Part shown: one piece after another, positions 1 through 64,000 of the stretch
Position numbering within the stretch: the first letter of the stretch is position 1
Layout: each line of letters begins with the position of its first letter
Assembly: GCA_943788815.1 (NCBI GenBank)
Contig: CALSRS010000001.1
Coordinates: 1,735,501 to 1,799,500 of the forward strand
DNA length: 64,000 nt
Direction of reading: 5' to 3'
Source of the DNA: an uncultured Gammaproteobacteria bacterium
Lineage (GTDB): Bacteria; Pseudomonadota; Gammaproteobacteria; Eutrophobiales; Eutrophobiaceae
Program-made: the position numbers and the translations under genes
Notes under the pieces: model-generated
Databases searched by the model: none
What the model saw: only the letters and a program-made list of their open reading frames with translations
Told to the model about the DNA's origin: nothing

Positions 1-137
1 TTCCCAAATTGACATAGACAAGCTACGAGTCCTCCGATTTAACGATATAAACAAAAATATGAATTGATAATAGAGTGTATACTTGTTTCAGGTGTATATC
101 TATAACCACATTTGTAGAAATTAATGTAGGTTAAAAA

Positions 138-167
138 TTGACACACTAATTATATGGAAAGTAAGAT
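138..167 (+). promoter_or_regulatory. probable sigma-70 promoter of rpmH
   Basis: TTGACA at 138-143 is a perfect -35 hexamer and TAAGAT at 162-167 is a good -10 hexamer, separated by 18 bases. Transcription would begin near 174, about 35 bases before rpmH. Bases 1-137 hold no gene that I can recognise; they are AT-rich and would face dnaA and the origin if the usual gammaproteobacterial order holds. The promoter is inferred from sequence only. Confidence 0.6.
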
Positions 168-209
168 GCACGGTCTTTTTGAAACGGTAAAACAAATCAG
201 GTTTATGTA

Positions 210-344
210 ATGAAGCAGACATTTCAGCCAAGCAACTTAAAACGAAAAAGAAAACACGGATTCAGGCTGCGTATGAGAACAAAAGCAGGCAGACAGGTAA
301 TTAATGCAAGAAGGGCAAAAGGTCGGAAGCGGCTCGCAGCTTGA
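210..344 (+). CDS. rpmH: 50S ribosomal protein L34
   Basis: This 44-residue, very basic protein has the family's usual length and sequence: it starts [19 protein letters not shown] and ends GRKRLAA. L34 is a late-assembling component of the large ribosomal subunit. The start is ATG at 210, with a modest AGGT motif about 8 bases upstream. Its 3' end overlaps the 5' end of rnpA in another frame, and rnpA, yidD, yidC and mnmE follow on the same strand, an arrangement conserved in gammaproteobacteria. Confidence 0.95.
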
Positions 345-699
345 CGGTGTGAATTCAGATCAATTCCGATATCTAAATAAAAACAGGTTAAAAACAGCAG
401 AACAATTCCGTAACGTTTTTAATGCTGGAAAAAGATCTATAGACTCCCAGTTTATCATCCTGGCAACAGAAAACCTCTTGGGGTATTCGAGACTGGGTAT
501 GGCAATACCTAAAAAAAAAATAAACAGGGCGGTTGATAGGAATTCGATAAAGAGGTTAATCAGAGAATGCTTTCGCAACAGCACGATTGTGGAAAAAGGT
601 TATGATATTGTTGTTCTCCCACAAAATAAAATTGATGTAAAACAAAAAGAACGACTAAAAAACTCCTTAATTTCCCACTGGAAAAAAATACATAAGTGA
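304..699 (+). CDS. rnpA: ribonuclease P protein component
   Basis: This is the protein subunit of RNase P, which helps the catalytic RNA remove 5' leaders from pre-tRNA. The family signature [10 protein letters not shown] (basic helix, RNR motif) is clear. The ATG at 304 has an AGGT motif 5 bases upstream and gives 131 residues with a 15-residue N-terminal extension. An in-frame GTG at 349, just after the rpmH stop, would give the more usual length of about 116 residues but has no ribosome binding site. Starting at 304, the gene overlaps rpmH by 41 bases in a different frame. Confidence 0.92.
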
Positions 700-911
700 A
701 AAATGCGATTATAAGAATGATCGATATGTACGGATGGGTCCTAAGTCCGTTTCTCGGGAACAACTGCCGTTTTTTGCCCACATGTTCATGCTATACAAAA
801 CAAGCGATAGAAGATTTTGGTGTGATAAAAGGGACGTACATGGGAGTTAAACGCTTATGTCGATGCCATCCATTTGCGCCGGGCGGGCTTGATCCCGTTC
901 CAAAAGAGTAA
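696..911 (+). CDS. yidD: membrane protein insertion efficiency factor YidD
   Basis: This small (71-residue) protein is peripheral to the inner membrane and assists membrane-protein insertion with YidC. The family core is visible, with conserved cysteines in CRFLPTCSCY and CRCHPF followed by GGLDPVP. The start is GTG at 696, within GTGA, so it overlaps the rnpA stop and is probably translationally coupled. yidC follows 8 bases downstream. Confidence 0.93.
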   Translation: MKNAIIRMIDMYGWVLSPFLGNNCRFLPTCSCYTKQAIEDFGVIKGTYMGVKRLCRCHPFAPGGLDPVPKE

Positions 912-919
912 GGTTTATT

Positions 920-2581
920 ATGGATACAGTTAGGTTTATTTTAGTTATCACATTTATCATGATTTCTATGAAACTGTGGACAAGCTGGCAAGAGGAGTAC
1001 GGCCCAACACAAACTGAACAACAACAAGCTCCAGGATTGCAAATATCAAACCAGACAGAAAATGAGCTGCCGGAATTTTCTGAACCCAGGAGCGAAGTTC
1101 AGCAAGTCCCTTCAGTAAACCCAGTGGCAGAAACGCCAGCTCGTGACATAGTAAATATTGAAACGGACATTTTTCGTCTGATAGTCGACAAGCAGGGCGC
1201 AGGAATTGTGCATGCGGCTTTATTGGATTTTCCAGTTAGCCTAAACGAACTTGATACACCATTAGTCCTGCTTGAAGAATCTCAGAACATTACATTTGTT
1301 ATACAAGGGGGGCTGTTGAGTGAACAACCCGCTCCAACACAACAGGCTCAATATACAAGCATAGCAAATAACTATGTTATGCAAGCAAACGAAAATGTTT
1401 TGAAAGTTCCATTCAGTTGGCAGGAAAATGGGATTTCTATTACAAAAACCTATGAATTTACTCGCGAAAGCCACTTGGTTAAGGTTGCATACGCGGTTAA
1501 AAATAACTCTCAGAGCATTTGGCGAGGCAGGGCATATTCTCAGATAAAACGAAACGACCCAGATGAGGGGGGCATGCGATTTATCTATACTTATACAGGG
1601 ACAGTCATCTCGGATCCGGAAAACAGGTATGAAAAAATTTCCTTTGATGATATCGATGACGCTCCAATTTCCAAGCAAAGTAACGATGGTTGGATAGCTG
1701 TTATTCAGCATTATTTCTTGGCTGCTTTAGTTCCGGCGAACCGAGAAGAAACATATCACTATTATACAAAGTCGCTGGGTAACAAGATGTATACCTCGGG
1801 GCTCATTTCCCCGGGGCGAGAAATTTCTCCTGGCCAGGAAACAGACTTCACTGAGCAGATTTATATTGGCCCAAAAGATCAGGATAAATTATCAGGGATT
1901 GCTGAAGGACTGGATTTAACGGTTGATTATGGGATGTTGTGGTTTATTGCAAAACCTCTGTTCTGGGGGCTGAAGGCGATTCACGAAAAAATCAACAATT
2001 GGGGCTGGTCTATTATTTTGGTTACTGTTTTTTTAAAACTCCTCTTCTATAAATTGTCCGCTGCTGGTTATCGGTCTATGGCGAACATGCGCCGAGTTCA
2101 ACCAAGACTAATGTCATTAAAAGAGAGATATAAAGATGACAGAGTTAAGATGAACCAGGCAATGATGCAAATATATAAGGAGGAAAAAATCAACCCCTTC
2201 GGAGGTTGCTTTCCTATCCTTATTCAAATACCTGTGTTTATTGCGCTTTACTGGGTCTTGCTGGAAAGCGTGGAACTTAGACAGGCGAGTTTTATATTGT
2301 GGATAGTGGATCTGTCTAGACCAGATCCTTACTGGGTGCTGCCACTAATCATGGGCATAACCATGTTTATACAGCAAAAACTAAACCCTGCTCCGCTTGA
2401 TCCTATACAAGCCAAGGTGATGATGACGCTTCCCATAGTATTCACAGTATTTTTTGGTTTCTTTCCCTCCGGACTGGTCCTGTACTGGGTAGCAAACAAT
2501 ACCTTATCAATTCTTCAACAATGGTTGATTATGAAGAATCTTGAAAAGGCTGGCCTGGGGCATAAAAAAAAGACTGATTAG
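920..2581 (+). CDS. yidC: membrane protein insertase YidC
   Basis: YidC inserts and folds inner-membrane proteins, alone or with SecYEG. The 553 residues show the Gram-negative layout. An N-terminal membrane segment covers about residues 4-20. A proline- and glutamine-rich linker leads to a large periplasmic beta domain at about 60-335. The conserved five-helix insertase core begins near residue 350 (LWFIAKPLFWGL). The conserved cytoplasmic segment with its hydrophilic-groove region (YRSMANMRRVQPR) is present, and the C terminus is lysine-rich. AAGG lies about 8 bases before the ATG. Confidence 0.96.
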   Translation: MDTVRFILVITFIMISMKLWTSWQEEYGPTQTEQQQAPGLQISNQTENELPEFSEPRSEVQQVPSVNPVAETPARDIVNIETDIFRLIVDKQGAGIVHAALLDFPVSLNELDTPLVLLEESQNITFVIQGGLLSEQPAPTQQAQYTSIANNYVMQANENVLKVPFSWQENGISITKTYEFTRESHLVKVAYAVKNNSQSIWRGRAYSQIKRNDPDEGGMRFIYTYTGTVISDPENRYEKISFDDIDDAPISKQSNDGWIAVIQHYFLAALVPANREETYHYYTKSLGNKMYTSGLISPGREISPGQETDFTEQIYIGPKDQDKLSGIAEGLDLTVDYGMLWFIAKPLFWGLKAIHEKINNWGWSIILVTVFLKLLFYKLSAAGYRSMANMRRVQPRLMSLKERYKDDRVKMNQAMMQIYKEEKINPFGGCFPILIQIPVFIALYWVLLESVELRQASFILWIVDLSRPDPYWVLPLIMGITMFIQQKLNPAPLDPIQAKVMMTLPIVFTVFFGFFPSGLVLYWVANNTLSILQQWLIMKNLEKAGLGHKKKTD

Positions 2582-2589
2582 AAATTCTG

Positions 2590-3936
2590 ATGCCTGACTA
2601 TCCTGAGACCATTGCCGCCATTGCAACTGCGCCAGGTAAAAGCGGCATTGGAATTATCAGGATATCCGGACCAAAAAGTCTGCAAATAGCAAACAGCATC
2701 ACGGGCATAAGCCCTAAACCACGGCAAGCCCATTTCATCCCATTTAAAAACAAAGAACAGCAGGTTCTCGATAAAGGTCTTTTAATCTATTTTAAGTCCC
2801 CTGATTCCTATACTGGTGAAGATGTAGTAGAGCTGCAGGGGCATGGGAGTCAAGTTATATTAAATATGATTTTAAAAGAGGCGTTTTTATTGGGGGCCGT
2901 TCCAGCTGCCCCAGGAGAATTTACGCAGCGAGCATATCTTAATGGAAAATTAGATCTGATACAGGCGGAATCGGTTGCTGATTTAATAGAAAGCACATCA
3001 GAAAAATCTGCTATATATGCGATGCAGTCACTGGACGGAGAATTCTCAGCAAGAATTAAGTCTATTGTTGATACGGTCACCTCTACCAGGGTATATGTAG
3101 AGGGGTCCTTAGATTTTCCTGAAGAAGAAATCGACTTTCTTGATAATGAAAATGTACCAAACAATATTATGCAAGCCATCAAAGAACTGGATGCCTTATT
3201 AAAAAGCGCGGCTGCGGGAAAAAAACTTCGCCAGGGGATGAGCGTTGTAATAATGGGGCGAGCAAATGTTGGAAAATCTAGTTTGCTTAACGAGCTGGTC
3301 GGGACCAATAAATCAATCGTTACAAATCATGCCGGCACAACCAGAGATGTGATCGAGGACACAATATATATCGCAGGCGTGGCCATAACGCTTATAGACA
3401 CTGCCGGGATTCGTGAGCCGGAAAATATTATTGAGAAAGAAGGAATAAGACGAAGCCAGGAGCAGATTAAAAAAGCAGATGTTTTATTGTTAGTAACAGA
3501 TGCGCCTGAAATTACAAGCAATGAGTTTCAAATGCTTGCTCAGCAAGAAAAAAAGCATCTAATAATTATTCACAATAAAATTGATTTATACGGCCACAAG
3601 GTAATTGATGAGAAAGTTGAAGGAGTGCAACACTTATATTTGTCAGTTAAAAACAAAGAAGGAATTGAAAACTTAAAGTCGGCTCTTGAAAACATTATTT
3701 TAATAGATAATGACTCAGAAAACCTGGTGTACGCCAGAGAGCGACATATACAGTTGTTAACAAAAGCAAAGCATGTCTTAGAACAGGGGCTCAAAGAATT
3801 CAAAACAAGCAAGCAAGGAGAAATTCTGGCAGAATTTTTGAAAACGACCCAAGAATTATTAGGCCAAATAACCGGAGAGTTTCATAGTGATGACTTGCTG
3901 GGAGAAATATTCTCCAGGTTTTGTATTGGAAAATAA
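2590..3936 (+). CDS. mnmE: tRNA uridine-5-carboxymethylaminomethyl modification GTPase MnmE
   Basis: With MnmG, this GTPase modifies the wobble uridine of several tRNAs. The 448-residue protein has the N-terminal formyl-THF-binding domain (starting at IAAIATAPGKSGIGIIRISG). The inserted G domain carries GRANVGKSS (G1), GTTRD (G2), DTAG (G3) and NKID (G4). The C-terminal helical domain ends in the required CIGK motif, whose cysteine is essential in the family. It lies 8 bases after yidC and completes the rpmH-to-mnmE block. Confidence 0.97.
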   Translation: MPDYPETIAAIATAPGKSGIGIIRISGPKSLQIANSITGISPKPRQAHFIPFKNKEQQVLDKGLLIYFKSPDSYTGEDVVELQGHGSQVILNMILKEAFLLGAVPAAPGEFTQRAYLNGKLDLIQAESVADLIESTSEKSAIYAMQSLDGEFSARIKSIVDTVTSTRVYVEGSLDFPEEEIDFLDNENVPNNIMQAIKELDALLKSAAAGKKLRQGMSVVIMGRANVGKSSLLNELVGTNKSIVTNHAGTTRDVIEDTIYIAGVAITLIDTAGIREPENIIEKEGIRRSQEQIKKADVLLLVTDAPEITSNEFQMLAQQEKKHLIIIHNKIDLYGHKVIDEKVEGVQHLYLSVKNKEGIENLKSALENIILIDNDSENLVYARERHIQLLTKAKHVLEQGLKEFKTSKQGEILAEFLKTTQELLGQITGEFHSDDLLGEIFSRFCIGK

Positions 3937-3948
3937 AAACACAACTTT

Positions 3949-4335
3949 ATGAATATATTAATAGAAATATCTATAGGCGAGTTTTTAGACAAGTTATCAA
4001 TACTAAAGATCAAGTTGGAAAAGATTTTAGATGATGACAAGAAACTAAATGTGGCAAAAGAATATGAACTTTACGCAGAACAAATCAGGATGATTGACTG
4101 CCCGGACACAGAAGTAGAAAGTTTTTTAGAGAAGTTAAAAAAAGTTAACCTGACATTGTGGGAGATTGAAGATCAGATCAGAGGCAAGGAAAACAATAAA
4201 GAGTTTGATGAGGAATTTATAGCTCTTGCAAGATCTGTTTACAAGACAAATGATCTCCGAGCAAAAATCAAAAGACAGGTGAACGAGCAATTAAAGTCAG
4301 GCATTATCGAGGAAAAATCCTATAAAAACTATTGA
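3949..4335 (+). CDS. DUF6165-like small protein
   Basis: The 128-residue protein begins MNILIEISIGEFLDKLSILK and continues with charged, helix-forming sequence (IKLEKI, LYAEQIRMI, LRAKIKRQVNEQL). The N-terminal ISIGEFLDKLSILKIKLEKI pattern resembles the DUF6165 family as I remember it. These proteins have no known activity and often sit beside surface-polysaccharide glycosyltransferases, as this one does: a GT9 gene follows 24 bases downstream. No membrane segment or signal peptide is seen. No function is assigned, and the family name is from memory. Confidence 0.7.
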   Translation: MNILIEISIGEFLDKLSILKIKLEKILDDDKKLNVAKEYELYAEQIRMIDCPDTEVESFLEKLKKVNLTLWEIEDQIRGKENNKEFDEEFIALARSVYKTNDLRAKIKRQVNEQLKSGIIEEKSYKNY

Positions 4336-4359
4336 CAACCAGGCATGTAAAGCAAGCGT

Positions 4360-5274
4360 GTGGAAGATAAAGTAAAATCAATTTTATTAGTCTCGCTGAG
4401 TTGTGTTGGCGACGCGGTGATGACAACACCAGTATTACAGTCTCTTCATGATTCATGTCCGAACGCAAAAGTTGATGTCATATCAGATAGTAGATCAGCT
4501 ATTCTTTATACCCATTGTCCATATAAACAAAAAATAATATTAAAGGACAAAAGCAAGTTCTTAAGAGGCGCCCTGGATCTAATATCAAAAACAAGAAAAA
4601 AAAATTATGACTTGATTGTAGATCTCAGGACCGACGGGCTTGCGTACCTGTTTAAGGGAAAAACGCGGTTAACAAAGTGGGGAAGTAGGCCGTATGGAGA
4701 ACACGCCGTAGAAAATCTAATGGGCGTTATCAGTAAGTTACATGGCAACAGAAGAATTCATGACACTTGCGTATGGTTAACAGATCAAGAAGAGGAGTTT
4801 GCAGAAGAGGCTCTTGCTTTTCTGCCATCGGGCGCCTGGGTAGTTCTTGTGCCTGGTAATCTAGACCAAAGAAAGGTCTGGCCTGAGCAAAATTATTTAA
4901 AACTAATAGAAAGTTTTGAAGACAAGATTGACGGCATTATACTCGAGGGCAGTTTGCTAGAAAAAGAGTGTACTGACAGTATCGCGAGTAAATTAAAGGT
5001 GCCCGTTATAAACATGGCTGGAAAAACCAATTTGCTACAAGCCGCGGCGGTGATAAAACGAGCAGCGGTATTTGTTGGCAGTGATTCGGGTCTGGGGCAT
5101 ATTGCGGGTGCTGTTTCAACGCCAGCAATGCTTTTTTTTAGTGTTGACAGGCCGGAACGAGTTTTGCCCTGGCGAGCGAAAGCAGAGTTTTTGGTCAGTG
5201 AAGACGAAAACACCCGAAACATTACAGTAAATGAGGCGGCTGCTAAGTTAGATAAAATACTAAAATCAATTTAA
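4360..5274 (+). CDS. glycosyltransferase family 9 (LPS heptosyltransferase-like)
   Basis: This is a GT-B fold protein of the ADP-heptose:LPS heptosyltransferase family (304 residues). Family features are the N-terminal ILLVSLSCVGDAVMTTPVLQ, the central VVLVPGN segment and the C-terminal FVGSDSGLGHIAGAV donor-binding loop. It probably adds a heptose to the lipid A-core, acting at the cytoplasmic face of the inner membrane. The start is GTG at 4360. It is slightly shorter than typical WaaC/WaaF (about 320-350), so the exact acceptor cannot be named. Its 3' end overlaps the convergent GT4 gene by 4 bases. Confidence 0.85.
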   Translation: MEDKVKSILLVSLSCVGDAVMTTPVLQSLHDSCPNAKVDVISDSRSAILYTHCPYKQKIILKDKSKFLRGALDLISKTRKKNYDLIVDLRTDGLAYLFKGKTRLTKWGSRPYGEHAVENLMGVISKLHGNRRIHDTCVWLTDQEEEFAEEALAFLPSGAWVVLVPGNLDQRKVWPEQNYLKLIESFEDKIDGIILEGSLLEKECTDSIASKLKVPVINMAGKTNLLQAAAVIKRAAVFVGSDSGLGHIAGAVSTPAMLFFSVDRPERVLPWRAKAEFLVSEDENTRNITVNEAAAKLDKILKSI

Positions 5275-6377
5275 GGCGTTAGAATATACTTCGCATAAGC
5301 GTTAATCTTGCTAGACCACAGGTTCGCTGTTGCAAGTTTTCTAGCATTTTCACCCAGCGCTACTCTATATTTGGGTTCTTTAATTAATCTGAGCAAGCTT
5401 TCTTTGAGTTGCATTATGTCATTAGCATCGCAAACCAGCCCGGTGTTATTGTGTAAAACCGCCTCGGCGGCACCGCCAACATCATTTGCAACACCAGGAA
5501 CACCATAATAAGCAGCTTCAATATATGCTATCCCAAACCCCTCTATATTATCTTTGTCCTTAATGCCAGGCATGACGAAAATATCACTGTTAATTAAATA
5601 AGCATTTTTTTCAGCCCCGGCCAGGGAGCCAACAAAGTCGACATGATTGTGCAGGTCAAGTTTTTTTACTTCATTCATCAGTTCGGCGCGGCATGGTCCG
5701 TCTCCAATGATTATATATTTCAATGTTGGGCATTCACTTATCAGAGATGGCAGAGTTTGAATTACCCGTTCATGACCTTTTCTTTTTTCCAGTCTTGCAA
5801 CGGTCACCAGTACGAGCTCATGCTGCTCTAACAACAGACTAATATGTTTTGTTATTTCAGGGTTTTCATCAGGTTTTTGTATGCCCGGTGTGACAGTTAC
5901 AATTTTGGATTTTTCCACAAACCGTCCAACACGTGTTGCTGTATAACTGGAATTGCAGAGAATAACGTCAGCCTTGCTTAAGGATTTTTCTATTCTTTTT
6001 CGCTTTCTATCTTTTGGCTCCTGGGGAAATTCAGCACCGTGAGCGAGGCAGGACACCCGTTTAAAATGCGACCTATTAATGTGCTCCAGGCTTTTCCATG
6101 TGTCAGCAAGCAGCACAACACCGCCGTTTTTATGTTTATTTGATTGTAGACAGATCTGTCGGGCTTTTAAAATTCGCCGCAATGGTTTAAGTCCGCCAAT
6201 GCGTCTTATATTAAACGGTTGGACCTCATCAAATGGAGTGCTTTTTTTGGTATGTATAGCATCTGCATAGACGTCAACTTTTTCCCCATTCGCGTTGAAT
6301 TCTCGCGCGAGCGAAAATATCAGGGACTCAATTCCACCAACAACAGGAGGGAAGCATTGTGTTGATATTATAAGCAT
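5271..6377 (-). CDS. glycosyltransferase family 4
   Basis: This 368-residue protein has the GT4 (group 1) pattern. The N-terminal ISTQCFPPVVGGIESLIFSLA holds the glycine-rich acceptor loop. The donor domain has LVTVARLEKRKGHERVI, the IIGDGPCRAEL strand-loop, and a late EGFGIAYIEAAYYGVPGVAND stretch corresponding to the E-x7-E nucleotide-sugar motif. It probably transfers a hexose during LPS core or other surface glycan assembly. It is the last gene of a minus-strand run with another GT4 and an ELM1-like gene, 60 bases after the upstream GT4. Confidence 0.88.
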   Translation of the reverse strand: MLIISTQCFPPVVGGIESLIFSLAREFNANGEKVDVYADAIHTKKSTPFDEVQPFNIRRIGGLKPLRRILKARQICLQSNKHKNGGVVLLADTWKSLEHINRSHFKRVSCLAHGAEFPQEPKDRKRKRIEKSLSKADVILCNSSYTATRVGRFVEKSKIVTVTPGIQKPDENPEITKHISLLLEQHELVLVTVARLEKRKGHERVIQTLPSLISECPTLKYIIIGDGPCRAELMNEVKKLDLHNHVDFVGSLAGAEKNAYLINSDIFVMPGIKDKDNIEGFGIAYIEAAYYGVPGVANDVGGAAEAVLHNNTGLVCDANDIMQLKESLLRLIKEPKYRVALGENARKLATANLWSSKINAYAKYILTP

Positions 6378-6437
6378 CGGTGTATGACCAAATTCTAAAT
6401 ACCGCCAGTCTAGATTGTATGCAGCGAAACATTCCCG

Positions 6438-7556
6438 TTATTGAACAAGTGATTTATACACTGAAAGTGTTTTGTGTTGCATAGATTCAAGAGTATATGC
6501 TTGATGTTGCTCGACAATTGGGGGTTCGGCTATAAATTTATTAATTAATGATACAGTTTCATCTACATTGTTTATTGGAACAAGCCCTTGTGGAAAAATA
6601 GTTTTAAGAACTTCGCTGGCGCCGCCATGATCAAAAGCAATGACTGGAACACCAAGGGATAATGCTTCAAGCGAGGTTCTTCCAAAGGCCTCAGGCTCGG
6701 TAGAAAGTGATAATACTATATCCGATATGCTCATAATCTCCCGGAGGTCATTCCTGTGTCCTGTAAAGGTAATATGTTTCTCTAGCCCCATGGAGTTGAC
6801 CAGGTTTTTAAGAAAATTGAGATACTTTTGTTTGCCTTTGTGTGGACCACCAACAATGACTCCGTGTAGATCATTGTGAAATGGCAATAAGCTAAAGGCT
6901 TCTAAAAATTCTTGATGCCCCTTTCTGCGAGAAATTCTGGCGGGGAGTATAATGAGTTTTTTATTTATAGTTTCTGGAAACTGGCCAAACCAAAGCTGTT
7001 TCCATTTTTTCCCTGCACAATAACCATGGGAATATAGGGAAGGATCTATGCCCCTGGGAATAACGGATATTTTATTTACATTAGTCTGGGCATAATTATC
7101 AATTATATATTTTCTTACAAATTCTGATACTGCTATTACTTTGTCACCCCTGGTCATGATGCTGCTGTATCGATTGACGCTATAGATTCCATGTGCTGTC
7201 GTGACGAAATAGGGGCCATTAGTTGGCCTTGCATTTTTTAGTGCCATGAAACAAAGCCATGCCGGGAATCTAGATCTTGCATGTACGATGGATGCATCGG
7301 TGTCGTTGAAAATAGCCCTAAGCTTTGGTATTAAGTACAGGGAGGTCAAAGACTTCTTGCCTACGGGCAAACAGATATGCTCACTGCCAGTTTCCAGAAG
7401 TTGAGGCAGCATGCCTCCGCCAGCGGAGACAACTATAGATCGGTGCCCACTGTTGACAAGGCTTTCTGCGATCTCCACCGCTCCTTTTTCAACGCCACCA
7501 AATTCCAGCGAGGGAAGGACTTGAATAATTGTCATATTTGAGGAGGCCATATTCAT
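6438..7556 (-). CDS. glycosyltransferase family 4, LPS core-type
   Basis: This 372-residue GT4 enzyme starts with IIQVLPSLEFGGVEKGAVEIA and has a donor-domain ARISRRKGHQEFLEA motif and STEPEAFGRTSLEALSLGVP. EPEAFGRTSLEA is a pattern I associate with LPS core glycosyltransferases. A second in-frame ATG seven codons in (before TIIQVLPS) is an equally plausible start. It ends 60 bases before the next GT4, and the ELM1-like gene stops only 7 bases before its own start, so the three are probably one transcript. Confidence 0.88.
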   Translation of the reverse strand: MNMASSNMTIIQVLPSLEFGGVEKGAVEIAESLVNSGHRSIVVSAGGGMLPQLLETGSEHICLPVGKKSLTSLYLIPKLRAIFNDTDASIVHARSRFPAWLCFMALKNARPTNGPYFVTTAHGIYSVNRYSSIMTRGDKVIAVSEFVRKYIIDNYAQTNVNKISVIPRGIDPSLYSHGYCAGKKWKQLWFGQFPETINKKLIILPARISRRKGHQEFLEAFSLLPFHNDLHGVIVGGPHKGKQKYLNFLKNLVNSMGLEKHITFTGHRNDLREIMSISDIVLSLSTEPEAFGRTSLEALSLGVPVIAFDHGGASEVLKTIFPQGLVPINNVDETVSLINKFIAEPPIVEQHQAYTLESMQHKTLSVYKSLVQ

Positions 7557-7563
7557 ATAACCA

Positions 7564-8487
7564 TTACGAATTTTGCTTGATTATTTGAAGTAATAAGGCA
7601 GCGCAGCGGCTTGATTCATTAATTCTTGTTGTGGGAGGAGTCAAGGCTCGCCCCTTTTCCCAGTCATTAAATGTGATGCATTGGTTTTCGCAGGTCAGCT
7701 TTGTAATAGTGGTTGAAATTTTATTTTGTTTCTCAGCACTAATTGATAGCACTCCAACAGCAGCGTTTCCGGTCAACGCTTCATATAACATGGTTACGCT
7801 ATCCATAGACACCCATATTCTTGAAGCCGTGGCAATTTGTTCCTCAAGCTTTGACCTGTCAGACTCGGCGTAAGGCGTATAACTACTATTAGGTGAGCTT
7901 ATGTCACGGAGCATGCTTTTTGTCGCATCAGGGGTGCGAGGGGAGTCATACAAGGTCCAGTTAATCTGGTCCGTGCTAATAATTTTTTCGATCATCGAGC
8001 AAATTTCTTTGTCGTCCCAGAGTAAATGCTTTGTAGGACCGCCTATGAGGACAATACCTTCATCTGGGTTTTTATGCTCAGAAGGTACAATAGTGTTAAT
8101 GGCGCCTTTTGTTTGTATTACATTTCTTAGTGTTAGCGGGTCATCGTGTTCGGGTATAAGACAAACGTCAAACCAGGAGATAGGCAAAGAAGGCCTCATA
8201 AGGATTACAGAAAAACAATTGTGGCGTCTTTTGGTGGCAAAAATTGGAATGTGTGTTTTGCGTCCAGCGCCAATAATCAAATTTGGCGAAGGCAGTTTTA
8301 ATATATCTGGATCGCGGCAAAACATCGGGCCAGCTAAAGCAAGTAGAGGTGTATGAGAATCTATACTATGTATTTCACAGTCAACAAGTTCCTTCAGGGC
8401 ACAGGCAAGCCCGAAGCTTTGAGAATCATGACCGGGCTTCCCGTCAGTAAAACGCCATATTACCAACCTGTTTTCCCGAAATAACAA
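7564..8487 (-). CDS. ELM1/GtrOC1-family putative nucleoside-diphosphate-sugar epimerase/transferase-like protein
   Basis: The N terminus VIWRFTDGKPGHDSQSFGLA and internal segments such as LIIGAGRKTH and VILMRPSLPISWFDVCLIPEHD match the bacterial ELM1 (formerly DUF1022) family. These proteins resemble GT-B glycosyltransferases and are named after a plant mitochondrial-fission protein; their bacterial role is unproven. TTG at 8487 is the longest start. TTG at 8466, preceded by GGGA at good spacing, would begin directly at the conserved VIWRF and may be correct. Its place in a glycosyltransferase run supports a surface-glycan role, by inference. Confidence 0.8.
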   Translation of the reverse strand: MLFRENRLVIWRFTDGKPGHDSQSFGLACALKELVDCEIHSIDSHTPLLALAGPMFCRDPDILKLPSPNLIIGAGRKTHIPIFATKRRHNCFSVILMRPSLPISWFDVCLIPEHDDPLTLRNVIQTKGAINTIVPSEHKNPDEGIVLIGGPTKHLLWDDKEICSMIEKIISTDQINWTLYDSPRTPDATKSMLRDISSPNSSYTPYAESDRSKLEEQIATASRIWVSMDSVTMLYEALTGNAAVGVLSISAEKQNKISTTITKLTCENQCITFNDWEKGRALTPPTTRINESSRCAALLLQIIKQNS

Positions 8488-8500
8488 TACACTATCCGGA

Positions 8501-8698
8501 CTATTCCTTTAGTGAATATTCCGTCCCGCAGTATGGGCATTTAGCCTCCCCGGTTTTTTCGATGGGAAGATATACTCTGGGGTGAGAGTTCCACAAGCTC
8601 ATTTCGGCCAAAGGACAATGCAACGGCAACATGTCGTTTGTAACATCATAGTTGCCCTTGTCGTTAGGGACATTATTTCCTGCTGATCGTGTGACCAT
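8501..8698 (-). CDS. zinc-finger (zf-CHCC) small protein
   Basis: This 65-residue protein has LHCPL, a downstream SHPRVYLPI and a C-terminal CPYCGTEYSL, the C-H-C-C ligand set of the zf-CHCC family, which is related to the NDUFS6 subunit of mitochondrial complex I. Stand-alone bacterial copies are common next to ilvE in gammaproteobacteria, as here (18 bases downstream of ilvE). The role is unknown; zinc or metal binding is inferred from the ligands. Confidence 0.88.
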   Translation of the reverse strand: MVTRSAGNNVPNDKGNYDVTNDMLPLHCPLAEMSLWNSHPRVYLPIEKTGEAKCPYCGTEYSLKE

Positions 8699-8716
8699 TT
8701 TGCTGCCTCGCTCGTT

Positions 8717-9640
8717 TTATTTAACGAATGATAACCAATTTAAATGTTCTTTTTGTTTCCCATAGACACAATCAAAGTAAGCTTGCTGTAATTTGCTTGT
8801 AACAGGACCTTTTTTGCCATCGCCTATCTGTCGATTGTCTAATTCTCTAATTGGAGTAATCTCAGCTGCGGTGCCCGTGAAAAACGCTTCGTCACAGATA
8901 TAGACTTCATCTCTGGTTATGCGTTTTTCGGATACTGAATATCCAAAACTTTTTGCCAGCTCTACTATGGTATCTCGAGTTATGCCTTCCAGCGCAGAGG
9001 TCCTGTCTGGAGTGAAAAGCTGATTATTTCTAACAATAAAAATATTTTCTCCGCTGCCTTCTGAGACATATCCCTCGTTATCAAGTAACAAAGCTTCGTC
9101 ATAGCCGTCATCTTGTGCCTCCTGTAGCGCAAGCATGGAATTAATATAATGCCCATTTGCTTTGGCTTTGCACATGGATATATTCACATGATGGCGGGTA
9201 TAAGATGATGTTTTAATACGTATGCCCTTTTCCAGTCCTTCGCTTCCCAGGTAAGTGCCCCACTCCCATGCAGCTATAGCAATATGAGACTGAAGGTTAT
9301 CTGCCCTTAGGCCCATGCCCTCGGAGCCATAGAAGACCACTGGTCTGATATAGGCCGACTCAAGATTATTTTCCCTTACAACTTCAAGACATGCATTTGA
9401 GAGATCCGCTCTTTCATAAGGCATTTTCATTCTCATGATATGTGCGGAATTAAACAACCTGTTTATGTGATCGTCCAGCCTAAATATTGCGGCCCCATCT
9501 GCCGTTTTATAGGCTCGAATGCCTTCAAACACCCCCATTCCATAATGCAGGGTATGCGTGAGGACGTGGGTGGTCGCATCTCTCCAAGGCACCAGTTTGC
9601 CATCAAACCAGATGACGCCGTCTCTGTCATCCATAGACAT
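8717..9640 (-). CDS. ilvE: branched-chain-amino-acid aminotransferase
   Basis: This PLP fold-type IV transaminase performs the last step of isoleucine, leucine and valine synthesis. The 307 residues include HTLHYGMGVFEGIRAY, the PLP-lysine region CKAKANGHYINSMLALQEA, EGSGENIF and FFTGTAAEITPI, all standard for IlvE. An AGGAG ribosome binding site lies 8 bases before the ATG at 9640. It heads the minus-strand run with the zinc-finger gene and is divergent from the rhodanese gene across about 140 bases. That spacer contains a GTGC-N5-GCAC inverted repeat (9673-9685) of unknown meaning. Confidence 0.95.
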   Translation of the reverse strand: MSMDDRDGVIWFDGKLVPWRDATTHVLTHTLHYGMGVFEGIRAYKTADGAAIFRLDDHINRLFNSAHIMRMKMPYERADLSNACLEVVRENNLESAYIRPVVFYGSEGMGLRADNLQSHIAIAAWEWGTYLGSEGLEKGIRIKTSSYTRHHVNISMCKAKANGHYINSMLALQEAQDDGYDEALLLDNEGYVSEGSGENIFIVRNNQLFTPDRTSALEGITRDTIVELAKSFGYSVSEKRITRDEVYICDEAFFTGTAAEITPIRELDNRQIGDGKKGPVTSKLQQAYFDCVYGKQKEHLNWLSFVK

Positions 9641-9779
9641 TTATATACTCCTGAAATTATTATTTTGATAAAGTGCGTATTGCACCACATTTATTTCCAT
9701 GAGCCAAATGCTTGTGTGTTGTTTTTTACAATTAATAGGCGTCAGGGAATATGAACTATCTCTTTAAATGGAACTCACG

Positions 9780-10223
9780 ATGAAAAATTCTGAAGATTAT
9801 GTCGATGTCGATGTTGATGAAGTCTCGCCACTACAGGCGAAACAAAAGCTAGATTCCAAGAAGAGCGCGGTCTTGCTAGATGTTCGGTCAAAGCTCGAAT
9901 ATGATTATGTCGGACATCCCATCGGCGCAATCAATGTGCCCTGGCAGAGCCCGCCAAACTGGGAGTTAAATCCAGCTTTTCTAGAGGAAGTGGTGGATGC
10001 TTTAAAAGTTCGTTTTCCTGATGCTGTCCCAGAGGAAGTAGCAGTTTTTGCTATGTGTAGAAGCGGGAAAAGGTCGTTTGATGCTGCAACTTACCTAAAA
10101 GAAAGTGGTTTTACTCAGGTGGTTAATATCGCGGAAGGGTTTGAGGGCGATTTGGATGCGAATAAACATCGAGGAAATACCAACGGCTGGCGTTTTCATA
10201 GTTTGCCCTGGGAGCAAACATAG
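9780..10223 (+). CDS. rhodanese-domain sulfurtransferase
   Basis: This single-domain rhodanese has 147 residues from ATG 9780, which has GGA 8 bases upstream; an ATG at 9768 would add four residues but lacks a ribosome binding site. The N-terminal rhodanese signature is LLDVRSKLEYDYVGHPIGAINVPW. The active-site loop CRSGKRS contains the persulfide-carrying cysteine, and the C-terminal GFTQVVNIAEGFEGD is also typical. It may move sulfur or serve in detoxification; the substrate cannot be deduced. No signal peptide is seen, so it is cytoplasmic. Confidence 0.88.
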   Translation: MKNSEDYVDVDVDEVSPLQAKQKLDSKKSAVLLDVRSKLEYDYVGHPIGAINVPWQSPPNWELNPAFLEEVVDALKVRFPDAVPEEVAVFAMCRSGKRSFDAATYLKESGFTQVVNIAEGFEGDLDANKHRGNTNGWRFHSLPWEQT

Positions 10224-10244
10224 AAACCCTAATTAAAAGCCGAA

Positions 10245-11036
10245 TCAGAGGTCGTCAGGGATCTTGGCATCAGTCGGCCAATCTTCCTCTTCTTTTGGCA
10301 CAAATCGTTTGCTCAAATATAGGCCGACTTCAAATAATATCCACATGGGCAACGCAAGAAGAAATTGTGAAATGATATCTGGAGGGGTAAGAAACATTCC
10401 TAAAACAAAGGCGCCGACGATAATATAGGGCCTCTTGTTTTTCAGGCTTTCATAGTCAACTATCCCTGTGCTAACAAGGAGAATTGTAGCAACTGGAACT
10501 TCAAACGCCATGCCGAATGCGAAAAACATTTTTAAGATGAAATTAAGATAATGGCTAATATCTGTCATCACGGTTACGCCAGCAGGGGCGACAGATGTGA
10601 AAAAACCAAAGACCAGGGGGAAAACAACATAAAAAGCAAACGCTATCCCCGCGTAAAAAAGAAATATGCTGCTCACTAGTAGCGGCATTGCAAATCGCTT
10701 TTCAGTTTTATATAGGCCCGGCGAAACAAAGGCCCATAACTGGTAAAGCAGATAAGGCATACAAATAAATATAGCGAGAAATCCGGTTAGTTTAAATGGG
10801 ACAAAAAATGGCGACGCCACCTCTGTGGCAATCATGTTTGTTCCTTCAGGAAGCTTGTTGATTAATGGTGTCGCAATTGTGGAGTAAATTTGTGCATAAA
10901 AAGGAGAAAGCAGAATAAACACAAAGAATATACTCATCAGGCTATGTATTAAGCGTGTCCTGATTTCTGCAAGGTGAGATATTAGCGGTTGCTCAACATC
11001 ATTAATGTCCTTAGATGGCGTTTTGTCGCTATTCAT
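10245..11036 (-). CDS. tatC: Sec-independent protein translocase TatC
   Basis: TatC is the core receptor of the twin-arginine translocase, which exports folded proteins across the inner membrane. The 263-residue protein has the early HLAEIRTRLIHS motif and six hydrophobic segments; FKLTGFLAIFICMPYLLYQLWAF and the pre-helix-4 FGMAFEVP segment are diagnostic. It overlaps the tatB 3' end by 8 bases, so translation is likely coupled. The order tatA-tatB-tatC follows the his genes on the minus strand. Confidence 0.96.
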   Translation of the reverse strand: MNSDKTPSKDINDVEQPLISHLAEIRTRLIHSLMSIFFVFILLSPFYAQIYSTIATPLINKLPEGTNMIATEVASPFFVPFKLTGFLAIFICMPYLLYQLWAFVSPGLYKTEKRFAMPLLVSSIFLFYAGIAFAFYVVFPLVFGFFTSVAPAGVTVMTDISHYLNFILKMFFAFGMAFEVPVATILLVSTGIVDYESLKNKRPYIIVGAFVLGMFLTPPDIISQFLLALPMWILFEVGLYLSKRFVPKEEEDWPTDAKIPDDL

Positions 11037-11361
11037 TATCAGAAGGCTTTATTGGATCTTTTACGGTTGTGTCTGTTGCAGGGGGTGTTTTGTCCGGATC
11101 GCGGTCCGGAGCGATATCCATCAAATCATCAAGTTCGTCAATTGCTTCAGTAAGGGTTTCTTTTTTATCTTCCAGACGTTTGCGTTCTTCTTCAAAACTG
11201 AATTCACGTTCTAGCTCATATCTGGTTTGGGTTACTATCCTGCGCAACTTGCGAATAATCCGCCCTACGTCCCTTACCAGCCCAGGGAGGCGTTCTGGGC
11301 CAACGACTAACAGGGTAATGATGCAAATTACTGAAAGCTCCAAGAAGCTTACGTCAAACAT
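11029..11361 (-). CDS. tatB: Sec-independent protein translocase TatB
   Basis: TatB works with TatC in recognising Tat signal peptides. This 110-residue protein starts MFDVSFLELSVICIITLLVVGPERLPGL in shortened form: one membrane helix, the conserved VGPERLPG hinge and an amphipathic helix with RDVGRIIRKLRR. A charged, variable tail follows. VGPERLP distinguishes TatB from TatA. It lies 60 bases downstream of tatA and overlaps the start of tatC. Confidence 0.94.
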   Translation of the reverse strand: MFDVSFLELSVICIITLLVVGPERLPGLVRDVGRIIRKLRRIVTQTRYELEREFSFEEERKRLEDKKETLTEAIDELDDLMDIAPDRDPDKTPPATDTTVKDPIKPSDNE

Positions 11362-11421
11362 AATTCGGTTGGCCGGGTGTTATATTAATTAGGGTCGATT
11401 AAAAACAGGCAGCAAACAAAA

Positions 11422-11664
11422 CTAAGCATTTTCTTCCTTGTGTACATTTGCAGCCTGCTCTTTATTCTGGATTTCACCCTCTATAATTTTGCCATCTTCA
11501 TCAGTATCTTGTTCGGCGGTTTCGGGTTCGTCTTCTTTCATCGCGTTTTTAAACCCCTTAAGCGCCGAACCGAGGTCTGATCCAATCGAGCGGACTTTTT
11601 TTGTGCCGAACAAAAGTGCAACGATAAGCAGTATAATTAATAATTGTGGAATACTTATGCCCAT
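11422..11664 (-). CDS. tatA: Sec-independent protein translocase TatA
   Basis: TatA is the pore-forming subunit of the Tat translocase. The 80 residues comprise one N-terminal membrane helix (about 5-20), the [10 protein letters not shown] hinge with the conserved FG pair, the amphipathic helix [14 protein letters not shown] and an acidic tail. It is the first tat gene, 49 bases after hisE, matching the his-tat linkage of many gammaproteobacteria. Confidence 0.95.
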
Positions 11665-11713
11665 TACCTTCCTCCAAAATTCCCGTGTTTATTTTATATA
11701 TTTAAGCGCTGAG

Positions 11714-12025
11714 TTAACTGGTCCTGTTTGCTTTTTCCGTCAGGCCTGATTCGCCATACCGGCTCTCAAGCTCTTTTAATACATCTTCCGGCGACATTCC
11801 TTGTTGAGCAAGTAAAACTAAGGTATGAAACCAAAGATCAGCAACCTCATGCACCAGGCCGTTTTCGTCCTTTGCGGCAATTATAACCTCAGAAGCCTCC
11901 TCGCCAATTTTTTTTAATATCTCATTTGTTCCCTTGAGATACAAACTGGCAACATATGAAGCATCTGGGCTTTCATCTTTTCTTTGCTCTAGCATTAGAG
12001 CAAGTTTTGTTAAAATATCAGACAT
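11714..12025 (-). CDS. hisE: phosphoribosyl-ATP diphosphatase
   Basis: HisE hydrolyses phosphoribosyl-ATP to phosphoribosyl-AMP, the second step of histidine synthesis. The 103 residues contain the all-alpha MazG-like fold markers [16 protein letters not shown] and [17 protein letters not shown], with the acidic metal ligands. Here hisE and hisI are separate genes 21 bases apart, not the fused hisIE of enterobacteria. Confidence 0.95.
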
Positions 12026-12046
12026 TTTAGTATATATTAAATATGT

Positions 12047-12436
12047 TTAAGTTTCTGATTTATATATTAATTCAGGGTTTTTTATAACCGGCTCGGTCTC
12101 CTCCCAGCTATGATCGTTCAGCTTAAAATAAAAACAGCTGTGTCTGCCAGTATGACAGGCTATCCCGCCTGTTTGACGTACTAGTAACAATATTGTGTCC
12201 TTGTCGCAGTCAGCCCTGATCTCATTAATCAGTTGCGCATGGCCCGAACTTTCTCCCTTTGCCCAGAGCCTGTTTCGAGAGCGCGACCAATAAGTGGCTT
12301 TTCCTTCAGAGACGGTATTTTCCAGAGCCTCTCTATTCATCCATGCCAGTGTCAGAACCTTGCCGGATTCTGCATCCTGTGCAATTGCCGGTACAAGGCC
12401 GTCTGCGTTCCAGTTTATGTCGTCCATCCAACTCAT
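12047..12436 (-). CDS. hisI: phosphoribosyl-AMP cyclohydrolase
   Basis: HisI opens the purine ring of phosphoribosyl-AMP, the third step of histidine synthesis. The 129-residue protein shows [33 protein letters not shown] and the zinc-binding [12 protein letters not shown] and [13 protein letters not shown] segments. It lies 2 bases downstream of hisF and is certainly in the same transcript. Confidence 0.96.
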
Positions 12437-12438
12437 AG

Positions 12439-13206
12439 TTATTGTCTTACCACGATGCCTTTGTCAGCCATAACTTGCTTTGCCTGGGCCAGGGTAAATT
12501 CGCCAAAGTGAAATATGCTCGCTGCCAAAACAGCGTTCGCCTTGCCTTCAATGATACCCTCTGCCAAGTGATTAAGTGTGCCAACGCCTCCGGATGCAAT
12601 AACGGGAATGCTTACGGCCTCACTTACGGATCTTGTTAAAGGCAAATCAAAACCTATTTTTGTTCCGTCTCTGTCCATGCTGGTCAATAATATTTCACCA
12701 GCACCTCGTGACTCGACCTCTTTGGCCCACTCAATTGCATTCAGGCCGGTTTCCTTGCGTCCGCCGTGTGTGAAAACACCCCAATGGTCTGGATCTGTAG
12801 AAGTTTGTTTGGCATCAATTGCAATCACTATACACTGCGCTCCGAAATTTTTAGAAGCGATGTTTATAATCTCAGGATTAATAATTGCTGCGGTATTGAT
12901 GCTTACTTTGTCCGCGCCAGCCATCAACATGTTGCGAATATCATCTATAGTTCTAATCCCTCCACCAACGGTTAAAGGAATAAAGACCTCAGAGGCAACA
13001 TCTTTGACTACCTGCACCATGGTCTGTCTGTTATCGCTGCTTGCGGTTATGTCCAGAAAGGTGATTTCATCTGCTCCCTGGTCATCATAACGTCTAGCTA
13101 TTTCTACCGGATCGCCTGCGTCGATAATATCTACAAACTTGACGCCTTTGACAACACGTCCATTGTCTACATCAAGACATGGAATTACACGTTTGGCAAG
13201 ACTCAT
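12439..13206 (-). CDS. hisF: imidazole glycerol phosphate synthase cyclase subunit
   Basis: HisF is a (beta/alpha)8 barrel that, with the glutaminase HisH, forms imidazole glycerol phosphate and AICAR. The 255 residues start [21 protein letters not shown] and contain the phosphate-binding [11 protein letters not shown] and [10 protein letters not shown] loops and the catalytic aspartates in PCLDVD and TSMDRDGT. Its partner hisH is not in this window; hisA lies 10 bases upstream. Confidence 0.97.
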
Positions 13207-13216
13207 GGGAGGTTTG

Positions 13217-13954
13217 TTAGTTGCCGATATCTTTTAAATATTTTTGTGCCGCGGCGTGATCCAATGTCCCCTCATAAATTGCCCTTCCTGAGATCGCGCC
13301 CTCTATTCCTTCGTCTGCAACTTTGCACAATGCCTTTATATCTTCCATGCCACTAATGCCGCCTGAAGCTATGACAGGAATAGTTATTTGCTTACACAGC
13401 TCAAGTGTTGCATCAATATTTACGGCAGTCATCATTCCATCTCGTCCAATGTCAGTAAAAATGATGGAGTTAACACCATCTTCTTCAAACTTTAAAGCAA
13501 TATCCACCACGTCATGGTTTGATAATTTTGACCATCCTTCGGTAGCGAGTTTTCCATCCTTTGCGTCTAGTCCAACAATTATGTGCCCGGGGAATTCAAT
13601 GCAAACATCTGATACAAAATGTGGCGTGGTAACTGCCTTTGTTCCGATAATGACATAGTTGACGCCAGCATTTAAGTAGGTCTGAATTGTATCTTCATCT
13701 CTTATGCCGCCGCCCACCTGTATGGTTGTTTCAGGCAGGGCTTCGCTGATGGCATGTATTATATCTGCGTTTACTGGCTTGCCTGATATTGCGCCATCAA
13801 GGTCGACGAGGTGAATTCTGCTGGCGCCCTCACTCGCCCATCGCATGGCTACTTCAACTGGCTTGTCACTGTAAATGGTTTCATCTTCCATTTTCCCCTG
13901 GCGCAGTCGAACACATTTACCGTCCTTTATGTCGATTGCAGGGATTAACAACAC
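13217..13954 (-). CDS. hisA: phosphoribosylformimino-AICAR ribotide isomerase
   Basis: HisA is the barrel isomerase that precedes HisF in the pathway. The 245-residue protein starts [20 protein letters not shown] and has [28 protein letters not shown] and the phosphate loop [11 protein letters not shown]. The catalytic aspartates are in AIDIKDG and TDIGRDG. It is the first gene of this his-tat operon. hisB and hisH, often immediately upstream in related genomes, are replaced here by polA. Confidence 0.96.
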
Positions 13955-14017
13955 GTTTTTAGCCTTGGCGAATGAGATTAGTTAGATGTATTAGAAGCGT
14001 GGAAAATATAAATTTCT

Positions 14018-14029
14018 TAATGATCATTA
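14018..14029. repeat. 12-bp perfect palindrome upstream of hisA
   Basis: TAATGATCATTA is a perfect palindrome within the AT-rich spacer 13955-14100, between the end of polA and the start of hisA (both minus strand). It lies about 65 bases upstream of the hisA ATG, where an operator could act. No regulator is identified, and in AT-rich DNA it may be chance. Confidence 0.3.
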
Positions 14030-14100
14030 TAATAATTAAATAAATAGTAGCATACAAATTCAGAAGCAGAAATATTAAGTCGTTATTGTGCTATTTGATA

Positions 14101-16797
14101 TTAATGCGCTTGATCCCAGTTTTGGCCCGTTCCAGCATCTACCGTCAAAGGTACGCTTATTTCTCGCGAAATAACCATAATTTCTATAATTTCGCCCAGT
14201 GCCTCAGGGGCGATATCATCTTTTATTTCAAAAACAAGTTCGTCATGGACCTGCATAATCATTTTTATGTCTGGTTGTTTGCTGGTGATTTTTTTATCTA
14301 TTTCTACCATCGCTAGTTTTATTAAATCAGCGGCAGTCCCCTGCATGGGCGCATTAATAGCGGTTCTTTCAGCATATTGTCTTCTGGTTGCGTTTCGGGA
14401 GTTGATTTCAGGCAGATAAAGTCTTCGGCCGAATACAGTTTCAACATAACCATCTGTTTTTGCCTGTCGTTTAATTTTTTCCATATATTCTTTAACAGCA
14501 GTATATTTGCTGAAATAAAGTTCTACATAGTCTCGAGCAGTTGCAACATCTATACACAGTTGCCTGGATAAGCCAAAAGGCGACATGCCGTACATTAAGC
14601 CAAAATTAATTGCCTTGGCAGTACGCCTTTGTTCGGAGGTCACTTTTTCTTGTGAGCAATCAAAAATATCGGCGGCTGTGGTTCGATGAACATCTTCGTT
14701 ATTAGAAAATGCATCCAGTAACGTACTGTCTTGAGATAAGTGCGCCATGATTCTCAATTCTATCTGAGAATAATCAGCTGCAACTATTATATTGCCAGGA
14801 GATGCAATAAATGCCTGGCGTATTTTGCGGCCTTCTTCTGATTTTATAGGAATGTTTTGTAAATTAGGATCAGCAGAAGATAGCCTTCCAGTTGATGCTA
14901 CAGCCTGATGATAAGACGTATGAATACGCCCCGTCTTTTCGTTAATCTGCCTGGGAAGTTTGTCGGTGTATGTTAATTTAAGTTTGCTTAAGGTCCTGTG
15001 TTCCAGGATTAATCCAGGCAATTCATGTTCCAATGCAAGCTCATGCAGGACGGATTCAGCAGTAGACGGCTGCCCTTTAGGCGTTTTTGAAATTACAGGT
15101 AATCCTAGTTTTTCAAATAGCACGGCCTGAATTTGTTTTGGTGATGATATATTAAATACCTCGCCTGCTGTGTTATGGGCGTCAAGCTCAATCTTTTCCA
15201 TGCGCGATTTCAAATCAACACTTTGTTTTTGTAACTTATCTGCGTCTATTAATACGCCCGTTCTTTCAATTCTGGACAAAACTGACAATAGTGGAATTTC
15301 TGTCTTTTCATATAATGTTTTTAAAGATTTATATTGGCTAAGCTTAGGGCTCAATTCCTTATGTAGCCGTAATGTAATGTCAGCATCTTCAGCTGCGTAA
15401 GGTCCGGCAGTCTCGAGAGGCACCTGGTTAAAACCGATCTGCTTTGCCCCTTTTCCGGCCACGTCTTCATAATGGATGGTTTCATGGTCTAGATACTTTA
15501 ATGACAAGGAGTCCATGTCATGCCGGCTTGCCGTGCTGTCATACATATAAGATTCGAGCATGGAGTCGTGTTGAATTCCCTTTAGTTCAATCCCATAATT
15601 TGCAAGTACATTTTTGTCATACTTGATGTTGTGGCCAAGTTTTTTTATCTTGTCTGAAGTTAATATAGGTTTAAGTTTTTCTAAAACCATGTCCAGAGGC
15701 AATTGCTCGGGCGCTCCCTCATAGTTATGTCCTGTAGGCAAGTAGGCGGCATGTCCGGGAGATATGGAAAAAGAGAGGCCAACAAGTTCCGCATCCATGT
15801 AGTTTAAGCTCGTGGTTTCTGTATCTAATGCAAAAAGAGATGATTCTTCTATTTTTTTAATCCATTTTTCAAGTTCAGAATTAGAAAGTATCACCTCGTA
15901 GCTTTTGTCATCTGCTTTGGCATTATTTGTTTGGTTCGTATTTGAGTCGTTTTGTAATTTTGCTAACCAGCTGTTAAATTCCCAGCGACGGAAAGAGTTT
16001 GTAAGTGTTTCAATGTCAACATCGCGTGGTTTTAATTCTGAAATTTCTATATTCAGCTTAAGATCTGTGCGTAAGGTGACAAGTTCTTTACTTAAATCCA
16101 GTTGCTGCAGATTATTCCTTAGGTTTTCTCCTACTTTTCCGCCAATTTTATCTGCATTATTGATTATATTTTCAAGAGAGCCGTATTCAGACAACCATTT
16201 TGCAGCCGTCTTGGGGCCGACTTTTGGAACGCCTGGAACATTGTCTGCTGTGTCACCAACCAGTGCTAGATAATCAATTATTCTGTCCGGCGAAACGCCA
16301 AACTTTTGTTTGACTCCAGCAGGATCGAGGCGGACGTTTGTCATAGTGTTTAGCAGGTTTATTTGATCATTAACTATTTGTGCAAGGTCTTTGTCGCCAG
16401 TTGAAATAATGGTAATCATGCCTTCACTTTCAGCAGATTTTGCCAGGGTGGCAATTACATCATCAGCTTCAACATTATCGATAATAAGCAACGGGATTCC
16501 CTTTGCCCGGATAATTTCATGTAAAGGTGAAATCTGACAGGAAAGGTCGTCTGGCATGGGCGGTCGGTTTGCCTTATATTCAGGATACATGTCATTTCTG
16601 AAGTTTTTTCCTTTAGCATCGAATACCACGGCGAAATAATCAGGCATATAATTATCATGTAGCTTATGAAGCATATTGATAACGCCATATATTGCCCCGG
16701 TAGGTTCGCCAGATGAGTTTGTAAAATCAGGCATTGCGTGATATGCCCTGAAAAGATAATAAGAGCCGTCAACCAGGACAAGAGAAGGATTAGACAT
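14101..16797 (-). CDS. polA: DNA polymerase I
   Basis: DNA polymerase I removes RNA primers and fills gaps in replication and repair. The 898-residue protein has the N-terminal 5'-3' exonuclease (LVLVDGSYYLFRAYHA; GDKDLAQIV). Its 3'-5' proofreading domain has an intact DTETTSL Asp-x-Glu motif. The C-terminal polymerase has ADYSQIELRIMAH (motif A), RRTAKAINFGLMYGMS (motif B) and QVHDELVFEI (motif C). ATG at 16797 is chosen over a TTG two codons upstream. Only about 33 bases separate it from the divergent LOG gene. Confidence 0.97.
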   Translation of the reverse strand: MSNPSLVLVDGSYYLFRAYHAMPDFTNSSGEPTGAIYGVINMLHKLHDNYMPDYFAVVFDAKGKNFRNDMYPEYKANRPPMPDDLSCQISPLHEIIRAKGIPLLIIDNVEADDVIATLAKSAESEGMITIISTGDKDLAQIVNDQINLLNTMTNVRLDPAGVKQKFGVSPDRIIDYLALVGDTADNVPGVPKVGPKTAAKWLSEYGSLENIINNADKIGGKVGENLRNNLQQLDLSKELVTLRTDLKLNIEISELKPRDVDIETLTNSFRRWEFNSWLAKLQNDSNTNQTNNAKADDKSYEVILSNSELEKWIKKIEESSLFALDTETTSLNYMDAELVGLSFSISPGHAAYLPTGHNYEGAPEQLPLDMVLEKLKPILTSDKIKKLGHNIKYDKNVLANYGIELKGIQHDSMLESYMYDSTASRHDMDSLSLKYLDHETIHYEDVAGKGAKQIGFNQVPLETAGPYAAEDADITLRLHKELSPKLSQYKSLKTLYEKTEIPLLSVLSRIERTGVLIDADKLQKQSVDLKSRMEKIELDAHNTAGEVFNISSPKQIQAVLFEKLGLPVISKTPKGQPSTAESVLHELALEHELPGLILEHRTLSKLKLTYTDKLPRQINEKTGRIHTSYHQAVASTGRLSSADPNLQNIPIKSEEGRKIRQAFIASPGNIIVAADYSQIELRIMAHLSQDSTLLDAFSNNEDVHRTTAADIFDCSQEKVTSEQRRTAKAINFGLMYGMSPFGLSRQLCIDVATARDYVELYFSKYTAVKEYMEKIKRQAKTDGYVETVFGRRLYLPEINSRNATRRQYAERTAINAPMQGTAADLIKLAMVEIDKKITSKQPDIKMIMQVHDELVFEIKDDIAPEALGEIIEIMVISREISVPLTVDAGTGQNWDQAH

Positions 16798-16830
16798 ATA
16801 CAATTAAATATAAAGTAGGTTTTTCTTATT

Positions 16831-17532
16831 ATGAATGATAAAAAAAATATTTCCCATACTGCATTAACGAGCTCGGAATTATCTTCTGAGTCCTGGCGCG
16901 TATTCCAGATAATGGCCGAGTTTGTAGAAGGCTTCGAAAAGCTGTCTGCAATTTGCCCTTATGTCAGCATGTTTGGGTCTGCCAGGATCGGTCCAGAAAA
17001 TAAAAATTATATTCTTGGCGAAAAACTCGCAAGAATGTTATCAGACGCCGGCTTCAGTATAGTGACTGGTGGTGGTCCGGGAATGATGGAAGCATTCAAT
17101 AAAGGTGCATATGCAGGAAAATCAAAAAGTGTAGGGCTAAATATTGTTTTGCCTGCTGAACAAATGGCAAACCCGTACCAGGATCTTTCCTTAAATTATC
17201 GTCATTTTTTTAGCCGCAAAGTTATGTTTGTAAAGTATGCATCGGCTTATGTCGTATTCCCCGGGGGCTTTGGCACCCTTGATGAATTTGCAGAAATTCT
17301 GACGCTTATACAGACCGGCAAAAGCAAAAAGATACCAATAATACTGGTTAATTCAGGTTATTGGAGAGGACTTTTGGAGTGGATAAAGGAAAAAATGATC
17401 GGAGAAAACACCATAAAGGAGGAAGATATGGGTTTAATTGAAGTCATTGACGATCCACATCAGGTGGTCGAAGTTATTTTGCGCTATTATAAAGATGAGG
17501 AAGGCGTAGAAGGCGTAAAAATTGATGCCTGA
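16831..17532 (+). CDS. LOG-family (TIGR00730) nucleotide phosphoribohydrolase
   Basis: The LOG family hydrolyses nucleoside 5'-monophosphates (cytokinin ribotides in plants, AMP or related nucleotides in bacteria) to base and ribose phosphate. The diagnostic motifs TGGGPGMMEAFNKGAY and PGGFGTLDEFAEIL are both present in the 233-residue protein. SRKVMFVKYASAYVVFPGG is the usual stretch before the second motif. The physiological substrate here is unknown. It is divergent from polA. Confidence 0.9.
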   Translation: MNDKKNISHTALTSSELSSESWRVFQIMAEFVEGFEKLSAICPYVSMFGSARIGPENKNYILGEKLARMLSDAGFSIVTGGGPGMMEAFNKGAYAGKSKSVGLNIVLPAEQMANPYQDLSLNYRHFFSRKVMFVKYASAYVVFPGGFGTLDEFAEILTLIQTGKSKKIPIILVNSGYWRGLLEWIKEKMIGENTIKEEDMGLIEVIDDPHQVVEVILRYYKDEEGVEGVKIDA

Positions 17533-17564
17533 CAAAAATTCGTTTGTGGCTAAGAGGTGACAAA

Positions 17565-17903
17565 ATGAAATTACATGGAATATTTATCTTATTTGTTTTC
17601 TTTTGCTCCGCTACATATGCTCAAAGTGATAGCGAGTTTCAAGAGGCATTGCCTCCACCCGAACTATCTGACCCCATACAAAGTGGTCAGGCTATTGAGC
17701 CAGAAGTCACCATCATTCGAAAAGAAGATCAGTTGATAGAGGAATACCGTATCAACGGGTCTTTGTACATGGTGAAGATTACGCCATCAATCGGGCCAGC
17801 ATATTACCTCATCGACCAGGATGGTGACGGTAAGCTCGAGTCCAGGACGTCAAGGCTTGGTAGTGAATCAACGGCGCCTCAATGGATCTTGTTTCAGTGG
17901 TAA
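17565..17903 (+). CDS. DUF2782-family secreted small protein
   Basis: The 112-residue protein starts at ATG 17565 behind a good AGAGGTGA ribosome binding site. It has an N-terminal hydrophobic signal (KLHGIFILFVFFCSATYAQ), a proline-rich linker and a conserved globular part with RKEDQLIEEYRINGSLYMVKITPS, GPAYYLIDQDGDGKLES and a tryptophan near the end. This matches DUF2782, a family usually next to polA in Pseudomonas-like genomes. Its function is unknown; it is probably periplasmic. It is 32 bases after the LOG gene and convergent with mgtE. Confidence 0.82.
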   Translation: MKLHGIFILFVFFCSATYAQSDSEFQEALPPPELSDPIQSGQAIEPEVTIIRKEDQLIEEYRINGSLYMVKITPSIGPAYYLIDQDGDGKLESRTSRLGSESTAPQWILFQW

Positions 17904-17913
17904 CTATGTCATC

Positions 17914-19287
17914 TTAGATATTCAGGTAAACCGCCGCCAACCCTAAAAATGTTGCAAAACCGACAACATCTGTCACTGTAATCAGGACAACACCGCCGGC
18001 AATGGCAGGATCAACGCCTATTTTCTTTAGAATTAGCGGTATCACCACACCTGAAAAAGCCGCCACGATGAGGTTAATTACCATTGCCAAACCAATAATC
18101 ACGCCTAGCGCGAAATTATTGAACCAGAAAAAAGAAACAACAGAGACCACCAGCGCCCAGGTAATTCCATTTAGCATGCCAACGCCGACTTCTTTTTTGA
18201 TTAATATAGCTGAGTTTGCCTTTGTAATTTGACCGGTGGCAAGGCCTCTAATAGTAATATTTAATGCCTGGCTACCCGCAACGCCACCCATGCTGGCAAC
18301 GACAGGCATAAGTATAGCCAGGGCGACAAGATTTTGAATCGTGTCTTCAAAACGTCCGACTATATAGGAGGCCAGAAATGCAGCCATAAGATTAATTCCT
18401 AGCCATAATGCCCTGAGTTTTGCACTAACAAGTAATGGCGCAAACATGTCGTCATCTGCCAGCCCGTCCATACTTCTCATGGTATGTTGAGCCTGTTCTT
18501 GAATGACATCAAGTGCATCATCAATTGTAATGGCGCCAAGTAGTTTATTATCAGCATCAACAACAGCTGCCGAAAACATATCACGTTGTTCGAAGGCTTT
18601 GGCGACATCTATGGCGGGTGTATCAGCAGGGAAATTAATCTCTGAGACAAGAAACTCTCCAACGGTTGCTTCCTGGTTTTTAGTTAGTACTACTGCCAAT
18701 GGCAGAACACCAAGGTAAGTATTTTCACGATCGACTACCATTAAGGAGACAGTTTGATCAGGTAGTTGTCCTTTTTGTTTCAGGTATCTGGACACTACAT
18801 CAAGAGTTACATCCGCGCGAACAGATACAATTTCAGGATTCATCAGTCCGCCAGCGGTGTTATCAGAATACGAAAGGACAGAAGCGAGGCGCTGCCTGTC
18901 CTGTATATCCATGGACAAAAGGACATCATCTAAAACGTTATCCGGGAGGTCGTTTAGAATATCTGCAATATCATCTGCATCTAAAGATTTTGTAATTTCA
19001 GCTACTTCTACCGCGGGAATTTGTTCTAAAATTCCCGCTCTGACGGGATCCTGTGCATGGGACAGAACATCACCCATATCGTTGAATGGAATTAATTTCC
19101 AGAGTATATCGCGTTCTTTTTTTGGTAAACTTTCTAGGACATCAGCGATTTCAGACGGGTGCAGCTGTTCCAGTGCCAGTTTGATTTTTTCTGGCTCTTC
19201 AGATGCTATTACAGTTAATAACTCGTCTTTTGGAATATTTTCAGGCATTTTATTGATCTCGGTTAACCTTAGTTTAACAGTCCTCAC
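17914..19287 (-). CDS. mgtE: magnesium transporter MgtE
   Basis: MgtE is a Mg2+-gated Mg2+ channel. The 457-residue protein has the N-terminal superhelical MgtE_N domain (LEQLHPSEIADVLESLPKKERD), two CBS domains (about 135-260; MNPEIVSVRADVTLD) and five C-terminal membrane helices. The pore region has MPVVASMGGVAGSQALN and the late conserved VLITVTDVVGFATFLGLA. The start could be GTG 19287 or ATG 19248 (MPENIPKDEL); neither has a strong ribosome binding site. It is the last gene of the nitrogen-PTS run, 106 bases after HPr. Confidence 0.93.
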   Translation of the reverse strand: MRTVKLRLTEINKMPENIPKDELLTVIASEEPEKIKLALEQLHPSEIADVLESLPKKERDILWKLIPFNDMGDVLSHAQDPVRAGILEQIPAVEVAEITKSLDADDIADILNDLPDNVLDDVLLSMDIQDRQRLASVLSYSDNTAGGLMNPEIVSVRADVTLDVVSRYLKQKGQLPDQTVSLMVVDRENTYLGVLPLAVVLTKNQEATVGEFLVSEINFPADTPAIDVAKAFEQRDMFSAAVVDADNKLLGAITIDDALDVIQEQAQHTMRSMDGLADDDMFAPLLVSAKLRALWLGINLMAAFLASYIVGRFEDTIQNLVALAILMPVVASMGGVAGSQALNITIRGLATGQITKANSAILIKKEVGVGMLNGITWALVVSVVSFFWFNNFALGVIIGLAMVINLIVAAFSGVVIPLILKKIGVDPAIAGGVVLITVTDVVGFATFLGLAAVYLNI

Positions 19288-19393
19288 GAAAATGCGTGAA
19301 TCGATTTTATGATGGGAGAAGAAAGAAGAGCAAAAAAATTATAGTGACATTAATTTTGTTTTTTTTTGAGTAGTTGCAAACAAGCTTATAAGA

Positions 19394-19663
19394 TTACTCT
19401 GGTTCTCCAAACTTGTTTGATATGATCGCTTTAACTGCACTCAGCGCTTCTTGTTCATCTGATCCTGAGGACAATAGTTCAATAGTATTTCCCCGTGAAG
19501 CTGCAAGCATCATGATTCCCATAATGCTTTTCCCGTCTGCCTCCTTGCCATTATAGCGGATTGTAATGTCGCTATTAAATTCGGATGCAATCTGAACCAG
19601 CTTTGCAGCAGCACGTGCATGCAATCCAAGCTTGTTTACAATTTCAATTTTATCGCTGAGCAT
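19394..19663 (-). CDS. ptsO: HPr-family phosphocarrier (NPr of the nitrogen PTS)
   Basis: This 89-residue HPr-like protein carries phosphate to EIIA-Ntr. The active histidine is in LGLHARAAAKLV, and the serine-phosphorylation region GKSIMGIMMLAA is typical. Gene context (rpoN-hpf-ptsN-rapZ-this gene) identifies the nitrogen branch (NPr) rather than sugar PTS HPr. It lies 7 bases after rapZ, so it is cotranscribed. Confidence 0.9.
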   Translation of the reverse strand: MLSDKIEIVNKLGLHARAAAKLVQIASEFNSDITIRYNGKEADGKSIMGIMMLAASRGNTIELLSSGSDEQEALSAVKAIISNKFGEPE

Positions 19664-19670
19664 ATTTAAT

Positions 19671-20534
19671 TTATAAATCGCGATGCTTAATTATCAATTG
19701 GTCACGGTCACCTGACAATACAGCTGCCAACTTATCTACAATATAGACAGAACGATGCCTGCCGCCAGTACAGCCGATACCAATAGTCAGGTAACTTCTG
19801 TTTTCAGCATCAAAATACTCAAGCCATTCTGATATAAATGAAAAAAGCTGGTTTGCCATTTTGTGCGCTAATGGTTGGCCGTCCAGATATTCGATTACTT
19901 CTTTGTCCTGTCCTGAAAAATTTCTTAAAGTAGACTCCCAGTAAGGGTTTGGCAGACATCGCACATCAAAAATAAAATCTGCATCATGTGGCGCGCCATA
20001 TTTAAATCCAAAAGAGATTAGCTGGACTGATAAATTGGAAATATCTCTGCCCGCTATACGTCTGTTTACCAGATCTCTAAGGTCATGAACATTTAATCGA
20101 GTGGTATCAATTTTTAAGTCTGCTAATTCAGCGAGCGATGTAAGTAAAGATCTTTCGTTATTAATCGCATCTTCTAGCGGCAAGCTATTATTTGAAAAAG
20201 GATGCTTTCTGCGAGTTTCGCTGTATCGTTTCATCAATATGTCATTGTCAGCCTCAAGAAAAATGAGCTCCATTCCCATGGCTTGATTATTTTCTGAGTC
20301 TCTAATTAGATTCAGAAGCTCTGGCATCATGGACTCCTGATTATGGGCATTGATTCCAATGGCAATTTGAGCTGGATATTCATTTAGGTGGCTAAAAAAT
20401 TCTGAGATTAGTTTAATCGGAAAATTATCTATACAATAATATCCAAGGTCTTCAAGTGTGTGCAGAACAACAGATTTGCCTGCTCCGGAAAGGCCGCTAA
20501 TGAATATCACTTTATGCTTCGCTTGGGGCGACAT
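19671..20534 (-). CDS. rapZ: RNase adapter protein RapZ
   Basis: RapZ is a P-loop nucleotide-binding protein that in enterobacteria directs RNase E to the GlmZ small RNA and so controls glucosamine-6-phosphate synthesis. The 287 residues contain Walker A GLSGAGKS, the family marker GIGCTGGRHRSVYIVDKLA and FGFKYGAPHDADFIFDVR. ATG at 20534 (MSPQAKHK) is chosen because it matches the family length of about 284; a longer reading begins at 20594 and would run into ptsN. Confidence 0.94.
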   Translation of the reverse strand: MSPQAKHKVIFISGLSGAGKSVVLHTLEDLGYYCIDNFPIKLISEFFSHLNEYPAQIAIGINAHNQESMMPELLNLIRDSENNQAMGMELIFLEADNDILMKRYSETRRKHPFSNNSLPLEDAINNERSLLTSLAELADLKIDTTRLNVHDLRDLVNRRIAGRDISNLSVQLISFGFKYGAPHDADFIFDVRCLPNPYWESTLRNFSGQDKEVIEYLDGQPLAHKMANQLFSFISEWLEYFDAENRSYLTIGIGCTGGRHRSVYIVDKLAAVLSGDRDQLIIKHRDL

Positions 20535-20574
20535 GGTTATTATTTCGGTCAGAATGTGACAATTGTTTTTGGGC

Positions 20575-21036
20575 TTAGTCCGTGCTCGCCGCATTTGTTA
20601 ATAGCGCAAAAATTTGTTCGCTACTTTCGCATTCCCTGAATTTGTTCAATGTTTCTGGATCGCTGAACAATTTTGCCAACTGGGATAATATTTGCAGGTG
20701 GGCTTCCGTTGATTCTTCTGGCACCAATAGCGCGAATAAAAGGTCCACAGGTTTTTGGTCAACAGCGTCATATGATACGCCGGTGTTTAAGCGCATAAAT
20801 GCTCCGATGGTTTTTGTTGATCCTTTTTGCCTGCCATGTGGAATCGCTATTCCATTTCCCAGGCCGGTGCTACCGAGTTTTTCTCGTGCAATTAGGCTTT
20901 CAAATACTTCTGCTTGAGTTAATTCCCCGTCTCCCTCAGCAATCATGCCTGCAAGCGTTTCAAGAGCAGCTTTCTTACTATTTACAACGATATCGCAGCT
21001 TATTCGTCCAGGCGCTAAAATTTCTGAAATTTTCAT
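20575..21036 (-). CDS. ptsN: nitrogen PTS EIIA component
   Basis: EIIA-Ntr receives phosphate from NPr. In other bacteria it regulates K+ uptake and stress responses according to phosphorylation state. The 153 residues show GIAIPHGRQKGSTKT with the phospho-accepting histidine, then LLFALLVPEESTEAHLQILSQLA, both standard for the family. It lies 24 bases downstream of hpf and precedes rapZ. Confidence 0.95.
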   Translation of the reverse strand: MKISEILAPGRISCDIVVNSKKAALETLAGMIAEGDGELTQAEVFESLIAREKLGSTGLGNGIAIPHGRQKGSTKTIGAFMRLNTGVSYDAVDQKPVDLLFALLVPEESTEAHLQILSQLAKLFSDPETLNKFRECESSEQIFALLTNAASTD

Positions 21037-21060
21037 TTTTACTTCTCTACGTTATCTATA

Positions 21061-21387
21061 TCAGATGTCTAAAGGCTGATTTTTTAATTTTGCCCCTGAT
21101 TTGCGGTTTGATAGTTTTTCTTTGTGTTTGATAACCTGACGGTCAAGCTTATCAATTAACATATCTATGGCTGCATACATATCCTCGGACTGTGCTTCAG
21201 CGAACAGATTACCTTTGTTTACGTGGATATTCGCTTCAGCTTTTTGACGCTCTTTTTCAACTGTTAAAATCACGTGTATGTTTGTTATTTGTTCAAAATG
21301 CCTTTCGAGCCTTTCAAACTTTTCTTCAACAAACAATCGAATTGAAGGGGTTATATCCATGTGATGACCGGTCAAGTTAATTTGCAT
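21061..21387 (-). CDS. hpf: ribosome hibernation promoting factor, short form
   Basis: This 108-residue protein is of the YfiA/HPF fold and binds the 30S decoding region in stationary phase to give inactive ribosomes. It starts MQINLTGHHMDITPSIRLFV and contains the expected DMYAAIDMLIDKLDRQVIKHKEK segment. It lacks the C-terminal dimerisation domain of long HPF, so it is the short gammaproteobacterial type. It lies 20 bases after rpoN. Confidence 0.94.
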   Translation of the reverse strand: MQINLTGHHMDITPSIRLFVEEKFERLERHFEQITNIHVILTVEKERQKAEANIHVNKGNLFAEAQSEDMYAAIDMLIDKLDRQVIKHKEKLSNRKSGAKLKNQPLDI

Positions 21388-21407
21388 GTAAACCTCTAGG
21401 TATAATT

Positions 21408-22862
21408 TTATGTAAGTTTTTTTCTTTCATTGGAAGGTGGAATTGATAATGCTTCCCTATATTTTGCTATTGTTCTTCTGGCAACCTTAATTTCTTTAGT
21501 AGCTAGCATAGACGTTATTTTATTGTCACTAAGTGGCTTTTGAGGGTTCTCTTCAGCAATAATTTTTTTTATAAATGCTCTTATTGCTGTTGAAGATGTT
21601 GCTCCATCGCCAGTATCACCGACATGACTCGAAAAAAAATATTTCAGTTCAAATATTCCTCTGGGCGTATGCATGTATTTGTTTGTCGTGACGCGGGATA
21701 TAGTTGATTCATGCATCTCCAGCTCATTAGCAATATCATGCAACACCATGGGTTTCATTGCTTCTTCACCCAACTCTAAAAAAGGCTGCTGCTTCTCAAC
21801 TATACACGCCGAAACTTTTAATAAGGTCTCGCTCCGGCTTTGCAGGCTTTTTATTAACCACCGGGCCTCCTGTAAATGTTCTTTAAGAGAACTGTTGTCT
21901 GGACTGCTATCTGCGCGCTTAATCATATTTGCATAGACAGAATTTACTCTTAGTTTGGGCGTAACATCTGTGTTCAATTCAACCACCCAACGATCATTGA
22001 GCTTTTTTATAAATATATCGGGCGTTATGTATTGTATTGCCGTGTCCTGAATCTGATTCCCCGGCCTGGGGTTTAGTGATTGAATTAATGAAATTATTTC
22101 AGACAATTGCTCTCGTGTAACACCAATTTTTTTCATTAGGATGTTATAGTCATGAGATGCGAGTTGGTCGATATAATTTTTAATTATTAAACGGCTTTCA
22201 TTTAGCCACTCGGTACTTTCAGGAAGCTGGTTTAGTTGAAGGCTTATACATTCTCCCAAATCTCTGGCGCCAACTCCCGATGGCTCCATTGATTGTATTA
22301 ACCTTAATATTGCTTCTAATTCTTCAATTCCAACATCATCAAGGCCCTCAATGATTGGCAATATTTCTTCCAGAGGACATGTTAGGTAGCCATCTCGATC
22401 AATAAAATCAATAATTGTTTCCGACAATGCTTTGTCTGTATCAGACAGAGGGATTAAGTTTAGTTGCCACAATAGATGATCTGTTAGACTGTGCCCCTGT
22501 GCTCCTTGAAAATCATAATAATTATTATCCAAGGTCTGCGACATGCTTCCAGAGCTTATATTGTTTTGATAATAATCATCCCAATCTGTGTCCACAGGAA
22601 GTTCGTCTGGTAAATCAATATTTTCAATATTGTCTTTGAGAACTAATTCTCCAGTATCACCAGTGTCTGTCGACTCAGATTCAGCACCTGTATTCTTGTC
22701 ATCTGTATCTTCATCCAGCTCAAGCATCATATTTGAATCCAGCGCTTCCTGAATTTCATTTTTTAATTCCAGGCTCGAGAGTTGTAACAGGCGGATTGCC
22801 TGCTGTAATTGGGGCGTCATGGCCAGGCTCTGGCCGATTTTTAACTGAAGAGAGGGCTTCAT
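21408..22862 (-). CDS. rpoN: RNA polymerase sigma-54 factor
   Basis: Sigma-54 directs RNA polymerase to -24/-12 promoters that need enhancer-binding ATPases. The 484-residue protein has the glutamine- and leucine-rich region I (LKIGQSLAMTPQLQQAIRLLQ), an acidic region II, the core-binding region III and, near the C terminus, the RpoN box ARRTIAKYREAL. The neighbouring lptB, hpf and ptsN are the classical rpoN neighbours. Confidence 0.97.
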   Translation of the reverse strand: MKPSLQLKIGQSLAMTPQLQQAIRLLQLSSLELKNEIQEALDSNMMLELDEDTDDKNTGAESESTDTGDTGELVLKDNIENIDLPDELPVDTDWDDYYQNNISSGSMSQTLDNNYYDFQGAQGHSLTDHLLWQLNLIPLSDTDKALSETIIDFIDRDGYLTCPLEEILPIIEGLDDVGIEELEAILRLIQSMEPSGVGARDLGECISLQLNQLPESTEWLNESRLIIKNYIDQLASHDYNILMKKIGVTREQLSEIISLIQSLNPRPGNQIQDTAIQYITPDIFIKKLNDRWVVELNTDVTPKLRVNSVYANMIKRADSSPDNSSLKEHLQEARWLIKSLQSRSETLLKVSACIVEKQQPFLELGEEAMKPMVLHDIANELEMHESTISRVTTNKYMHTPRGIFELKYFFSSHVGDTGDGATSSTAIRAFIKKIIAEENPQKPLSDNKITSMLATKEIKVARRTIAKYREALSIPPSNERKKLT

Positions 22863-22906
22863 GAAAACTATTTTAGCCTAATTCGAACAAATAAATTGTG
22901 ACTTTG

Positions 22907-23632
22907 TCACATTCTGAACTGGTTACCCAAATAGATGTCTCTAACGTGATCATTTGCAAGGATCTGGTCTGGCGAGCCTTCCGCAATAATGTGACCATCA
23001 TTAACGATATAGGCTCTATCGCAAGATCCAAGTGTTTCTCTTACATTATGGTCAGTAATTAAAATGCCCAGGCCTCTTTTGCTCAAGTAGCCAATTATTC
23101 TTTGTATGTCTGTTATTGAAATTGGATCTATTCCTGCAAATGGCTCGTCAAGCAACAGGAATTCGGGATCGACAGCAAGTGCGCGTGCGATTTCAACCCT
23201 TCTACGTTCCCCTCCAGACAGACTTTGTCCAAGACTGTTTCTCAAATGTGCGACATGAAATTCCTGGAGTAAGGCCTCAAGTTGATTGTTTGATTCTTCG
23301 CGGGAGAGATTTTTTCTAGTTTCAAGTATAGCCATTATATTATCTTCAACAGTCAGTTTTCTGAAAATTGATGATTCCTGCGGAAGGTATCCAATGCCCA
23401 TTCTGGCGCGCCTGTCCATCGCCAGATTGCTAATGTCGCGATCATTAATCAATATTTTTCCGCTATCTGAAGGTATTAATCCAACGACCATATGAAAACT
23501 GGTAGTCTTCCCTGCTCCATTTGGACCCAGCAGGCCGACAATTTCGCCAGTATTAACGGTCAAGCTTACGTCTTTAACAACTTGCCGCTTGCGGTATTTT
23601 TTTGAGAGATTCTGTACTGAAAGAAGGCTCAT
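22907..23632 (-). CDS. lptB: LPS export ABC transporter ATP-binding protein LptB
   Basis: LptB is the ATPase of the LptB2FG complex that extracts LPS from the inner membrane. The 241 residues include Walker [10 protein letters not shown], the signature [15 protein letters not shown], Walker [13 protein letters not shown] and the H-loop ITDHNVRE. It lies between lptA and rpoN as in most gammaproteobacteria. An LptF/LptG pair is present at 32.4-34.5 kb in this same window. Confidence 0.97.
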
Positions 23633-23660
23633 GAATATGGTATATAAAGTAAATAGATAA

Positions 23661-24209
23661 CTATTCGACCTTTTGGGGCTCTTCCTTCTTCCCTGGTATA
23701 ATTAATCGAACACGGTCATCTTGCTGAGCACTATCGTCAGCCTGACTTCCTTTTGCTCTAACTTGACTCAATTCCGTGTCATATTCTATATGTTCTGCTA
23801 ATAGTCTCCTGTCCCCCTGCATAACTTTTGCCTGGTTGGAAAGTATTATCATGCTGTCGTTTTCATGATATTCCATTATTAATGCTTCTGCTTCGTCATA
23901 CACTGAACTATTGTCCGGAAGTTGGCGGAATGTAGCAGGTTGCCCACTGATAATAATTTTATTCAGTTCATTTTCATCTGTGTAATACACTGTTAATTTA
24001 TCTCCGGTGATTCTTATGCTTCCCTGCAGGACTATAACGTTACCAGTGTAAATCCCATGATTTTTTGTGTCATCGAGATAGACAGAGTTTGATTCAATTT
24101 CGATGTCTTGATTTTTATCGGTAGAAAGCGCAGCTGCATCAGCTAGATATACGCATACCAGTATCAATATACTAAATTGTATCGGGATCTGTAATAATTG
24201 TTTTTTCAT
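23661..24209 (-). CDS. lptA: LPS transport periplasmic protein LptA
   Basis: LptA forms the periplasmic bridge that carries LPS from LptC to LptD. The 182-residue protein has an N-terminal signal peptide (about 1-26, ending ADAAA) and OstA-fold beta strands ([21 protein letters not shown] in shortened view; [14 protein letters not shown]). A charged C-terminal tail follows. It overlaps the lptC 3' end by 38 bases, an extensive overlap suggesting translational coupling. Confidence 0.92.
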
Positions 24210-24741
24210 GTTTTAATATTTCCAGGCGGCTATCTTCAAAATGGGCGCGAATTCCCTTGCCGGTTATGGTCATATGCTTGCCTGTTATTGTCGCATTTTG
24301 GTCCGTCTCTGCATACTCCTCATGGACCAATATTTTTACATCCCAGGTATCAACGCTAAGCGTAATGATTCCATCATGGTTTTCTTCCCACATACGAACT
24401 TTGCCTTGCAGGAATATTTCGTCATTGTCATCAGTTGCGCGTCCTTCATCTGCGGTAATATATAATGGATCATTGTTTGTTCTGAAGATCTCCAGTTTTG
24501 GATTTTGAAGATACAAGGTATCATCCGCCGGATTGTGCTCCATGTAAGATGCAAATAATGTATTTAAGGGAAGGCCGTCTTCCCCTATCGTAATAGTTGA
24601 AAAATCTTCCATATAATAATCTGGATCCTGGGCAGTATTAGACATTACCGATGATGGCGTGCCAGTAATCCTGTCCATTAACCATCCGCTGCTTAAGGCA
24701 GCCAGGGCCAAAATAATAATTAAAATTAATCTACCAGACAT
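24172..24741 (-). CDS. lptC: LPS export protein LptC
   Basis: LptC is a bitopic inner-membrane protein that receives LPS from LptB2FG. The 189 residues have a single N-terminal membrane helix (about 4-21) and the OstA-like periplasmic fold with YMEDFSTITIGEDGLPLNTL and LYITADEGRATDDNDEIFLQG. Sequence is less conserved in this family, so the call rests on the fold features and the kdsC-lptC-lptA-lptB order. Confidence 0.92.
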   Translation of the reverse strand: MSGRLILIIILALAALSSGWLMDRITGTPSSVMSNTAQDPDYYMEDFSTITIGEDGLPLNTLFASYMEHNPADDTLYLQNPKLEIFRTNNDPLYITADEGRATDDNDEIFLQGKVRMWEENHDGIITLSVDTWDVKILVHEEYAETDQNATITGKHMTITGKGIRAHFEDSRLEILKHEKTIITDPDTI

Positions 24742-24772
24742 TCAATGTTACTTCATTTTTGACTATATCGTA

Positions 24773-25309
24773 TTATCGTCCAGAAAAGCTATTTAAGGCA
24801 TCGTCCATATTACCTTGTGCTGTGAGTATTAGGTCACAAATTTCTCTCGCTGCCCCGTTCCCACCCTGCTTCGTTGTGACCCAATCCGCCTTTTGCCTGA
24901 CTAACGGGTGCGCATTGGCGACAGCAATTGCAAAACCTGATAACTCCATGGCCGGTATATCAGGTAAATCATCGCCAGCGAATGCTACATTAGAGCGTTT
25001 AAGGTCGTACTTGTTCATTAAGATTCGAAGCGTCTCGGCTTTATTCTCCTGGTTTTGATGTATTTCAATTATGCCCAGGCCCTTAAAGCGCTCAGTAACT
25101 ATATTTGATGCGCGTGAGGAGACAATAGCAACTTCACATCCTGAAGACTTTAGTAATTTCAATCCGAGACCGTCATGGGCATGAAAAGTTTTTATTTCGC
25201 CTAAACCAGATGAAAAAATTAATTCGCCATTAGTTAATACACCGTCTACATCAAATGCTATCAGTTTGATGTTTTCGGCTCGATCTGGCGCTGAGCTTGA
25301 GTTAGACAA
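24773..25309 (-). CDS. kdsC: 3-deoxy-D-manno-octulosonate 8-phosphate phosphatase
   Basis: KdsC dephosphorylates KDO-8-phosphate on the way to LPS inner core. The HAD motif I is AFDVDGVLTNGE. VAIVSSRAS is motif II, and VAFAGDDLPDIPAM carries the motif IV aspartates. The short 178-residue C0-type HAD fold matches KdsC. It overlaps kdsD by 8 bases. Confidence 0.95.
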   Translation of the reverse strand: MSNSSSAPDRAENIKLIAFDVDGVLTNGELIFSSGLGEIKTFHAHDGLGLKLLKSSGCEVAIVSSRASNIVTERFKGLGIIEIHQNQENKAETLRILMNKYDLKRSNVAFAGDDLPDIPAMELSGFAIAVANAHPLVRQKADWVTTKQGGNGAAREICDLILTAQGNMDDALNSFSGR

Positions 25310-26276
25310 CGTTGGCCCTCAATAAATCGTGCATATTTAGTATCCCAGCAAGGGCGCCATGATCATCTATAACAGGCAGGGCATTGATTTTATAATCATT
25401 CATCATTTTTAATGCCTCAACTGCCAATGAATCAACGCCTATCGTTTTGCAGCCTGCGGTCATATGTTCTTCTACTATTGCTGTTTTTATATCTACATTA
25501 GCGTCAAGTACTCTCCTAATATCGCCATCTGTGAAAATACCCAGGACTTGATTTCTTTGGTTTGCAATTACTGTTGCTCCCAGACCTTTGCGGCTCATTT
25601 CTATTAATGCTTCGCTAAGCAGGGTTGATTCTTCGACTACGGGTATTTCCTTATCTGTGTGCATTATGTCAAAAACACGTAACAGCAGTTTTCTTCCTAT
25701 AGTCCCTCCTGGGTGAGAAAGAGCAAAATCTTCTTTGCTGAACCCACGAGACTCGAGTAAGGCAACTGCCAGGGCATCGCCCATTGCCAGGGTAACAGTA
25801 GTGCTCGTAGTGGGGGCCAGGCCCAAAGGGCAGGCTTCTTTTTCAACGCGTGTATCTATAAATATGTCAGCGTTCTTTCCGAGGGTAGAGTTTGGGTCTC
25901 CAGATAAAACGATCAATTTAACACCTAGTCGTTTAATTACAGGCACCAGGGTAATAATTTCCCCTGTTTCTCCGGAATTAGATAGTGCAACAATGATATC
26001 CATCGATGTAATCATTCCAAGGTCACCATGACCCGCTTCGCCTGGGTGGACAAAAAATGATGGCGTTCCAGTACTGGCAAATGTCGCAGCAATTTTTCCG
26101 CCAATATGTCCTGACTTTCCCATGCCAGTCACAATGACTCTTCCCTTGCATGACAGAATAAGTTCGCAAGCCTCGTAGAAGTTATTACTTATTCTGTTAT
26201 TTAATGCCAAAAGTGCCTGTGCCTCGGCCTCAATAACCGCCTTGCCTAGTGCAATAATTTTTTCCTTGTCAGCCAT
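25302..26276 (-). CDS. kdsD: arabinose-5-phosphate isomerase KdsD
   Basis: KdsD converts ribulose-5-phosphate to arabinose-5-phosphate, the KDO precursor. The 324 residues contain an N-terminal SIS domain (VIVTGMGKSGHIGGKIAATFASTG in short; HPGEAGHGDLGMI; LALSHPGG) and two C-terminal CBS domains (about 205-324). The order antiporter-kdsD-kdsC is that of E. coli yrbG-kdsD-kdsC. Confidence 0.95.
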   Translation of the reverse strand: MADKEKIIALGKAVIEAEAQALLALNNRISNNFYEACELILSCKGRVIVTGMGKSGHIGGKIAATFASTGTPSFFVHPGEAGHGDLGMITSMDIIVALSNSGETGEIITLVPVIKRLGVKLIVLSGDPNSTLGKNADIFIDTRVEKEACPLGLAPTTSTTVTLAMGDALAVALLESRGFSKEDFALSHPGGTIGRKLLLRVFDIMHTDKEIPVVEESTLLSEALIEMSRKGLGATVIANQRNQVLGIFTDGDIRRVLDANVDIKTAIVEEHMTAGCKTIGVDSLAVEALKMMNDYKINALPVIDDHGALAGILNMHDLLRANVV

Positions 26277-26299
26277 TGGGTATTAAATACATTAATGTG

Positions 26300-27259
26300 T
26301 CAATTCACGCTGTGTGTGAATAACCAGGTTTGATAAGCAATAAAGGATGTCATTAATATGACGCCATAAATTCGATGAAATCTTCGGTGTGCGAGTATAA
26401 TAAAACCAAGAAGCAAGGCCAGGCCTGTCATGATGGAAAAGTCTCTGAGTAACACTTCCTTGCCAAAACTGTCCGGATGAATAAGAACGGGGATGCCCAA
26501 TACCGCCAACATATTAAATATATTTGATCCTATAATGTTGCCTATTGCCATGTCTGCCTCATCTTTAATAATGCTCATGATTGATGCTGCCAATTCAGGA
26601 AGGCTGGTACCAACCGCTATAATTGTTAGGCCTATGACAAGATCACTAATCCCCAGGGATTCTGCAAAGGTAACCGCTCCCCTAACCAAAATTTCGGCAC
26701 CGACCAACAGTATCAGCAAACCAACTATTAATAAAAATAGAGACATCCCTGGCTTTATTTCCTTTCCTGGCAGATGTTCTTCGACTTCCTTCAAGAATGG
26801 GTCTTGGCGTTTTGGGTGCCTGGCCTGATATCCTGTCCAGGATAAAAAGCCGGCCAAACCAGTAAGTAATATTATTGCGTCAATCTTGTCTAATGAATAG
26901 TCCAACATCACAGTTAAGCCCAATGCGAATACCGCTATCATGATCAGGTATTCTCGCATCAATGTTTTTGAGTTAATAAGAAATGGCCTGAAAAGTACTG
27001 CGCCGCCTAGCACCAGGCTGATGTTGGCAATGTTGGATCCGATGGCATTTCCTACTGCAATACTGGTTTTTCCCTCAAAAGCAGCAACAGACCCGACCAG
27101 GACTTCAGGCGCAGATGTTGCCATGCCGACTATAGTCAGCCCAATTATGAGCGGAGAGACGCCTAAAATCCTGGCAGATTGTGCGGCGCCAGCAACAAAA
27201 CGGTCTGCCCCGTAGATCAAAAGCGCTAAGCCGGAGATAATTTGAATCCATGCAAACAT
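26300..27259 (-). CDS. calcium/sodium antiporter, YrbG family
   Basis: This inner-membrane CaCA exchanger has 319 residues in about ten hydrophobic helices. Two inverted alpha-repeats are visible. The first has VGMATSAPEVLVGSVAA and VGNAIGSNIANI. The second has VGTSLPELAASIMSI and IGNIIGSNIFNM. These are the paired ion-binding motifs of the family. It heads the kdsD-kdsC-lpt operon and is divergent from murU. Confidence 0.93.
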   Translation of the reverse strand: MFAWIQIISGLALLIYGADRFVAGAAQSARILGVSPLIIGLTIVGMATSAPEVLVGSVAAFEGKTSIAVGNAIGSNIANISLVLGGAVLFRPFLINSKTLMREYLIMIAVFALGLTVMLDYSLDKIDAIILLTGLAGFLSWTGYQARHPKRQDPFLKEVEEHLPGKEIKPGMSLFLLIVGLLILLVGAEILVRGAVTFAESLGISDLVIGLTIIAVGTSLPELAASIMSIIKDEADMAIGNIIGSNIFNMLAVLGIPVLIHPDSFGKEVLLRDFSIMTGLALLLGFIILAHRRFHRIYGVILMTSFIAYQTWLFTHSVN

Positions 27260-27392
27260 TTTATTTTATTTTTTTTCCTAAAATAAGCTGAAATACAGTT
27301 TGTATATCAACTATAGAGTTATTTGGTAATGTCATTATGCAAGACTGAGCATGTCATCAGTCTATGGTAATTTATCTATTTGGGGAACCGAT

Positions 27393-28055
27393 GTGAAGGC
27401 AATGATACTGGCGGCAGGTAAAGGTGAGCGTATGATGCCGCTAACAAAATCTACACCCAAGCCGCTTTTGAAAGCTGGCAATAAAGCACTTATCGAATAC
27501 CATATTGAAGCGCTGGTTCATGCAGGCATTACTGATATCGTTATCAATACTGCTAAATTTGGAGAACAGATAGAAACCGCCCTTGGGGATGGAGCACATT
27601 GGCGCGCTCGGATTCTATACTCCCATGAAGGAGTAAGCCCAAAAGGGACGGGGGGGGGTGTTCAGCTTGCCTTGCCTCTGTTGGGAAAAGCGCCTTTTTT
27701 TCTGATTAACGGAGATGTTTGGACTGACTACGATTTTAGCAAACTAAATAAGCCAGCTGAAAAACTGGCACACCTTATTATGGTAGAAAACCCAAATCAT
27801 AATCAGGGAGGTGATTTCGGTTTGTCTGGCGGCCAGGTGGTGCTAGATGACGGCAATAAGCTTACATACAGCGGCATAGGAATTTTTAATCCAGAATTTT
27901 TTTCCAGCGAGACGCAGACCATGTTTTCATTTGTCCCAAGCTTACAAACAGCAATAAAAAGGGGTCTTGTCTCCGGGGAGAAGAATAAGGGACTGTGGTT
28001 TGATATAGGGACGCCGCAACGCCTTGAAAAATTAGACATTTTATTAAAAAAGTGA
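27393..28055 (+). CDS. murU: N-acetylmuramate alpha-1-phosphate uridylyltransferase MurU
   Basis: MurU makes UDP-MurNAc from MurNAc-1-phosphate in the peptidoglycan-recycling route known from Pseudomonas, which bypasses fosfomycin-sensitive synthesis. The 220 residues begin MKAMILAAGKGERM, with KPLLKAGNKALIEYHIEAL, GTGGGVQLALP and INGDVWTDYDF, closely matching MurU. GTG 27393 is chosen for its TGGGGA ribosome binding site and length; an upstream ATG at 27351 lacks one. A G9 tract at 27650-27658 is in frame (TGGG). The usual partner kinase gene amgK is not adjacent. Confidence 0.9.
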   Translation: MKAMILAAGKGERMMPLTKSTPKPLLKAGNKALIEYHIEALVHAGITDIVINTAKFGEQIETALGDGAHWRARILYSHEGVSPKGTGGGVQLALPLLGKAPFFLINGDVWTDYDFSKLNKPAEKLAHLIMVENPNHNQGGDFGLSGGQVVLDDGNKLTYSGIGIFNPEFFSSETQTMFSFVPSLQTAIKRGLVSGEKNKGLWFDIGTPQRLEKLDILLKK

Positions 28056-28073
28056 GCACACACTCACTTTTTT
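28046..28073 (+). terminator. rho-independent terminator of murU
   Basis: AAAAAAGTGAG (28046-28056) pairs perfectly with CTCACTTTTTT (28063-28073) around a 6-base loop. The stem overlaps the murU stop codon and ends in a T6 run. The A-tract and T-tract symmetry would allow bidirectional function, but no convergent gene is present. Confidence 0.9.
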
Positions 28074-28225
28074 GTTGTGTTATCATGATGTGATTATAAG
28101 TCTTCTATATCAGCAGGATATACACAACATTTAGTGTATATTTAAATTATGAACCGCAATATGTAGATTTCATTGAATAAATGACATATGATGGTCATTC
28201 ATTTTAAGATTGTTTGGAGATCGGG

Positions 28226-30367
28226 TTGCGTAAAATCACCTCATCGCCGCTGTTATTGTGGTCTTCAGTCGGTCTGTTTGCGGCCTTTATTCTATTATTT
28301 ACTCTTCGATCAAACGATCCTATATTAATTAGTGTCCCTGAGGTTTCGTCTCAGCTAGACAATTCCAAGCAAGTAAATATTGAGCCGAGTAATGCCAATG
28401 TTCGGACATTGCGTGTTATCAGAGTTACCAATAACAACAAATACCTTTCAAATCGTATAGAAAAAGAATTGCTTGAAACCTACGCCCAATCAACTGGCCA
28501 TACATTGGAGTGGGTAACCGTTTCAAGCGCATCTAAAGCCCTACAAAAATTAAGGGCAAACGAGGCAGACCTAATTGCATCGATAGATGGTGATGGATTG
28601 AAGGAAGTCGGTGAAACGATTCTATTAACTATGCCCTTTGCAAACTCTAAGCAACAGGTTGTTGGTAGAGCGAACAGTAATGTAAATGACGCTACCGTTA
28701 ATTTAACCGTAAGAGAGGTAGCCGTAAAACGTTCATCACCAAGCTGGGATGAATTAAGCGTTTTGGCTCGGGATTACAAGTCCATGGAGTTACTGCTTAT
28801 TCCAGATGAAATGTCCGTTGAGTTGATATTAAGCAGAGTAAACACTGGCCAATATGATCTAGCGGTAATAGATAGTCTTGAACTGCCTGATGACCTTGAG
28901 TTCAGATACAATCTTGAAATTGTTCTCGATATATCAGATGAGTCATTCCTAAGTTGGGGCGTTGGGAAGGACAATTCTGATCTCCAGATTTCGCTTAATC
29001 AATTTTTATCTAAAAAGGGCCTGGAATCAGAAATCGCTAAAAGCTATAAAGACGATTTTCCGCACATTAAGAACAGAAAACTTTTACGGGTCATTACTTA
29101 TCAGAGTCCAGTAAATTATTATTATGATAACGGCAGACTAAAAGGTTTTGAATATGATCTTGTAAATAAATTTGCTGAACGCCATGGTTTAAGATTGGAT
29201 GTGGTGGTAGCCGATAGTCAGGCAAAAATGCTTGAGCTGTTGAAAGAAGGAAAGGGAGACATAATCGCTGCATCTGTGCCGGGTTCAGCATATAGCAAAA
29301 GAAAATACATCAAGTTTAGCGACGCATATAATTACGCTTCTCCTGTTCTGATAGGTAGAAGCGATGAAGAAATACTGGATGTAAAAGATTTAGAAGGCAG
29401 GACCATTCATCTTTCAGCAGAAAGTCCGTATAAAAATATGCTTTTAGATTTGAAAGCCAGGTCAGGAATTAAATTTTCAATAAATCAATCTGATACAGGG
29501 GCCAATGCTGAGGTGTTATTGTACCGGATTGCACAAAACAAAAATGATCTGACAGTATTAGGGAGCCATGAAGTTAAGGCGGAATTATCCAGGCAGGTAA
29601 ACCTGAAAGCCTTGGTAAACTTGGGGGAACCTGGATCATTGAATTGGATAATAAGAGATACGAATACCCAGTTACTCTCTGCCGTTAACGAACACCTTGG
29701 TCAGGAATATAGAAAAGGCTTCTACAATGTTATACATGCACGATATATAGACAAGCCTGATGCCAGGATTTCAAAGTCCAGTTTATTAGCAGGTACAGAC
29801 CAGCTGTCTCCATATGATGAAATAGTTCATAAGTATGCAGATATGTATGGGTTTGACTGGAGGCTAATCATCGCGCAAATGTACCAGGAAAGTCAGTTTA
29901 ATCCACAGGCTGTATCAGATGCAGGTGCCGAGGGTTTAATGCAAATCCTGCCGCAAACGGCGGAGATGGTCGGCGTGAAAAACCTTCGAGATCCAGATGC
30001 CAATATTAAGGGCGGGCTCAGTTACATGCATCATATCCATAATCTATTAGAAGATTCTTTAACTATAGAAGACAGAACATGGCTTACACTTGCTTCATAT
30101 AATGCAGGATATAGAAGAGTTAAGCGTGCGCGAAGTCTGGCTGAAGTTATGGGGCTAAATAAAAACGTATGGTTTAACAACGTGGAAATTGCAATGCTGA
30201 GACTCGCCATACCCAGGGTGTTAAATGGATATACAATAAGAGAGTGTAAATGTGGACAGACTGTTGTTTACGTCAGGGAGATCAGGAGTCTTTATAATAA
30301 TTACTTGCGACTAACGCAGTCTATGAAGGCAGCTTCGAGTCTGGATGTCCGTGTTGATGAAAGTTAA
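28226..30367 (+). CDS. MltF-type membrane-bound lytic transglycosylase with two substrate-binding-protein domains
   Basis: This 713-residue protein cleaves peptidoglycan glycan strands non-hydrolytically. It has an N-terminal membrane anchor (about residues 12-30), two tandem SBP_bac_3-like periplasmic modules (about 65-280 and 288-510) and an SLT domain (about 530-690). The SLT catalytic glutamate is in QMYQESQFNP, followed by GLMQILPQTAEMVGV and LASYNAGYRRV. Normal MltF has one SBP module and about 480-520 residues; the first module here looks degenerate. TTG at 28226 is chosen because GGAG lies 6 bases upstream; TTG 28214 has no site. Positions are counted from 28214. Confidence 0.87.
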   Translation: MRKITSSPLLLWSSVGLFAAFILLFTLRSNDPILISVPEVSSQLDNSKQVNIEPSNANVRTLRVIRVTNNNKYLSNRIEKELLETYAQSTGHTLEWVTVSSASKALQKLRANEADLIASIDGDGLKEVGETILLTMPFANSKQQVVGRANSNVNDATVNLTVREVAVKRSSPSWDELSVLARDYKSMELLLIPDEMSVELILSRVNTGQYDLAVIDSLELPDDLEFRYNLEIVLDISDESFLSWGVGKDNSDLQISLNQFLSKKGLESEIAKSYKDDFPHIKNRKLLRVITYQSPVNYYYDNGRLKGFEYDLVNKFAERHGLRLDVVVADSQAKMLELLKEGKGDIIAASVPGSAYSKRKYIKFSDAYNYASPVLIGRSDEEILDVKDLEGRTIHLSAESPYKNMLLDLKARSGIKFSINQSDTGANAEVLLYRIAQNKNDLTVLGSHEVKAELSRQVNLKALVNLGEPGSLNWIIRDTNTQLLSAVNEHLGQEYRKGFYNVIHARYIDKPDARISKSSLLAGTDQLSPYDEIVHKYADMYGFDWRLIIAQMYQESQFNPQAVSDAGAEGLMQILPQTAEMVGVKNLRDPDANIKGGLSYMHHIHNLLEDSLTIEDRTWLTLASYNAGYRRVKRARSLAEVMGLNKNVWFNNVEIAMLRLAIPRVLNGYTIRECKCGQTVVYVREIRSLYNNYLRLTQSMKAASSLDVRVDES

Positions 30368-30401
30368 GTTAGTATCTGTAAGTTGTCAAAATACCTTCTA
30401 A

Positions 30402-31373
30402 TTACCTTATAGCGCCTCGACGCAATAGTTGCCAGAGCACCTTGAAACCCAACAGTATTGGAAATTTTTTCAACGCAGGGGTAATTTCTATTTCAATTCC
30501 AGAATGCCTGTTTATCTTCCAGGCTGCATATTCAACACAATCATGAAAGGTGAGCACCGCCTTCATTAGCCTAAGTATAGAGAGTATTTTTCCCTGCCAG
30601 CGTCTAGCTAGCCACCTGTGGCGATAGTTGTTTTTTTGTTTGGAATTACAAGAGAATAAATACGTATTTGTTTTGCTTGTGGGTTTTAAACAGTCGAATG
30701 CAGGTAGTGCGAGGTCAATAAGTTTGGATAAGTCATTTAGTGATTGTTTGACTATTTCGTTACATCGTCCGCTACGTTCCGGCCTAAGCTCAGCAGAATA
30801 TGAAAGCTCAAGAGCATTTGTCCAAATTTTTTCACTAGTTACCTCACCTTCGTGCAATAGAGGAAGCGATTCTTTAATGTAACGAATAACTGAGTTAGTC
30901 AGACATTGATAAAACCCTCTTCTTAAATTGTCGTTCTTGGCATAAATTAATCTAACTGGCTGAGCAAATCTTGCCCATACATATGGGTGGAACCATTTGT
31001 TGGTTGCTTTGTAAAAGTCTTCCATTGAAATGACAGCATATTTAGCCCTTAAGGTTTCATTGCCAGTATTAGATTCAATATAAAATACATTAGGAGGTAG
31101 TGCTTTGTTTAATAGCGCAAAAAAAGGACTGTTGTAGGCTTCATGATAATTATCAACAATTACATAAAAATCTAGAATGCCTTCCGTAAAGTTATTGCTT
31201 CTAAGACAAGACCCATAAAGTACTATCAGATCAATTTTGTCTTTGAATACTAATTGCAACTGCTTTGTTAGCGGCGATAAGTCCTGGCCAACTTTTCTTT
31301 CAGAGTGATTCTTTAGCTCAGTAGTTAGAGCGTCTGTTTGATTATGTGTTTCGATATTTTTCAATGGGGGCAA
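30402..31373 (-). CDS. Tam41-like phosphatidate cytidylyltransferase-family protein
   Basis: The 323-residue protein has a nucleotidyltransferase loop LIVLYGSCLRSN followed by an LDFYVIVD acidic strand. It also has KYAVISMEDF and a W-x5-YVWARFAQPVRLIYAK stretch. The YGS...DF and KY-VIS-ED...GR-x-KPV pattern is what I recall of Tam41/MMP37, the mitochondrial-type CDP-diacylglycerol synthase. A basic C-terminal region might bind membranes. The TTG start lies 13 bases after the lipid kinase gene, so the two are cotranscribed. I infer it activates a phospholipid with CTP, possibly ceramide-1-phosphate given its neighbours; this is unproven. Confidence 0.6.
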   Translation of the reverse strand: MPPLKNIETHNQTDALTTELKNHSERKVGQDLSPLTKQLQLVFKDKIDLIVLYGSCLRSNNFTEGILDFYVIVDNYHEAYNSPFFALLNKALPPNVFYIESNTGNETLRAKYAVISMEDFYKATNKWFHPYVWARFAQPVRLIYAKNDNLRRGFYQCLTNSVIRYIKESLPLLHEGEVTSEKIWTNALELSYSAELRPERSGRCNEIVKQSLNDLSKLIDLALPAFDCLKPTSKTNTYLFSCNSKQKNNYRHRWLARRWQGKILSILRLMKAVLTFHDCVEYAAWKINRHSGIEIEITPALKKFPILLGFKVLWQLLRRGAIR

Positions 31374-31386
31374 TATTTATTTATCT

Positions 31387-32322
31387 TTAAGGAACTATAA
31401 ATGTGACAGGTTCAGTTGTAGATAAATTTAATTGAATATTATGATTTTCTGAATTAAATATTTCGCCGTCAATAATATAACTGCTATTTAATCGCATTGA
31501 AATTTTATGGTTATTGAAACTGTTATATCCGTCTGATTCATTTAAATAGTGACCACGATTAAAAATAATGCTTATAAGGGATCGCCATAATCTATTTGCT
31601 TGTGCCTTAATAAAAGTGACATGTATCGGTTTTTTTGTATTCCCCCAATATGGCCTTAGACCATATAAAAGGCGATCAAGAGTGGTTGCAAAAAATACAA
31701 GCGTGCACATGGGTTTCTTTTTGACTCCATCGGTCTCTATTTCCAGCATAGCTTGCCCCAGTTTATTGCTTTCAGGCGCTAACAATAATTTGAAAATAAA
31801 AGGAACAATCGCCGCGATAGAAATTATCTCTCCTGTTAGTCCTGATTTTTTTATATGCTTGTTGAAGTATTTGACGCCGCTGGCAATAATACCAGCGCCG
31901 AAAAAGAAACCATACATGGCGGGTTTGTCCTGAAGTTCGATTTTTAGCAAAGGTTTATTAATATGCTTGGTCTGCAAGTTGCCAGCAAAGATATTCTTTG
32001 TTTTTTTAAGATTAACCTCAAACCCTTTGATGCCAATATCAGATGCCGTCATGTTTGTGGTGCCGCCAGGCAATATGAGTATATTAGGTATCTTGTCCCC
32101 TTTTGAGATACTTATATAATAACTTAGAGCGGACTGCACCGTTCCGTCCCCGGCAATAATTATGAGATTAGTGATTTTTTGTAAGTAAAAGGAATCCAGT
32201 ATAGGAATAAATTCTTCGGGACATGTAGCTTCGGCTACAATCACTCCTGGAATGTCAGAAATAATTTTTCTGACATGGTGAATTTTCTTTTTAACTTTCC
32301 CGCTGGCAGGGTTTAATAACAA
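31387..32322 (-). CDS. diacylglycerol kinase-fold lipid kinase, candidate ceramide kinase
   Basis: This is a DAGKc-fold protein: NPASGKVKKKI at the start, the glycine-rich IIIAGDGTVQSALSY nucleotide loop and ILPGGTTNMTASDIGI, the family's GGT-N motif. Its C-terminal domain is the beta-rich half of this fold. In Caulobacter a DAGK-family protein in the sphingolipid locus is a ceramide kinase, so that role is inferred here. The TTG at 32322 leaves the first beta strand too short; the frame is open upstream to 32376, and ATT at 32349 has AAGGA 9 bases before it (see findings). It directly follows lptG. Confidence 0.8.
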   Translation of the reverse strand: MLLNPASGKVKKKIHHVRKIISDIPGVIVAEATCPEEFIPILDSFYLQKITNLIIIAGDGTVQSALSYYISISKGDKIPNILILPGGTTNMTASDIGIKGFEVNLKKTKNIFAGNLQTKHINKPLLKIELQDKPAMYGFFFGAGIIASGVKYFNKHIKKSGLTGEIISIAAIVPFIFKLLLAPESNKLGQAMLEIETDGVKKKPMCTLVFFATTLDRLLYGLRPYWGNTKKPIHVTFIKAQANRLWRSLISIIFNRGHYLNESDGYNSFNNHKISMRLNSSYIIDGEIFNSENHNIQLNLSTTEPVTFIVP

Positions 32323-32371
32323 TCCAGTTTTTTGAGCTTGGGCAGTAATATCTGTAATTCCTTGTGAAATA

Positions 32372-33436
32372 TCAATTTACCCTGCCAAGCCAGAACCTTG
32401 CGGCCCAGATAAGCATGGTTCCCGGTGCCAGTGCGATTAGTAATGGATTTAAATCCAACAGCAGTCCAGCGTTTGAGAATATTTGACCCATCAGATAGAC
32501 CACAATTCCAGTAACGCCGGCCATAACTAATCTGTTTGCAAATCCAGTTCTTACTGATCCAATGACAAATGGCACTGATAATAGGAGCATGCCAAGCATC
32601 GTGAGTATTTCTCCAGGCTTCCTCCATAGTGATAGCTCATATACATCAGATTCTTGCCCTGTGTTATCCAGGTATTTTATATAGTTGTACAACTCTATTG
32701 GCGAGAGACTTTCAGGTTGTTTTGTCAAAGTTGAAATCTGATCAGGTTCTAGAAAGGTTTCCCAGCCCATGCTGTTGGTTCGAGATGAAATAATTTCCCC
32801 ATCCAAAATCAGTTTGCTTGTAACGTTGTAAAGCGTCCATTCATCATCGCTTACGATCTCAAAGCCTTCTGCAGAAATATATTCTGATACTGACCCATCT
32901 TCATCCAGATTTATAATTTCAACCCCTGCTGTTGTTGTGTCATGTTGCAGATTTGCAATTCGAATTATGTGTTGATTGTTCCTTGACCAGATCCCAAGAT
33001 CGCTACCAGCGATAGTGCTTTGGTCAAGCGCGGCCGCACGAAATGCAATTGCGCGTTGCTGCAATGTTGGCGCTATTACAAATTCCAGCGCAATGATGAA
33101 TAGCACCATTAAGAAGCCAACCTTAAGAGAAGCAGAGCTGATGTTCACAGGAGAAAATCCAGCACTACGTAATGAGATTAATTCATGATGAATTGCCAGC
33201 CTGCCAAGTGCTGTCACATTTCCCATTAAGGCAATAAAGGGAGCAAGCTGTATGAATCTACGCGGAATGGTTAACAGGACATAAATGAATGCGTCCTCAG
33301 TCTGATAAAACCCGGTACCTACATCATCCAGTTGCTCAACCAGGTCCAGAAAGCTAAACAATGGTATTAATACCAGAGTAGAAACGATAACCCCCAAAGA
33401 AATCTGTTTCATTAAATATTGATCAAGAATTTTCAT
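32372..33436 (-). CDS. lptG: LptG-family permease
   Basis: This 354-residue YjgP/YjgQ-family inner-membrane protein has three N-terminal and three C-terminal helices around a periplasmic beta-jellyroll. PRRFIQLAPFIALMGNVTALGRLA and HHELISLRSAGFSP are the family's coupling-helix region. SLSPIELYNYIKYL and LSLWRKPGEILTMLGMLLLSVPFVIG are typical of LptG. It overlaps lptF by 4 bases (ATGA). It may be the cell's LPS-exporting LptG, or a copy devoted to sphingolipid, because it lies inside the ceramide locus. Confidence 0.88.
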   Translation of the reverse strand: MKILDQYLMKQISLGVIVSTLVLIPLFSFLDLVEQLDDVGTGFYQTEDAFIYVLLTIPRRFIQLAPFIALMGNVTALGRLAIHHELISLRSAGFSPVNISSASLKVGFLMVLFIIALEFVIAPTLQQRAIAFRAAALDQSTIAGSDLGIWSRNNQHIIRIANLQHDTTTAGVEIINLDEDGSVSEYISAEGFEIVSDDEWTLYNVTSKLILDGEIISSRTNSMGWETFLEPDQISTLTKQPESLSPIELYNYIKYLDNTGQESDVYELSLWRKPGEILTMLGMLLLSVPFVIGSVRTGFANRLVMAGVTGIVVYLMGQIFSNAGLLLDLNPLLIALAPGTMLIWAARFWLGRVN

Positions 33437-34506
33437 CTGGATTGAAGAGACTTTTGAATTTTAGGCGTAAATATAAACAAAACTGCAATCAGCATCAGCA
33501 GATGCAACCACCATACCCCCGGCATTTTTCCAACCAGCCCTTGTTCGACCCAGGTTTGCGCCAGCCCATTTAAATTATAATAAATAGCAAATATTACAGC
33601 AGCTGAAATGATTTTTTCGCTTTTGCCTTGCCTAGGCGAGGATCTTGCCAATGGAATTGCCACCATAGCTAACAGAATGGCAGAAAATGCACGGGAGATT
33701 CTCCATTGGAATTCAGCAATATCTCTGGAATCGTCAGAAAAACTTAACTCCAGAGTCGAGGCAGCTTTTCTTTGATAATCTCTGGCAGTTTCAGTGTTGG
33801 GCATGTAAACAAACCTGGAAAACTTAATTATGGAGTCCCTGGTAGAATTACGATCCATTCTGTACATATACCCATCAAGCAGGTGTAGCTTGGGTGGCGA
33901 ATAATCTTCCGCAGGCTCCTGATAGCCATTTTTGGCGATGATGATGTCACTGGAATTATCTTTGTTTAGGTAATGAAATACGCCCTCAAGCTCTCCTTCA
34001 TCGTTATCTCTTTTATTCTCTATATAAATGATGCTGTCACTTTCTTCGTTACCATAAAAGCGTCTTGCCTGATATCTGGATACGTCCATTTGTGAGCTTG
34101 CGCTTTCATCCATTTGATAGATCATTTCATACGCCCAGGGCCTGCCAAAAATTGATAATATGCCAACCAAAATTCCTATGGGAATGCATAAATTAAGAAC
34201 GGTTTTAACTATGAAGTTTTCACTAATGCCAGCAGATCTTAAAACAATAACTTCCTGGTCTCTGTGCAGCCTTCCTAGCGCAACAATAATAGCCGCATAC
34301 AAGGCAATTGGGAAAAGCACCTCCATTGCAATGATAGTTTTTAATATGATTAACTTTGTGATCAGCGCCATTCCAAGCGTTTCTGTAACTGTTTCTGCTA
34401 GATAGCGGGCGGCATTAAAACTGGTAAACAGACCAGCGAGAATAAAACTCACCACGAGAAAGGGCTTGAGCACTTCACTGGTTATATAAATATTTAATCT
34501 GTTCAT
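33433..34506 (-). CDS. lptF: LptF-family permease
   Basis: This 357-residue YjgP/YjgQ protein is the partner of LptG. Family features are EVLFPIALYAAIIVALGRLHRDQEVIVLRSAG in the coupling region, a periplasmic beta domain (about 130-270) and the C-terminal WRISRAFSAILLAMVAIPLARSSPRQGK. The N-terminal half diverges from well-studied LptF. It follows the bCerS-like gene by 43 bases on the same strand. In many gammaproteobacteria lptFG adjoin pepA; that gene is not seen here. Confidence 0.87.
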   Translation of the reverse strand: MNRLNIYITSEVLKPFLVVSFILAGLFTSFNAARYLAETVTETLGMALITKLIILKTIIAMEVLFPIALYAAIIVALGRLHRDQEVIVLRSAGISENFIVKTVLNLCIPIGILVGILSIFGRPWAYEMIYQMDESASSQMDVSRYQARRFYGNEESDSIIYIENKRDNDEGELEGVFHYLNKDNSSDIIIAKNGYQEPAEDYSPPKLHLLDGYMYRMDRNSTRDSIIKFSRFVYMPNTETARDYQRKAASTLELSFSDDSRDIAEFQWRISRAFSAILLAMVAIPLARSSPRQGKSEKIISAAVIFAIYYNLNGLAQTWVEQGLVGKMPGVWWLHLLMLIAVLFIFTPKIQKSLQSR

Positions 34507-34549
34507 TAGTTAAATTAGTTAACAGAAAATGATAATTTGAAATAGAGAG

Positions 34550-35728
34550 TTACAGAATATTTTTTTCATAAATTCTGTAACGTTTATAAATATGAGCAGA
34601 CATGCTTTTCAGCATGCTTCGCATGCCCTTGTTATTATCCAGTATCCAGGACATTTCAACTCCTTCAATTCCAGATCCAACCACAGGAACACGGGCCGCT
34701 GCACACATCATATATGCCATTGCCAGGCCAATAGGACTGTTATGATATTTTTTTCTCACTCCCATTAATGCGATGCGTCCTGTTTTTATTTTATTGAGTC
34801 TGATTGAGCGCAACATTTTTATCCAGCCAAAGGGGAATAGTTTTCCATTTAGTTCTGATAATACTTCGTTTAGATTTGGAAGTATTACAACAAATGCCAC
34901 AGGCTTATTGTCAATCTCGGTAATTTGTATGTAGCCATCAGGTACAAATGGTTTCAGGGCTGCACCAAGCTCTGCAAACTCTTCCTTGCTGAAAGGAATA
35001 TATCCCCAATTGTTTGACCAGGCATCATTAAAGATGTCTCGCATTATTTCCAGGTCTGATTTGAAAGATTTTTTATTCAAGGGTCTGATGTGTATTTTGT
35101 TAGTATATTGTTTTACCAACTTGGCCATCACCCGATTTTCTCCAAAATCCTTTGAATCAATCCAGTAAGCCAGGAGATCTATTGCTTGACGATATCCTTG
35201 ATCTTCTATGCATTGCCCATACCACGGGCGTGAATGGGGCATCAAAATACTGGGTGGTGTATTAAATCCTTCGACAAGAACCCCGCACTCCTGGTTAATG
35301 GAAAAATTAAATGGCCCTGTAACATAGGAAATGCCTTTTTGTTTTAACCAGGCTTCACCTGTGGCAAACAATGCTTCAAATACTGCCGGGTCATTTTCTG
35401 CCTCCATGAAGCCAAAGTGGCCAGAGTGCTTACCAAAATGTTGTTGGTGAACCTTATCAATCTGGGCAGTGATTCTTCCTACAGGTTTGTCATTACGATA
35501 CGCTAACCACGCTTGCCAAGTGGCATTTTTGAAATATGAGTTAAATGATGAGAAGTGCATGCGTCTTTCAAGTTTAAGGGGCGGAACCCAGTTTTCATCA
35601 TCTGCGTATATTTTCCAGGGGAGCGCTATAAACTCCCTAAGATCTCGTCCAGATGATACTGCAGTCACACGGATTGGGGATGTACTTGAATTATAGATAT
35701 TTGTCGTCACCATGTTGGGCATTAGCAT
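34550..35728 (-). CDS. GNAT-fold acyltransferase, candidate bacterial ceramide synthase (bCerS)
   Basis: This 392-residue protein opens, after a short variable start, with LREFIALPWKIYADDENWVPPL, followed by a GNAT-like core (WQAWLAYRNDKPVGRITAQID; GHFGFMEAENDPAVFEALFATGE). A second half has GYIQITEIDNKPVAFVVILPNLNE. The architecture and length resemble the Caulobacter ceramide synthase bCerS as I remember it, an acyl-CoA N-acyltransferase unrelated to eukaryotic CerS. The neighbours on both sides fit sphingolipid synthesis. It would N-acylate the SPT product. The family identity comes from memory and context. Confidence 0.72.
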   Translation of the reverse strand: MLMPNMVTTNIYNSSTSPIRVTAVSSGRDLREFIALPWKIYADDENWVPPLKLERRMHFSSFNSYFKNATWQAWLAYRNDKPVGRITAQIDKVHQQHFGKHSGHFGFMEAENDPAVFEALFATGEAWLKQKGISYVTGPFNFSINQECGVLVEGFNTPPSILMPHSRPWYGQCIEDQGYRQAIDLLAYWIDSKDFGENRVMAKLVKQYTNKIHIRPLNKKSFKSDLEIMRDIFNDAWSNNWGYIPFSKEEFAELGAALKPFVPDGYIQITEIDNKPVAFVVILPNLNEVLSELNGKLFPFGWIKMLRSIRLNKIKTGRIALMGVRKKYHNSPIGLAMAYMMCAAARVPVVGSGIEGVEMSWILDNNKGMRSMLKSMSAHIYKRYRIYEKNIL

Positions 35729-36092
35729 AAAATATGGGCTAAGGATAGCATATAACTATCTGACATTACCTATAAAAAACAATGAATTACGTCAACATGG
35801 GATTGAATGGTTTTGTTGCTGTAAACTGTCCTTGGACTGCAATTTTTTATATTGGACAGCAAAACGAAGTGAATAGATATGTAATGTAACGAGAAAAGAT
35901 AGCGAATAATGCTGGCATGAATACCATGTAATACTTTAAACTTCGCGTCTTTATTTTGTGCCAGCATATCGATCCCAGGTTCTCGTATCAGTATTCCGGG
36001 TTATATTTCGGGCCAATTAGTGCTAGCATACGACATAAATTTCTTTTATATTATCAGCGGGATAGAACACATTTGTACGAGGAGCATGAACT
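35729..36092. promoter_or_regulatory. divergent intergenic region of the ceramide locus
   Basis: This 364-base AT-rich spacer separates the two arms of the lipid cluster and should hold both promoters. A 9-bp inverted repeat, ATGCTGGCA at 35909-35917 and TGCCAGCAT at 35959-35967, is separated by 41 bases. TATTAT at 36049-36054 could be a -10 element for the plus arm, but I find no convincing -35. GAGGAG at 36079-36084 is a strong ribosome binding site. No gene or RNA was recognised. Confidence 0.45.
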
Positions 36093-37922
36093 CTGATCTC
36101 TAAAATAAGCAAATTAAATGCAGCCGAAACTCAAGAAAGTGGCGATCAGCATACTGATAAAGAGCGGGTTGAATTAATACCAACAGTTACGCGTAATAGT
36201 CAGCCAAAACGTCTGGGCGATTTTGATACCTTAACTGATGCGTTGGAATATGCTGCTACAGGTTCAACTGGTTATAACTTTTATGATGCCAGGGGTAACC
36301 TTATATCTGTGCTAAGTTATGCAAGGTTGATGCATGACGCCCAAAAAACAGCAAAGTGTTTAATGGGGCTTGGACTTAAGCGCGGAGACAATGTGGCTAT
36401 TATCGCTGATACAACTCCTGAGTTTATAACCTTGTTCTTTGCATGCAGGTATGCAGGCGTTGTTCCATTTGCAATGCCAGTCCCTGTAAATCTTGGCAGC
36501 CACGATATTTACGTAAAGCAATTGCGCGGAATGATGTCTGTCAGTAAAGCGACTGCCGCAATAGCCAACAAAGAATACATCTCATTTCTTGAAGAAGCGG
36601 TAGAAGGTCTAGGCACTATTCGTTGGGCTGGCACATTAGAAGGTTTGATGGAGATGCCAGAATCAGATCAAAAGATTATCAGAAATCAACAGGAAGATGT
36701 TGCATACCTACAGTTTACATCTGGAAGCACCAGAGCACCTCAGGGTGTTATCGTGACAGAAAAAGCGGTAATGAGTAATCTGCGGGGGATCGTCAGGGAT
36801 GGCCTGAGGATGTATGAGGATGACAGGTGCGCTTCGTGGTTACCGTTTTATCATGATATGGGATTAATCGGCCTGGTGTTGTCACCTTTGGTCTCACAAA
36901 TGTCTGTAGACTTTTTAAGGACAAGAGATTTTGCTGTTAGGCCAATACAGTGGTTACGATTGATTAGCAAAAATAAATGTACGATTGCGTTTTGTCCGCC
37001 ATTTGGTCTTGAGTTATGTGCCATGAGAGTTAGAGCAGCAGATCTTGAGGATCTTGATTTAAGCAGTTGGCGGGCTGCAGGAATTGGGGCAGAAATGATA
37101 AACCCCCAAATTCTGGAGGCCTTTGCGGAAAGATTCAAATCAGTAGGATTCAATGCCAAGGCATTCCTTCCCTGTTATGGTCTGGCTGAAGCTTCTCTGG
37201 CTGTATCATTCTCTGAAGTTGGTCATGGTCTTGAGGTAATGAATGTTGATACCGAGGTGCTAGCAGACAAAGGTGTTGCAGTACGTGTGGAGTCCGACTC
37301 CAAAAAGAGTAATATTTTCGTAAATTGTGGCAAAGCATTGCCTGAGCACGATGTCATCGTGGTAGATGATAATGGAGATAGTCTGCCGGACCTTAGGGTT
37401 GGCAGGGTATTATTAAAAGGCCCCAGCATTATGTCAGGATATATAAATGACGCAGAAGCAACACAACGCGTCATGAAATCCGGTGGTTGGATGGATACCG
37501 GTGATCTGGGATATCTTTCCGAAGGGAATATATATTTAACCGGCAGACACAAGGACATTATTATTATTAATGGCCGAAATATTCGTGCGCAGGATATCGA
37601 GGAAATAGCAGAGCAGCAGCCGGAAATCAGAACCAGAGAAACGTCAGCTTTTTCAGTCAATGACAGCAATGGAAAGTCTACAGTAGTGCTGGTTATAGAA
37701 AACAGACTATCATCCGTTGAAGAGCGTCAGGCACTAATCAGTCGTGTTCAACGTCTGGTATATAATGCATTTGGCGTAAAATGCTTTGTTGAGTTAGTTT
37801 CACCGCATACACTCCCAAGAACTTCATCAGGCAAACTTTCACGAGCAGCTGCTTGCAAAGGGTTTCTTGAAAGAACAGGTTTTTCAAACCCTCAGTCAGC
37901 CCAGGCCGACTCATACCACTAA
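36093..37922 (+). CDS. fatty acyl-AMP ligase (acyl-ACP synthetase) of the ceramide cluster
   Basis: This ANL-superfamily ligase activates a fatty acid as acyl-AMP, probably for loading onto the adjacent ACP. YLQFTSGSTRAPQGVIV is the AMP/phosphate loop. LPCYGLAEASLAVSFS, WMDTGDLGYL, TGRHKDIIIINGRNI and the C-terminal lysine in TSSGKLSRAAACKGF complete the set. Homologous sequence (GDFDTLTDALEYAATG) extends upstream of TTG 36243, and the frame is open back to 36090. GAGGAG lies 8 bases before CTG 36093, which I take as the likeliest, though unusual, start (609 residues); TTG 36243 gives 559. cerR follows after 3 bases. Confidence 0.85.
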   Translation: MISKISKLNAAETQESGDQHTDKERVELIPTVTRNSQPKRLGDFDTLTDALEYAATGSTGYNFYDARGNLISVLSYARLMHDAQKTAKCLMGLGLKRGDNVAIIADTTPEFITLFFACRYAGVVPFAMPVPVNLGSHDIYVKQLRGMMSVSKATAAIANKEYISFLEEAVEGLGTIRWAGTLEGLMEMPESDQKIIRNQQEDVAYLQFTSGSTRAPQGVIVTEKAVMSNLRGIVRDGLRMYEDDRCASWLPFYHDMGLIGLVLSPLVSQMSVDFLRTRDFAVRPIQWLRLISKNKCTIAFCPPFGLELCAMRVRAADLEDLDLSSWRAAGIGAEMINPQILEAFAERFKSVGFNAKAFLPCYGLAEASLAVSFSEVGHGLEVMNVDTEVLADKGVAVRVESDSKKSNIFVNCGKALPEHDVIVVDDNGDSLPDLRVGRVLLKGPSIMSGYINDAEATQRVMKSGGWMDTGDLGYLSEGNIYLTGRHKDIIIINGRNIRAQDIEEIAEQQPEIRTRETSAFSVNDSNGKSTVVLVIENRLSSVEERQALISRVQRLVYNAFGVKCFVELVSPHTLPRTSSGKLSRAAACKGFLERTGFSNPQSAQADSYH

Positions 37923-37925
37923 TTC

Positions 37926-38849
37926 ATGTCTGATGTAGTCGCAGTTACAGGTGCGACCGGATTCATCGGCCGCCACCTCCTTGACTCGCTTACGCATAAA
38001 AACTTTAAAATTAAGGCGCTCACCAGGAAGCCCCAAACAACTATTGGCTCTATAGACTGGATTACAGGAGACCTGTTAAACACGGATAGCCTGGAGGAGC
38101 TCGTCAGAGATGCTGATATTATTATTCATTGTGCAGGACAGGTTCGGGGAAATAATTACCAGGGCTTCGAAAAAACCAATGTGGTAGGTACCGAAAATTT
38201 AATTCAAGCAATTGAAAAGCAAAATCAATCTCCTCGATTTCTCATGATATCTTCTCTTGCTGCTAGAGAGCCTCATTTGTCCTGGTATGCTAAAAGTAAA
38301 TACCAGTCAGAGCAGGTCTTAGTCAAATCACGCGGTAAGTTTAAGTGGTCTATCCTGCGCCCTACAGCGGTCTATGGTCCAGGTGATAAGGAGCTAATGC
38401 CATTGTTAAAGGCAACAACAAAGGGACTGCTGCCAATGATAAATACGCCAGAGTCCAAGTTTGGCTTGATATATGTAGATGATCTGATTTTAGCGATAAA
38501 TAATTGGATCGAATCAAAAAGTGCAGATGGAAAGATATATGAACTTGATGATGGATCACCTGGGGGATATGATCAATTTAAACTAAAAGAGATCGCCAGT
38601 CAGGTTTGGGGAAAGAAAGTAAGAATTATTCCGATTCCGGTAATGTTGGTTAAAGTTATCGCAAATATTAATTTACATTTGTCTCGTATATTAGATTATT
38701 TGCCAATGTTAACACCGGAAAAAGTTCGTGAATTGACCCACCATGACTGGGTATCTACAAATAGTCATTTCACCGATGATACTGGTTGGCTACCAAAAAC
38801 ATTGTTGAAGGATGGCCTTGAAAAGGCAATACTGTCCGATAGACATTAA
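37926..38849 (+). CDS. NAD-dependent epimerase/reductase, CerR-like
   Basis: This extended short-chain dehydrogenase has 307 residues. TGATGFIGRHL is the NAD(P)-binding GxxGxxG (G9, G12, G15), and the catalytic Tyr121 and Lys125 are in WYAKSKYQSEQ. In the Caulobacter sphingolipid locus a gene of this family (cerR) reduces the 3-oxo-ceramide intermediate, and it has the same neighbours as here. I infer the same role. It starts 3 bases after the ligase stop and is followed by the ACP gene after 14 bases. Confidence 0.85.
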   Translation: MSDVVAVTGATGFIGRHLLDSLTHKNFKIKALTRKPQTTIGSIDWITGDLLNTDSLEELVRDADIIIHCAGQVRGNNYQGFEKTNVVGTENLIQAIEKQNQSPRFLMISSLAAREPHLSWYAKSKYQSEQVLVKSRGKFKWSILRPTAVYGPGDKELMPLLKATTKGLLPMINTPESKFGLIYVDDLILAINNWIESKSADGKIYELDDGSPGGYDQFKLKEIASQVWGKKVRIIPIPVMLVKVIANINLHLSRILDYLPMLTPEKVRELTHHDWVSTNSHFTDDTGWLPKTLLKDGLEKAILSDRH

Positions 38850-38863
38850 AGCAGAATAAAATT

Positions 38864-39112
38864 ATGCGAGATCGAGAAGAAGTTACAAATAAGGTGAGTC
38901 AATTTTTAGAACAGATTGCAGGGCCTGATATACAAATTACACCAGAGACAAACATTGCTGAAGAATTAGCGTTGGACTCTGTCAAAGTTCTAGATCTACT
39001 AATGGAGCTCGAGGATGAATTTGATGTATCCGTGCCATTAAATTTAATGGCTGATGTGCAAACAGTAAATGATCTTGTAAACCTCATAGAAAAAACAATT
39101 ACAGATAACTAA
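38864..39112 (+). CDS. acyl carrier protein of the ceramide cluster
   Basis: This 82-residue acidic four-helix ACP has the phosphopantetheine serine at Ser39 in ELALDSVKVLDLLMELEDEF. The usual ACP motif is DSL; DSV here marks a specialised carrier. It sits between cerR and the SPT-like gene and overlaps the latter by one base (TAATG), so it is probably the dedicated acyl donor for SPT, charged by the adjacent ligase. Confidence 0.92.
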   Translation: MRDREEVTNKVSQFLEQIAGPDIQITPETNIAEELALDSVKVLDLLMELEDEFDVSVPLNLMADVQTVNDLVNLIEKTITDN

Positions 39113-40293
39113 TGCCTTTGCTAGACAAATTTTCTTCCTTTCTTGAAGAAAGAAAACAACTACTCTCCGTCAAGCCGGATATATTCGGCACAAAAATAGA
39201 AAAAATGTATTCAGCTACTGAAGCAAGTATAGACGGGCATAAAGTTCTCCTGGCTGGTACGAATAATTATCTTGGCTTAACCTTTAACAAGGAGTGCCTG
39301 GATGCTGCTCATAAGGCAATTGATGAAGAAGGTACGGGAACCACTGGCTCAAGGATGGCAAACGGTAATTATAGTTCTCACCGAGAATTAGAAAAAGACC
39401 TTGCAGATCTTTATCATTGTAATCACTGTATTGTATTTTCTACAGGTTATCAGGCAAATCTTGGCACAATATCTGGTCTTGCAGGAACAGGAGATGTTCT
39501 ATTAATCGATGCTCATTGTCATGCAAGCATCTATGATGGTTGCAAATTAAGTGGCGCTGAAATAATACGTTTTCGACATAATGACCCTGATGACCTTAGC
39601 AAGCGGTTAAATCGTCTTGGTGATAGAGCTAAGTCTTCGCTAGTTATTGTCGAGGGGATATATAGCATGCTTGGTGACACTGCTCCATTAAAGGAGTTTG
39701 TTGAGTGTAAAAAGCAGCACAATAGTTATTTAATGATAGATGAGGCACATTCTCTTGGTGTGCTTGGAGATACAGGGCAAGGACTTGTTGAAGTCGCTGA
39801 TGTTGGTAAAGATGTTGATTTTATAACTGGAACTTTTAGTAAAAGCCTTGGTAGCATAGGTGGGTATTGTGCCAGCAATCATTCTCAGTTAGATGCCATC
39901 CGTTACATGAGTCGGCCATATATATTTACCGCATCTCCGTCCCCGTCTAATATCGCTTCTGCACGTGCTGCTTTAGTATTACTTAAAGAAGGAAAGCATT
40001 TACGCGAGAACCTGTGGAAACAGTCAAACAGACTATATGCTCATTTACAAAATCTGGGATTTAAGCTGGGTCCGGAACCTGGGCCAGTAATAGCTGCACA
40101 GCTTGAAACGCCAGAAGAAGCTCTTCATATCTGGACGACACTGTTAAAAAAAGGACTATATGTAAACCTGATATTTCCTCCGGCGTCTCCGCAGAATATG
40201 CCACTATTAAGAATCAGTATTAGTGCAGCGCATGATGACAAACAAATGGACTTTATCTGTAATGTTTTTACAGAGCTGATGAACGAAAAGTAA
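39112..40293 (+). CDS. serine palmitoyltransferase-like alpha-oxoamine synthase
   Basis: This PLP-dependent fold-type I enzyme of the alpha-oxoamine synthase family (393 residues) condenses an acyl thioester with an amino acid. Key elements are GTGTTGSRMANGNY, DAHCHASIYDG, the MIDEAHSLGVLG motif (Asp210, His213) and the PLP lysine Lys244 in TGTFSKSLGSIGG. KBL and BioF share this fold, but the ACP, FAAL and CerR-like neighbours favour sphingoid base synthesis from serine. It converges on the UPF0104 gene with a 2-base gap. Confidence 0.88.
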   Translation: MPLLDKFSSFLEERKQLLSVKPDIFGTKIEKMYSATEASIDGHKVLLAGTNNYLGLTFNKECLDAAHKAIDEEGTGTTGSRMANGNYSSHRELEKDLADLYHCNHCIVFSTGYQANLGTISGLAGTGDVLLIDAHCHASIYDGCKLSGAEIIRFRHNDPDDLSKRLNRLGDRAKSSLVIVEGIYSMLGDTAPLKEFVECKKQHNSYLMIDEAHSLGVLGDTGQGLVEVADVGKDVDFITGTFSKSLGSIGGYCASNHSQLDAIRYMSRPYIFTASPSPSNIASARAALVLLKEGKHLRENLWKQSNRLYAHLQNLGFKLGPEPGPVIAAQLETPEEALHIWTTLLKKGLYVNLIFPPASPQNMPLLRISISAAHDDKQMDFICNVFTELMNEK

Positions 40294-40295
40294 TC

Positions 40296-41255
40296 TCAAT
40301 CAGTATTTTGTCTGGAATAATAAAGTTTGCTCAGTAAGTAAAAAACCAATCCGATAAGCGCATATATCACCATTCTTGCCCGACGTATTAATCCAAAAAC
40401 AACACCCAGAGCGGCTGAATACCCAGTGATACTTAAGGCTGTAGCTATACCTGCTTCGTTGACACCAAGACCATTTGGGATAAAGAAAAAAATGCTGACA
40501 CTGGCCATTATCATCCCTTCAACCAGCACGGTGTCTGTAAATTTTGGAGTGACATCCAGAATTATAAATATCAAATAAAGTTCAAGAAATTTTCCACATC
40601 GACCTAGTAATCTGTATGAGGTGCCGTGTAGCAATTTCTTCCAGCTTAATTTGTCATAAGCTATATCTTCTATTAATTTAAATTTAGACAAGATTAGGCC
40701 GGAAAACCTCGATGGTGCACGAGACATCGTAAGCCAAACAAGGAGTATGGCTACAATTATCATAGATATCAAAACACACCATAACCCTAAACGTAATCCT
40801 GGAATTGAATTTAAACTAAAATAATACAAACATGCACCGATAACCATTGCGGTGTAAATAACACCTGATAGAGCATGCAACAATCGACTCTGTATGATTG
40901 CACGACTAGAGTCAGTAATAGGTACAAATCTGGATAGATATTTGGCTTTATATGGCTCTCCTCCCATACCTACCAGTGGTGTGATGCTGTTAAAAGCATC
41001 GCCACTAATCTGGGTAAAAAGTGCCTGTTTAAAAGTTATTGTATTTTCTAGCAAGACACGCAAGGTCATTGAATAAGGGATAACCCAGATCATTGGAAAG
41101 ACTACTAGCCATAGTGCTTCAATTCCTATAGTACTAATAACTTCAAGCAAATCGTTGAAGGGGAGTCTCGCAACGAGATAAACGATTATAGAAATGCCTA
41201 ATACATAAAAAAAGAAGGTTGCTGCCTTACGCGGTTGAATATAATTATTAGCCAT
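40296..41255 (-). CDS. UPF0104/lysylphosphatidylglycerol synthase-type membrane protein
   Basis: This 319-residue polytopic membrane protein has about eight hydrophobic segments. A TPLVGMGGEPYKAKYLSR segment and a late FFIPNGLGVNEAGIATALSI mark the UPF0104 (LPG_synthase_TM) family, which includes the flippase half of MprF. No soluble aminoacyltransferase domain is present. The position at the end of the ceramide cluster suggests a lipid-handling or lipid-flipping role, but it lies on the other strand, 20 bases from queC, and may be unrelated. Confidence 0.8.
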   Translation of the reverse strand: MANNYIQPRKAATFFFYVLGISIIVYLVARLPFNDLLEVISTIGIEALWLVVFPMIWVIPYSMTLRVLLENTITFKQALFTQISGDAFNSITPLVGMGGEPYKAKYLSRFVPITDSSRAIIQSRLLHALSGVIYTAMVIGACLYYFSLNSIPGLRLGLWCVLISMIIVAILLVWLTMSRAPSRFSGLILSKFKLIEDIAYDKLSWKKLLHGTSYRLLGRCGKFLELYLIFIILDVTPKFTDTVLVEGMIMASVSIFFFIPNGLGVNEAGIATALSITGYSAALGVVFGLIRRARMVIYALIGLVFYLLSKLYYSRQNTD

Positions 41256-41275
41256 TAAATATTCAGCCCCGGCAG

Positions 41276-41953
41276 TTATCGACTAACATATTGTGTCGGA
41301 TCCTCAATGCCAGCATTTTTAAAGCCGTTTCTTCTGAGTTGACAAGAGTCGCATACACCACACGCACGCCCAGAATCATCTGGTTGATAGCACGATATGG
41401 TAGATTCTAACTTTGCATCTAATTCAAGAGCTTTTTTGATAATTTCTGCCTTACTCATATTTATTAACGGCGTATGAATGACAATATTTTCTTCCTCCAC
41501 GCTGGCGCGCGTTGCAAGCTTGGCTAGATTTTGAAATGCCTTTATATATTCAGGTCTGCAGTCCGGATAACCTGAGTAATCAACAGCATTTACTCCAATA
41601 AAGATGTCACTTGCTGACAGCGTTTCTGCGTATGCCAAAGCAAATGACAGGAATATTGTGTTTCTAGCTGGAACGTATGTAGTAGGGATTCCTTGAGTAG
41701 GATAATCTGGGACATCAATGCTGGAATCTGTCAGCGCGGAGCCGCCGATTTGAGTAAGATCAATATCCAGAATCTTGTGCTCAGATACATGATTATCGGC
41801 GGCAATTTTTTTTGCAGCCATAATTTCGATTTTATGCCTTTGTGAGTAGTTAAAGCTGAGAGCATAACACTGGAAGTTTTGGGCCTGCGCGATTGCAAGA
41901 GTGGTTGCAGAGTCCAGGCCGCCAGAAAGTAGAATTACCGCCTTGTTTTTCAT
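41276..41953 (-). CDS. queC: 7-cyano-7-deazaguanine synthase
   Basis: QueC makes preQ0 from 7-carboxy-7-deazaguanine in queuosine synthesis, using ATP and ammonia. The 225 residues have the PP-loop [32 protein letters not shown] and a C-terminal zinc site ([17 protein letters not shown]). It is followed downstream by the UPF0104 gene and preceded by queE, 105 AT-rich bases upstream. Confidence 0.96.
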
Positions 41954-42058
41954 TGCTAGTAAACCAAAAACATAAAATACAGCTTAGAATACCACACACA
42001 AAGTAAGGACCTGCCTATTATTTATATATTATTATTATTTTATTTAATAATTATTTGC

Positions 42059-42745
42059 CTATTTGCCAGGTACGTTTCCCCATAAATATTTGTGCAGCTG
42101 AATTTGTAATTTTACATTTATTTTGTCGTCGAGTATCCATTTGGCGAGTTGATGTGCTTCAAGAGATTCATGCTCGGGTGAAAACAAGATGTGACTGCGG
42201 TTTATTAAGCCTTTCTTCTCGATGATATTTTTTGACCACTCATAATCTTCCCTGTCACAAATTACAAATTTAATCTCATCATGCTCGTGAATAAAGTTCA
42301 GGTTTTCATAAAGATTCCGATCGACTTCTCCTGATCCCGGCGTTTTTAAATCCATGACTTTCATGACCCTGCGGTCTACCTGAGATAAATCTATTGCGCC
42401 ACTGGTTTCAAGAGAGACTTTGTATTTTTGATTACACAGGAATTCTAGTAACGATAAGCAGGATTTTTGTGCTAGAGGCTCTCCCCCGGTGACCGTTACA
42501 AAAGGTGTCTTATTCGTTGAAATCTTATCTCCAATTTCTTTGATGGTCATATTTCTGCCCTGATGGAATGCATATGCCGTATCGCAGTAGTGACATCTTA
42601 ATGGACAGCCAGTGGTTCGAATAAAGCTCGTGGGCAGGCCTGTTCTGGATGATTCCCCTTGAATAGAAAGAAAAATTTCATTAATTCGAATCGTTTTGCT
42701 CAATACCATGTCGTCAGCTGAGCTGGCTGGTATAGATGATGGCAT
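42059..42745 (-). CDS. queE: 7-carboxy-7-deazaguanine synthase
   Basis: QueE is a radical SAM enzyme that converts carboxytetrahydropterin to 7-carboxy-7-deazaguanine. The 228-residue protein contains FLSIQGESSRTGLPTSFIR and the cluster motif CPLRCHYC (Cx3Cx2C). TVTGGEPLAQ is the SAM-binding GGE motif. The first dozen residues are variable, and ATG at the MVLSKTIRINE position is an alternative start. It follows cpoB after 4 bases, the usual Pseudomonas-like arrangement. Confidence 0.95.
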   Translation of the reverse strand: MPSSIPASSADDMVLSKTIRINEIFLSIQGESSRTGLPTSFIRTTGCPLRCHYCDTAYAFHQGRNMTIKEIGDKISTNKTPFVTVTGGEPLAQKSCLSLLEFLCNQKYKVSLETSGAIDLSQVDRRVMKVMDLKTPGSGEVDRNLYENLNFIHEHDEIKFVICDREDYEWSKNIIEKKGLINRSHILFSPEHESLEAHQLAKWILDDKINVKLQIQLHKYLWGNVPGK

Positions 42746-42749
42746 TGGA

Positions 42750-43745
42750 TTAGTTTATTGTTGAAGAGGATGATGCCGTAGAAGCGTTAATTAGCTTAAG
42801 TCGCTCATCTGCCAGCCTGGCAACAGTGGTTCCTGGCTGATTGCTAATTAGCGTCTGTAACTGGCTTTTTGCCGTTTCTATATCGCCTAGCTCATGTAAT
42901 GTGAATGCCCTTTTTAACAAGGCGTCATTAACTTTTTGACTCTGTGGAAAATTAGCGACAACCTTATCATACTCGCTTAATGCCATATCAAATTCACGCT
43001 TAACGTAATACGCTTCTGCTAGCCAGTACTGGGCATTATCTGAATACCTGTCATTTGGGTGTGCAGCAAGAAACTCCTGGAATGCGCGGATTGCCTGGTC
43101 ATAAAAGGATTGTCTTAAAAGATTAAATGCCTGCTGGTATTCCGCCTGTAACTGTACTGGATCTGCCGGCGTAACTTGTGTGGAAGTAATTGGGTTAAAT
43201 TCTGTCTCTGTTGTTATTGAGGCATCTGTCTCTTCAACTGGATTGGCAACAGATTCCGCTGTCAAAGGTGTTTCTTGTGTAGGTTGGATAATCTCTACCT
43301 GTAATGCGCCGCTAGTACCTGATGATGCTGTTGATGCCGGGCCTGTGATAGATGAAACCTGTGACAGAGTTTCCAAAGGAGGCTCGTCGTTGATATCTTG
43401 TTCTGTGAAAACCTCTTCTGGTATTTGATCAGAAATTGTAACCCCTTGTTCAATGCGTTGTAACCGCTGGTCAACATCAGTATATAAATCACGTTGACGT
43501 TTTGTTAGTTGTTCGAGGTTAAAGTTCTGCGTTTCAATCGCTCCTCTTAGCATGTTTACCTCTTGTTGCAACTGCTCTAATTGTTGCAACATATCTAACA
43601 GTCCCTGGCTTTGCAAAATCCGCTCCAGCCGCTGGCTAGTGTTTAGCTGTTGTGCCGGTTGTCCTTCAACAGGTGCCTGAGCACCTACCGAAGAGGCGAA
43701 CACTATATGTAAAAAAAGAATTGCTATAGGAGTGCGCATAATCAT
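42750..43745 (-). CDS. cpoB: cell division coordinator CpoB (YbgF)
   Basis: This periplasmic protein, together with Tol-Pal, coordinates peptidoglycan synthesis and outer-membrane constriction. It has a signal peptide (about 1-23, ending VGAQA), an N-terminal trimerising coiled coil (QRLERILQSQGLLDMLQQLEQL), a long variable Thr/Pro/Glu-rich linker (about 120-195) and C-terminal TPR repeats (AFNLLRQSFYDQAIRAFQEFL; YWLAEAYYVKREFDMALSEY). The 331 residues are longer than E. coli CpoB because of the linker. It is the gene after pal, as expected. Confidence 0.92.
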   Translation of the reverse strand: MIMRTPIAILFLHIVFASSVGAQAPVEGQPAQQLNTSQRLERILQSQGLLDMLQQLEQLQQEVNMLRGAIETQNFNLEQLTKRQRDLYTDVDQRLQRIEQGVTISDQIPEEVFTEQDINDEPPLETLSQVSSITGPASTASSGTSGALQVEIIQPTQETPLTAESVANPVEETDASITTETEFNPITSTQVTPADPVQLQAEYQQAFNLLRQSFYDQAIRAFQEFLAAHPNDRYSDNAQYWLAEAYYVKREFDMALSEYDKVVANFPQSQKVNDALLKRAFTLHELGDIETAKSQLQTLISNQPGTTVARLADERLKLINASTASSSSTIN

Positions 43746-43746
43746 C

Positions 43747-44280
43747 TTAGTAAATGATTTCTACTCTTCTATTTTGACTCCATGATTCATCGTCATGACC
43801 CTCAGCAATGGGGCGTTCTTCCCCGTAACTGGTTGAGCTTATCTGTGAACTGGCCGGGCCTAATAACATCATGAGCCGTTTTGCGCTTTGCGATCTTCGC
43901 TCACCCAGAGCGAGGTTATACTCGCGAGACCCTCTTTCATCGGCATGACCTTCCAATGATATGGTGATATTAGGATTTTGTACCAGATAATTACCATGTG
44001 CTTCCAAAACCTCTCGATATGCTGGCAGGATTTCGCTGCTATCATAATCAAAATAGAGAATTCTTACCGACAGGGGGCTGGTAGGGTCGTCAAGGGCAGA
44101 CATGCCGGCCCGGGCGTCCGTACCTGTGCCAAACGTTCTTGCATTACTGGAATCAGACTCGCTAGTAGAGGCTGTGTTTCCGCGATCTTCTACAGTTGTG
44201 GCATCAGTTTTCTCTGTTGTTGATCCACATGCTGCTAATACTGCGGTGAGGGTAACGAAATATATCATTCGAATTATCAT
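43747..44280 (-). CDS. pal: peptidoglycan-associated lipoprotein Pal
   Basis: Pal is an outer-membrane lipoprotein that binds peptidoglycan and TolB. ATG 44280 has a strong AAGGAG site 8 bases upstream and gives 177 residues; longer upstream readings are rejected. The lipobox is LAAC, followed by a flexible linker. The OmpA-like domain has ILYFDYDSSEI, SLEGHADERGSREYNLALGERR and the final NRRVEIIY. The order tolQRAB-pal-cpoB is complete. Confidence 0.95.
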   Translation of the reverse strand: MIIRMIYFVTLTAVLAACGSTTEKTDATTVEDRGNTASTSESDSSNARTFGTGTDARAGMSALDDPTSPLSVRILYFDYDSSEILPAYREVLEAHGNYLVQNPNITISLEGHADERGSREYNLALGERRSQSAKRLMMLLGPASSQISSTSYGEERPIAEGHDDESWSQNRRVEIIY

Positions 44281-44351
44281 TTTTGGTCGCTCCTTATTTG
44301 ACCTATTACTATTATGCATACTACTCATGGATGAATATTGATCAATCACTT

Positions 44352-45650
44352 TTATAGGGGAGGAAAAGGCCCCCATTCGGGCTCACGAACATCACCTTCT
44401 TGTAATCCTAAACGTTGATGAACCCGCCCGTCCGCTGATACCGCAGCAAGCTCTGTTCCACGGCCTCTTGTTGTAGCATATATTATCATGTTGCCGTTAG
44501 GAGAAAAGCTGGGGGATTCATCAAGTCCCGATGAGGTCAATATGTTGATATCTCTATTGGCAATATCCATAACTGCAATTCTAAACCCTCCACCATCATT
44601 ATGGACCAAGGTTAATAATTGGCCATCAGGTGAATACCTTGCTCTTGAATTATAATTGCCCTCAAAAGTTAATCGCCTTGCAGTACCTCCTGAAGAGCTG
44701 ACCTGATATACCTGTGGTGATCCACCTCGGTCTGAGGTAAACACAATATTGCTGCCGTCAGGAGACCAGGTTGGTTCAGTGTCGATTGCACGATTATTGG
44801 TAATACGAATCAGGTTCCTGCTGGCCAGGTTGAGAATAAAAATTTCAGGATCACCTTCTTTAGATAGGGTCAACGCCAGGCGCGTGCCATCAGGAGACCA
44901 CGAAGGGGCACTGTTTATTCCTGGATTGTTTGCAACTCTTTGTCTGGCGCCGGTCAGAATATCCTGTATGTAGATGGCAGAACTCCTGTTCTCAAACGAG
45001 ACATAAGCTATCATTTTTCCGTCCGGTGACCACGATGGTGACATTAACGGTTCTGGGGATTCCAAAAGTACCTGAGGGTTAAATCCATCAGCATCAGAGA
45101 CCTGCAATGAATTTAGCTTGCTTCCATCTGCAGCCCGCTTGACAGTAATATAGGCAATTCGGGTATCAAACGCACCTCGAACCCCGGTTAGTTTTTCAAA
45201 TACAATATCGCTGATTCGATGGGCAGTTCTGCGTAGCTGGTCGCGCCGCGCGGGAATTCTAAAACCAGCAATTTGCTCTCCGGAATAAATGTTTATTAAC
45301 CTGAACTCGATTTCATATTGCCCAGGCCCTTGTGGTCTGATATTGCCAATAACAATATTTTCCATGCCCAAAAGGCGCCAGTCAGCAAAATTAATCTGGT
45401 TAAATTGTGATGGTGTTTGCGGCATGTCCCGCGCATCCATAGTTATGAACCGTCCACTTCTCGCAAGGTCATTGGCGATGGTCAGATGCATTGCAACGGG
45501 TAATTCATTTGGCTGGCCCTGCCATTCAAATGGCGCTATGGCGATGGGAAGCGCTTCTTCAATACCCTGCGTAATGGTGATGTCCAGAACGCTATAAGAA
45601 TTTGCTGAAAAGTGTGTAAGCAGTAGAAGTATAATTATTTGTTTTTTCAT
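44352..45650 (-). CDS. tolB: Tol-Pal system beta-propeller TolB
   Basis: TolB is the periplasmic partner of Pal and TolA. The 432-residue protein has a signal peptide (about 1-19), an N-terminal alpha/beta domain (VAPFEW-like [12 protein letters not shown]) and a six-bladed propeller with repeated WSPDG motifs ([39 protein letters not shown]). It lies 71 bases upstream of pal. Confidence 0.96.
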
Positions 45651-45668
45651 CTTGATGTGCTATTCGGT

Positions 45669-46556
45669 TTAGTTTGGTGCAAAAGTCAGTCTAATTTCGC
45701 GCATTTTACCAAAAATTCTTGGGTTGTCCGGTACTGGTAGAGGAGATGCCCGTTTTACAGCAATTTCTGCCCTACTGTCGAACACGGAATTGCCACTGGT
45801 TTTAACTATCTTTACTTCTGCCACCTCGCCACCGGGTATCATGCGGATTTCAAATATACATGAAAGTCCTTCCGTAAGACCGGCCGTATTAAATTCTCGT
45901 TCTATTGCATTTGCGATTCTGGCAACATAACTGTTAATAACAGTCATATCTTGTCTATCCTGTGCAGCCTGGCGTTGTTTTTGTTCTGCTGCAAGCCTTT
46001 CAGCTTCCTGTTTTTTTCTTGCTTGCTCTGCCAGCCTTAATTCTTCCTGGCGTTTTTGCTCAGCTACATCTTTTCTCCGCTGCTCTTCTTCCTCCTGGCG
46101 TTTTTTGAGCTCTTCTTGTTGTTTTTTAGCTTGTGCGAGCTTTATCTCTTCTTCTTTAAGTCGTTGTTGCTCTTGTTGCTGCTGCTTTTTTATATCAACA
46201 AGTTTTTGTTCTTCTTGCTTGCGGCGCGTTTCCTCCACCTGTTGTTGTTTTTTAATGTCCGCGAGTCTGCTTTCTTCTTGCTGACGCTTGCGTTCTGCCT
46301 CCTGTGACTGTTTTTGCATGTCAGCTAATTGTTTTTCTCGCTCCTGTTGTTTTTGTTGCTCGAGTGCTTTTATGTCTTTTAATTCCTGTTCTACTTGAAC
46401 GCTGTCTACTGTGACGGCATCTATTATGTCTACATTATTAGCAATTGGCTGCCTGGGGGTAGGCGTAAGATCAAAGCTGAACATCAGCATGCCTATCACA
46501 AGCAGGTGCAAGAGTGCAGATGATAGGGCAGGCTTTATCATAATCAGATTCATCAT
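45669..46556 (-). CDS. tolA: cell envelope integrity protein TolA
   Basis: TolA couples the TolQR motor to TolB-Pal. The 295-residue protein has an N-terminal membrane anchor (about 8-27). A long Lys/Glu/Gln/Arg-rich helical domain (about 60-210) contains repeated KKQQQ-type segments. The C-terminal TolA domain has IEREFNTAGLTEGLSCIFEIRMIPGG. It overlaps the tolR 3' end by 4 bases. The repetitive domain is shorter than in E. coli TolA (421 residues overall). Confidence 0.94.
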   Translation of the reverse strand: MMNLIMIKPALSSALLHLLVIGMLMFSFDLTPTPRQPIANNVDIIDAVTVDSVQVEQELKDIKALEQQKQQEREKQLADMQKQSQEAERKRQQEESRLADIKKQQQVEETRRKQEEQKLVDIKKQQQQEQQRLKEEEIKLAQAKKQQEELKKRQEEEEQRRKDVAEQKRQEELRLAEQARKKQEAERLAAEQKQRQAAQDRQDMTVINSYVARIANAIEREFNTAGLTEGLSCIFEIRMIPGGEVAEVKIVKTSGNSVFDSRAEIAVKRASPLPVPDNPRIFGKMREIRLTFAPN

Positions 46557-47008
46557 TGAGTTTCAGGTGGTTCAGTTACCAGGCCCACGCCTTCTACCCC
46601 GGCATTTTGTAACATGGACATAAGGCTAACAACGTGACCATAGGGGACATTTTTATCGCCTTTAACAAATACGCGAGTTTTAGGCCTGTTTTGTTCCGCT
46701 GCATATTTCAGTAAGGCTGCCACTCGGTTTACTAGTACCTGTGCAGGCACGGGCTTGTCCTGATCTTCCAGTGTCTCGCCACCAAATGCGATGTAATAAT
46801 TTCCGTCACGGTCAACACTTATGACAACGGGAGGGTTATCTGGTTCAGGCGTCATGGGCTCGGATGCCAACTTGGGGAGATCAACATTGACCCCCTGGCT
46901 TAAAAGTGGCGCTGTGATCATAAAGATAATTAGCAAAACCAACATGACATCAATGTAAGGGACTACATTGATTTCTGACATTGGTCTTTTCTTTATCCTG
47001 TTTCTCAT
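46553..47008 (-). CDS. tolR: biopolymer transport protein TolR
   Basis: TolR is a proton-channel subunit of the Tol motor. The 151-residue protein has the cytoplasmic MSEINVVPYIDVMLVLLIIFM stretch in which the membrane helix carries the essential aspartate (YIDVMLVLL). The periplasmic ExbD/TolR domain (VFVKGDKNVPYGHVVSLM) follows. It lies 34 bases after tolQ and overlaps tolA. Confidence 0.96.
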   Translation of the reverse strand: MRNRIKKRPMSEINVVPYIDVMLVLLIIFMITAPLLSQGVNVDLPKLASEPMTPEPDNPPVVISVDRDGNYYIAFGGETLEDQDKPVPAQVLVNRVAALLKYAAEQNRPKTRVFVKGDKNVPYGHVVSLMSMLQNAGVEGVGLVTEPPETQ

Positions 47009-47042
47009 CTCTTATTATCAGTCTTTAATTGCTTATGATTTC

Positions 47043-47717
47043 TCAAGAATGTGCAAATCGGTGCAATATAGACGAAAACTCCTCAGTAAAGGTGTCATAG
47101 CGATTTATCAATCTTTCCACATCGTTAGAGTACCTGTTGTAGGCAATTACCGCGGGAATAGCAGCAAAGAGCCCCATGGCTGTTGCAATCAGTGCTTCAG
47201 ATATCCCCGGGGCGACCATGGAAATAGTTGCCTGTTGTACGCTACCTAATGATCTAAAGCTGTTCATAATTCCCCATACGGTGCCGAAAAGGCCGATATA
47301 AGGGCTGGTAGAACCTACAGTGGCAAGAAAAGGCAGGTTTTGTTCCAGCGCCTCGATTTCCTTATTTAATGTTACTCGCATGGCGCGTTGAGCACCTTCG
47401 AGGATGGCATCGGGGTCTATATTTTTTTGTTTCTTGAGCCGTGCAAATTCTTTAAATCCCGCATCAAACAGTTTTTCCATTCCCGCTGTCTTGACACGTT
47501 TGCTGCTAATCCGGGTATACAGCGGAGTTAAGTCTTCTGTAGACCAGAAAACCTCTTCAAATTTGTCTGCCTGTTTGCGGGCGTCGTTTAATATTTTGTG
47601 TTTTGAAAATATCATTGTCCAGGAAGTTAAAGATGCCAGTACCAGTGATAGCATCACCAGCTTCACGATCAGGCTTGCGCCCATAATAAGTTCAATAATC
47701 GAAAGATCAGTTGTCAT
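47043..47717 (-). CDS. tolQ: Tol-Pal system protein TolQ
   Basis: TolQ is the MotA/ExbB-type inner-membrane subunit of the Tol motor. The 224 residues have three hydrophobic segments, and the conserved channel motif TVGSTSPYIGLFGTVWGIMNSF is clear, followed by SMVAPGISEALIATAMGLFAAIPAV. It overlaps ybgC by 11 bases, so ybgC-tolQRAB-pal-cpoB is one operon. Confidence 0.97.
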   Translation of the reverse strand: MTTDLSIIELIMGASLIVKLVMLSLVLASLTSWTMIFSKHKILNDARKQADKFEEVFWSTEDLTPLYTRISSKRVKTAGMEKLFDAGFKEFARLKKQKNIDPDAILEGAQRAMRVTLNKEIEALEQNLPFLATVGSTSPYIGLFGTVWGIMNSFRSLGSVQQATISMVAPGISEALIATAMGLFAAIPAVIAYNRYSNDVERLINRYDTFTEEFSSILHRFAHS

Positions 47718-48153
47718 AGCTTAGCTTTGCCTTTATTTGTTCGGGGATGCGTTTAGGCCTGAATGTGGAAGAGTCAACGCACACAATATTAATGTTTGCT
47801 GTACATAATAATTTGCCGGTAGAGTTTATTATGGATTGTTCAAACTCGAATTTGGAGCCGCCAGTCTGAAGAATCCTGGAGTTCACATCAAGCATGTCAT
47901 CGAATCGAGCAGGGGCCAGAAAGTTCATGTCCAGACTGGCAACCACAAAAACCACGCCTAGATCTTTGACCAACATGGCTTGTGAAAACCCTGCAGATCG
48001 CAAGTACTCAGTCCTGGCGCGTTCCATATAATTCAAATAATTACTGTGATACACAACACCTCCGGCATCGGTATCTTCATAGTAGACTCTGACCTGCCAG
48101 CGATACGCGATAGCATTATCATTATCCGAGGACTTAGATAAATTAGTTGTCAC
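47707..48153 (-). CDS. ybgC: acyl-CoA thioesterase YbgC (Tol-Pal associated)
   Basis: YbgC is a hotdog-fold thioesterase acting on short or phospholipid-linked acyl-CoA. The 148-residue protein has the signature [27 protein letters not shown] with the catalytic aspartate in EDTDAGG. It is the first gene of the tol operon and overlaps the ruvB 3' end by 11 bases. Confidence 0.95.
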
Positions 48154-49198
48154 TGTTAAACAAGTCCTGTTCGTTCAACATGTTTTTAGGCAAGTCCAGA
48201 CCAAAGTGCAACCAGGCCTGGCGGGTAACAACCCGACCCCTGGAAGTGCGCATCATGAATCCCTGCTGGATCAAAAAAGGCTCTATCACGTCCTCTATAG
48301 TGTCACGTTCTTCGCCCACAGCGGCGGCAATGCTGTCCAAACCTACAGGTCCGCCATCGAATTTCTGGATTATCGCCAGCAACAATTTTCTGTCCATCAT
48401 ATCAAAGCCGTGCTCGTCTACGTTCAACATGTTAAGTGCCTGTTGTGCAATAGATAAGCTGATATGTCCGTTAGCCTTTACTTCAGCATAATCTCGAACT
48501 CGTCTTAAAAGTCGGTTGGCGATTCTTGGTGTGCCTCGTGACCGCGAAGAAATTTCATCTGCACCATCTTCATCTATGCCGACACCAAGTATGCTTGCCG
48601 AGCGTCGAACAATGTGAGAAAGATCTTCGCGGTTATAAAACTCCAGTCTTTGTACGATGCCGAATCTGTCTCTTAGAGGGGAAGTTAAGAGTCCGGCACG
48701 AGTGGTTGCCCCAACGAGTGTAAATGGAGGAATATCGAGTTTGATGGCCCTGGCAGCAGGACCTTCGCCTATCATAATGTCGATTTGATAATCTTCCATG
48801 GCAGGGTAGAGAATTTCTTCAACGACCGGACTTAATCGGTGTATCTCATCTATAAAGAGTACGTCTTTGGGTTCCAAATTAGTGAGTAAGGCCGCAAGAT
48901 CGCCCGGTCTTTCCAGTACTGGGCCTGAGGTTTGGCGCATCGTTACCCCCATTTCATTGGCGATAACATGTGCCAGGGTCGTCTTGCCTAGACCAGGGGG
49001 GCCAAAAATAAGAACGTGGTCCAGAGATTCACTGCGCTTTCTTGCTGCATCTATGAATATGCTTAATTGCTCCTGTACCGCGTCTTGCCCTCGATATTCA
49101 GCTAAAGACCGAGGCCTTAAATTCTTGTCAGCGACAGCGTCTTCGGACGATCCCTGAGGTGATATCAGCGAGCTATGTTCAGACATAATCAAATTCAA
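48143..49198 (-). CDS. ruvB: Holliday junction branch migration helicase RuvB
   Basis: RuvB is the AAA+ motor of the RuvAB complex. The 351 residues show Walker [19 protein letters not shown], Walker [13 protein letters not shown], sensor 1 [20 protein letters not shown] and the C-terminal winged helix. The ATG at 49198 and a second in-frame ATG four codons later (MSEHSS) are both possible starts. It is 93 bases downstream of ruvA. Confidence 0.97.
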
Positions 49199-49291
49199 TC
49201 AATAAGTTAGGAAATTATTATAGAGTGGTAATCATGACTTTCCTATGGCGAGTTTAAGGAAATATTACGACTCAGCCATAAATTGTCAAAA

Positions 49292-49894
49292 TTATCTCAC
49301 AGAAGCCTTAAGTGCCTCTCGGATGATAGTTTCGCTGTCCATACCCTCGGTGGTCACTGCATGAACATATCGGCTGGCTTCCTGGGGCTTGTAACCCAAA
49401 GAGACTAGCGCACTTACAGCCTCATCTGCCTGGGAAAGATTATCACTACGTCTACTCGTTTGTGTCGCTCCCGGCTTGTCATTTAGCTCCCAATCCTTGA
49501 GACGATCTCGCATTTCTATTATTAATCGTTCCGCCGTCTTTTTTCCTACTCCGGGTAGTTTTACCAGTCGGTCTGCATTTCCTTCCATGATACTGCGAGT
49601 AAATTCATCTGCCTCTATACCTGATAGGATGGTCAATGCCATTTTTGCGCCTACACCATTAACCTTAATGAGGGTTCTGAATAATCGCCTTTCTTCTTGT
49701 GAGGCAAAGCCAAACAGTAATTGTGCGTCTTCCCTGACTACCATGTGGGTAAAAATTTCAACCTCATCCCCAATGCCAGGCAATTGATAAAAAGTCCCCA
49801 TGGTGGCTTCTATTTCATAGCCGACACCGGAAACGTTTATCGATAAATGGGGCGGCTGTTTGTGTGCAAGTTTGCCTTTCAAAGATCCAATCAT
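49292..49894 (-). CDS. ruvA: Holliday junction branch migration protein RuvA
   Basis: RuvA binds the Holliday junction and loads RuvB. The 200-residue protein begins MIGSLKGKLAHKQP. It has an OB-fold with THMVVREDAQLLFGF, the helix-hairpin-helix segment VNGVGAKMALTILSG and LPGVGKKTAERLIIEMRDRL, and a C-terminal RuvB-binding domain (LVSLGYKPQEASRYV). It overlaps ruvC by 4 bases. Confidence 0.97.
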   Translation of the reverse strand: MIGSLKGKLAHKQPPHLSINVSGVGYEIEATMGTFYQLPGIGDEVEIFTHMVVREDAQLLFGFASQEERRLFRTLIKVNGVGAKMALTILSGIEADEFTRSIMEGNADRLVKLPGVGKKTAERLIIEMRDRLKDWELNDKPGATQTSRRSDNLSQADEAVSALVSLGYKPQEASRYVHAVTTEGMDSETIIREALKASVR

Positions 49895-50409
49895 CTTAAC
49901 CTTCCTTTTTTAATTCCCGACACGCCTGTCATGCGCAACAGGCCTTCTCGCGAATGACCGTGGCATAATGCTATGGCTAAAGCATCGGCAGCATCTACCT
50001 GGGGTTCTTCCTTGAGGCATAACAAAATCTTAATCATGTGTTGTATTTGATACTTGGCGGCATGACCTTTGCCTACGATTGCCTGTTTGATTTGATTAGC
50101 AGTGTACTCAATGATCGGTAATTCCAATTGAGCGCATGCGGTGATAGCGCAACCTCTTGCCTGCCCCAGCTTGAGGGCAGAGTCCACATTTTTATGAAGG
50201 AATACTTTTTCAATAGATACTTCATCCGGATTATGTTCGTTTATGATAGTTGAGAGTTGCCGAAAAAGAATTTTCAGTTTTTCTGCAACCTCAGTTTCCT
50301 TCAAACGTATGATGCCATGCGTAATATGTCTTGCATGGTTGCCTTCAATATCTATGATTCCGTATCCTGTAATACGAGAGCCAGGATCAATTCCCAGGAT
50401 CCTGGTCAT
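49891..50409 (-). CDS. ruvC: crossover junction endodeoxyribonuclease RuvC
   Basis: RuvC resolves Holliday junctions. The 172-residue protein has the RNase H-like catalytic acids in ILGIDPGSRITGYG, the glutamate in VSIEKVFLHKN and the final DAADALAIALCH. It lies 62 bases downstream of yebC, giving the standard yebC-ruvC-ruvA-ruvB order. Confidence 0.97.
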   Translation of the reverse strand: MTRILGIDPGSRITGYGIIDIEGNHARHITHGIIRLKETEVAEKLKILFRQLSTIINEHNPDEVSIEKVFLHKNVDSALKLGQARGCAITACAQLELPIIEYTANQIKQAIVGKGHAAKYQIQHMIKILLCLKEEPQVDAADALAIALCHGHSREGLLRMTGVSGIKKGRLR

Positions 50410-50471
50410 AGACTTTTCCGTCGAAAAATAGTTTGAATCAAGCGTGTTCCCTGTTTATCACCAGGGTGCAT

Positions 50472-51218
50472 TCAGTTTATTTGTGCCAGGATATCATCAG
50501 CGATATCGGCGTTAGAATACACATTTTGTACGTCATCCAGGTCTTCCAACATTTCCAGCAGGCTGATCATTGTTTTTGCGTTATCGATATCCAAAGAGTT
50601 GTTTGTAGAGGCTCGCATTGTGATTTCGGCGGAATCTGGATTGAGTCCTTTTTTAATTATAGCTTCTTTTACATCAATAAAATCATCCGCCGTACAAATA
50701 ACCTCCAGTGAGCCATCTTCGCCGACGATGACATCTTCCGCCCCCGCATCGATAGCTGCTTCCATGACAAGGTCTTCCTCATTATTTGCAGAAAATGTGA
50801 TGAGCCCACATTTTTGAAACAAATAGGCAACGGAACCGTCTGTCCCCAGATTGCCTCCAAATTTACTAAAGGCATGCCGAACTTCTGCAACGGTGCGGTT
50901 TTTATTATCGGTCATGCAATCTACCATGACGGCAGCGCCTCCAGGACCATAGCCTTCATAACGAATTTCCTCAATATTCTCGCCGTCATTTCCTCCAGCA
51001 CCTCGCTTTACTGCTCGCTCAATGGTGTCTTTGGTCATGTTTGCAGACAGGGCAGTATCTATTGCAGAGCGAAGACGAGGATTAGCATTCGCGTCACCGC
51101 CGCCTAGCCTGGCAGCGACTGTGATTTCCCGGATTAGCTTAGTGAATAATTTGCCTCGCTTTTCGTCCTGGCGATTTTTCCGGTGTTGAATGTTTGCCCA
51201 CTTACTGTGTCCAGCCAT
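50472..51218 (-). CDS. yebC: YebC/PmpR-family transcriptional or translational regulator
   Basis: This 248-residue protein starts [21 protein letters not shown] and has [15 protein letters not shown], the [19 protein letters not shown] signature and the [20 protein letters not shown] segment. YebC-family proteins act as DNA-binding regulators in some bacteria, and recent work links some of them to ribosome stalling relief. The role here is not resolved. It lies directly upstream of ruvC. Confidence 0.95.
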
Positions 51219-51269
51219 AAGTTCTTTCTCGTTTATAAAAGGGAAATTTTATCACTTGCCAGCATCTCA

Positions 51270-51899
51270 TTAAATAGAAGGGAATCTTCCCTGTCCCAAA
51301 AATGCAGTAGTGAGAGATGATACGGCAGGAGATAGCAGTAATCCAAAATGTGAGACCTTAACAATAGTGTGGTCTTTCATGTTGTCGGCACGGGTTTCTT
51401 CAACACTGACTGTTCCGTCATTCGGTCGAGGAACGCCGGGGACCAGCATTCCCAGTCCCAGTCTAAGTGTGCCAGCGATACAGCCCAGATCATGGGATCC
51501 GGTCCATTTTGGGGCATTACCTAGTAGTCCATCCTCCGTACTTTTTCCCAGCAACAGGGGGCCAAGTGGTGTCCGAGTGATTCTATAGGCGCAATAGCTT
51601 GGTTTGTGAGGTGTTCCCAGGGTAACAACCCTGCCAGGTTTTTGGTCAGGATAATCATAAAACAAGTGGCGAATCACCAGACCTCCCAGACTGTGACAAA
51701 CAAAATGTATCACGGGGGAATCTAGCTTTTTTATCTGTTCAGATAGAAGGTATGAATTCTCGCGGGGTGATTTGGTCAGGCTGCTATACCTGAAGTTCGA
51801 TATCAGGTACCCATGAGTTTTTATACGTTTGGCAAGAATGGACATGTCCATGCCATTCATCCACAGCCCATGTACCAGCACCACAGTTTCATTTAGCAT
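51270..51899 (-). CDS. alpha/beta hydrolase, lipase-like
   Basis: This 209-residue alpha/beta hydrolase opens with VVLVHGLWMNGMDMS, the oxyanion-hole region. Its nucleophile elbow is CHSLGGLVI with Ser70; the usual first glycine is replaced by cysteine. VVTLGTPHKPS and a late DHTIVKVSHFGLLLS, likely carrying the catalytic histidine, are typical of small bacterial lipase/esterase-like proteins. No signal peptide is seen. The substrate is unknown. It lies between nadA and yebC on the same strand. Confidence 0.8.
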   Translation of the reverse strand: MLNETVVLVHGLWMNGMDMSILAKRIKTHGYLISNFRYSSLTKSPRENSYLLSEQIKKLDSPVIHFVCHSLGGLVIRHLFYDYPDQKPGRVVTLGTPHKPSYCAYRITRTPLGPLLLGKSTEDGLLGNAPKWTGSHDLGCIAGTLRLGLGMLVPGVPRPNDGTVSVEETRADNMKDHTIVKVSHFGLLLSPAVSSLTTAFLGQGRFPSI

Positions 51900-52006
51900 T
51901 TTGTTTTTCGTCTTGTTATTGCAAAGTAACTAGTTTCCACACAAAAGGGAAAACAGCGGTGTAAAGCATCCTCCTTGCGGATAGAGTCAGTATGTGACTG
52001 CTAATA

Positions 52007-53083
52007 TCAGGCGTCATTATTACCATAGATAGCCTGGTTTTGAATTTTGGAAAACGCTAACAGACGTTTGATGGGGATTTGCGCTCGCTCTATCGTATCC
52101 ATGTCGACATGAATCTCATTTTTACCATTTTCTAGTACATCGGCCAGTTTTCTCAGGCTATTCATTGCCATCCAGGGACAGTGTGCACAGCTTTTGCAGG
52201 TGGCGCTTTTCCCAGCGGTTGGTGCTTCAATAAAAATCTTTTCCGGCGCCGCCTGTCGCATTTTGTAAAAGATGCCTCTATCTGTCGCTACGATAAATTT
52301 TAATGCATCCATTTCTTTTGCGGCCTTGATGACGGCCGTCGTTGAGCCAACAACGTCTGCGTACTGTATAACAGAGGCCGGTGATTCTGGGTGGACCAGA
52401 ACCTTGGCGTCTGGGTGTTGCTGTTTCATTTCAAGGAGTTCCTTGCCTTTAAACTCTTCGTGCACGATACAGCTACCCTGCCACAGGACCATGTCAGCAC
52501 CAGTTTGTTTTTGGACATAATCTCCCAGGTACATGTCCGGCGCCCAGATTATTTTTTCACCATTAGCATGTAGGTGACGGATAACATCAACGGCGCTACC
52601 AGAAGTCACCATCCAGTCCGCCCGTGCCTTGACTGCCGCACTGGTATTGGCATAGACCACAACGGTATGGTCAGGATGTTGGTCGCAAAATGCGCTAAAT
52701 TGATCAGGCGGACAACCAATATCCAGCGAACAGTTAGCTTCAAGATCCGGCATCAATATTCGTTTTTCTGGATTTAATATTTTTGCTGTTTCGCCCATAA
52801 AGCGTACGCCACAGACTACCAGTGTGGAAGCATGAGACTCATTACCAAAGCGCGCCATGTCCAGAGAATCAGAGACGTATCCTCCTGTTTCATCAGCAAG
52901 CTGTTGAAGGTCTGGATCTGTATAGTAATGGGCCACCACCGTGCCGTTTTCTTTAATTAATAGTTCACGTACCTTATCAATTAATAATTTTCGTTCATCG
53001 CTATCAAGAGATTCTGAAATTGTTTCAGGGACATTCTCAGATGGTATCCGGTAATCAATTAGTGATGTTTGTATGTCATTCAT
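52007..53083 (-). CDS. nadA: quinolinate synthase NadA
   Basis: NadA condenses iminoaspartate and dihydroxyacetone phosphate to quinolinate, the first ring-forming step of NAD synthesis, using a [4Fe-4S] cluster. The three ligand cysteines are in [25 protein letters not shown] and [35 protein letters not shown] is the family N-terminal motif. ATG 53083 (MNDIQTS) gives 358 residues and an AGGA site 8 bases upstream; a longer reading would overlap the Nudix gene. It is 10 bases after that gene. Confidence 0.95.
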
Positions 53084-53093
53084 TGCAGATGTC

Positions 53094-53759
53094 CTATTTA
53101 ATAAACTCAATAGTTCCTGTGGTGTTAAAAGTGTATAGCCTGGCTGGTCGGTGTTTTCCGTCCCTGCGTTTTTCCCCTGTGTCATTGATGCCATTGAAGG
53201 TCAGGACGCGTTTTCTAAAATTGCGTTTGTCCAGAGGCGTACCTTTAATAGTTTCGTAAACTCGCTGAAGTTCGCCCAAGGTAAATTTGTCCGGCATAAA
53301 ATGCAGGGCAATGGTGGAATAATCCATTTTAGCTGCGAGCCGGTCCCGAGCCAGGCTCACAATCTGTGGGTGATCAAATGCCAGGTCGGGCAGGGATGAA
53401 CATGCGTGCCATTCCGCCTTGCTTGCATCGCTGTCCGGTTTGATATGTAGCTTATCTATGGGGACCAGGGCGTAGTAGGCAACGGAGATAACACGTTCTC
53501 GGGGGTCGCGATTTGGCTTGCCAAAGGTGTACAATTGTTCCAGATAAATACCCGTCACACCGGTTTCTTCTTTCAGCTCCCTCAAGGCCGCAGACTCCAG
53601 GTCTTCATCAATATCAACAAACCCACCCGGTAATGCCCAGCGCCCCTTGTAGGGTTCGTTAGACCTCTCGATTAGCAATACCTTCAGCTCATTCTCTGCC
53701 AGCGTGAATATTACGATGTCTGTGGTTATTGCCGGATGTGGGTAGTCGTAGTGGTACAT
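53094..53759 (-). CDS. NrtR-type Nudix transcriptional regulator
   Basis: This 221-residue protein has an N-terminal Nudix fold ([25 protein letters not shown], a good Nudix box) and a C-terminal winged helix marked by [28 protein letters not shown], the NrtR DNA-binding signature. NrtR represses NAD-metabolism genes and is released by ADP-ribose. Its position immediately upstream of nadA, and the palindrome in front of it, fit an autoregulated nrtR-nadA unit. Confidence 0.85.
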
Positions 53760-53767
53760 GATCCTAC

Positions 53768-53788
53768 TAAGTGTAAAATATACACCTA
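53768..53788. promoter_or_regulatory. candidate NrtR operator upstream of the Nudix regulator-nadA pair
   Basis: A 21-bp imperfect palindrome has the core GTGTA-N5-TACAC (53771-53785) with two further matching base pairs outside one mismatch. It lies 9-29 bases upstream of the regulator start, and a second GTGTA half-site occurs at 53795-53799. It sits in the spacer after aspS, where autoregulation would act. The assignment to NrtR is inferred from position; I cannot confirm the binding consensus. Confidence 0.5.
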
Positions 53789-53828
53789 ATGATAGTGTAA
53801 TATTTAAACTTTTTCAAACAAACGGTTT

Positions 53829-55607
53829 TTAATCAGCCTTGGGTTTCTTGGCAGGCCGAATTCCCAGCTCTTTTAACTGTGCCTCGGATGCCGATGAGGG
53901 TGCGGTGGTTAACAGGCAGCTGGCGCTTTGGGTTTTAGGGAAGGCGATCACGTCACGGATTGAGCTTGAGCCGGTCATGAGCATAACTATCCTGTCGAGC
54001 CCAAAAGCAATGCCGCCATGTGGAGGACAACCATAATCCAGTGCTGTAATTAGAAAACCAAACTTTTCTTTGGCTTCTTCCTCGCCTATGCCAAGCACAT
54101 CCAGTGCGGCCATTTGTATCGCCGGATTGTGGATACGAATAGACCCGCCCCCGATTTCACTGCCGTTAAGCACAAGGTCGTAGGCTCGAGACAATCCGTC
54201 ACCTGGATTCTCTTTTAACGCTTCAATATCATCCGATTGTGGTGCAGTAAAGGGATGGTGCAGGGCGTCCCAACGTTTTTCCTGTTCGTTATATTCGAAC
54301 ATGGGGAAATCATATATCCAAACCGGCGACCAGTCGCCTTCCATCAGGCCAAGGTCAACACCAAGCTTGTCTCTCAATGCCCCTAAGGAATCATTAACAA
54401 CTTTCTTCTTGTCAGCGCCAAAGAAAACAAGGTCACCGGTCTTTGCCCCGGTACGTTTCAGGATTTCTAAGACCCTGTCTTCAGGGAGAAACTTGAGTAT
54501 GGGTGATTGCAGACCTTCCATTCCCTGGTTTATGTCATTAACCTTAATATAGGCCAGTCCTTTTGCGCCAAATCGGCTGATGTATGCCGTATAGTCATCG
54601 ATCTGTTTCCGAGAGAGAGTGTTGCCTCCCGGCAGACAAAGTGCAGCAACACGTCCGTTGTCTTGTTTGGCCGGTTCGGCGAAGACCTTGAATTCAACGT
54701 CCGCCACAAGATCACCAATCTCTATCAGTTGCAGGGGGTTTCTTAGATCCGGCCTGTCGGTTCCAAAGCGCTCTACAGATTCGGCGTACGTCATCCTGGG
54801 GAAGCTGCTGGCGAGTTCAACATCCAGATTTTTTTTAAACAGATGCCGTACCATGTCTTCCATCACGTTCATGATTTCCGCTTCATCCATGAATGACATC
54901 TCAATGTCCAGCTGGGTAAATTCCGGTTGCCGGTCTGCTCGTAAGTCTTCATCACGAAAGCAGCGGACTATCTGGTAATAACGATCCATGCCGGACATCA
55001 TCAGCAACTGTTTGAACAGTTGTGGTGACTGGGGCAGGGCGAAGAACTCTCCGGGATGGGTGCGACTGGGTACAAGATAGTCCCTGGCGCCTTCCGGTGT
55101 TGCCCGAGTCAGCATAGGGGTTTCAATCTCCAGAAAACCGAGCCCATCCAGATAATCGCGTAGCGACCTGGCAACCTGACTTCGTAGCCGGATATTATGT
55201 TGCATTACCGGACGTCTCAAATCCACGTAGCGGTATCGTAAGCGGATGTCATCATGGACATGATCATCGTCCAGTTGAAACGGAGGAGTTTGCGCCTTAT
55301 TAAGGATTTCTATGGTGTGTCCAAGGACTTCCACTTCTCCAGTCGGAAGGTCGGGGTTTACTGTTCCATCAGGACGATGACGGACCTTGCCCGTGATCTG
55401 AATGACATATTCATTTCTTACCGCATCAGCGATGGCAAAGGGTTCTGATCGGTCAGGGTCAAAGACTATCTGTGCCAGCCCTTCGCGGTCTCTAAGGTCT
55501 ATAAAGATAACACCACCATGGTCCCGGCGACGGTGCACCCATCCACAAAGGGTGATCTCCTGGTCGATCAGGCTGGTATTAATTTCTCCACAGTAGCAAG
55601 TACGCAT
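53829..55607 (-). CDS. aspS: aspartyl-tRNA synthetase
   Basis: This class II synthetase has 592 residues from ATG 55607 ([12 protein letters not shown]), the usual start and length; a longer reading overlaps the DUF502 gene. It has the OB-fold anticodon domain ([21 protein letters not shown]) and motif 2 ([25 protein letters not shown] in short). The bacterial GAD insertion domain follows, and motif 3 is [12 protein letters not shown]. Whether it is discriminating (Asp only) or also serves Asn-tRNA is not decided here. Confidence 0.97.
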
Positions 55608-55638
55608 GTGATGTTTATCCGGCAAAAAAGGGGGCATC

Positions 55639-56292
55639 TTACGAGTCAGGAGGGGTTTTAGCAACTCCATTCTCAGTTAAAAGTTCCTTCATATCCTTTT
55701 CGGGAAGGATAACGCCAATGGACATGATCATCTTGAATGCTTCTTCGATTGAGATATTCAGCTCGATCACTTTAGCAGGATCCACCAGGATTAAAAACCC
55801 GGTGGTAGGATTAGGTGTGGTGGAGACAAACACGGAAACCAGCTTATCTTCAAGCGCACTTGCTTCTATGCTGATATCAGTGTTGGTGAGAAAGCCGAGG
55901 CTCCACAGTCCGCCGGTTGGAAATTCCACTAGCACAGCCTTTCTGAAGGACTTGTTTTCTGATGAGAGCAGAGTTGTGGCGATTTGTTTAAAGGCATTGT
56001 AGATATTCCTGACCAAAGGAATTCGGCCCAGCAGGTTTTCCCAGAGATCAACTACCTGGCGCCCCACCAGGTTGGCGGCCAGTGCTCCGGTCAGCACAAG
56101 CACCGCCAGCGCCAGGATAATTCCCATGCCGGGTATGGCAAACCCCCACAGATTTTCAGGCTGGACTTGTTCAGGCAATAACAGGATGGTCATGTCCATG
56201 AGGTCGACGACCAATTTGACTATAAAAAAGGTCGCTGCGACAGGTATCCAGACCAAAAGGCCAGTTATGAGATATTTTCTAAGCGTAGACAT
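55639..56292 (-). CDS. DUF502 family inner-membrane protein
   Basis: This 217-residue protein starts [25 protein letters not shown]. It has two membrane segments (about 8-28 and 55-80) flanking [21 protein letters not shown], then a conserved soluble part ([48 protein letters not shown]). This is the DUF502 family, commonly next to aspS in gammaproteobacteria. ATG 56292 is preferred over an upstream ATG at 56310. Function unknown. Confidence 0.9.
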
Positions 56293-56327
56293 GAGTCCAG
56301 CAGCATGCACGATTTAATTCGGTACGA

Positions 56328-56675
56328 CTAGTCGGAACTTTTAGATTTTTCAGGTTTTTTAGTACTACTACTTCCAGATTCTTTACTCGTTGAGCTGGTT
56401 TCTTTTGTCCCTGAGGTTTTAGGCTTATCCCCTGTGCTATTGTTGTCACTGGATGTTTTGACCCCTGTTTTATCAGTTTTCTCCTTGGGTTTCTTATCTT
56501 TGAAATCTGTTTCATACCAGCCGGTGCCTTTTAGATGGAAGGCTGCTGCTGAGACCAGCTTGCGTAATTTTTCTTCATTACATTCTGGGCAGACCGTTAA
56601 CAGGTCATCAGAGAACTTTTGAAGACGTTCAAATTTGTGATGACAGGCATCACATTGATATTCATAAATCGGCAC
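56328..56675 (-). CDS. FmdB-family zinc-ribbon protein
   Basis: This 115-residue protein begins MPIYEYQCDACHHKFERLQ with CxxC, then TVCPECNEEKLRKLVSAAAFHLKGTGWYETD, the FmdB putative regulatory zinc-ribbon family. The C-terminal half is a low-complexity Ser/Thr/Lys tail. Such genes stand next to DUF502 and aspS in many gammaproteobacteria. Function unknown. The 261-base spacer to the tRNA holds no gene that I recognise. Confidence 0.92.
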   Translation of the reverse strand: MPIYEYQCDACHHKFERLQKFSDDLLTVCPECNEEKLRKLVSAAAFHLKGTGWYETDFKDKKPKEKTDKTGVKTSSDNNSTGDKPKTSGTKETSSTSKESGSSSTKKPEKSKSSD

Positions 56676-56936
56676 GGTGTTTCCTTCGAATATTTTTCAC
56701 ATGGGCAAAATAGGGATGACTGACAACAAAATCAAGATGAATATTTCGATTTTTTCGGAATAGACCGGAAACCGGGTTTATCCTGCTCGAAAACTCCGGT
56801 ATTATCGCCCCTCCGTAGTTAGTTGACGGTAACAAAGTTAAGGGTAAAAATATACACTCTTCAAGTTAATAAAATCCCGTAAGTTAAATCTACACATTAG
56901 CTTTATACTTTGTACTTTAAACTTTTCACAAAATAT

Positions 56937-57012
56937 GGGCCGTTAGCTCAGTTGGTAGAGCATCTGACTTTTAATTAGGTGGTCGTTGGTTCGAACCCAA
57001 CACGGCCCACCA
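56937..57012 (+). tRNA. tRNA-Lys (anticodon UUU)
   Basis: The 76-base sequence folds as a tRNA with a 7-bp acceptor stem (GGGCCGT with ACGGCCC), a D-arm (TTAGCTCAGTTGGTAGAGCA), an anticodon loop CTTTTAA reading UUU, a T-arm with GGTTCGAACC and an encoded CCA end (57010-57012). A TATACT at 56904-56909 may be its -10 element. A T7 run follows directly. Confidence 0.97.
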
Positions 57013-57017
57013 TTTTT

Positions 57018-57908
57018 TTAGTATTTATTAATAAAGTCCAAAACAGCCTTGTTAAAAATATCAGGTGTTTCCCAGAATACCGCATGCCCGGCGTCCGGTA
57101 CTACCAGGGTCTCGGCATGATCCACACGGTCGGAAAAAAAACGGGACAGTGGTGCTGGTGAGGCGAGATCTGCACCACCACGAATGATCAATACTGGTGT
57201 GATCATATTTTCCAGGGCATCAAAAGTGAGTGTTTGTTTTAGTGGCTGGGAATCCATCAGGGGTCCTGGTGGTCTACTATAGTGTTCGAGCTCAACCCAT
57301 CGACGGGTCCCTTCCGGATTGGTTGCGCGGTAATGGGCTCCAACTTCACGAAATTCCGCCGGTAAGTCATCCCATTGCGGGGGTCTGAGGCTGGCAACCA
57401 TATCTCGATATTCTTTGTCTTCGACCCGGCCTGAATTATTTGCAATGACCATACTAATGAGTCTTTCAGGGTATGATAATGAGAGGTCCCAGGCGATGGA
57501 GCCACCGGCTGCGGTGGCGACCACGTGAAATTTTTCAATATTGAGCTTATCCATTAATCCGATTAAATCATCGACGGCAGTTCCGGGTTGTGGTCCGCTC
57601 TCATCGACAATGGACCTTCCCCAGCCACGCCTTTCAACTGCAATAACACGATAACCTGCCTCAGCAAAAGCCGGGACCTGATATTCCCAGAAACGATTGT
57701 TTCCTGTTGCGGCATGCATTAATACAATAACCTCACCTGCACCCCCGGTGTCCTCATACCATAATTTCACTCCGGGCAATGCCATGTGACCTTCAAAGGC
57801 GGGCGCCTGGGCAAATGTGTTTATGGTAATCGCCATGAGAATTGTCATGAAAGAAAAACGAAGCATAAAGAGTTTCGTTGAATAGAGATTATGAGTGATT
57901 AATTGCAT
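57018..57908 (-). CDS. alpha/beta hydrolase-fold protein lacking the nucleophile serine
   Basis: This 296-residue secreted protein has GGGGA 8 bases before ATG 57908 and an N-terminal signal sequence (about 15-35, ending TFAQA). The fold is clear: VIVLMHAATGNNRFW (oxyanion region), VIAVERRGWGRS, RGGADLASP (acid Asp247) and PDAGHAVFWETP (His275). The nucleophile elbow, normally G-x-S-x-G-G, reads ATAAGG, with Ala133 where serine should be. It may be a non-hydrolytic binding protein or use another chemistry. It runs toward the tRNA gene. Confidence 0.85.
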   Translation of the reverse strand: MQLITHNLYSTKLFMLRFSFMTILMAITINTFAQAPAFEGHMALPGVKLWYEDTGGAGEVIVLMHAATGNNRFWEYQVPAFAEAGYRVIAVERRGWGRSIVDESGPQPGTAVDDLIGLMDKLNIEKFHVVATAAGGSIAWDLSLSYPERLISMVIANNSGRVEDKEYRDMVASLRPPQWDDLPAEFREVGAHYRATNPEGTRRWVELEHYSRPPGPLMDSQPLKQTLTFDALENMITPVLIIRGGADLASPAPLSRFFSDRVDHAETLVVPDAGHAVFWETPDIFNKAVLDFINKY

Positions 57909-58075
57909 GTGTTATTCCCCTGATGATCTTAATAAATAATTTAGCATAATTTTTAGTATTCCACATGATTGCGGGATATAAATGAAACAGGGTCTATTGT
58001 TTGTGCGGTATTACACGTCTATATTGTAGGGCGGTAATATAACTAACATTGTTAATCCGTCCGGGGGGATGTCTT

Positions 58076-59182
58076 ATGTCATTAACAAAATACCACCAAC
58101 ATTTATCAGGCCTGGCACTGTTATGTCTGACAGGGGTCTCATGTCAGGCGGCTGACCCAGTTACATTTAAAGAACATACGATTGCCAATGATTTCAATAG
58201 TGGCTACCAGGTTGTTGCCTCTGATATTAATAATGATGGCAGGCTAGACTTGATTGCAGTGGACAGCCGCGCGGATGATCTCATGTGGTTTGAAAACCCG
58301 ACCTGGGATCGACATATACTGGCGACAGGCATGACGCGCATGATCAATATGGCGATATGCGGAGACCACTATGTGGTGGCCCAGCAATTTAGTAATCGTG
58401 TGAAAGATAGCATAGGCGAAATTGTGGCCATAAATCTCCAAGGGGAAAAGCAGCTCATCGATAAGATCCCGACCTCTCATCGTATTCGTTGTGCTGACAT
58501 AGATGGTTCTGGCAACGAAGTCGTCATTAATGCTCCCTTGACCGGCTTAAGTGCAATGGCACCAGACTATCGCGATAAGGTGCCTCTGGTGTATTACCGC
58601 CCAGGCAACTGGGAGCGTCAGGTCATTAATAATGACAATGAAGGCGTGGTGCACGGGATCTATATATATGACTGGGATAATAACGGTCGGGATGACATTT
58701 TAACCGCGTCATTTTCTGGGATTCATATCCATACATTTAATAACGGGTGGGACAGGACCGAATTTTCCAAAGCGCATGCTGGTGATTGGCCACAGATAGG
58801 GTCAGGTGATGTCGCCATAGGAAATGCCCAGGGTAGATATGTGGCATCCATAGAACCCTGGCATGGTAATCAGGTTGTGGTATATCACGATGGTGATCGC
58901 CAGGTCATCGACGACTCCATCACACAGGGCCACACAATTGCAACGGCTGATCTGAATAATGATGGTAGCGATGAAATTATTGTCGGTGATCGGGGTGATG
59001 GACAGAGTGTTTTACTCTATTACTCACAAGGGTCCAAATGGGAGAAGGTGATACTAGATGATGGCACGATGTCTGCTGCTACTTGCGTCGCCGTTGATCT
59101 GAACGCTGATGATTTGAAGGACATTGCGTGTATCGGGCGCACTACACAAAACCTTAAATGGTATGAGAACCTGGGCTTATAG
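58076..59182 (+). CDS. FG-GAP/VCBS repeat exported protein
   Basis: This 368-residue protein starts at ATG 58076 with a GGGGGA site 7 bases upstream. It has a signal peptide (about 1-26, ending SCQA). Calcium-loop type repeats follow: VVASDINNDGRLDLIAVDS, YDWDNNGRDDILTASF, ATADLNNDGSDEIIVGD and VAVDLNADDLKDIACIG. These DxNxDGxxD loops are the FG-GAP beta-propeller pattern found in extracellular binding proteins. Function unknown; likely a periplasmic or surface propeller. Confidence 0.85.
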   Translation: MSLTKYHQHLSGLALLCLTGVSCQAADPVTFKEHTIANDFNSGYQVVASDINNDGRLDLIAVDSRADDLMWFENPTWDRHILATGMTRMINMAICGDHYVVAQQFSNRVKDSIGEIVAINLQGEKQLIDKIPTSHRIRCADIDGSGNEVVINAPLTGLSAMAPDYRDKVPLVYYRPGNWERQVINNDNEGVVHGIYIYDWDNNGRDDILTASFSGIHIHTFNNGWDRTEFSKAHAGDWPQIGSGDVAIGNAQGRYVASIEPWHGNQVVVYHDGDRQVIDDSITQGHTIATADLNNDGSDEIIVGDRGDGQSVLLYYSQGSKWEKVILDDGTMSAATCVAVDLNADDLKDIACIGRTTQNLKWYENLGL

Positions 59183-59336
59183 TCATTATTCTTGGCACTT
59201 ATTTATTGATGAAATATTTTTTAAAAAATCTCTTGTTCAGGGTCATATTCATTAGATCTCCATTAGTATCTGGTAAAGAAGATTATATAAAGACGTGATT
59301 TTGTCCAGGCGGCGAATGACGATATAGTGTTTGAAT

Positions 59337-60041
59337 ATGGACACTTATGATCCTTTTGTGCCTTATGGCAGCGCACATATTATTACCTTAGGCGTTATCG
59401 GATTATTAGTATTTGCCTTGCCAATTTCATTAATTTCTATCAGTAGCTCCCGAAAATTAGTTATCGCGAAAATATTGGCAGTATTTTTGGTATTAAGTGA
59501 AGTGGGCAAGCCTTTAGTCAGCGTGTTGATCTACCAAAATCCAATTAATATTAGCCTGCCATTACATCTATGTGGCGTGGCGGCATTTTTGATCGCATGG
59601 ATGCTCTGGCGTCAAAGCTACAAGAGTTACGAGGTGGCCTATTTCTGGGGGGTTGGTGGCGGAATTCCTGCGATGCTGACACCAGATCTGATGGCAGGGT
59701 TCCCTCATCCTTCATTTTTCTATTTCTTTATTAGTCATGGCTTGATCTTGCTGGGCGTTATGTATGCTACGTTTGTTTTTTCATTTCGCCCCAGGCTTGC
59801 TTCTGTAGGCAAAGCAATTATTAGCACATTTGGTTTAATGGCAGTGATATACCCAATAAATCTATTATTAAATTCAAATTACATGTATCTGCTAGCCAAG
59901 CCAGAACAGTTAACATTAATGGAGTTGATGGGCACATGGCCATGGTATATTTTGACTTTGACGCTAATTGGGATAGTCGTATATCTGATTTGTTATCTGC
60001 CCTTTGTATTCATTGCCCGTTATGGAAATTACCATGAGTAA
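59337..60041 (+). CDS. TIGR02206-like integral membrane protein (YwaF family)
   Basis: This 234-residue protein has about seven hydrophobic segments. It starts MDTYDPFVPYGSAHIITLG and contains SLPLHLCGVAAFLIAW, WGVGGGIPAMLTPDL and FFISHGLILLGVMYATF, the pattern of the TIGR02206 family. Function unknown. The ATG at 59337 is taken; a TTG two codons upstream is in frame. It lies 25 bases before the AGCS symporter gene on the same strand. Confidence 0.8.
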   Translation: MDTYDPFVPYGSAHIITLGVIGLLVFALPISLISISSSRKLVIAKILAVFLVLSEVGKPLVSVLIYQNPINISLPLHLCGVAAFLIAWMLWRQSYKSYEVAYFWGVGGGIPAMLTPDLMAGFPHPSFFYFFISHGLILLGVMYATFVFSFRPRLASVGKAIISTFGLMAVIYPINLLLNSNYMYLLAKPEQLTLMELMGTWPWYILTLTLIGIVVYLICYLPFVFIARYGNYHE

Positions 60042-60066
60042 ATTTTTTATATACCGTTACTAATAT

Positions 60067-61452
60067 ATGGAAACACTCGAAGCCTTCTCAACTGAGTTTG
60101 CCAACATTATGTGGGGCATGCCATTGGTTGTCCTGCTGGTTGGTGGTGGGTTATTTCTGGTTATATACTCACGTCTTTTACCATACCGGCATTTTCGCCA
60201 TAGCATCGATATCCTCAAGGGCAAATATGATAACCCTGATGATGATGGATTAATTACACACTTTCAGGCTCTGTCCACGGCCTTGTCGGGTACTCTTGGA
60301 ATGGGAAACATCGCGGGGGTTGCCGTGGCTCTTTCCATGGGTGGTCCAGGGGCAATCTTCTGGATGTGGGTCACGGCTGTGGTGGGGGTGGGCACCAAGT
60401 TCTATACCTGTACCCTGTCTATTATGTATCGGGGCCATGACAGCCTGGGCGTTTTGCAGGGAGGCCCTATGTATGTCATTCGTGAGGGGTTGGGAAAAAA
60501 ATGGCAGCCATTAGCGGTACTGTTCGCGGTCTCTGGTCTGATCGGATCGCTACCTATGTTTCAGGTCAATCAGTTGGTGCAGATATTGCGTGACGTGATT
60601 GCTATTCCTGCCGGACTCGCAACAAATGAACAACATTTTGGATTTGATATTGCCACAGGAATCCTGGTTAGTCTCACTGTCTTGGTTGTTATTATCGGCA
60701 GGATCGAGAGGATAGGAAAGGTCACCTCCAGAGTTGTGCCGACCATGGTGATTGGTTATTTTATTGTGACGATCATATTGCTAATACTTCATATAGAAGA
60801 TGTTCCTTCAGCATTTGCTTTAATTTTTACCGATGCCTTCAGTGGAGATTCCATTGCCGGGGGGGCGATAGGGGCAGTGATTGTTATTGGTGTGCGCCGA
60901 GGGGCATTCTCAAACGAGGCGGGCATAGGTTCTGAGGTTCTGGCCCATGGTGCAGCAAAAACCAATGAGCCAGTGAGGGAAGGCATGGTGGCCATGTTGG
61001 GACCCGTTATTGATACGTTGATAGTCTGCACCTGTACTGCCCTCGCGATTCTGGTTACCGGTGCTTGGCAAGGTGATGCAGATGGCGTTAGTATGACTGC
61101 ACAGGCCTTTGAATCTGTATTTCCCGGGGCCGGCATCTATTTTATTACGGTTGTGGTCTTTTTCTTTAGTGTGACGACCATCATTACCCTGTGGTACTAC
61201 GGCGCAAAGTGTCTCGGATATCTCATAGGTGCAAAATATCAATATCACTACATCTGGTTTTATGTCATTTTGATAATAGTTGCCGCGGTAGTTTCATTGG
61301 AGGTCGTGATCGGTATTGTTGATGGTGCGTTTGCTATGATGGCGATCCCTACCATGACCGCAACCTTAATGCTCGCAAAAAAAGTCAATGCAGAAACGCG
61401 ACGCTATTTCCATACGCATTTAAATGAGCCACAAAAGGGATGGGAAGGCTAA
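60067..61452 (+). CDS. alanine or glycine:cation symporter (AGCS) family protein
   Basis: This 461-residue membrane protein has eleven or so helices. Family motifs are SGTLGMGNIAGVAVALSMGGPGAIFWMW, QGGPMYVIREGLGKKW and GVRRGAFSNEAGIGSEVLAHGAAKTNEP. AGCS proteins import alanine, glycine or similar amino acids with Na+. The substrate is not determined. It shares strand and spacing with the TIGR02206-like gene and converges with the MFS gene with no gap. Confidence 0.93.
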   Translation: METLEAFSTEFANIMWGMPLVVLLVGGGLFLVIYSRLLPYRHFRHSIDILKGKYDNPDDDGLITHFQALSTALSGTLGMGNIAGVAVALSMGGPGAIFWMWVTAVVGVGTKFYTCTLSIMYRGHDSLGVLQGGPMYVIREGLGKKWQPLAVLFAVSGLIGSLPMFQVNQLVQILRDVIAIPAGLATNEQHFGFDIATGILVSLTVLVVIIGRIERIGKVTSRVVPTMVIGYFIVTIILLILHIEDVPSAFALIFTDAFSGDSIAGGAIGAVIVIGVRRGAFSNEAGIGSEVLAHGAAKTNEPVREGMVAMLGPVIDTLIVCTCTALAILVTGAWQGDADGVSMTAQAFESVFPGAGIYFITVVVFFFSVTTIITLWYYGAKCLGYLIGAKYQYHYIWFYVILIIVAAVVSLEVVIGIVDGAFAMMAIPTMTATLMLAKKVNAETRRYFHTHLNEPQKGWEG

Positions 61453-62754
61453 TTATTTTTTTTGTATTAGTTTCAATCTAATCAGACAGATAGAAACCAG
61501 CATTCCACATACGGCAATAGCAGTTAACAGTAAAAAATAATTCTGGTGTCCCTGAGTCCCTGGCGCTGCGTCGAGTATACGGCCCGCCAATGGCGCAAAA
61601 AAGATATCAGGCGTAAAACCAATCACGGAGACTATTCCAACGGCTGTGCCTGTCATATGCGTTGGAAAACGAAACTCCTCCATCAAGGCAAAGTAGACGC
61701 CGCGAATTGCAAATACTGAGACGAAACTCATAATCAGATTAAAGAAAATGATATTAAAAGAAATATTGTCAGGACTAAAAAACGATAGAATCAAGTAACT
61801 TAAGATTAGTGCGGCGAAGCTGGACGCAATTAATCTACTGGAGGTAATTTTATCTGCAATTATTCCTGCTCCTATGGCGGCAACAGGGCGGATATAGGCC
61901 GCAAACGAGGTAAATTTTGCAGATTCTATTTCATCCATCCCCAATACTTCGGTCGCGTACAGCCCGTAGTTGTCCAGCCCCTTATAACCACAGTATGCAC
62001 AGATTACGATTGCTGACAGTAACCATATCGTAGTTCGTTTTGATACCGCCAGTATGTTCGATAGTGAGTGAGAAAAATCTGTTTTGTTTTCAGGTTGATC
62101 GGGTATCACTATCCAAGCCATAACGCCAGCCAGTGCCGTCATGACAGAATAATAATATATGACGTGCTGTATCCCCTGGCGACGCTGAGTGTTGTCCATA
62201 ATTAAAAATTCATCCGGTATCAACCAGGCAAAAATTACAACGGCAAGCGAGGCGAATGTTGCGGCCACCAGACCACGTCCGCCATCGAGCAGCCCAAATG
62301 CCCTGCCTTGTGAAAATGTGCCTCCCCACATTCGGGTTGCCCTGATTAGAGGCGCCCAAAACAGCAAGATGGATGTGAGCCCCCAGTATCCAAACAATAA
62401 TGATAAACCGATGATGCCGGGAAACTGTGCCATATAGAGGCCACCTGCCGCAGTAGAAAGTAATGAGGCGCTAATTAATCTTCGGGCAGGAAATTGGTCA
62501 GCAATAACACCGCCTGGAAAATATGCCACCATGGCAGTGACACCATATACCGCAAAAATGTCACCCAGGTCTGTATTGCTCAGGCTGAATGCCTCCAGCA
62601 GGCTTGGGCGAAAATATCGGGCAATGTGGAATGGTAAACTGAATATCATTTCCCCAGAGATTATCAGGCAGAGGATAATTATATATTTTGATGCTTGCTT
62701 ATTAATCATGATTAAAGTCGAGTTTACCATTGCTGATGGAGTAATATTGTTCAA
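61453..62754 (-). CDS. major facilitator superfamily transporter
   Basis: This 433-residue protein has twelve predicted hydrophobic segments. It has FPGGVIADQFPARRLISASLL after the second helix, the MFS motif A position (G-x3-D-x2-x-RR). A late FPTHMTGTAVGIVSVIGFTPDIFF is in the second half. The early GLPFHIARYFRPSLLEAFSLSN-like region resembles the OPA/nitrate-type branch, but the substrate cannot be named. ATG 62754 is used; an ATG some 15 codons later (before INKQASKY) is possible. It is divergent from the sirtuin gene (17 bases). Confidence 0.88.
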   Translation of the reverse strand: MNNITPSAMVNSTLIMINKQASKYIIILCLIISGEMIFSLPFHIARYFRPSLLEAFSLSNTDLGDIFAVYGVTAMVAYFPGGVIADQFPARRLISASLLSTAAGGLYMAQFPGIIGLSLLFGYWGLTSILLFWAPLIRATRMWGGTFSQGRAFGLLDGGRGLVAATFASLAVVIFAWLIPDEFLIMDNTQRRQGIQHVIYYYSVMTALAGVMAWIVIPDQPENKTDFSHSLSNILAVSKRTTIWLLSAIVICAYCGYKGLDNYGLYATEVLGMDEIESAKFTSFAAYIRPVAAIGAGIIADKITSSRLIASSFAALILSYLILSFFSPDNISFNIIFFNLIMSFVSVFAIRGVYFALMEEFRFPTHMTGTAVGIVSVIGFTPDIFFAPLAGRILDAAPGTQGHQNYFLLLTAIAVCGMLVSICLIRLKLIQKK

Positions 62755-62771
62755 AGATAATTAGTGAGCAT

Positions 62772-63566
62772 GTGAAAGTGTCAGAAATAAATGTAACTGT
62801 TATTACCGGGGCGGGGATTTCAGCAGAAAGTGGGATACCCACGTTTCGAGGGCCAGAAGGATACTGGACCGTGGGTTCAAGGGAATATCATCCTCAGGAA
62901 ATGGCGACTTATGCCATGTTTTGTAATCATCCCGACGAGGTCTGGATGTGGTACCTGTACCGATCGGAGGTTTGCAAAAACGCAAAACCCAATGCAGGGC
63001 ATTACACCCTGGTTGAAATGGAAATAGACCTGCAGGATCGGTTCAGGCTGATTACACAGAATGTCGATGGCCTGCATCTGGTGGCCGGTAATTCTATGGA
63101 GCGAACTTACCAGATTCATGGCAATGTGTTTTACATGCGCTGCGTTGATGATTGTCAAATTAGTATCTATCCATTGCCTTTGGACATTCTACCTAGAGAC
63201 AAAAAACAAACACTTTCACAATTGGATAAAGATAAGCTCGCATGCCCTGATTGTCACGGTCGAACAAGGCCACATGTGTTATGGTTTGATGAAATGTATA
63301 ACGAACATTATTTTAAATTTGATAGCGCAATGAACTGTGCATCGAAAACCGATCTGCTAATTATTGCAGGGACTTCTGGAGCAACGACCTTACCGAACCA
63401 TGTTGCCAATACTGTTTTGAATCTGGGCAAACCTATCATAGATATAAATATAGAAAAAAATCCTTTTTCTGAGATGGCAAGACAAAGTGTTGGCGGAAGA
63501 TTTATTCAAACATCCTGTTCACAAGGGCTACAGGAAATCCACGATTACTTGAAAGAACATTATTAA
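62772..63566 (+). CDS. sirtuin-type NAD-dependent protein deacylase
   Basis: This 264-residue sirtuin has the NAD-binding TGAGISAESGIPTFRGPEG, ITQNVDGLH and catalytic His116 in YQIHGNVFYM. Four cysteines form the zinc site: Cys124 and Cys128 (spaced by three), then Cys158 and Cys161 (CPDC). Tyr61-x-x-Arg64 matches the YxxR pair that marks desuccinylases such as CobB and SIRT5, so acyl preference may extend to succinyl groups. RPHVLWFDE corresponds to the RPxVVWFGE strand of CobB. The start is GTG at 62772. Confidence 0.9.
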   Translation: MKVSEINVTVITGAGISAESGIPTFRGPEGYWTVGSREYHPQEMATYAMFCNHPDEVWMWYLYRSEVCKNAKPNAGHYTLVEMEIDLQDRFRLITQNVDGLHLVAGNSMERTYQIHGNVFYMRCVDDCQISIYPLPLDILPRDKKQTLSQLDKDKLACPDCHGRTRPHVLWFDEMYNEHYFKFDSAMNCASKTDLLIIAGTSGATTLPNHVANTVLNLGKPIIDINIEKNPFSEMARQSVGGRFIQTSCSQGLQEIHDYLKEHY

Positions 63567-63680
63567 TTGAAATTAACTAACTAATATCACTTTGTTTTTT
63601 TCTGTTTGAATTAAAAGCGGCAGAATTACCCCTTATCAGATACAATATTAATCAGTGGTCTAGAATAAAACAGGCCATAC

Positions 63681-63700
63681 ATGCTAGGGGGGCGTAGCAT
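63681..63700 (+). promoter_or_regulatory. hairpin presenting a G-rich ribosome binding site at the CBS gene start
   Basis: ATGCTA (63681-63686) pairs with TAGCAT (63695-63700) around an 8-base loop containing GGGGGG. The hairpin ends exactly where the ATG of the CBS gene begins (63701). The G run in the loop would be the ribosome binding site. Such a structure could tune translation. This is seen in sequence; the function is inferred. Confidence 0.45.
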
Positions 63701-64000
63701 ATGAACAAAAAAATCTCAGATTTTCTCTCTGACGATAAGGCATTAACAGTCGACTCTGACGCTAGAGTAATCGATGCCATCAAGCTGATGAATTCAGAAA
63801 AACATAATTATGTTCTGGTGACACAGAACAATCATGTGCAAGGTATTTTTACGGAACGCGATCTGCTTAACCGGGTTTTAAGTGAAAAAAATATTACCTG
63901 CTGACGTTAAGATTTGCGATGTGATGACGCCCAACCCGGACACTTTAAGCAATGATGATTATATTGGCTATGCTATTGAGCGTATGGCCCGTTATGGTTA
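63701..64000 (+). pseudogene. CBS-domain protein, frameshifted at an A7 tract and truncated by the window end
   Basis: The first 67 codons encode a CBS domain (MNKKISDFLSDDKALTVD; FTERDLLNRVLSEK). The frame then hits TGA just after an A7 run at 63885-63891. In the +1 frame the homologous sequence continues without a break (ILPADVKICDVMTPNPDTLS; DDYIGYAIERMARYG), the start of a second CBS domain, to the window edge. Removing one A joins the two, so this is a one-base insertion, a sequencing error or slippage on the A tract. It binds adenine nucleotides in related proteins; its partner is unknown. Confidence 0.8.

Follow-up and report, generated by a model that had tools for sequence, protein, structure and literature searches.

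A phosphosphingolipid region spanning CC_1152-CC_1168 has been described in Caulobacter crescentus (PMC11324152). There CpgB is a ceramide kinase (PMC10331486), and genetic evidence indicates that CC_1160 and CC_1161 are both needed for CPG (PMC11324152). Sphingolipid clusters of gammaproteobacteria have also been described (PMC11324152, PMC9386255). Those of Azotobacter vinelandii and Pseudomonas luteola are contiguous; at least 13 of the 17 Caulobacter genes are reported to have good orthologues there, which the authors read as a possible transfer from an alphaproteobacterium (PMC11324152). Escherichia coli BL21 carries a yghO-aasR-cerR-acpR-spt block, in which YghO is listed as an N-acyltransferase (PMC9386255).

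Here we analyze a stretch of 64,000 nucleotides from an uncultured gammaproteobacterium of the Eutrophobiaceae (the window), which holds a gene set of this known, published kind. An initial sequence-only reading had called sphingolipids not typical of gammaproteobacteria. That view fails, because a similar block (at least 80% coverage) is present in 4014 of 5426 complete E. coli genomes; the block in BL21 and the published gammaproteobacterial clusters also contradict it. To our knowledge, most of the block is absent from E. coli K-12.

A ceramide gene cluster with two divergent arms

The presence of a ceramide and LptFG locus is confirmed. All of the genes named in the sequence-only reading were found at the expected coordinates and strands, and Pfam and NCBIfam profile searches gave scores far above chance (Tam41, DAGK_cat, LptF_LptG twice, AMP-binding, SDR, PP-binding, SPT and LPG_synthase_TM). 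The plus strand encodes an AasR-like fatty acyl-AMP/ACP ligase (36093-37922; PRK09192, 830 bits, cut-off 600), a CerR-like SDR reductase (37926-38849; Epimerase/3Beta_HSD), an AcpR-like acyl carrier protein with an LDSVK stretch (38864-39112; PP-binding, 46 bits) and a serine palmitoyltransferase (SPT; 39112-40293). A bCerS-like tandem-GNAT N-acyltransferase lies on the minus strand (34550-35728). Judged by sequence, these are the five genes of the known ceramide set. A kinase-like protein, a Tam41-fold nucleotidyltransferase and a second LptF/LptG pair are also encoded in the minus arm.

Between the arms lies a divergent intergenic region (35729-36092) that contains an AGGAG and, at 36086, an ATG that is out of frame. 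Promoter-like matches in this region, and terminator matches, were not above those in shuffled sequence, and a tRNA was the sole match in an Rfam search. The cluster has a G+C content of 40.0%, compared with 42.8% in the rest of the window, and falls slightly under every sampled stretch of the same size. Convergent with spt is a minus-strand gene for an LPG_synthase_TM/HpnL-like membrane protein (40296-41255; Pfam, 77 bits). Among the stretches searched it is full length only in the window and in G002, a genus-mate of the window's organism (identical to L035 over 13000 bases), and is decayed in L126; we therefore rejected it as a core part and regard it as accessory at most.

The gene content had been said to match that of Caulobacter, and this holds in part. 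The five ceramide genes, a second LptFG pair, a candidate CpgB-like kinase and a CpgC-like (CDP-DAG-synthase-like) protein are common to the window and to CC_1152-CC_1168 (PMC11324152), but we saw neither an LptC2 nor a Wzx-like flippase in the window's cluster; these equivalences rest on gene order and domains, and the sequences compared were from Caulobacteraceae loci rather than the C. crescentus proteins. Nor did we see genes like CC_1152 (CpgD), CC_1153 or CC_1158 in the window's cluster, or recognize one like CC_1159 (CpgA). CpgA and CpgD were looked for at the cluster; a search of the rest of the genome for a CC_1153-like protein found such a gene elsewhere. A candidate CpgD at 27351-28055 was rejected, being MurU (273 bits, cut-off 250). 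In BL21, the plus-arm genes have the same order as in the window, with bCerS divergent, and the five ceramide proteins are 40-53% identical to their counterparts (47% for AasR, 42% for CerR). LptG-LptF lie beyond spt in BL21, whereas in the window they lie behind bCerS.

A putative lipid kinase, a Tam41-like protein and the head group

The putative lipid kinase (31387-32322, minus strand; DAGK_cat, 42 bits; start uncertain) is CpgB/CC_1160-like and is a candidate ceramide kinase. Along its length it shares 19-38% identity with 13 homologues encoded at other SPT loci, and has the motif AGDGT where all 13 have GGDGT. Within the window's family, its model matched in 12 of the 17 genomes that have SPT and not in the other five. 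The motif, the uncertain start and these five genomes weigh against the pathway proposed below.

The neighboring CpgC/CC_1161-like protein (30402-31373, minus strand, start codon TTG; Pfam Tam41_Mmp37, 35 bits, cut-off 24) has an AlphaFold model of pLDDT 91, whose top five PDB matches are all Tam41 (best E 4e-11). It shares the fold of the Tam41 CDP-diacylglycerol synthase and keeps the invariant YGS and Asp (D68) of the nucleotidyltransferase region, but is only 14-18% identical to the five structural matches. Fold, YGS and D68 are those of the CDP-DAG-synthase-like protein that CpgC represents, and we propose it as a candidate for activating ceramide 1-phosphate with CTP. The gene occurs in 16 of the 17 family genomes with SPT and in none of the 20 without.

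What is then attached could be something other than phosphoglycerate. An unlinked satellite encodes an NTP-transferase-HAD fusion and a TagF-like protein; within the family, the NTP transferase is found in 16/17 genomes with SPT and the TagF-like gene in 10/17, and neither is found in any of the 20 without. As we also recognized no CpgD- or CpgA-like gene at the cluster, this makes a phosphorylated ceramide with a non-CPG head group, extended for example by a teichoic-acid-like transferase encoded off the cluster, a real contender, if somewhat less than an even bet. Against it, the similarity to TagF is weak, covering about 70 residues (E 2e-4), and the cluster contains relatives of both CC_1160 and CC_1161, which are reported to be required for CPG (PMC11324152).

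A second LptF/LptG pair linked to SPT

The sequence-only reading had correctly listed LptFG in the locus, but missed that the pair is the genome's second. LptG2 (32372-33436; TIGR04408, 288 bits, cut-off 240) and LptF2 (33433-34506; TIGR04407, 317 bits, cut-off 230) are encoded on the minus strand, together spanning 32372-34506. The genome has two LptFG pairs, but one LptC match and one LptD match.

Does this second pair handle a sphingolipid? It could instead export LPS, as a redundant or regulated copy lying by chance in an otherwise genuine ceramide cluster. Consistent with that alternative, both proteins score above the NCBI LPS-exporter equivalog cut-offs, and the glutamates LptF E84 and LptG E88, reported to be important for working with LptB (PMC5082905), are kept in all 20 gamma-type sphingolipid-linked pairs, LptF2 and LptG2 included; their retention equally supports a sphingolipid extractor that works with LptB. 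Three observations argue against it. First, 16 of the 17 genomes with SPT in the window's family have an additional LptFG match (in G029 a contig-end fragment), against 0 of 20 without. Second, of 79 named loci (one comparison took 26 of them), 58 have a full LptF and LptG on the stretch that carries SPT, and in BL21 the two adjoin SPT. Third, the LPS contact residues of LptF2/G2 differ from those of the genome's other pair: the position of E. coli LptG K34 is occupied by D31 in LptG2, and that of E. coli LptF K322 by Q in LptF2.

These substitutions are widespread. With L129 and L193 set aside as "other" and L186 counted as sphingolipid-linked (L186 and L193 had first been labeled canonical, but fell among the sphingolipid-linked pairs in the LptFG tree, and L186 was relabeled afterwards), an acidic residue is found at LptG K34 in 15 of 20 gamma-type sphingolipid-linked pairs and in none of 44 gamma LPS-type pairs. 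On the same count, the LptF K322 site is without K or R in 20/20 of the former and has K or R in 38/44 of the latter. However, 7 of 11 alpha LPS-type pairs also carry the acidic LptG residue, so by itself it is no mark of a sphingolipid substrate; its prevalence there fits the LPS alternative too. Overall, we consider a redundant LPS exporter unlikely.

The co-occurrence within the family gives Fisher p values of about 1e-9. SPT presence on the family tree needs only four changes, which the partner genes follow; we therefore rejected these p values as independent evidence and count the co-inheritance support as about four evolutionary events. Kinase and Tam41 models had no match among the 13 BL21 proteins tested; because the E. 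coli block thus has LptFG without matches to either, the exporter does not need them.

Sphingolipid-linked LptFG pairs form two lineages

In an LptFG tree of 108 of 132 rows, after removal of near copies and long branches, the sphingolipid-linked pairs fall into two lineages. A single common clade was rejected by AU tests (p 3.9e-4 and 8.5e-6) on chosen subsets of 52 and 53 rows, under one model and with neither L186 nor L193 among them; these tests thus give no common descent with the alphaproteobacterial LptF2/G2. BL21 LptFG belongs to the same lineage as the window's pair (100% support), and the groups containing the Caulobacteraceae loci include neither LptF2/G2 nor SPT of the window. This also differs from the published description of the A. 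vinelandii and P. luteola clusters, in that the SPT of the window falls outside the alpha clade. Since one common LptFG clade is rejected, the sphingolipid exporter was probably recruited twice, here independently of that of the Caulobacter relatives. The two sphingolipid-linked LptFG lineages, and the unlinked satellite with its NTP-transferase-HAD fusion and TagF-like protein, are new here.

The ceramide core

The SPT assignment withstands comparison with related enzymes. The protein passes the cut-off of NCBIfam NF047599 (600.8 bits, cut-off 500) and not those for BioF, KBL or ALA synthase; its best PDB match is an SPT (2x8u, 397 bits), with KBL and BioF at 198 bits or less. In a tree built without L035, L131, L132 and matches shorter than 300 residues, it belongs to the SPT clade with 100% local support; 13 other alpha-oxoamine synthases, of which two come from the same genome, fall elsewhere. 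These results reject BioF and KBL. Although the fold family is shared and a cysteate acyltransferase structure scores 166 bits, the scores, the clade and the ceramide-set partner genes make it most improbable that the enzyme serves another amino-ketone lipid, such as a sulfonolipid base or an autoinducer.

Neither Pfam nor NCBIfam gave a match for the GNAT protein, and PDB sequence searches with it, as with the kinase, were uninformative. Its AlphaFold model (pLDDT 87) matches tandem-GNAT acyltransferases (7q3a, E 8e-14), and it is 48% identical to BL21 YghO. Relatives occur in 57 of 100 stretches searched (alignment A3, n=18). By sequence and modeled fold, we conclude that it is a bCerS homologue. 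The ceramide assignment of the sequence-only reading thus survives, with SPT apart from BioF and KBL and the GNAT protein related to bCerS.

The acyl carrier protein matched 15 NCBIfam models, in each case with a score under the cut-off. Its gene lies directly upstream of spt, ending at 39112 where spt starts, with the AasR-like gene two genes before it. The AasR frame has no ATG, GTG or TTG before the TTG at 36243, yet the conserved N terminus begins earlier; position 36093 is a CTG. The SPT clade, the acpR/aasR arrangement and the bCerS and cerR homologues all agree with the Rhodobacterial five-gene ceramide set.

A proposed pathway and its meaning

Gene families, phylogeny, co-inheritance and fold were computed; from them we infer each reaction, the head group and the transport. 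We think it likely that the locus makes ceramide and converts it to a phosphorylated outer-membrane sphingolipid, which LptF2G2 would extract into a shared Lpt bridge. AasR would load a fatty acid onto the dedicated acyl carrier protein, SPT would join the acyl chain to serine, the bCerS homologue would add a second acyl chain and CerR would reduce the keto group. The lipid kinase would then form ceramide 1-phosphate, which the Tam41-fold protein may convert with CTP to CDP-ceramide, ready for a head group that would most simply be phosphoglycerate (CPG), as in Caulobacter. Finally, LptF2/LptG2, powered by LptB, would extract the lipid from the inner membrane into the LptC-LptA-LptD bridge, the path also taken by LPS.

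A broader reading, to which we give close to an even chance, is that dedicated sphingolipid export evolved at least twice, from alpha- and gammaproteobacterial LPS extractors. LptF and LptG would have been duplicated and their LPS contacts changed, with LptB and a single LptC-A-D bridge kept, and in this genus the unlinked NTP-transferase-HAD fusion and TagF-like transferase may extend the lipid to a teichoic-acid-like head group. If export evolved twice with a shared bridge, LPS and sphingolipid would share one road with two loaders.

In 2024, the route of bacterial sphingolipids to the outer membrane was described as unknown (PMC11324152). A second LptFG pair that is co-inherited with SPT and seems to have arisen twice, beside one LptC and one LptD, suggests a precise and testable answer: two extractors and one bridge. 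Because the BL21 block carries the same LptFG lineage, this idea can be tested in E. coli BL21.

The Ceramide Core

The sequence-only reading proposed a ceramide (sphingolipid) synthesis locus, and this claim holds on several lines of evidence. The serine palmitoyltransferase (SPT) scored 600.8 bits against the NCBI SPT model (cut-off 500) and fell below the cut-offs of the BioF, KBL and ALA synthase models. Its closest solved structure, scoring 397 bits, is an SPT; KBL and BioF structures reach no more than 198 bits. In a tree of 108 sequences, 95 SPTs were split with 100% local support from the remaining 13, which are alpha-oxoamine synthases of other kinds and include two from the window's own genome. 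The predicted model of the GNAT protein (pLDDT 87) matches tandem GNATs, and the protein shares 48% identity with E. coli BL21 YghO, given as the N-acyltransferase in PMC9386255. Identity to the BL21 set is 47% for the acyl-AMP ligase AasR, 42% for the reductase CerR and 40% for the ACP.

The cluster (30402-40293), in a genome of 3.23 Mb in three contigs, consists of two divergent arms. The plus strand encodes, in order, the AasR-like acyl-AMP ligase, the CerR-like reductase, the ACP and SPT; 3 and 14 bases separate the first three genes, and the ACP and SPT genes overlap by 1 base. The minus strand encodes the bCerS-like GNAT protein, LptF, LptG, a lipid kinase and a Tam41-like protein, with 43 bases between the first two genes, an overlap of 4 bases between LptF and LptG, and then spacers of 49 and 13 bases. 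Families were assigned by profile search, and the GNAT protein had no Pfam match. Three gene starts are anomalous. AasR has its first in-frame ATG, GTG or TTG only at 36243, and its conserved N-terminus starts further upstream; an AGGAG with an ATG at 36086 lies in another frame, which closes at a stop after five codons. No ATG opens the kinase (32322) or the Tam41-like (31373) gene either. Non-standard starts, a frameshift or an assembly error could each account for these anomalies.

An LPG_synthase_TM gene follows SPT in convergent orientation. Within one family, the slot downstream of SPT holds differing candidate lipid flippases (loci L115-L119, L122, L124, L127, L128 and the window): a Polysacc_synt (Wzx-like) protein in four loci, an ABC transporter in five, and an HpnL-like protein in the window and genome G002, as typed by a Pfam run on one member per type. 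None of these three types is intact in the slot at L114, L120, L121, L123 or L126; at L126:8793-9248 the window's LPG_synthase_TM gene has a decayed counterpart in the same position and orientation. Members of a small gene family, c5, turn up in 15 stretches with SPT loci (for example L114:13833-14294), in several of them next to AasR or LptF; one member matches the HIT domain (22.6 bits, cut-off 21.5). Nitrospirillum viridazoti (L053) has two ACP-SPT pairs inside 21 kb.

Head-Group Genes and an Unlinked Satellite

The cluster kinase is DAGK-like by Pfam and can be aligned with homologues encoded at other SPT loci; all 13 of these carry GGDGT where the window's kinase has AGDGT. The predicted model of the Tam41-like protein (pLDDT 91) has Tam41 CDP-DAG synthases as its top five PDB matches. 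Co-occurrence was scored in 37 family genomes, 17 with SPT (including G012, counted on an SPT fragment) and 20 without. The kinase is present in 12/17 genomes with SPT, with one weak match among the 20 without; for the Tam41-like gene the counts are 16/17 and 0/20. In Caulobacter crescentus, CC_1161 carries a CDP-DAG-synthase domain and NDP-ceramide is considered its product, an idea that already belongs to the authors of PMC11324152. We infer that CC_1161 is CpgC (CCNA_01219), judging by gene order and the names used in PMC12275187. No CpgD-like gene was recognised within the cluster; the gene at 27351-28055 is MurU, not CpgD.

The NTP transferase that adjoins bCerS in other loci has one relative in the window's own genome, at 29% identity and about 545 kb from the cluster. 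A HAD phosphatase is joined to it in one protein, and a TagF-like protein is encoded next to it (L138:4330-7087; contig C1, about 1.218-1.221 Mb). The TagF-like protein had no Pfam match; a search with its family profile found a TagF-like capsule polymerase (E 2e-4) and TarL (E 0.07). The NTP-transferase part occurs in 16/17 family genomes with SPT and 0/20 without, where matches span the HAD part only; for the TagF-like protein the figures are 10/17 and 0/20. The full-length fusion was seen in G000 to G003, four members of the genus, and suggests at most that nucleotidyl transfer and dephosphorylation are successive steps.

An OlsC/LpxO-like hydroxylase (PF05118) is encoded at L139:5346-6116 (contig C2 of the window's own genome, at about 400 kb), scoring below the NCBIfam cut-offs for both OlsC and LpxO. 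In relatives it is linked to the sphingolipid cluster, adjoining the Tam41-like gene in L120, L123, L126 and L127, and it is a candidate ceramide acyl 2-hydroxylase.

A Second LptF/LptG Pair Inherited with SPT

The genome has two LptF/LptG pairs, and one match each to LptC and LptD. The pair outside the cluster adjoins genes that by eye resemble pepA and holC, likewise the neighbours of LptFG in E. coli. About 6 kb from the cluster, at 22907-24741, lie genes resembling LptB and LptA by eye, together with the sole LptC match of the genome.

All 20 family genomes lacking SPT have exactly two matches to PF03739, the LptF/LptG family. Among the 17 with SPT, 14 have four, one has five (with a fragment), one has three, the extra match being a contig-end fragment, and one, G009, has two. 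Because its contig begins 1 kb before AasR, G009 may have lost the minus arm in assembly. SPT status changes four times on the tree of canonical, LPS-type LptFG (34 of the 37 genomes), so the independent co-inheritance events are few. In a search of 26 named SPT genomes, 24 carried four or more PF03739 matches and the other two carried two.

Two Lineages of Sphingolipid-Linked LptFG

In trees of LptF and LptG combined, the sphingolipid-linked pairs split into two groups. The first, from Caulobacteraceae, Azospirillum, Acetobacter and also Nevskiaceae, lies beside alphaproteobacterial LPS-type pairs; the second, from the window's family, Thiohalobacter and E. coli BL21, lies among gammaproteobacterial pairs. 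A single clade cost 88 and 95 log-likelihood units and was rejected (AU p 3.9e-4 and 8.5e-6) under LG+G4 in two selected sets, of 52 and 53 rows, a test made after a first look, since earlier trees had suggested the two groups; the trees were flagged for long branches and uneven composition. The SPT tree fits two LptFG origins: 15 of 16 family SPTs group in a single clade (99%) and fall outside a 72-row alpha clade (99%) to which Nevskiaceae belong. Nine loci (L043, L045, L047, L053, L055, L061, L065, L069 and L079; seven labelled alphaproteobacterial, one "Proteobacteria" and one a Geothrix (Acidobacteriota) MAG) combine alpha-type SPT with gamma-type LptFG, and the exporter module has therefore also been swapped or transferred.

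K34 of Shigella/E. coli LptG contacts the LPS 1'-phosphate, and K34E is lethal whereas K34A is not, according to PMC6744409. The window's LptG2, of the cluster pair, has D31 at this site, which is acidic in 15/20 gamma-type sphingolipid pairs versus 0/44 gamma LPS-type pairs. An acidic residue as a mark of substrate is ruled out by the alpha LPS-type pairs, 7 of 11 of which have one too; what it marks is a changed site. The LptF K322 site, an inner-core contact, is Q in 18/20 gamma-type sphingolipid pairs and R or K in 38/44 gamma LPS-type pairs. The coupling glutamates, as described in PMC5082905, are kept in all 20 gamma-type sphingolipid pairs.

Relation to Known Systems

Two gammaproteobacteria with contiguous clusters are already shown in PMC11324152, which also proposes a role for LptF2/LptG2 in sphingolipid transport. 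Five ceramide genes are clustered in E. coli BL21, as reported in PMC9386255; the BL21 block (L204:9283-17067) contains bCerS, AasR, CerR, ACP, SPT, LptG and LptF, and its stretch from yghO to lptF is at least 80% covered in 4014/5426 complete E. coli genomes, a figure for coverage, not gene intactness. Because the clusters and the LptF2/LptG2 idea are published, and neither a double origin of LptF2/LptG2 nor an NTP transferase-HAD fusion was found in the part of the literature surveyed, with most subscription papers outside it, the locus belongs to an established kind but adds features of its own: its LptFG form a separate lineage, the cluster is reduced, and a head-group satellite lies unlinked to it.
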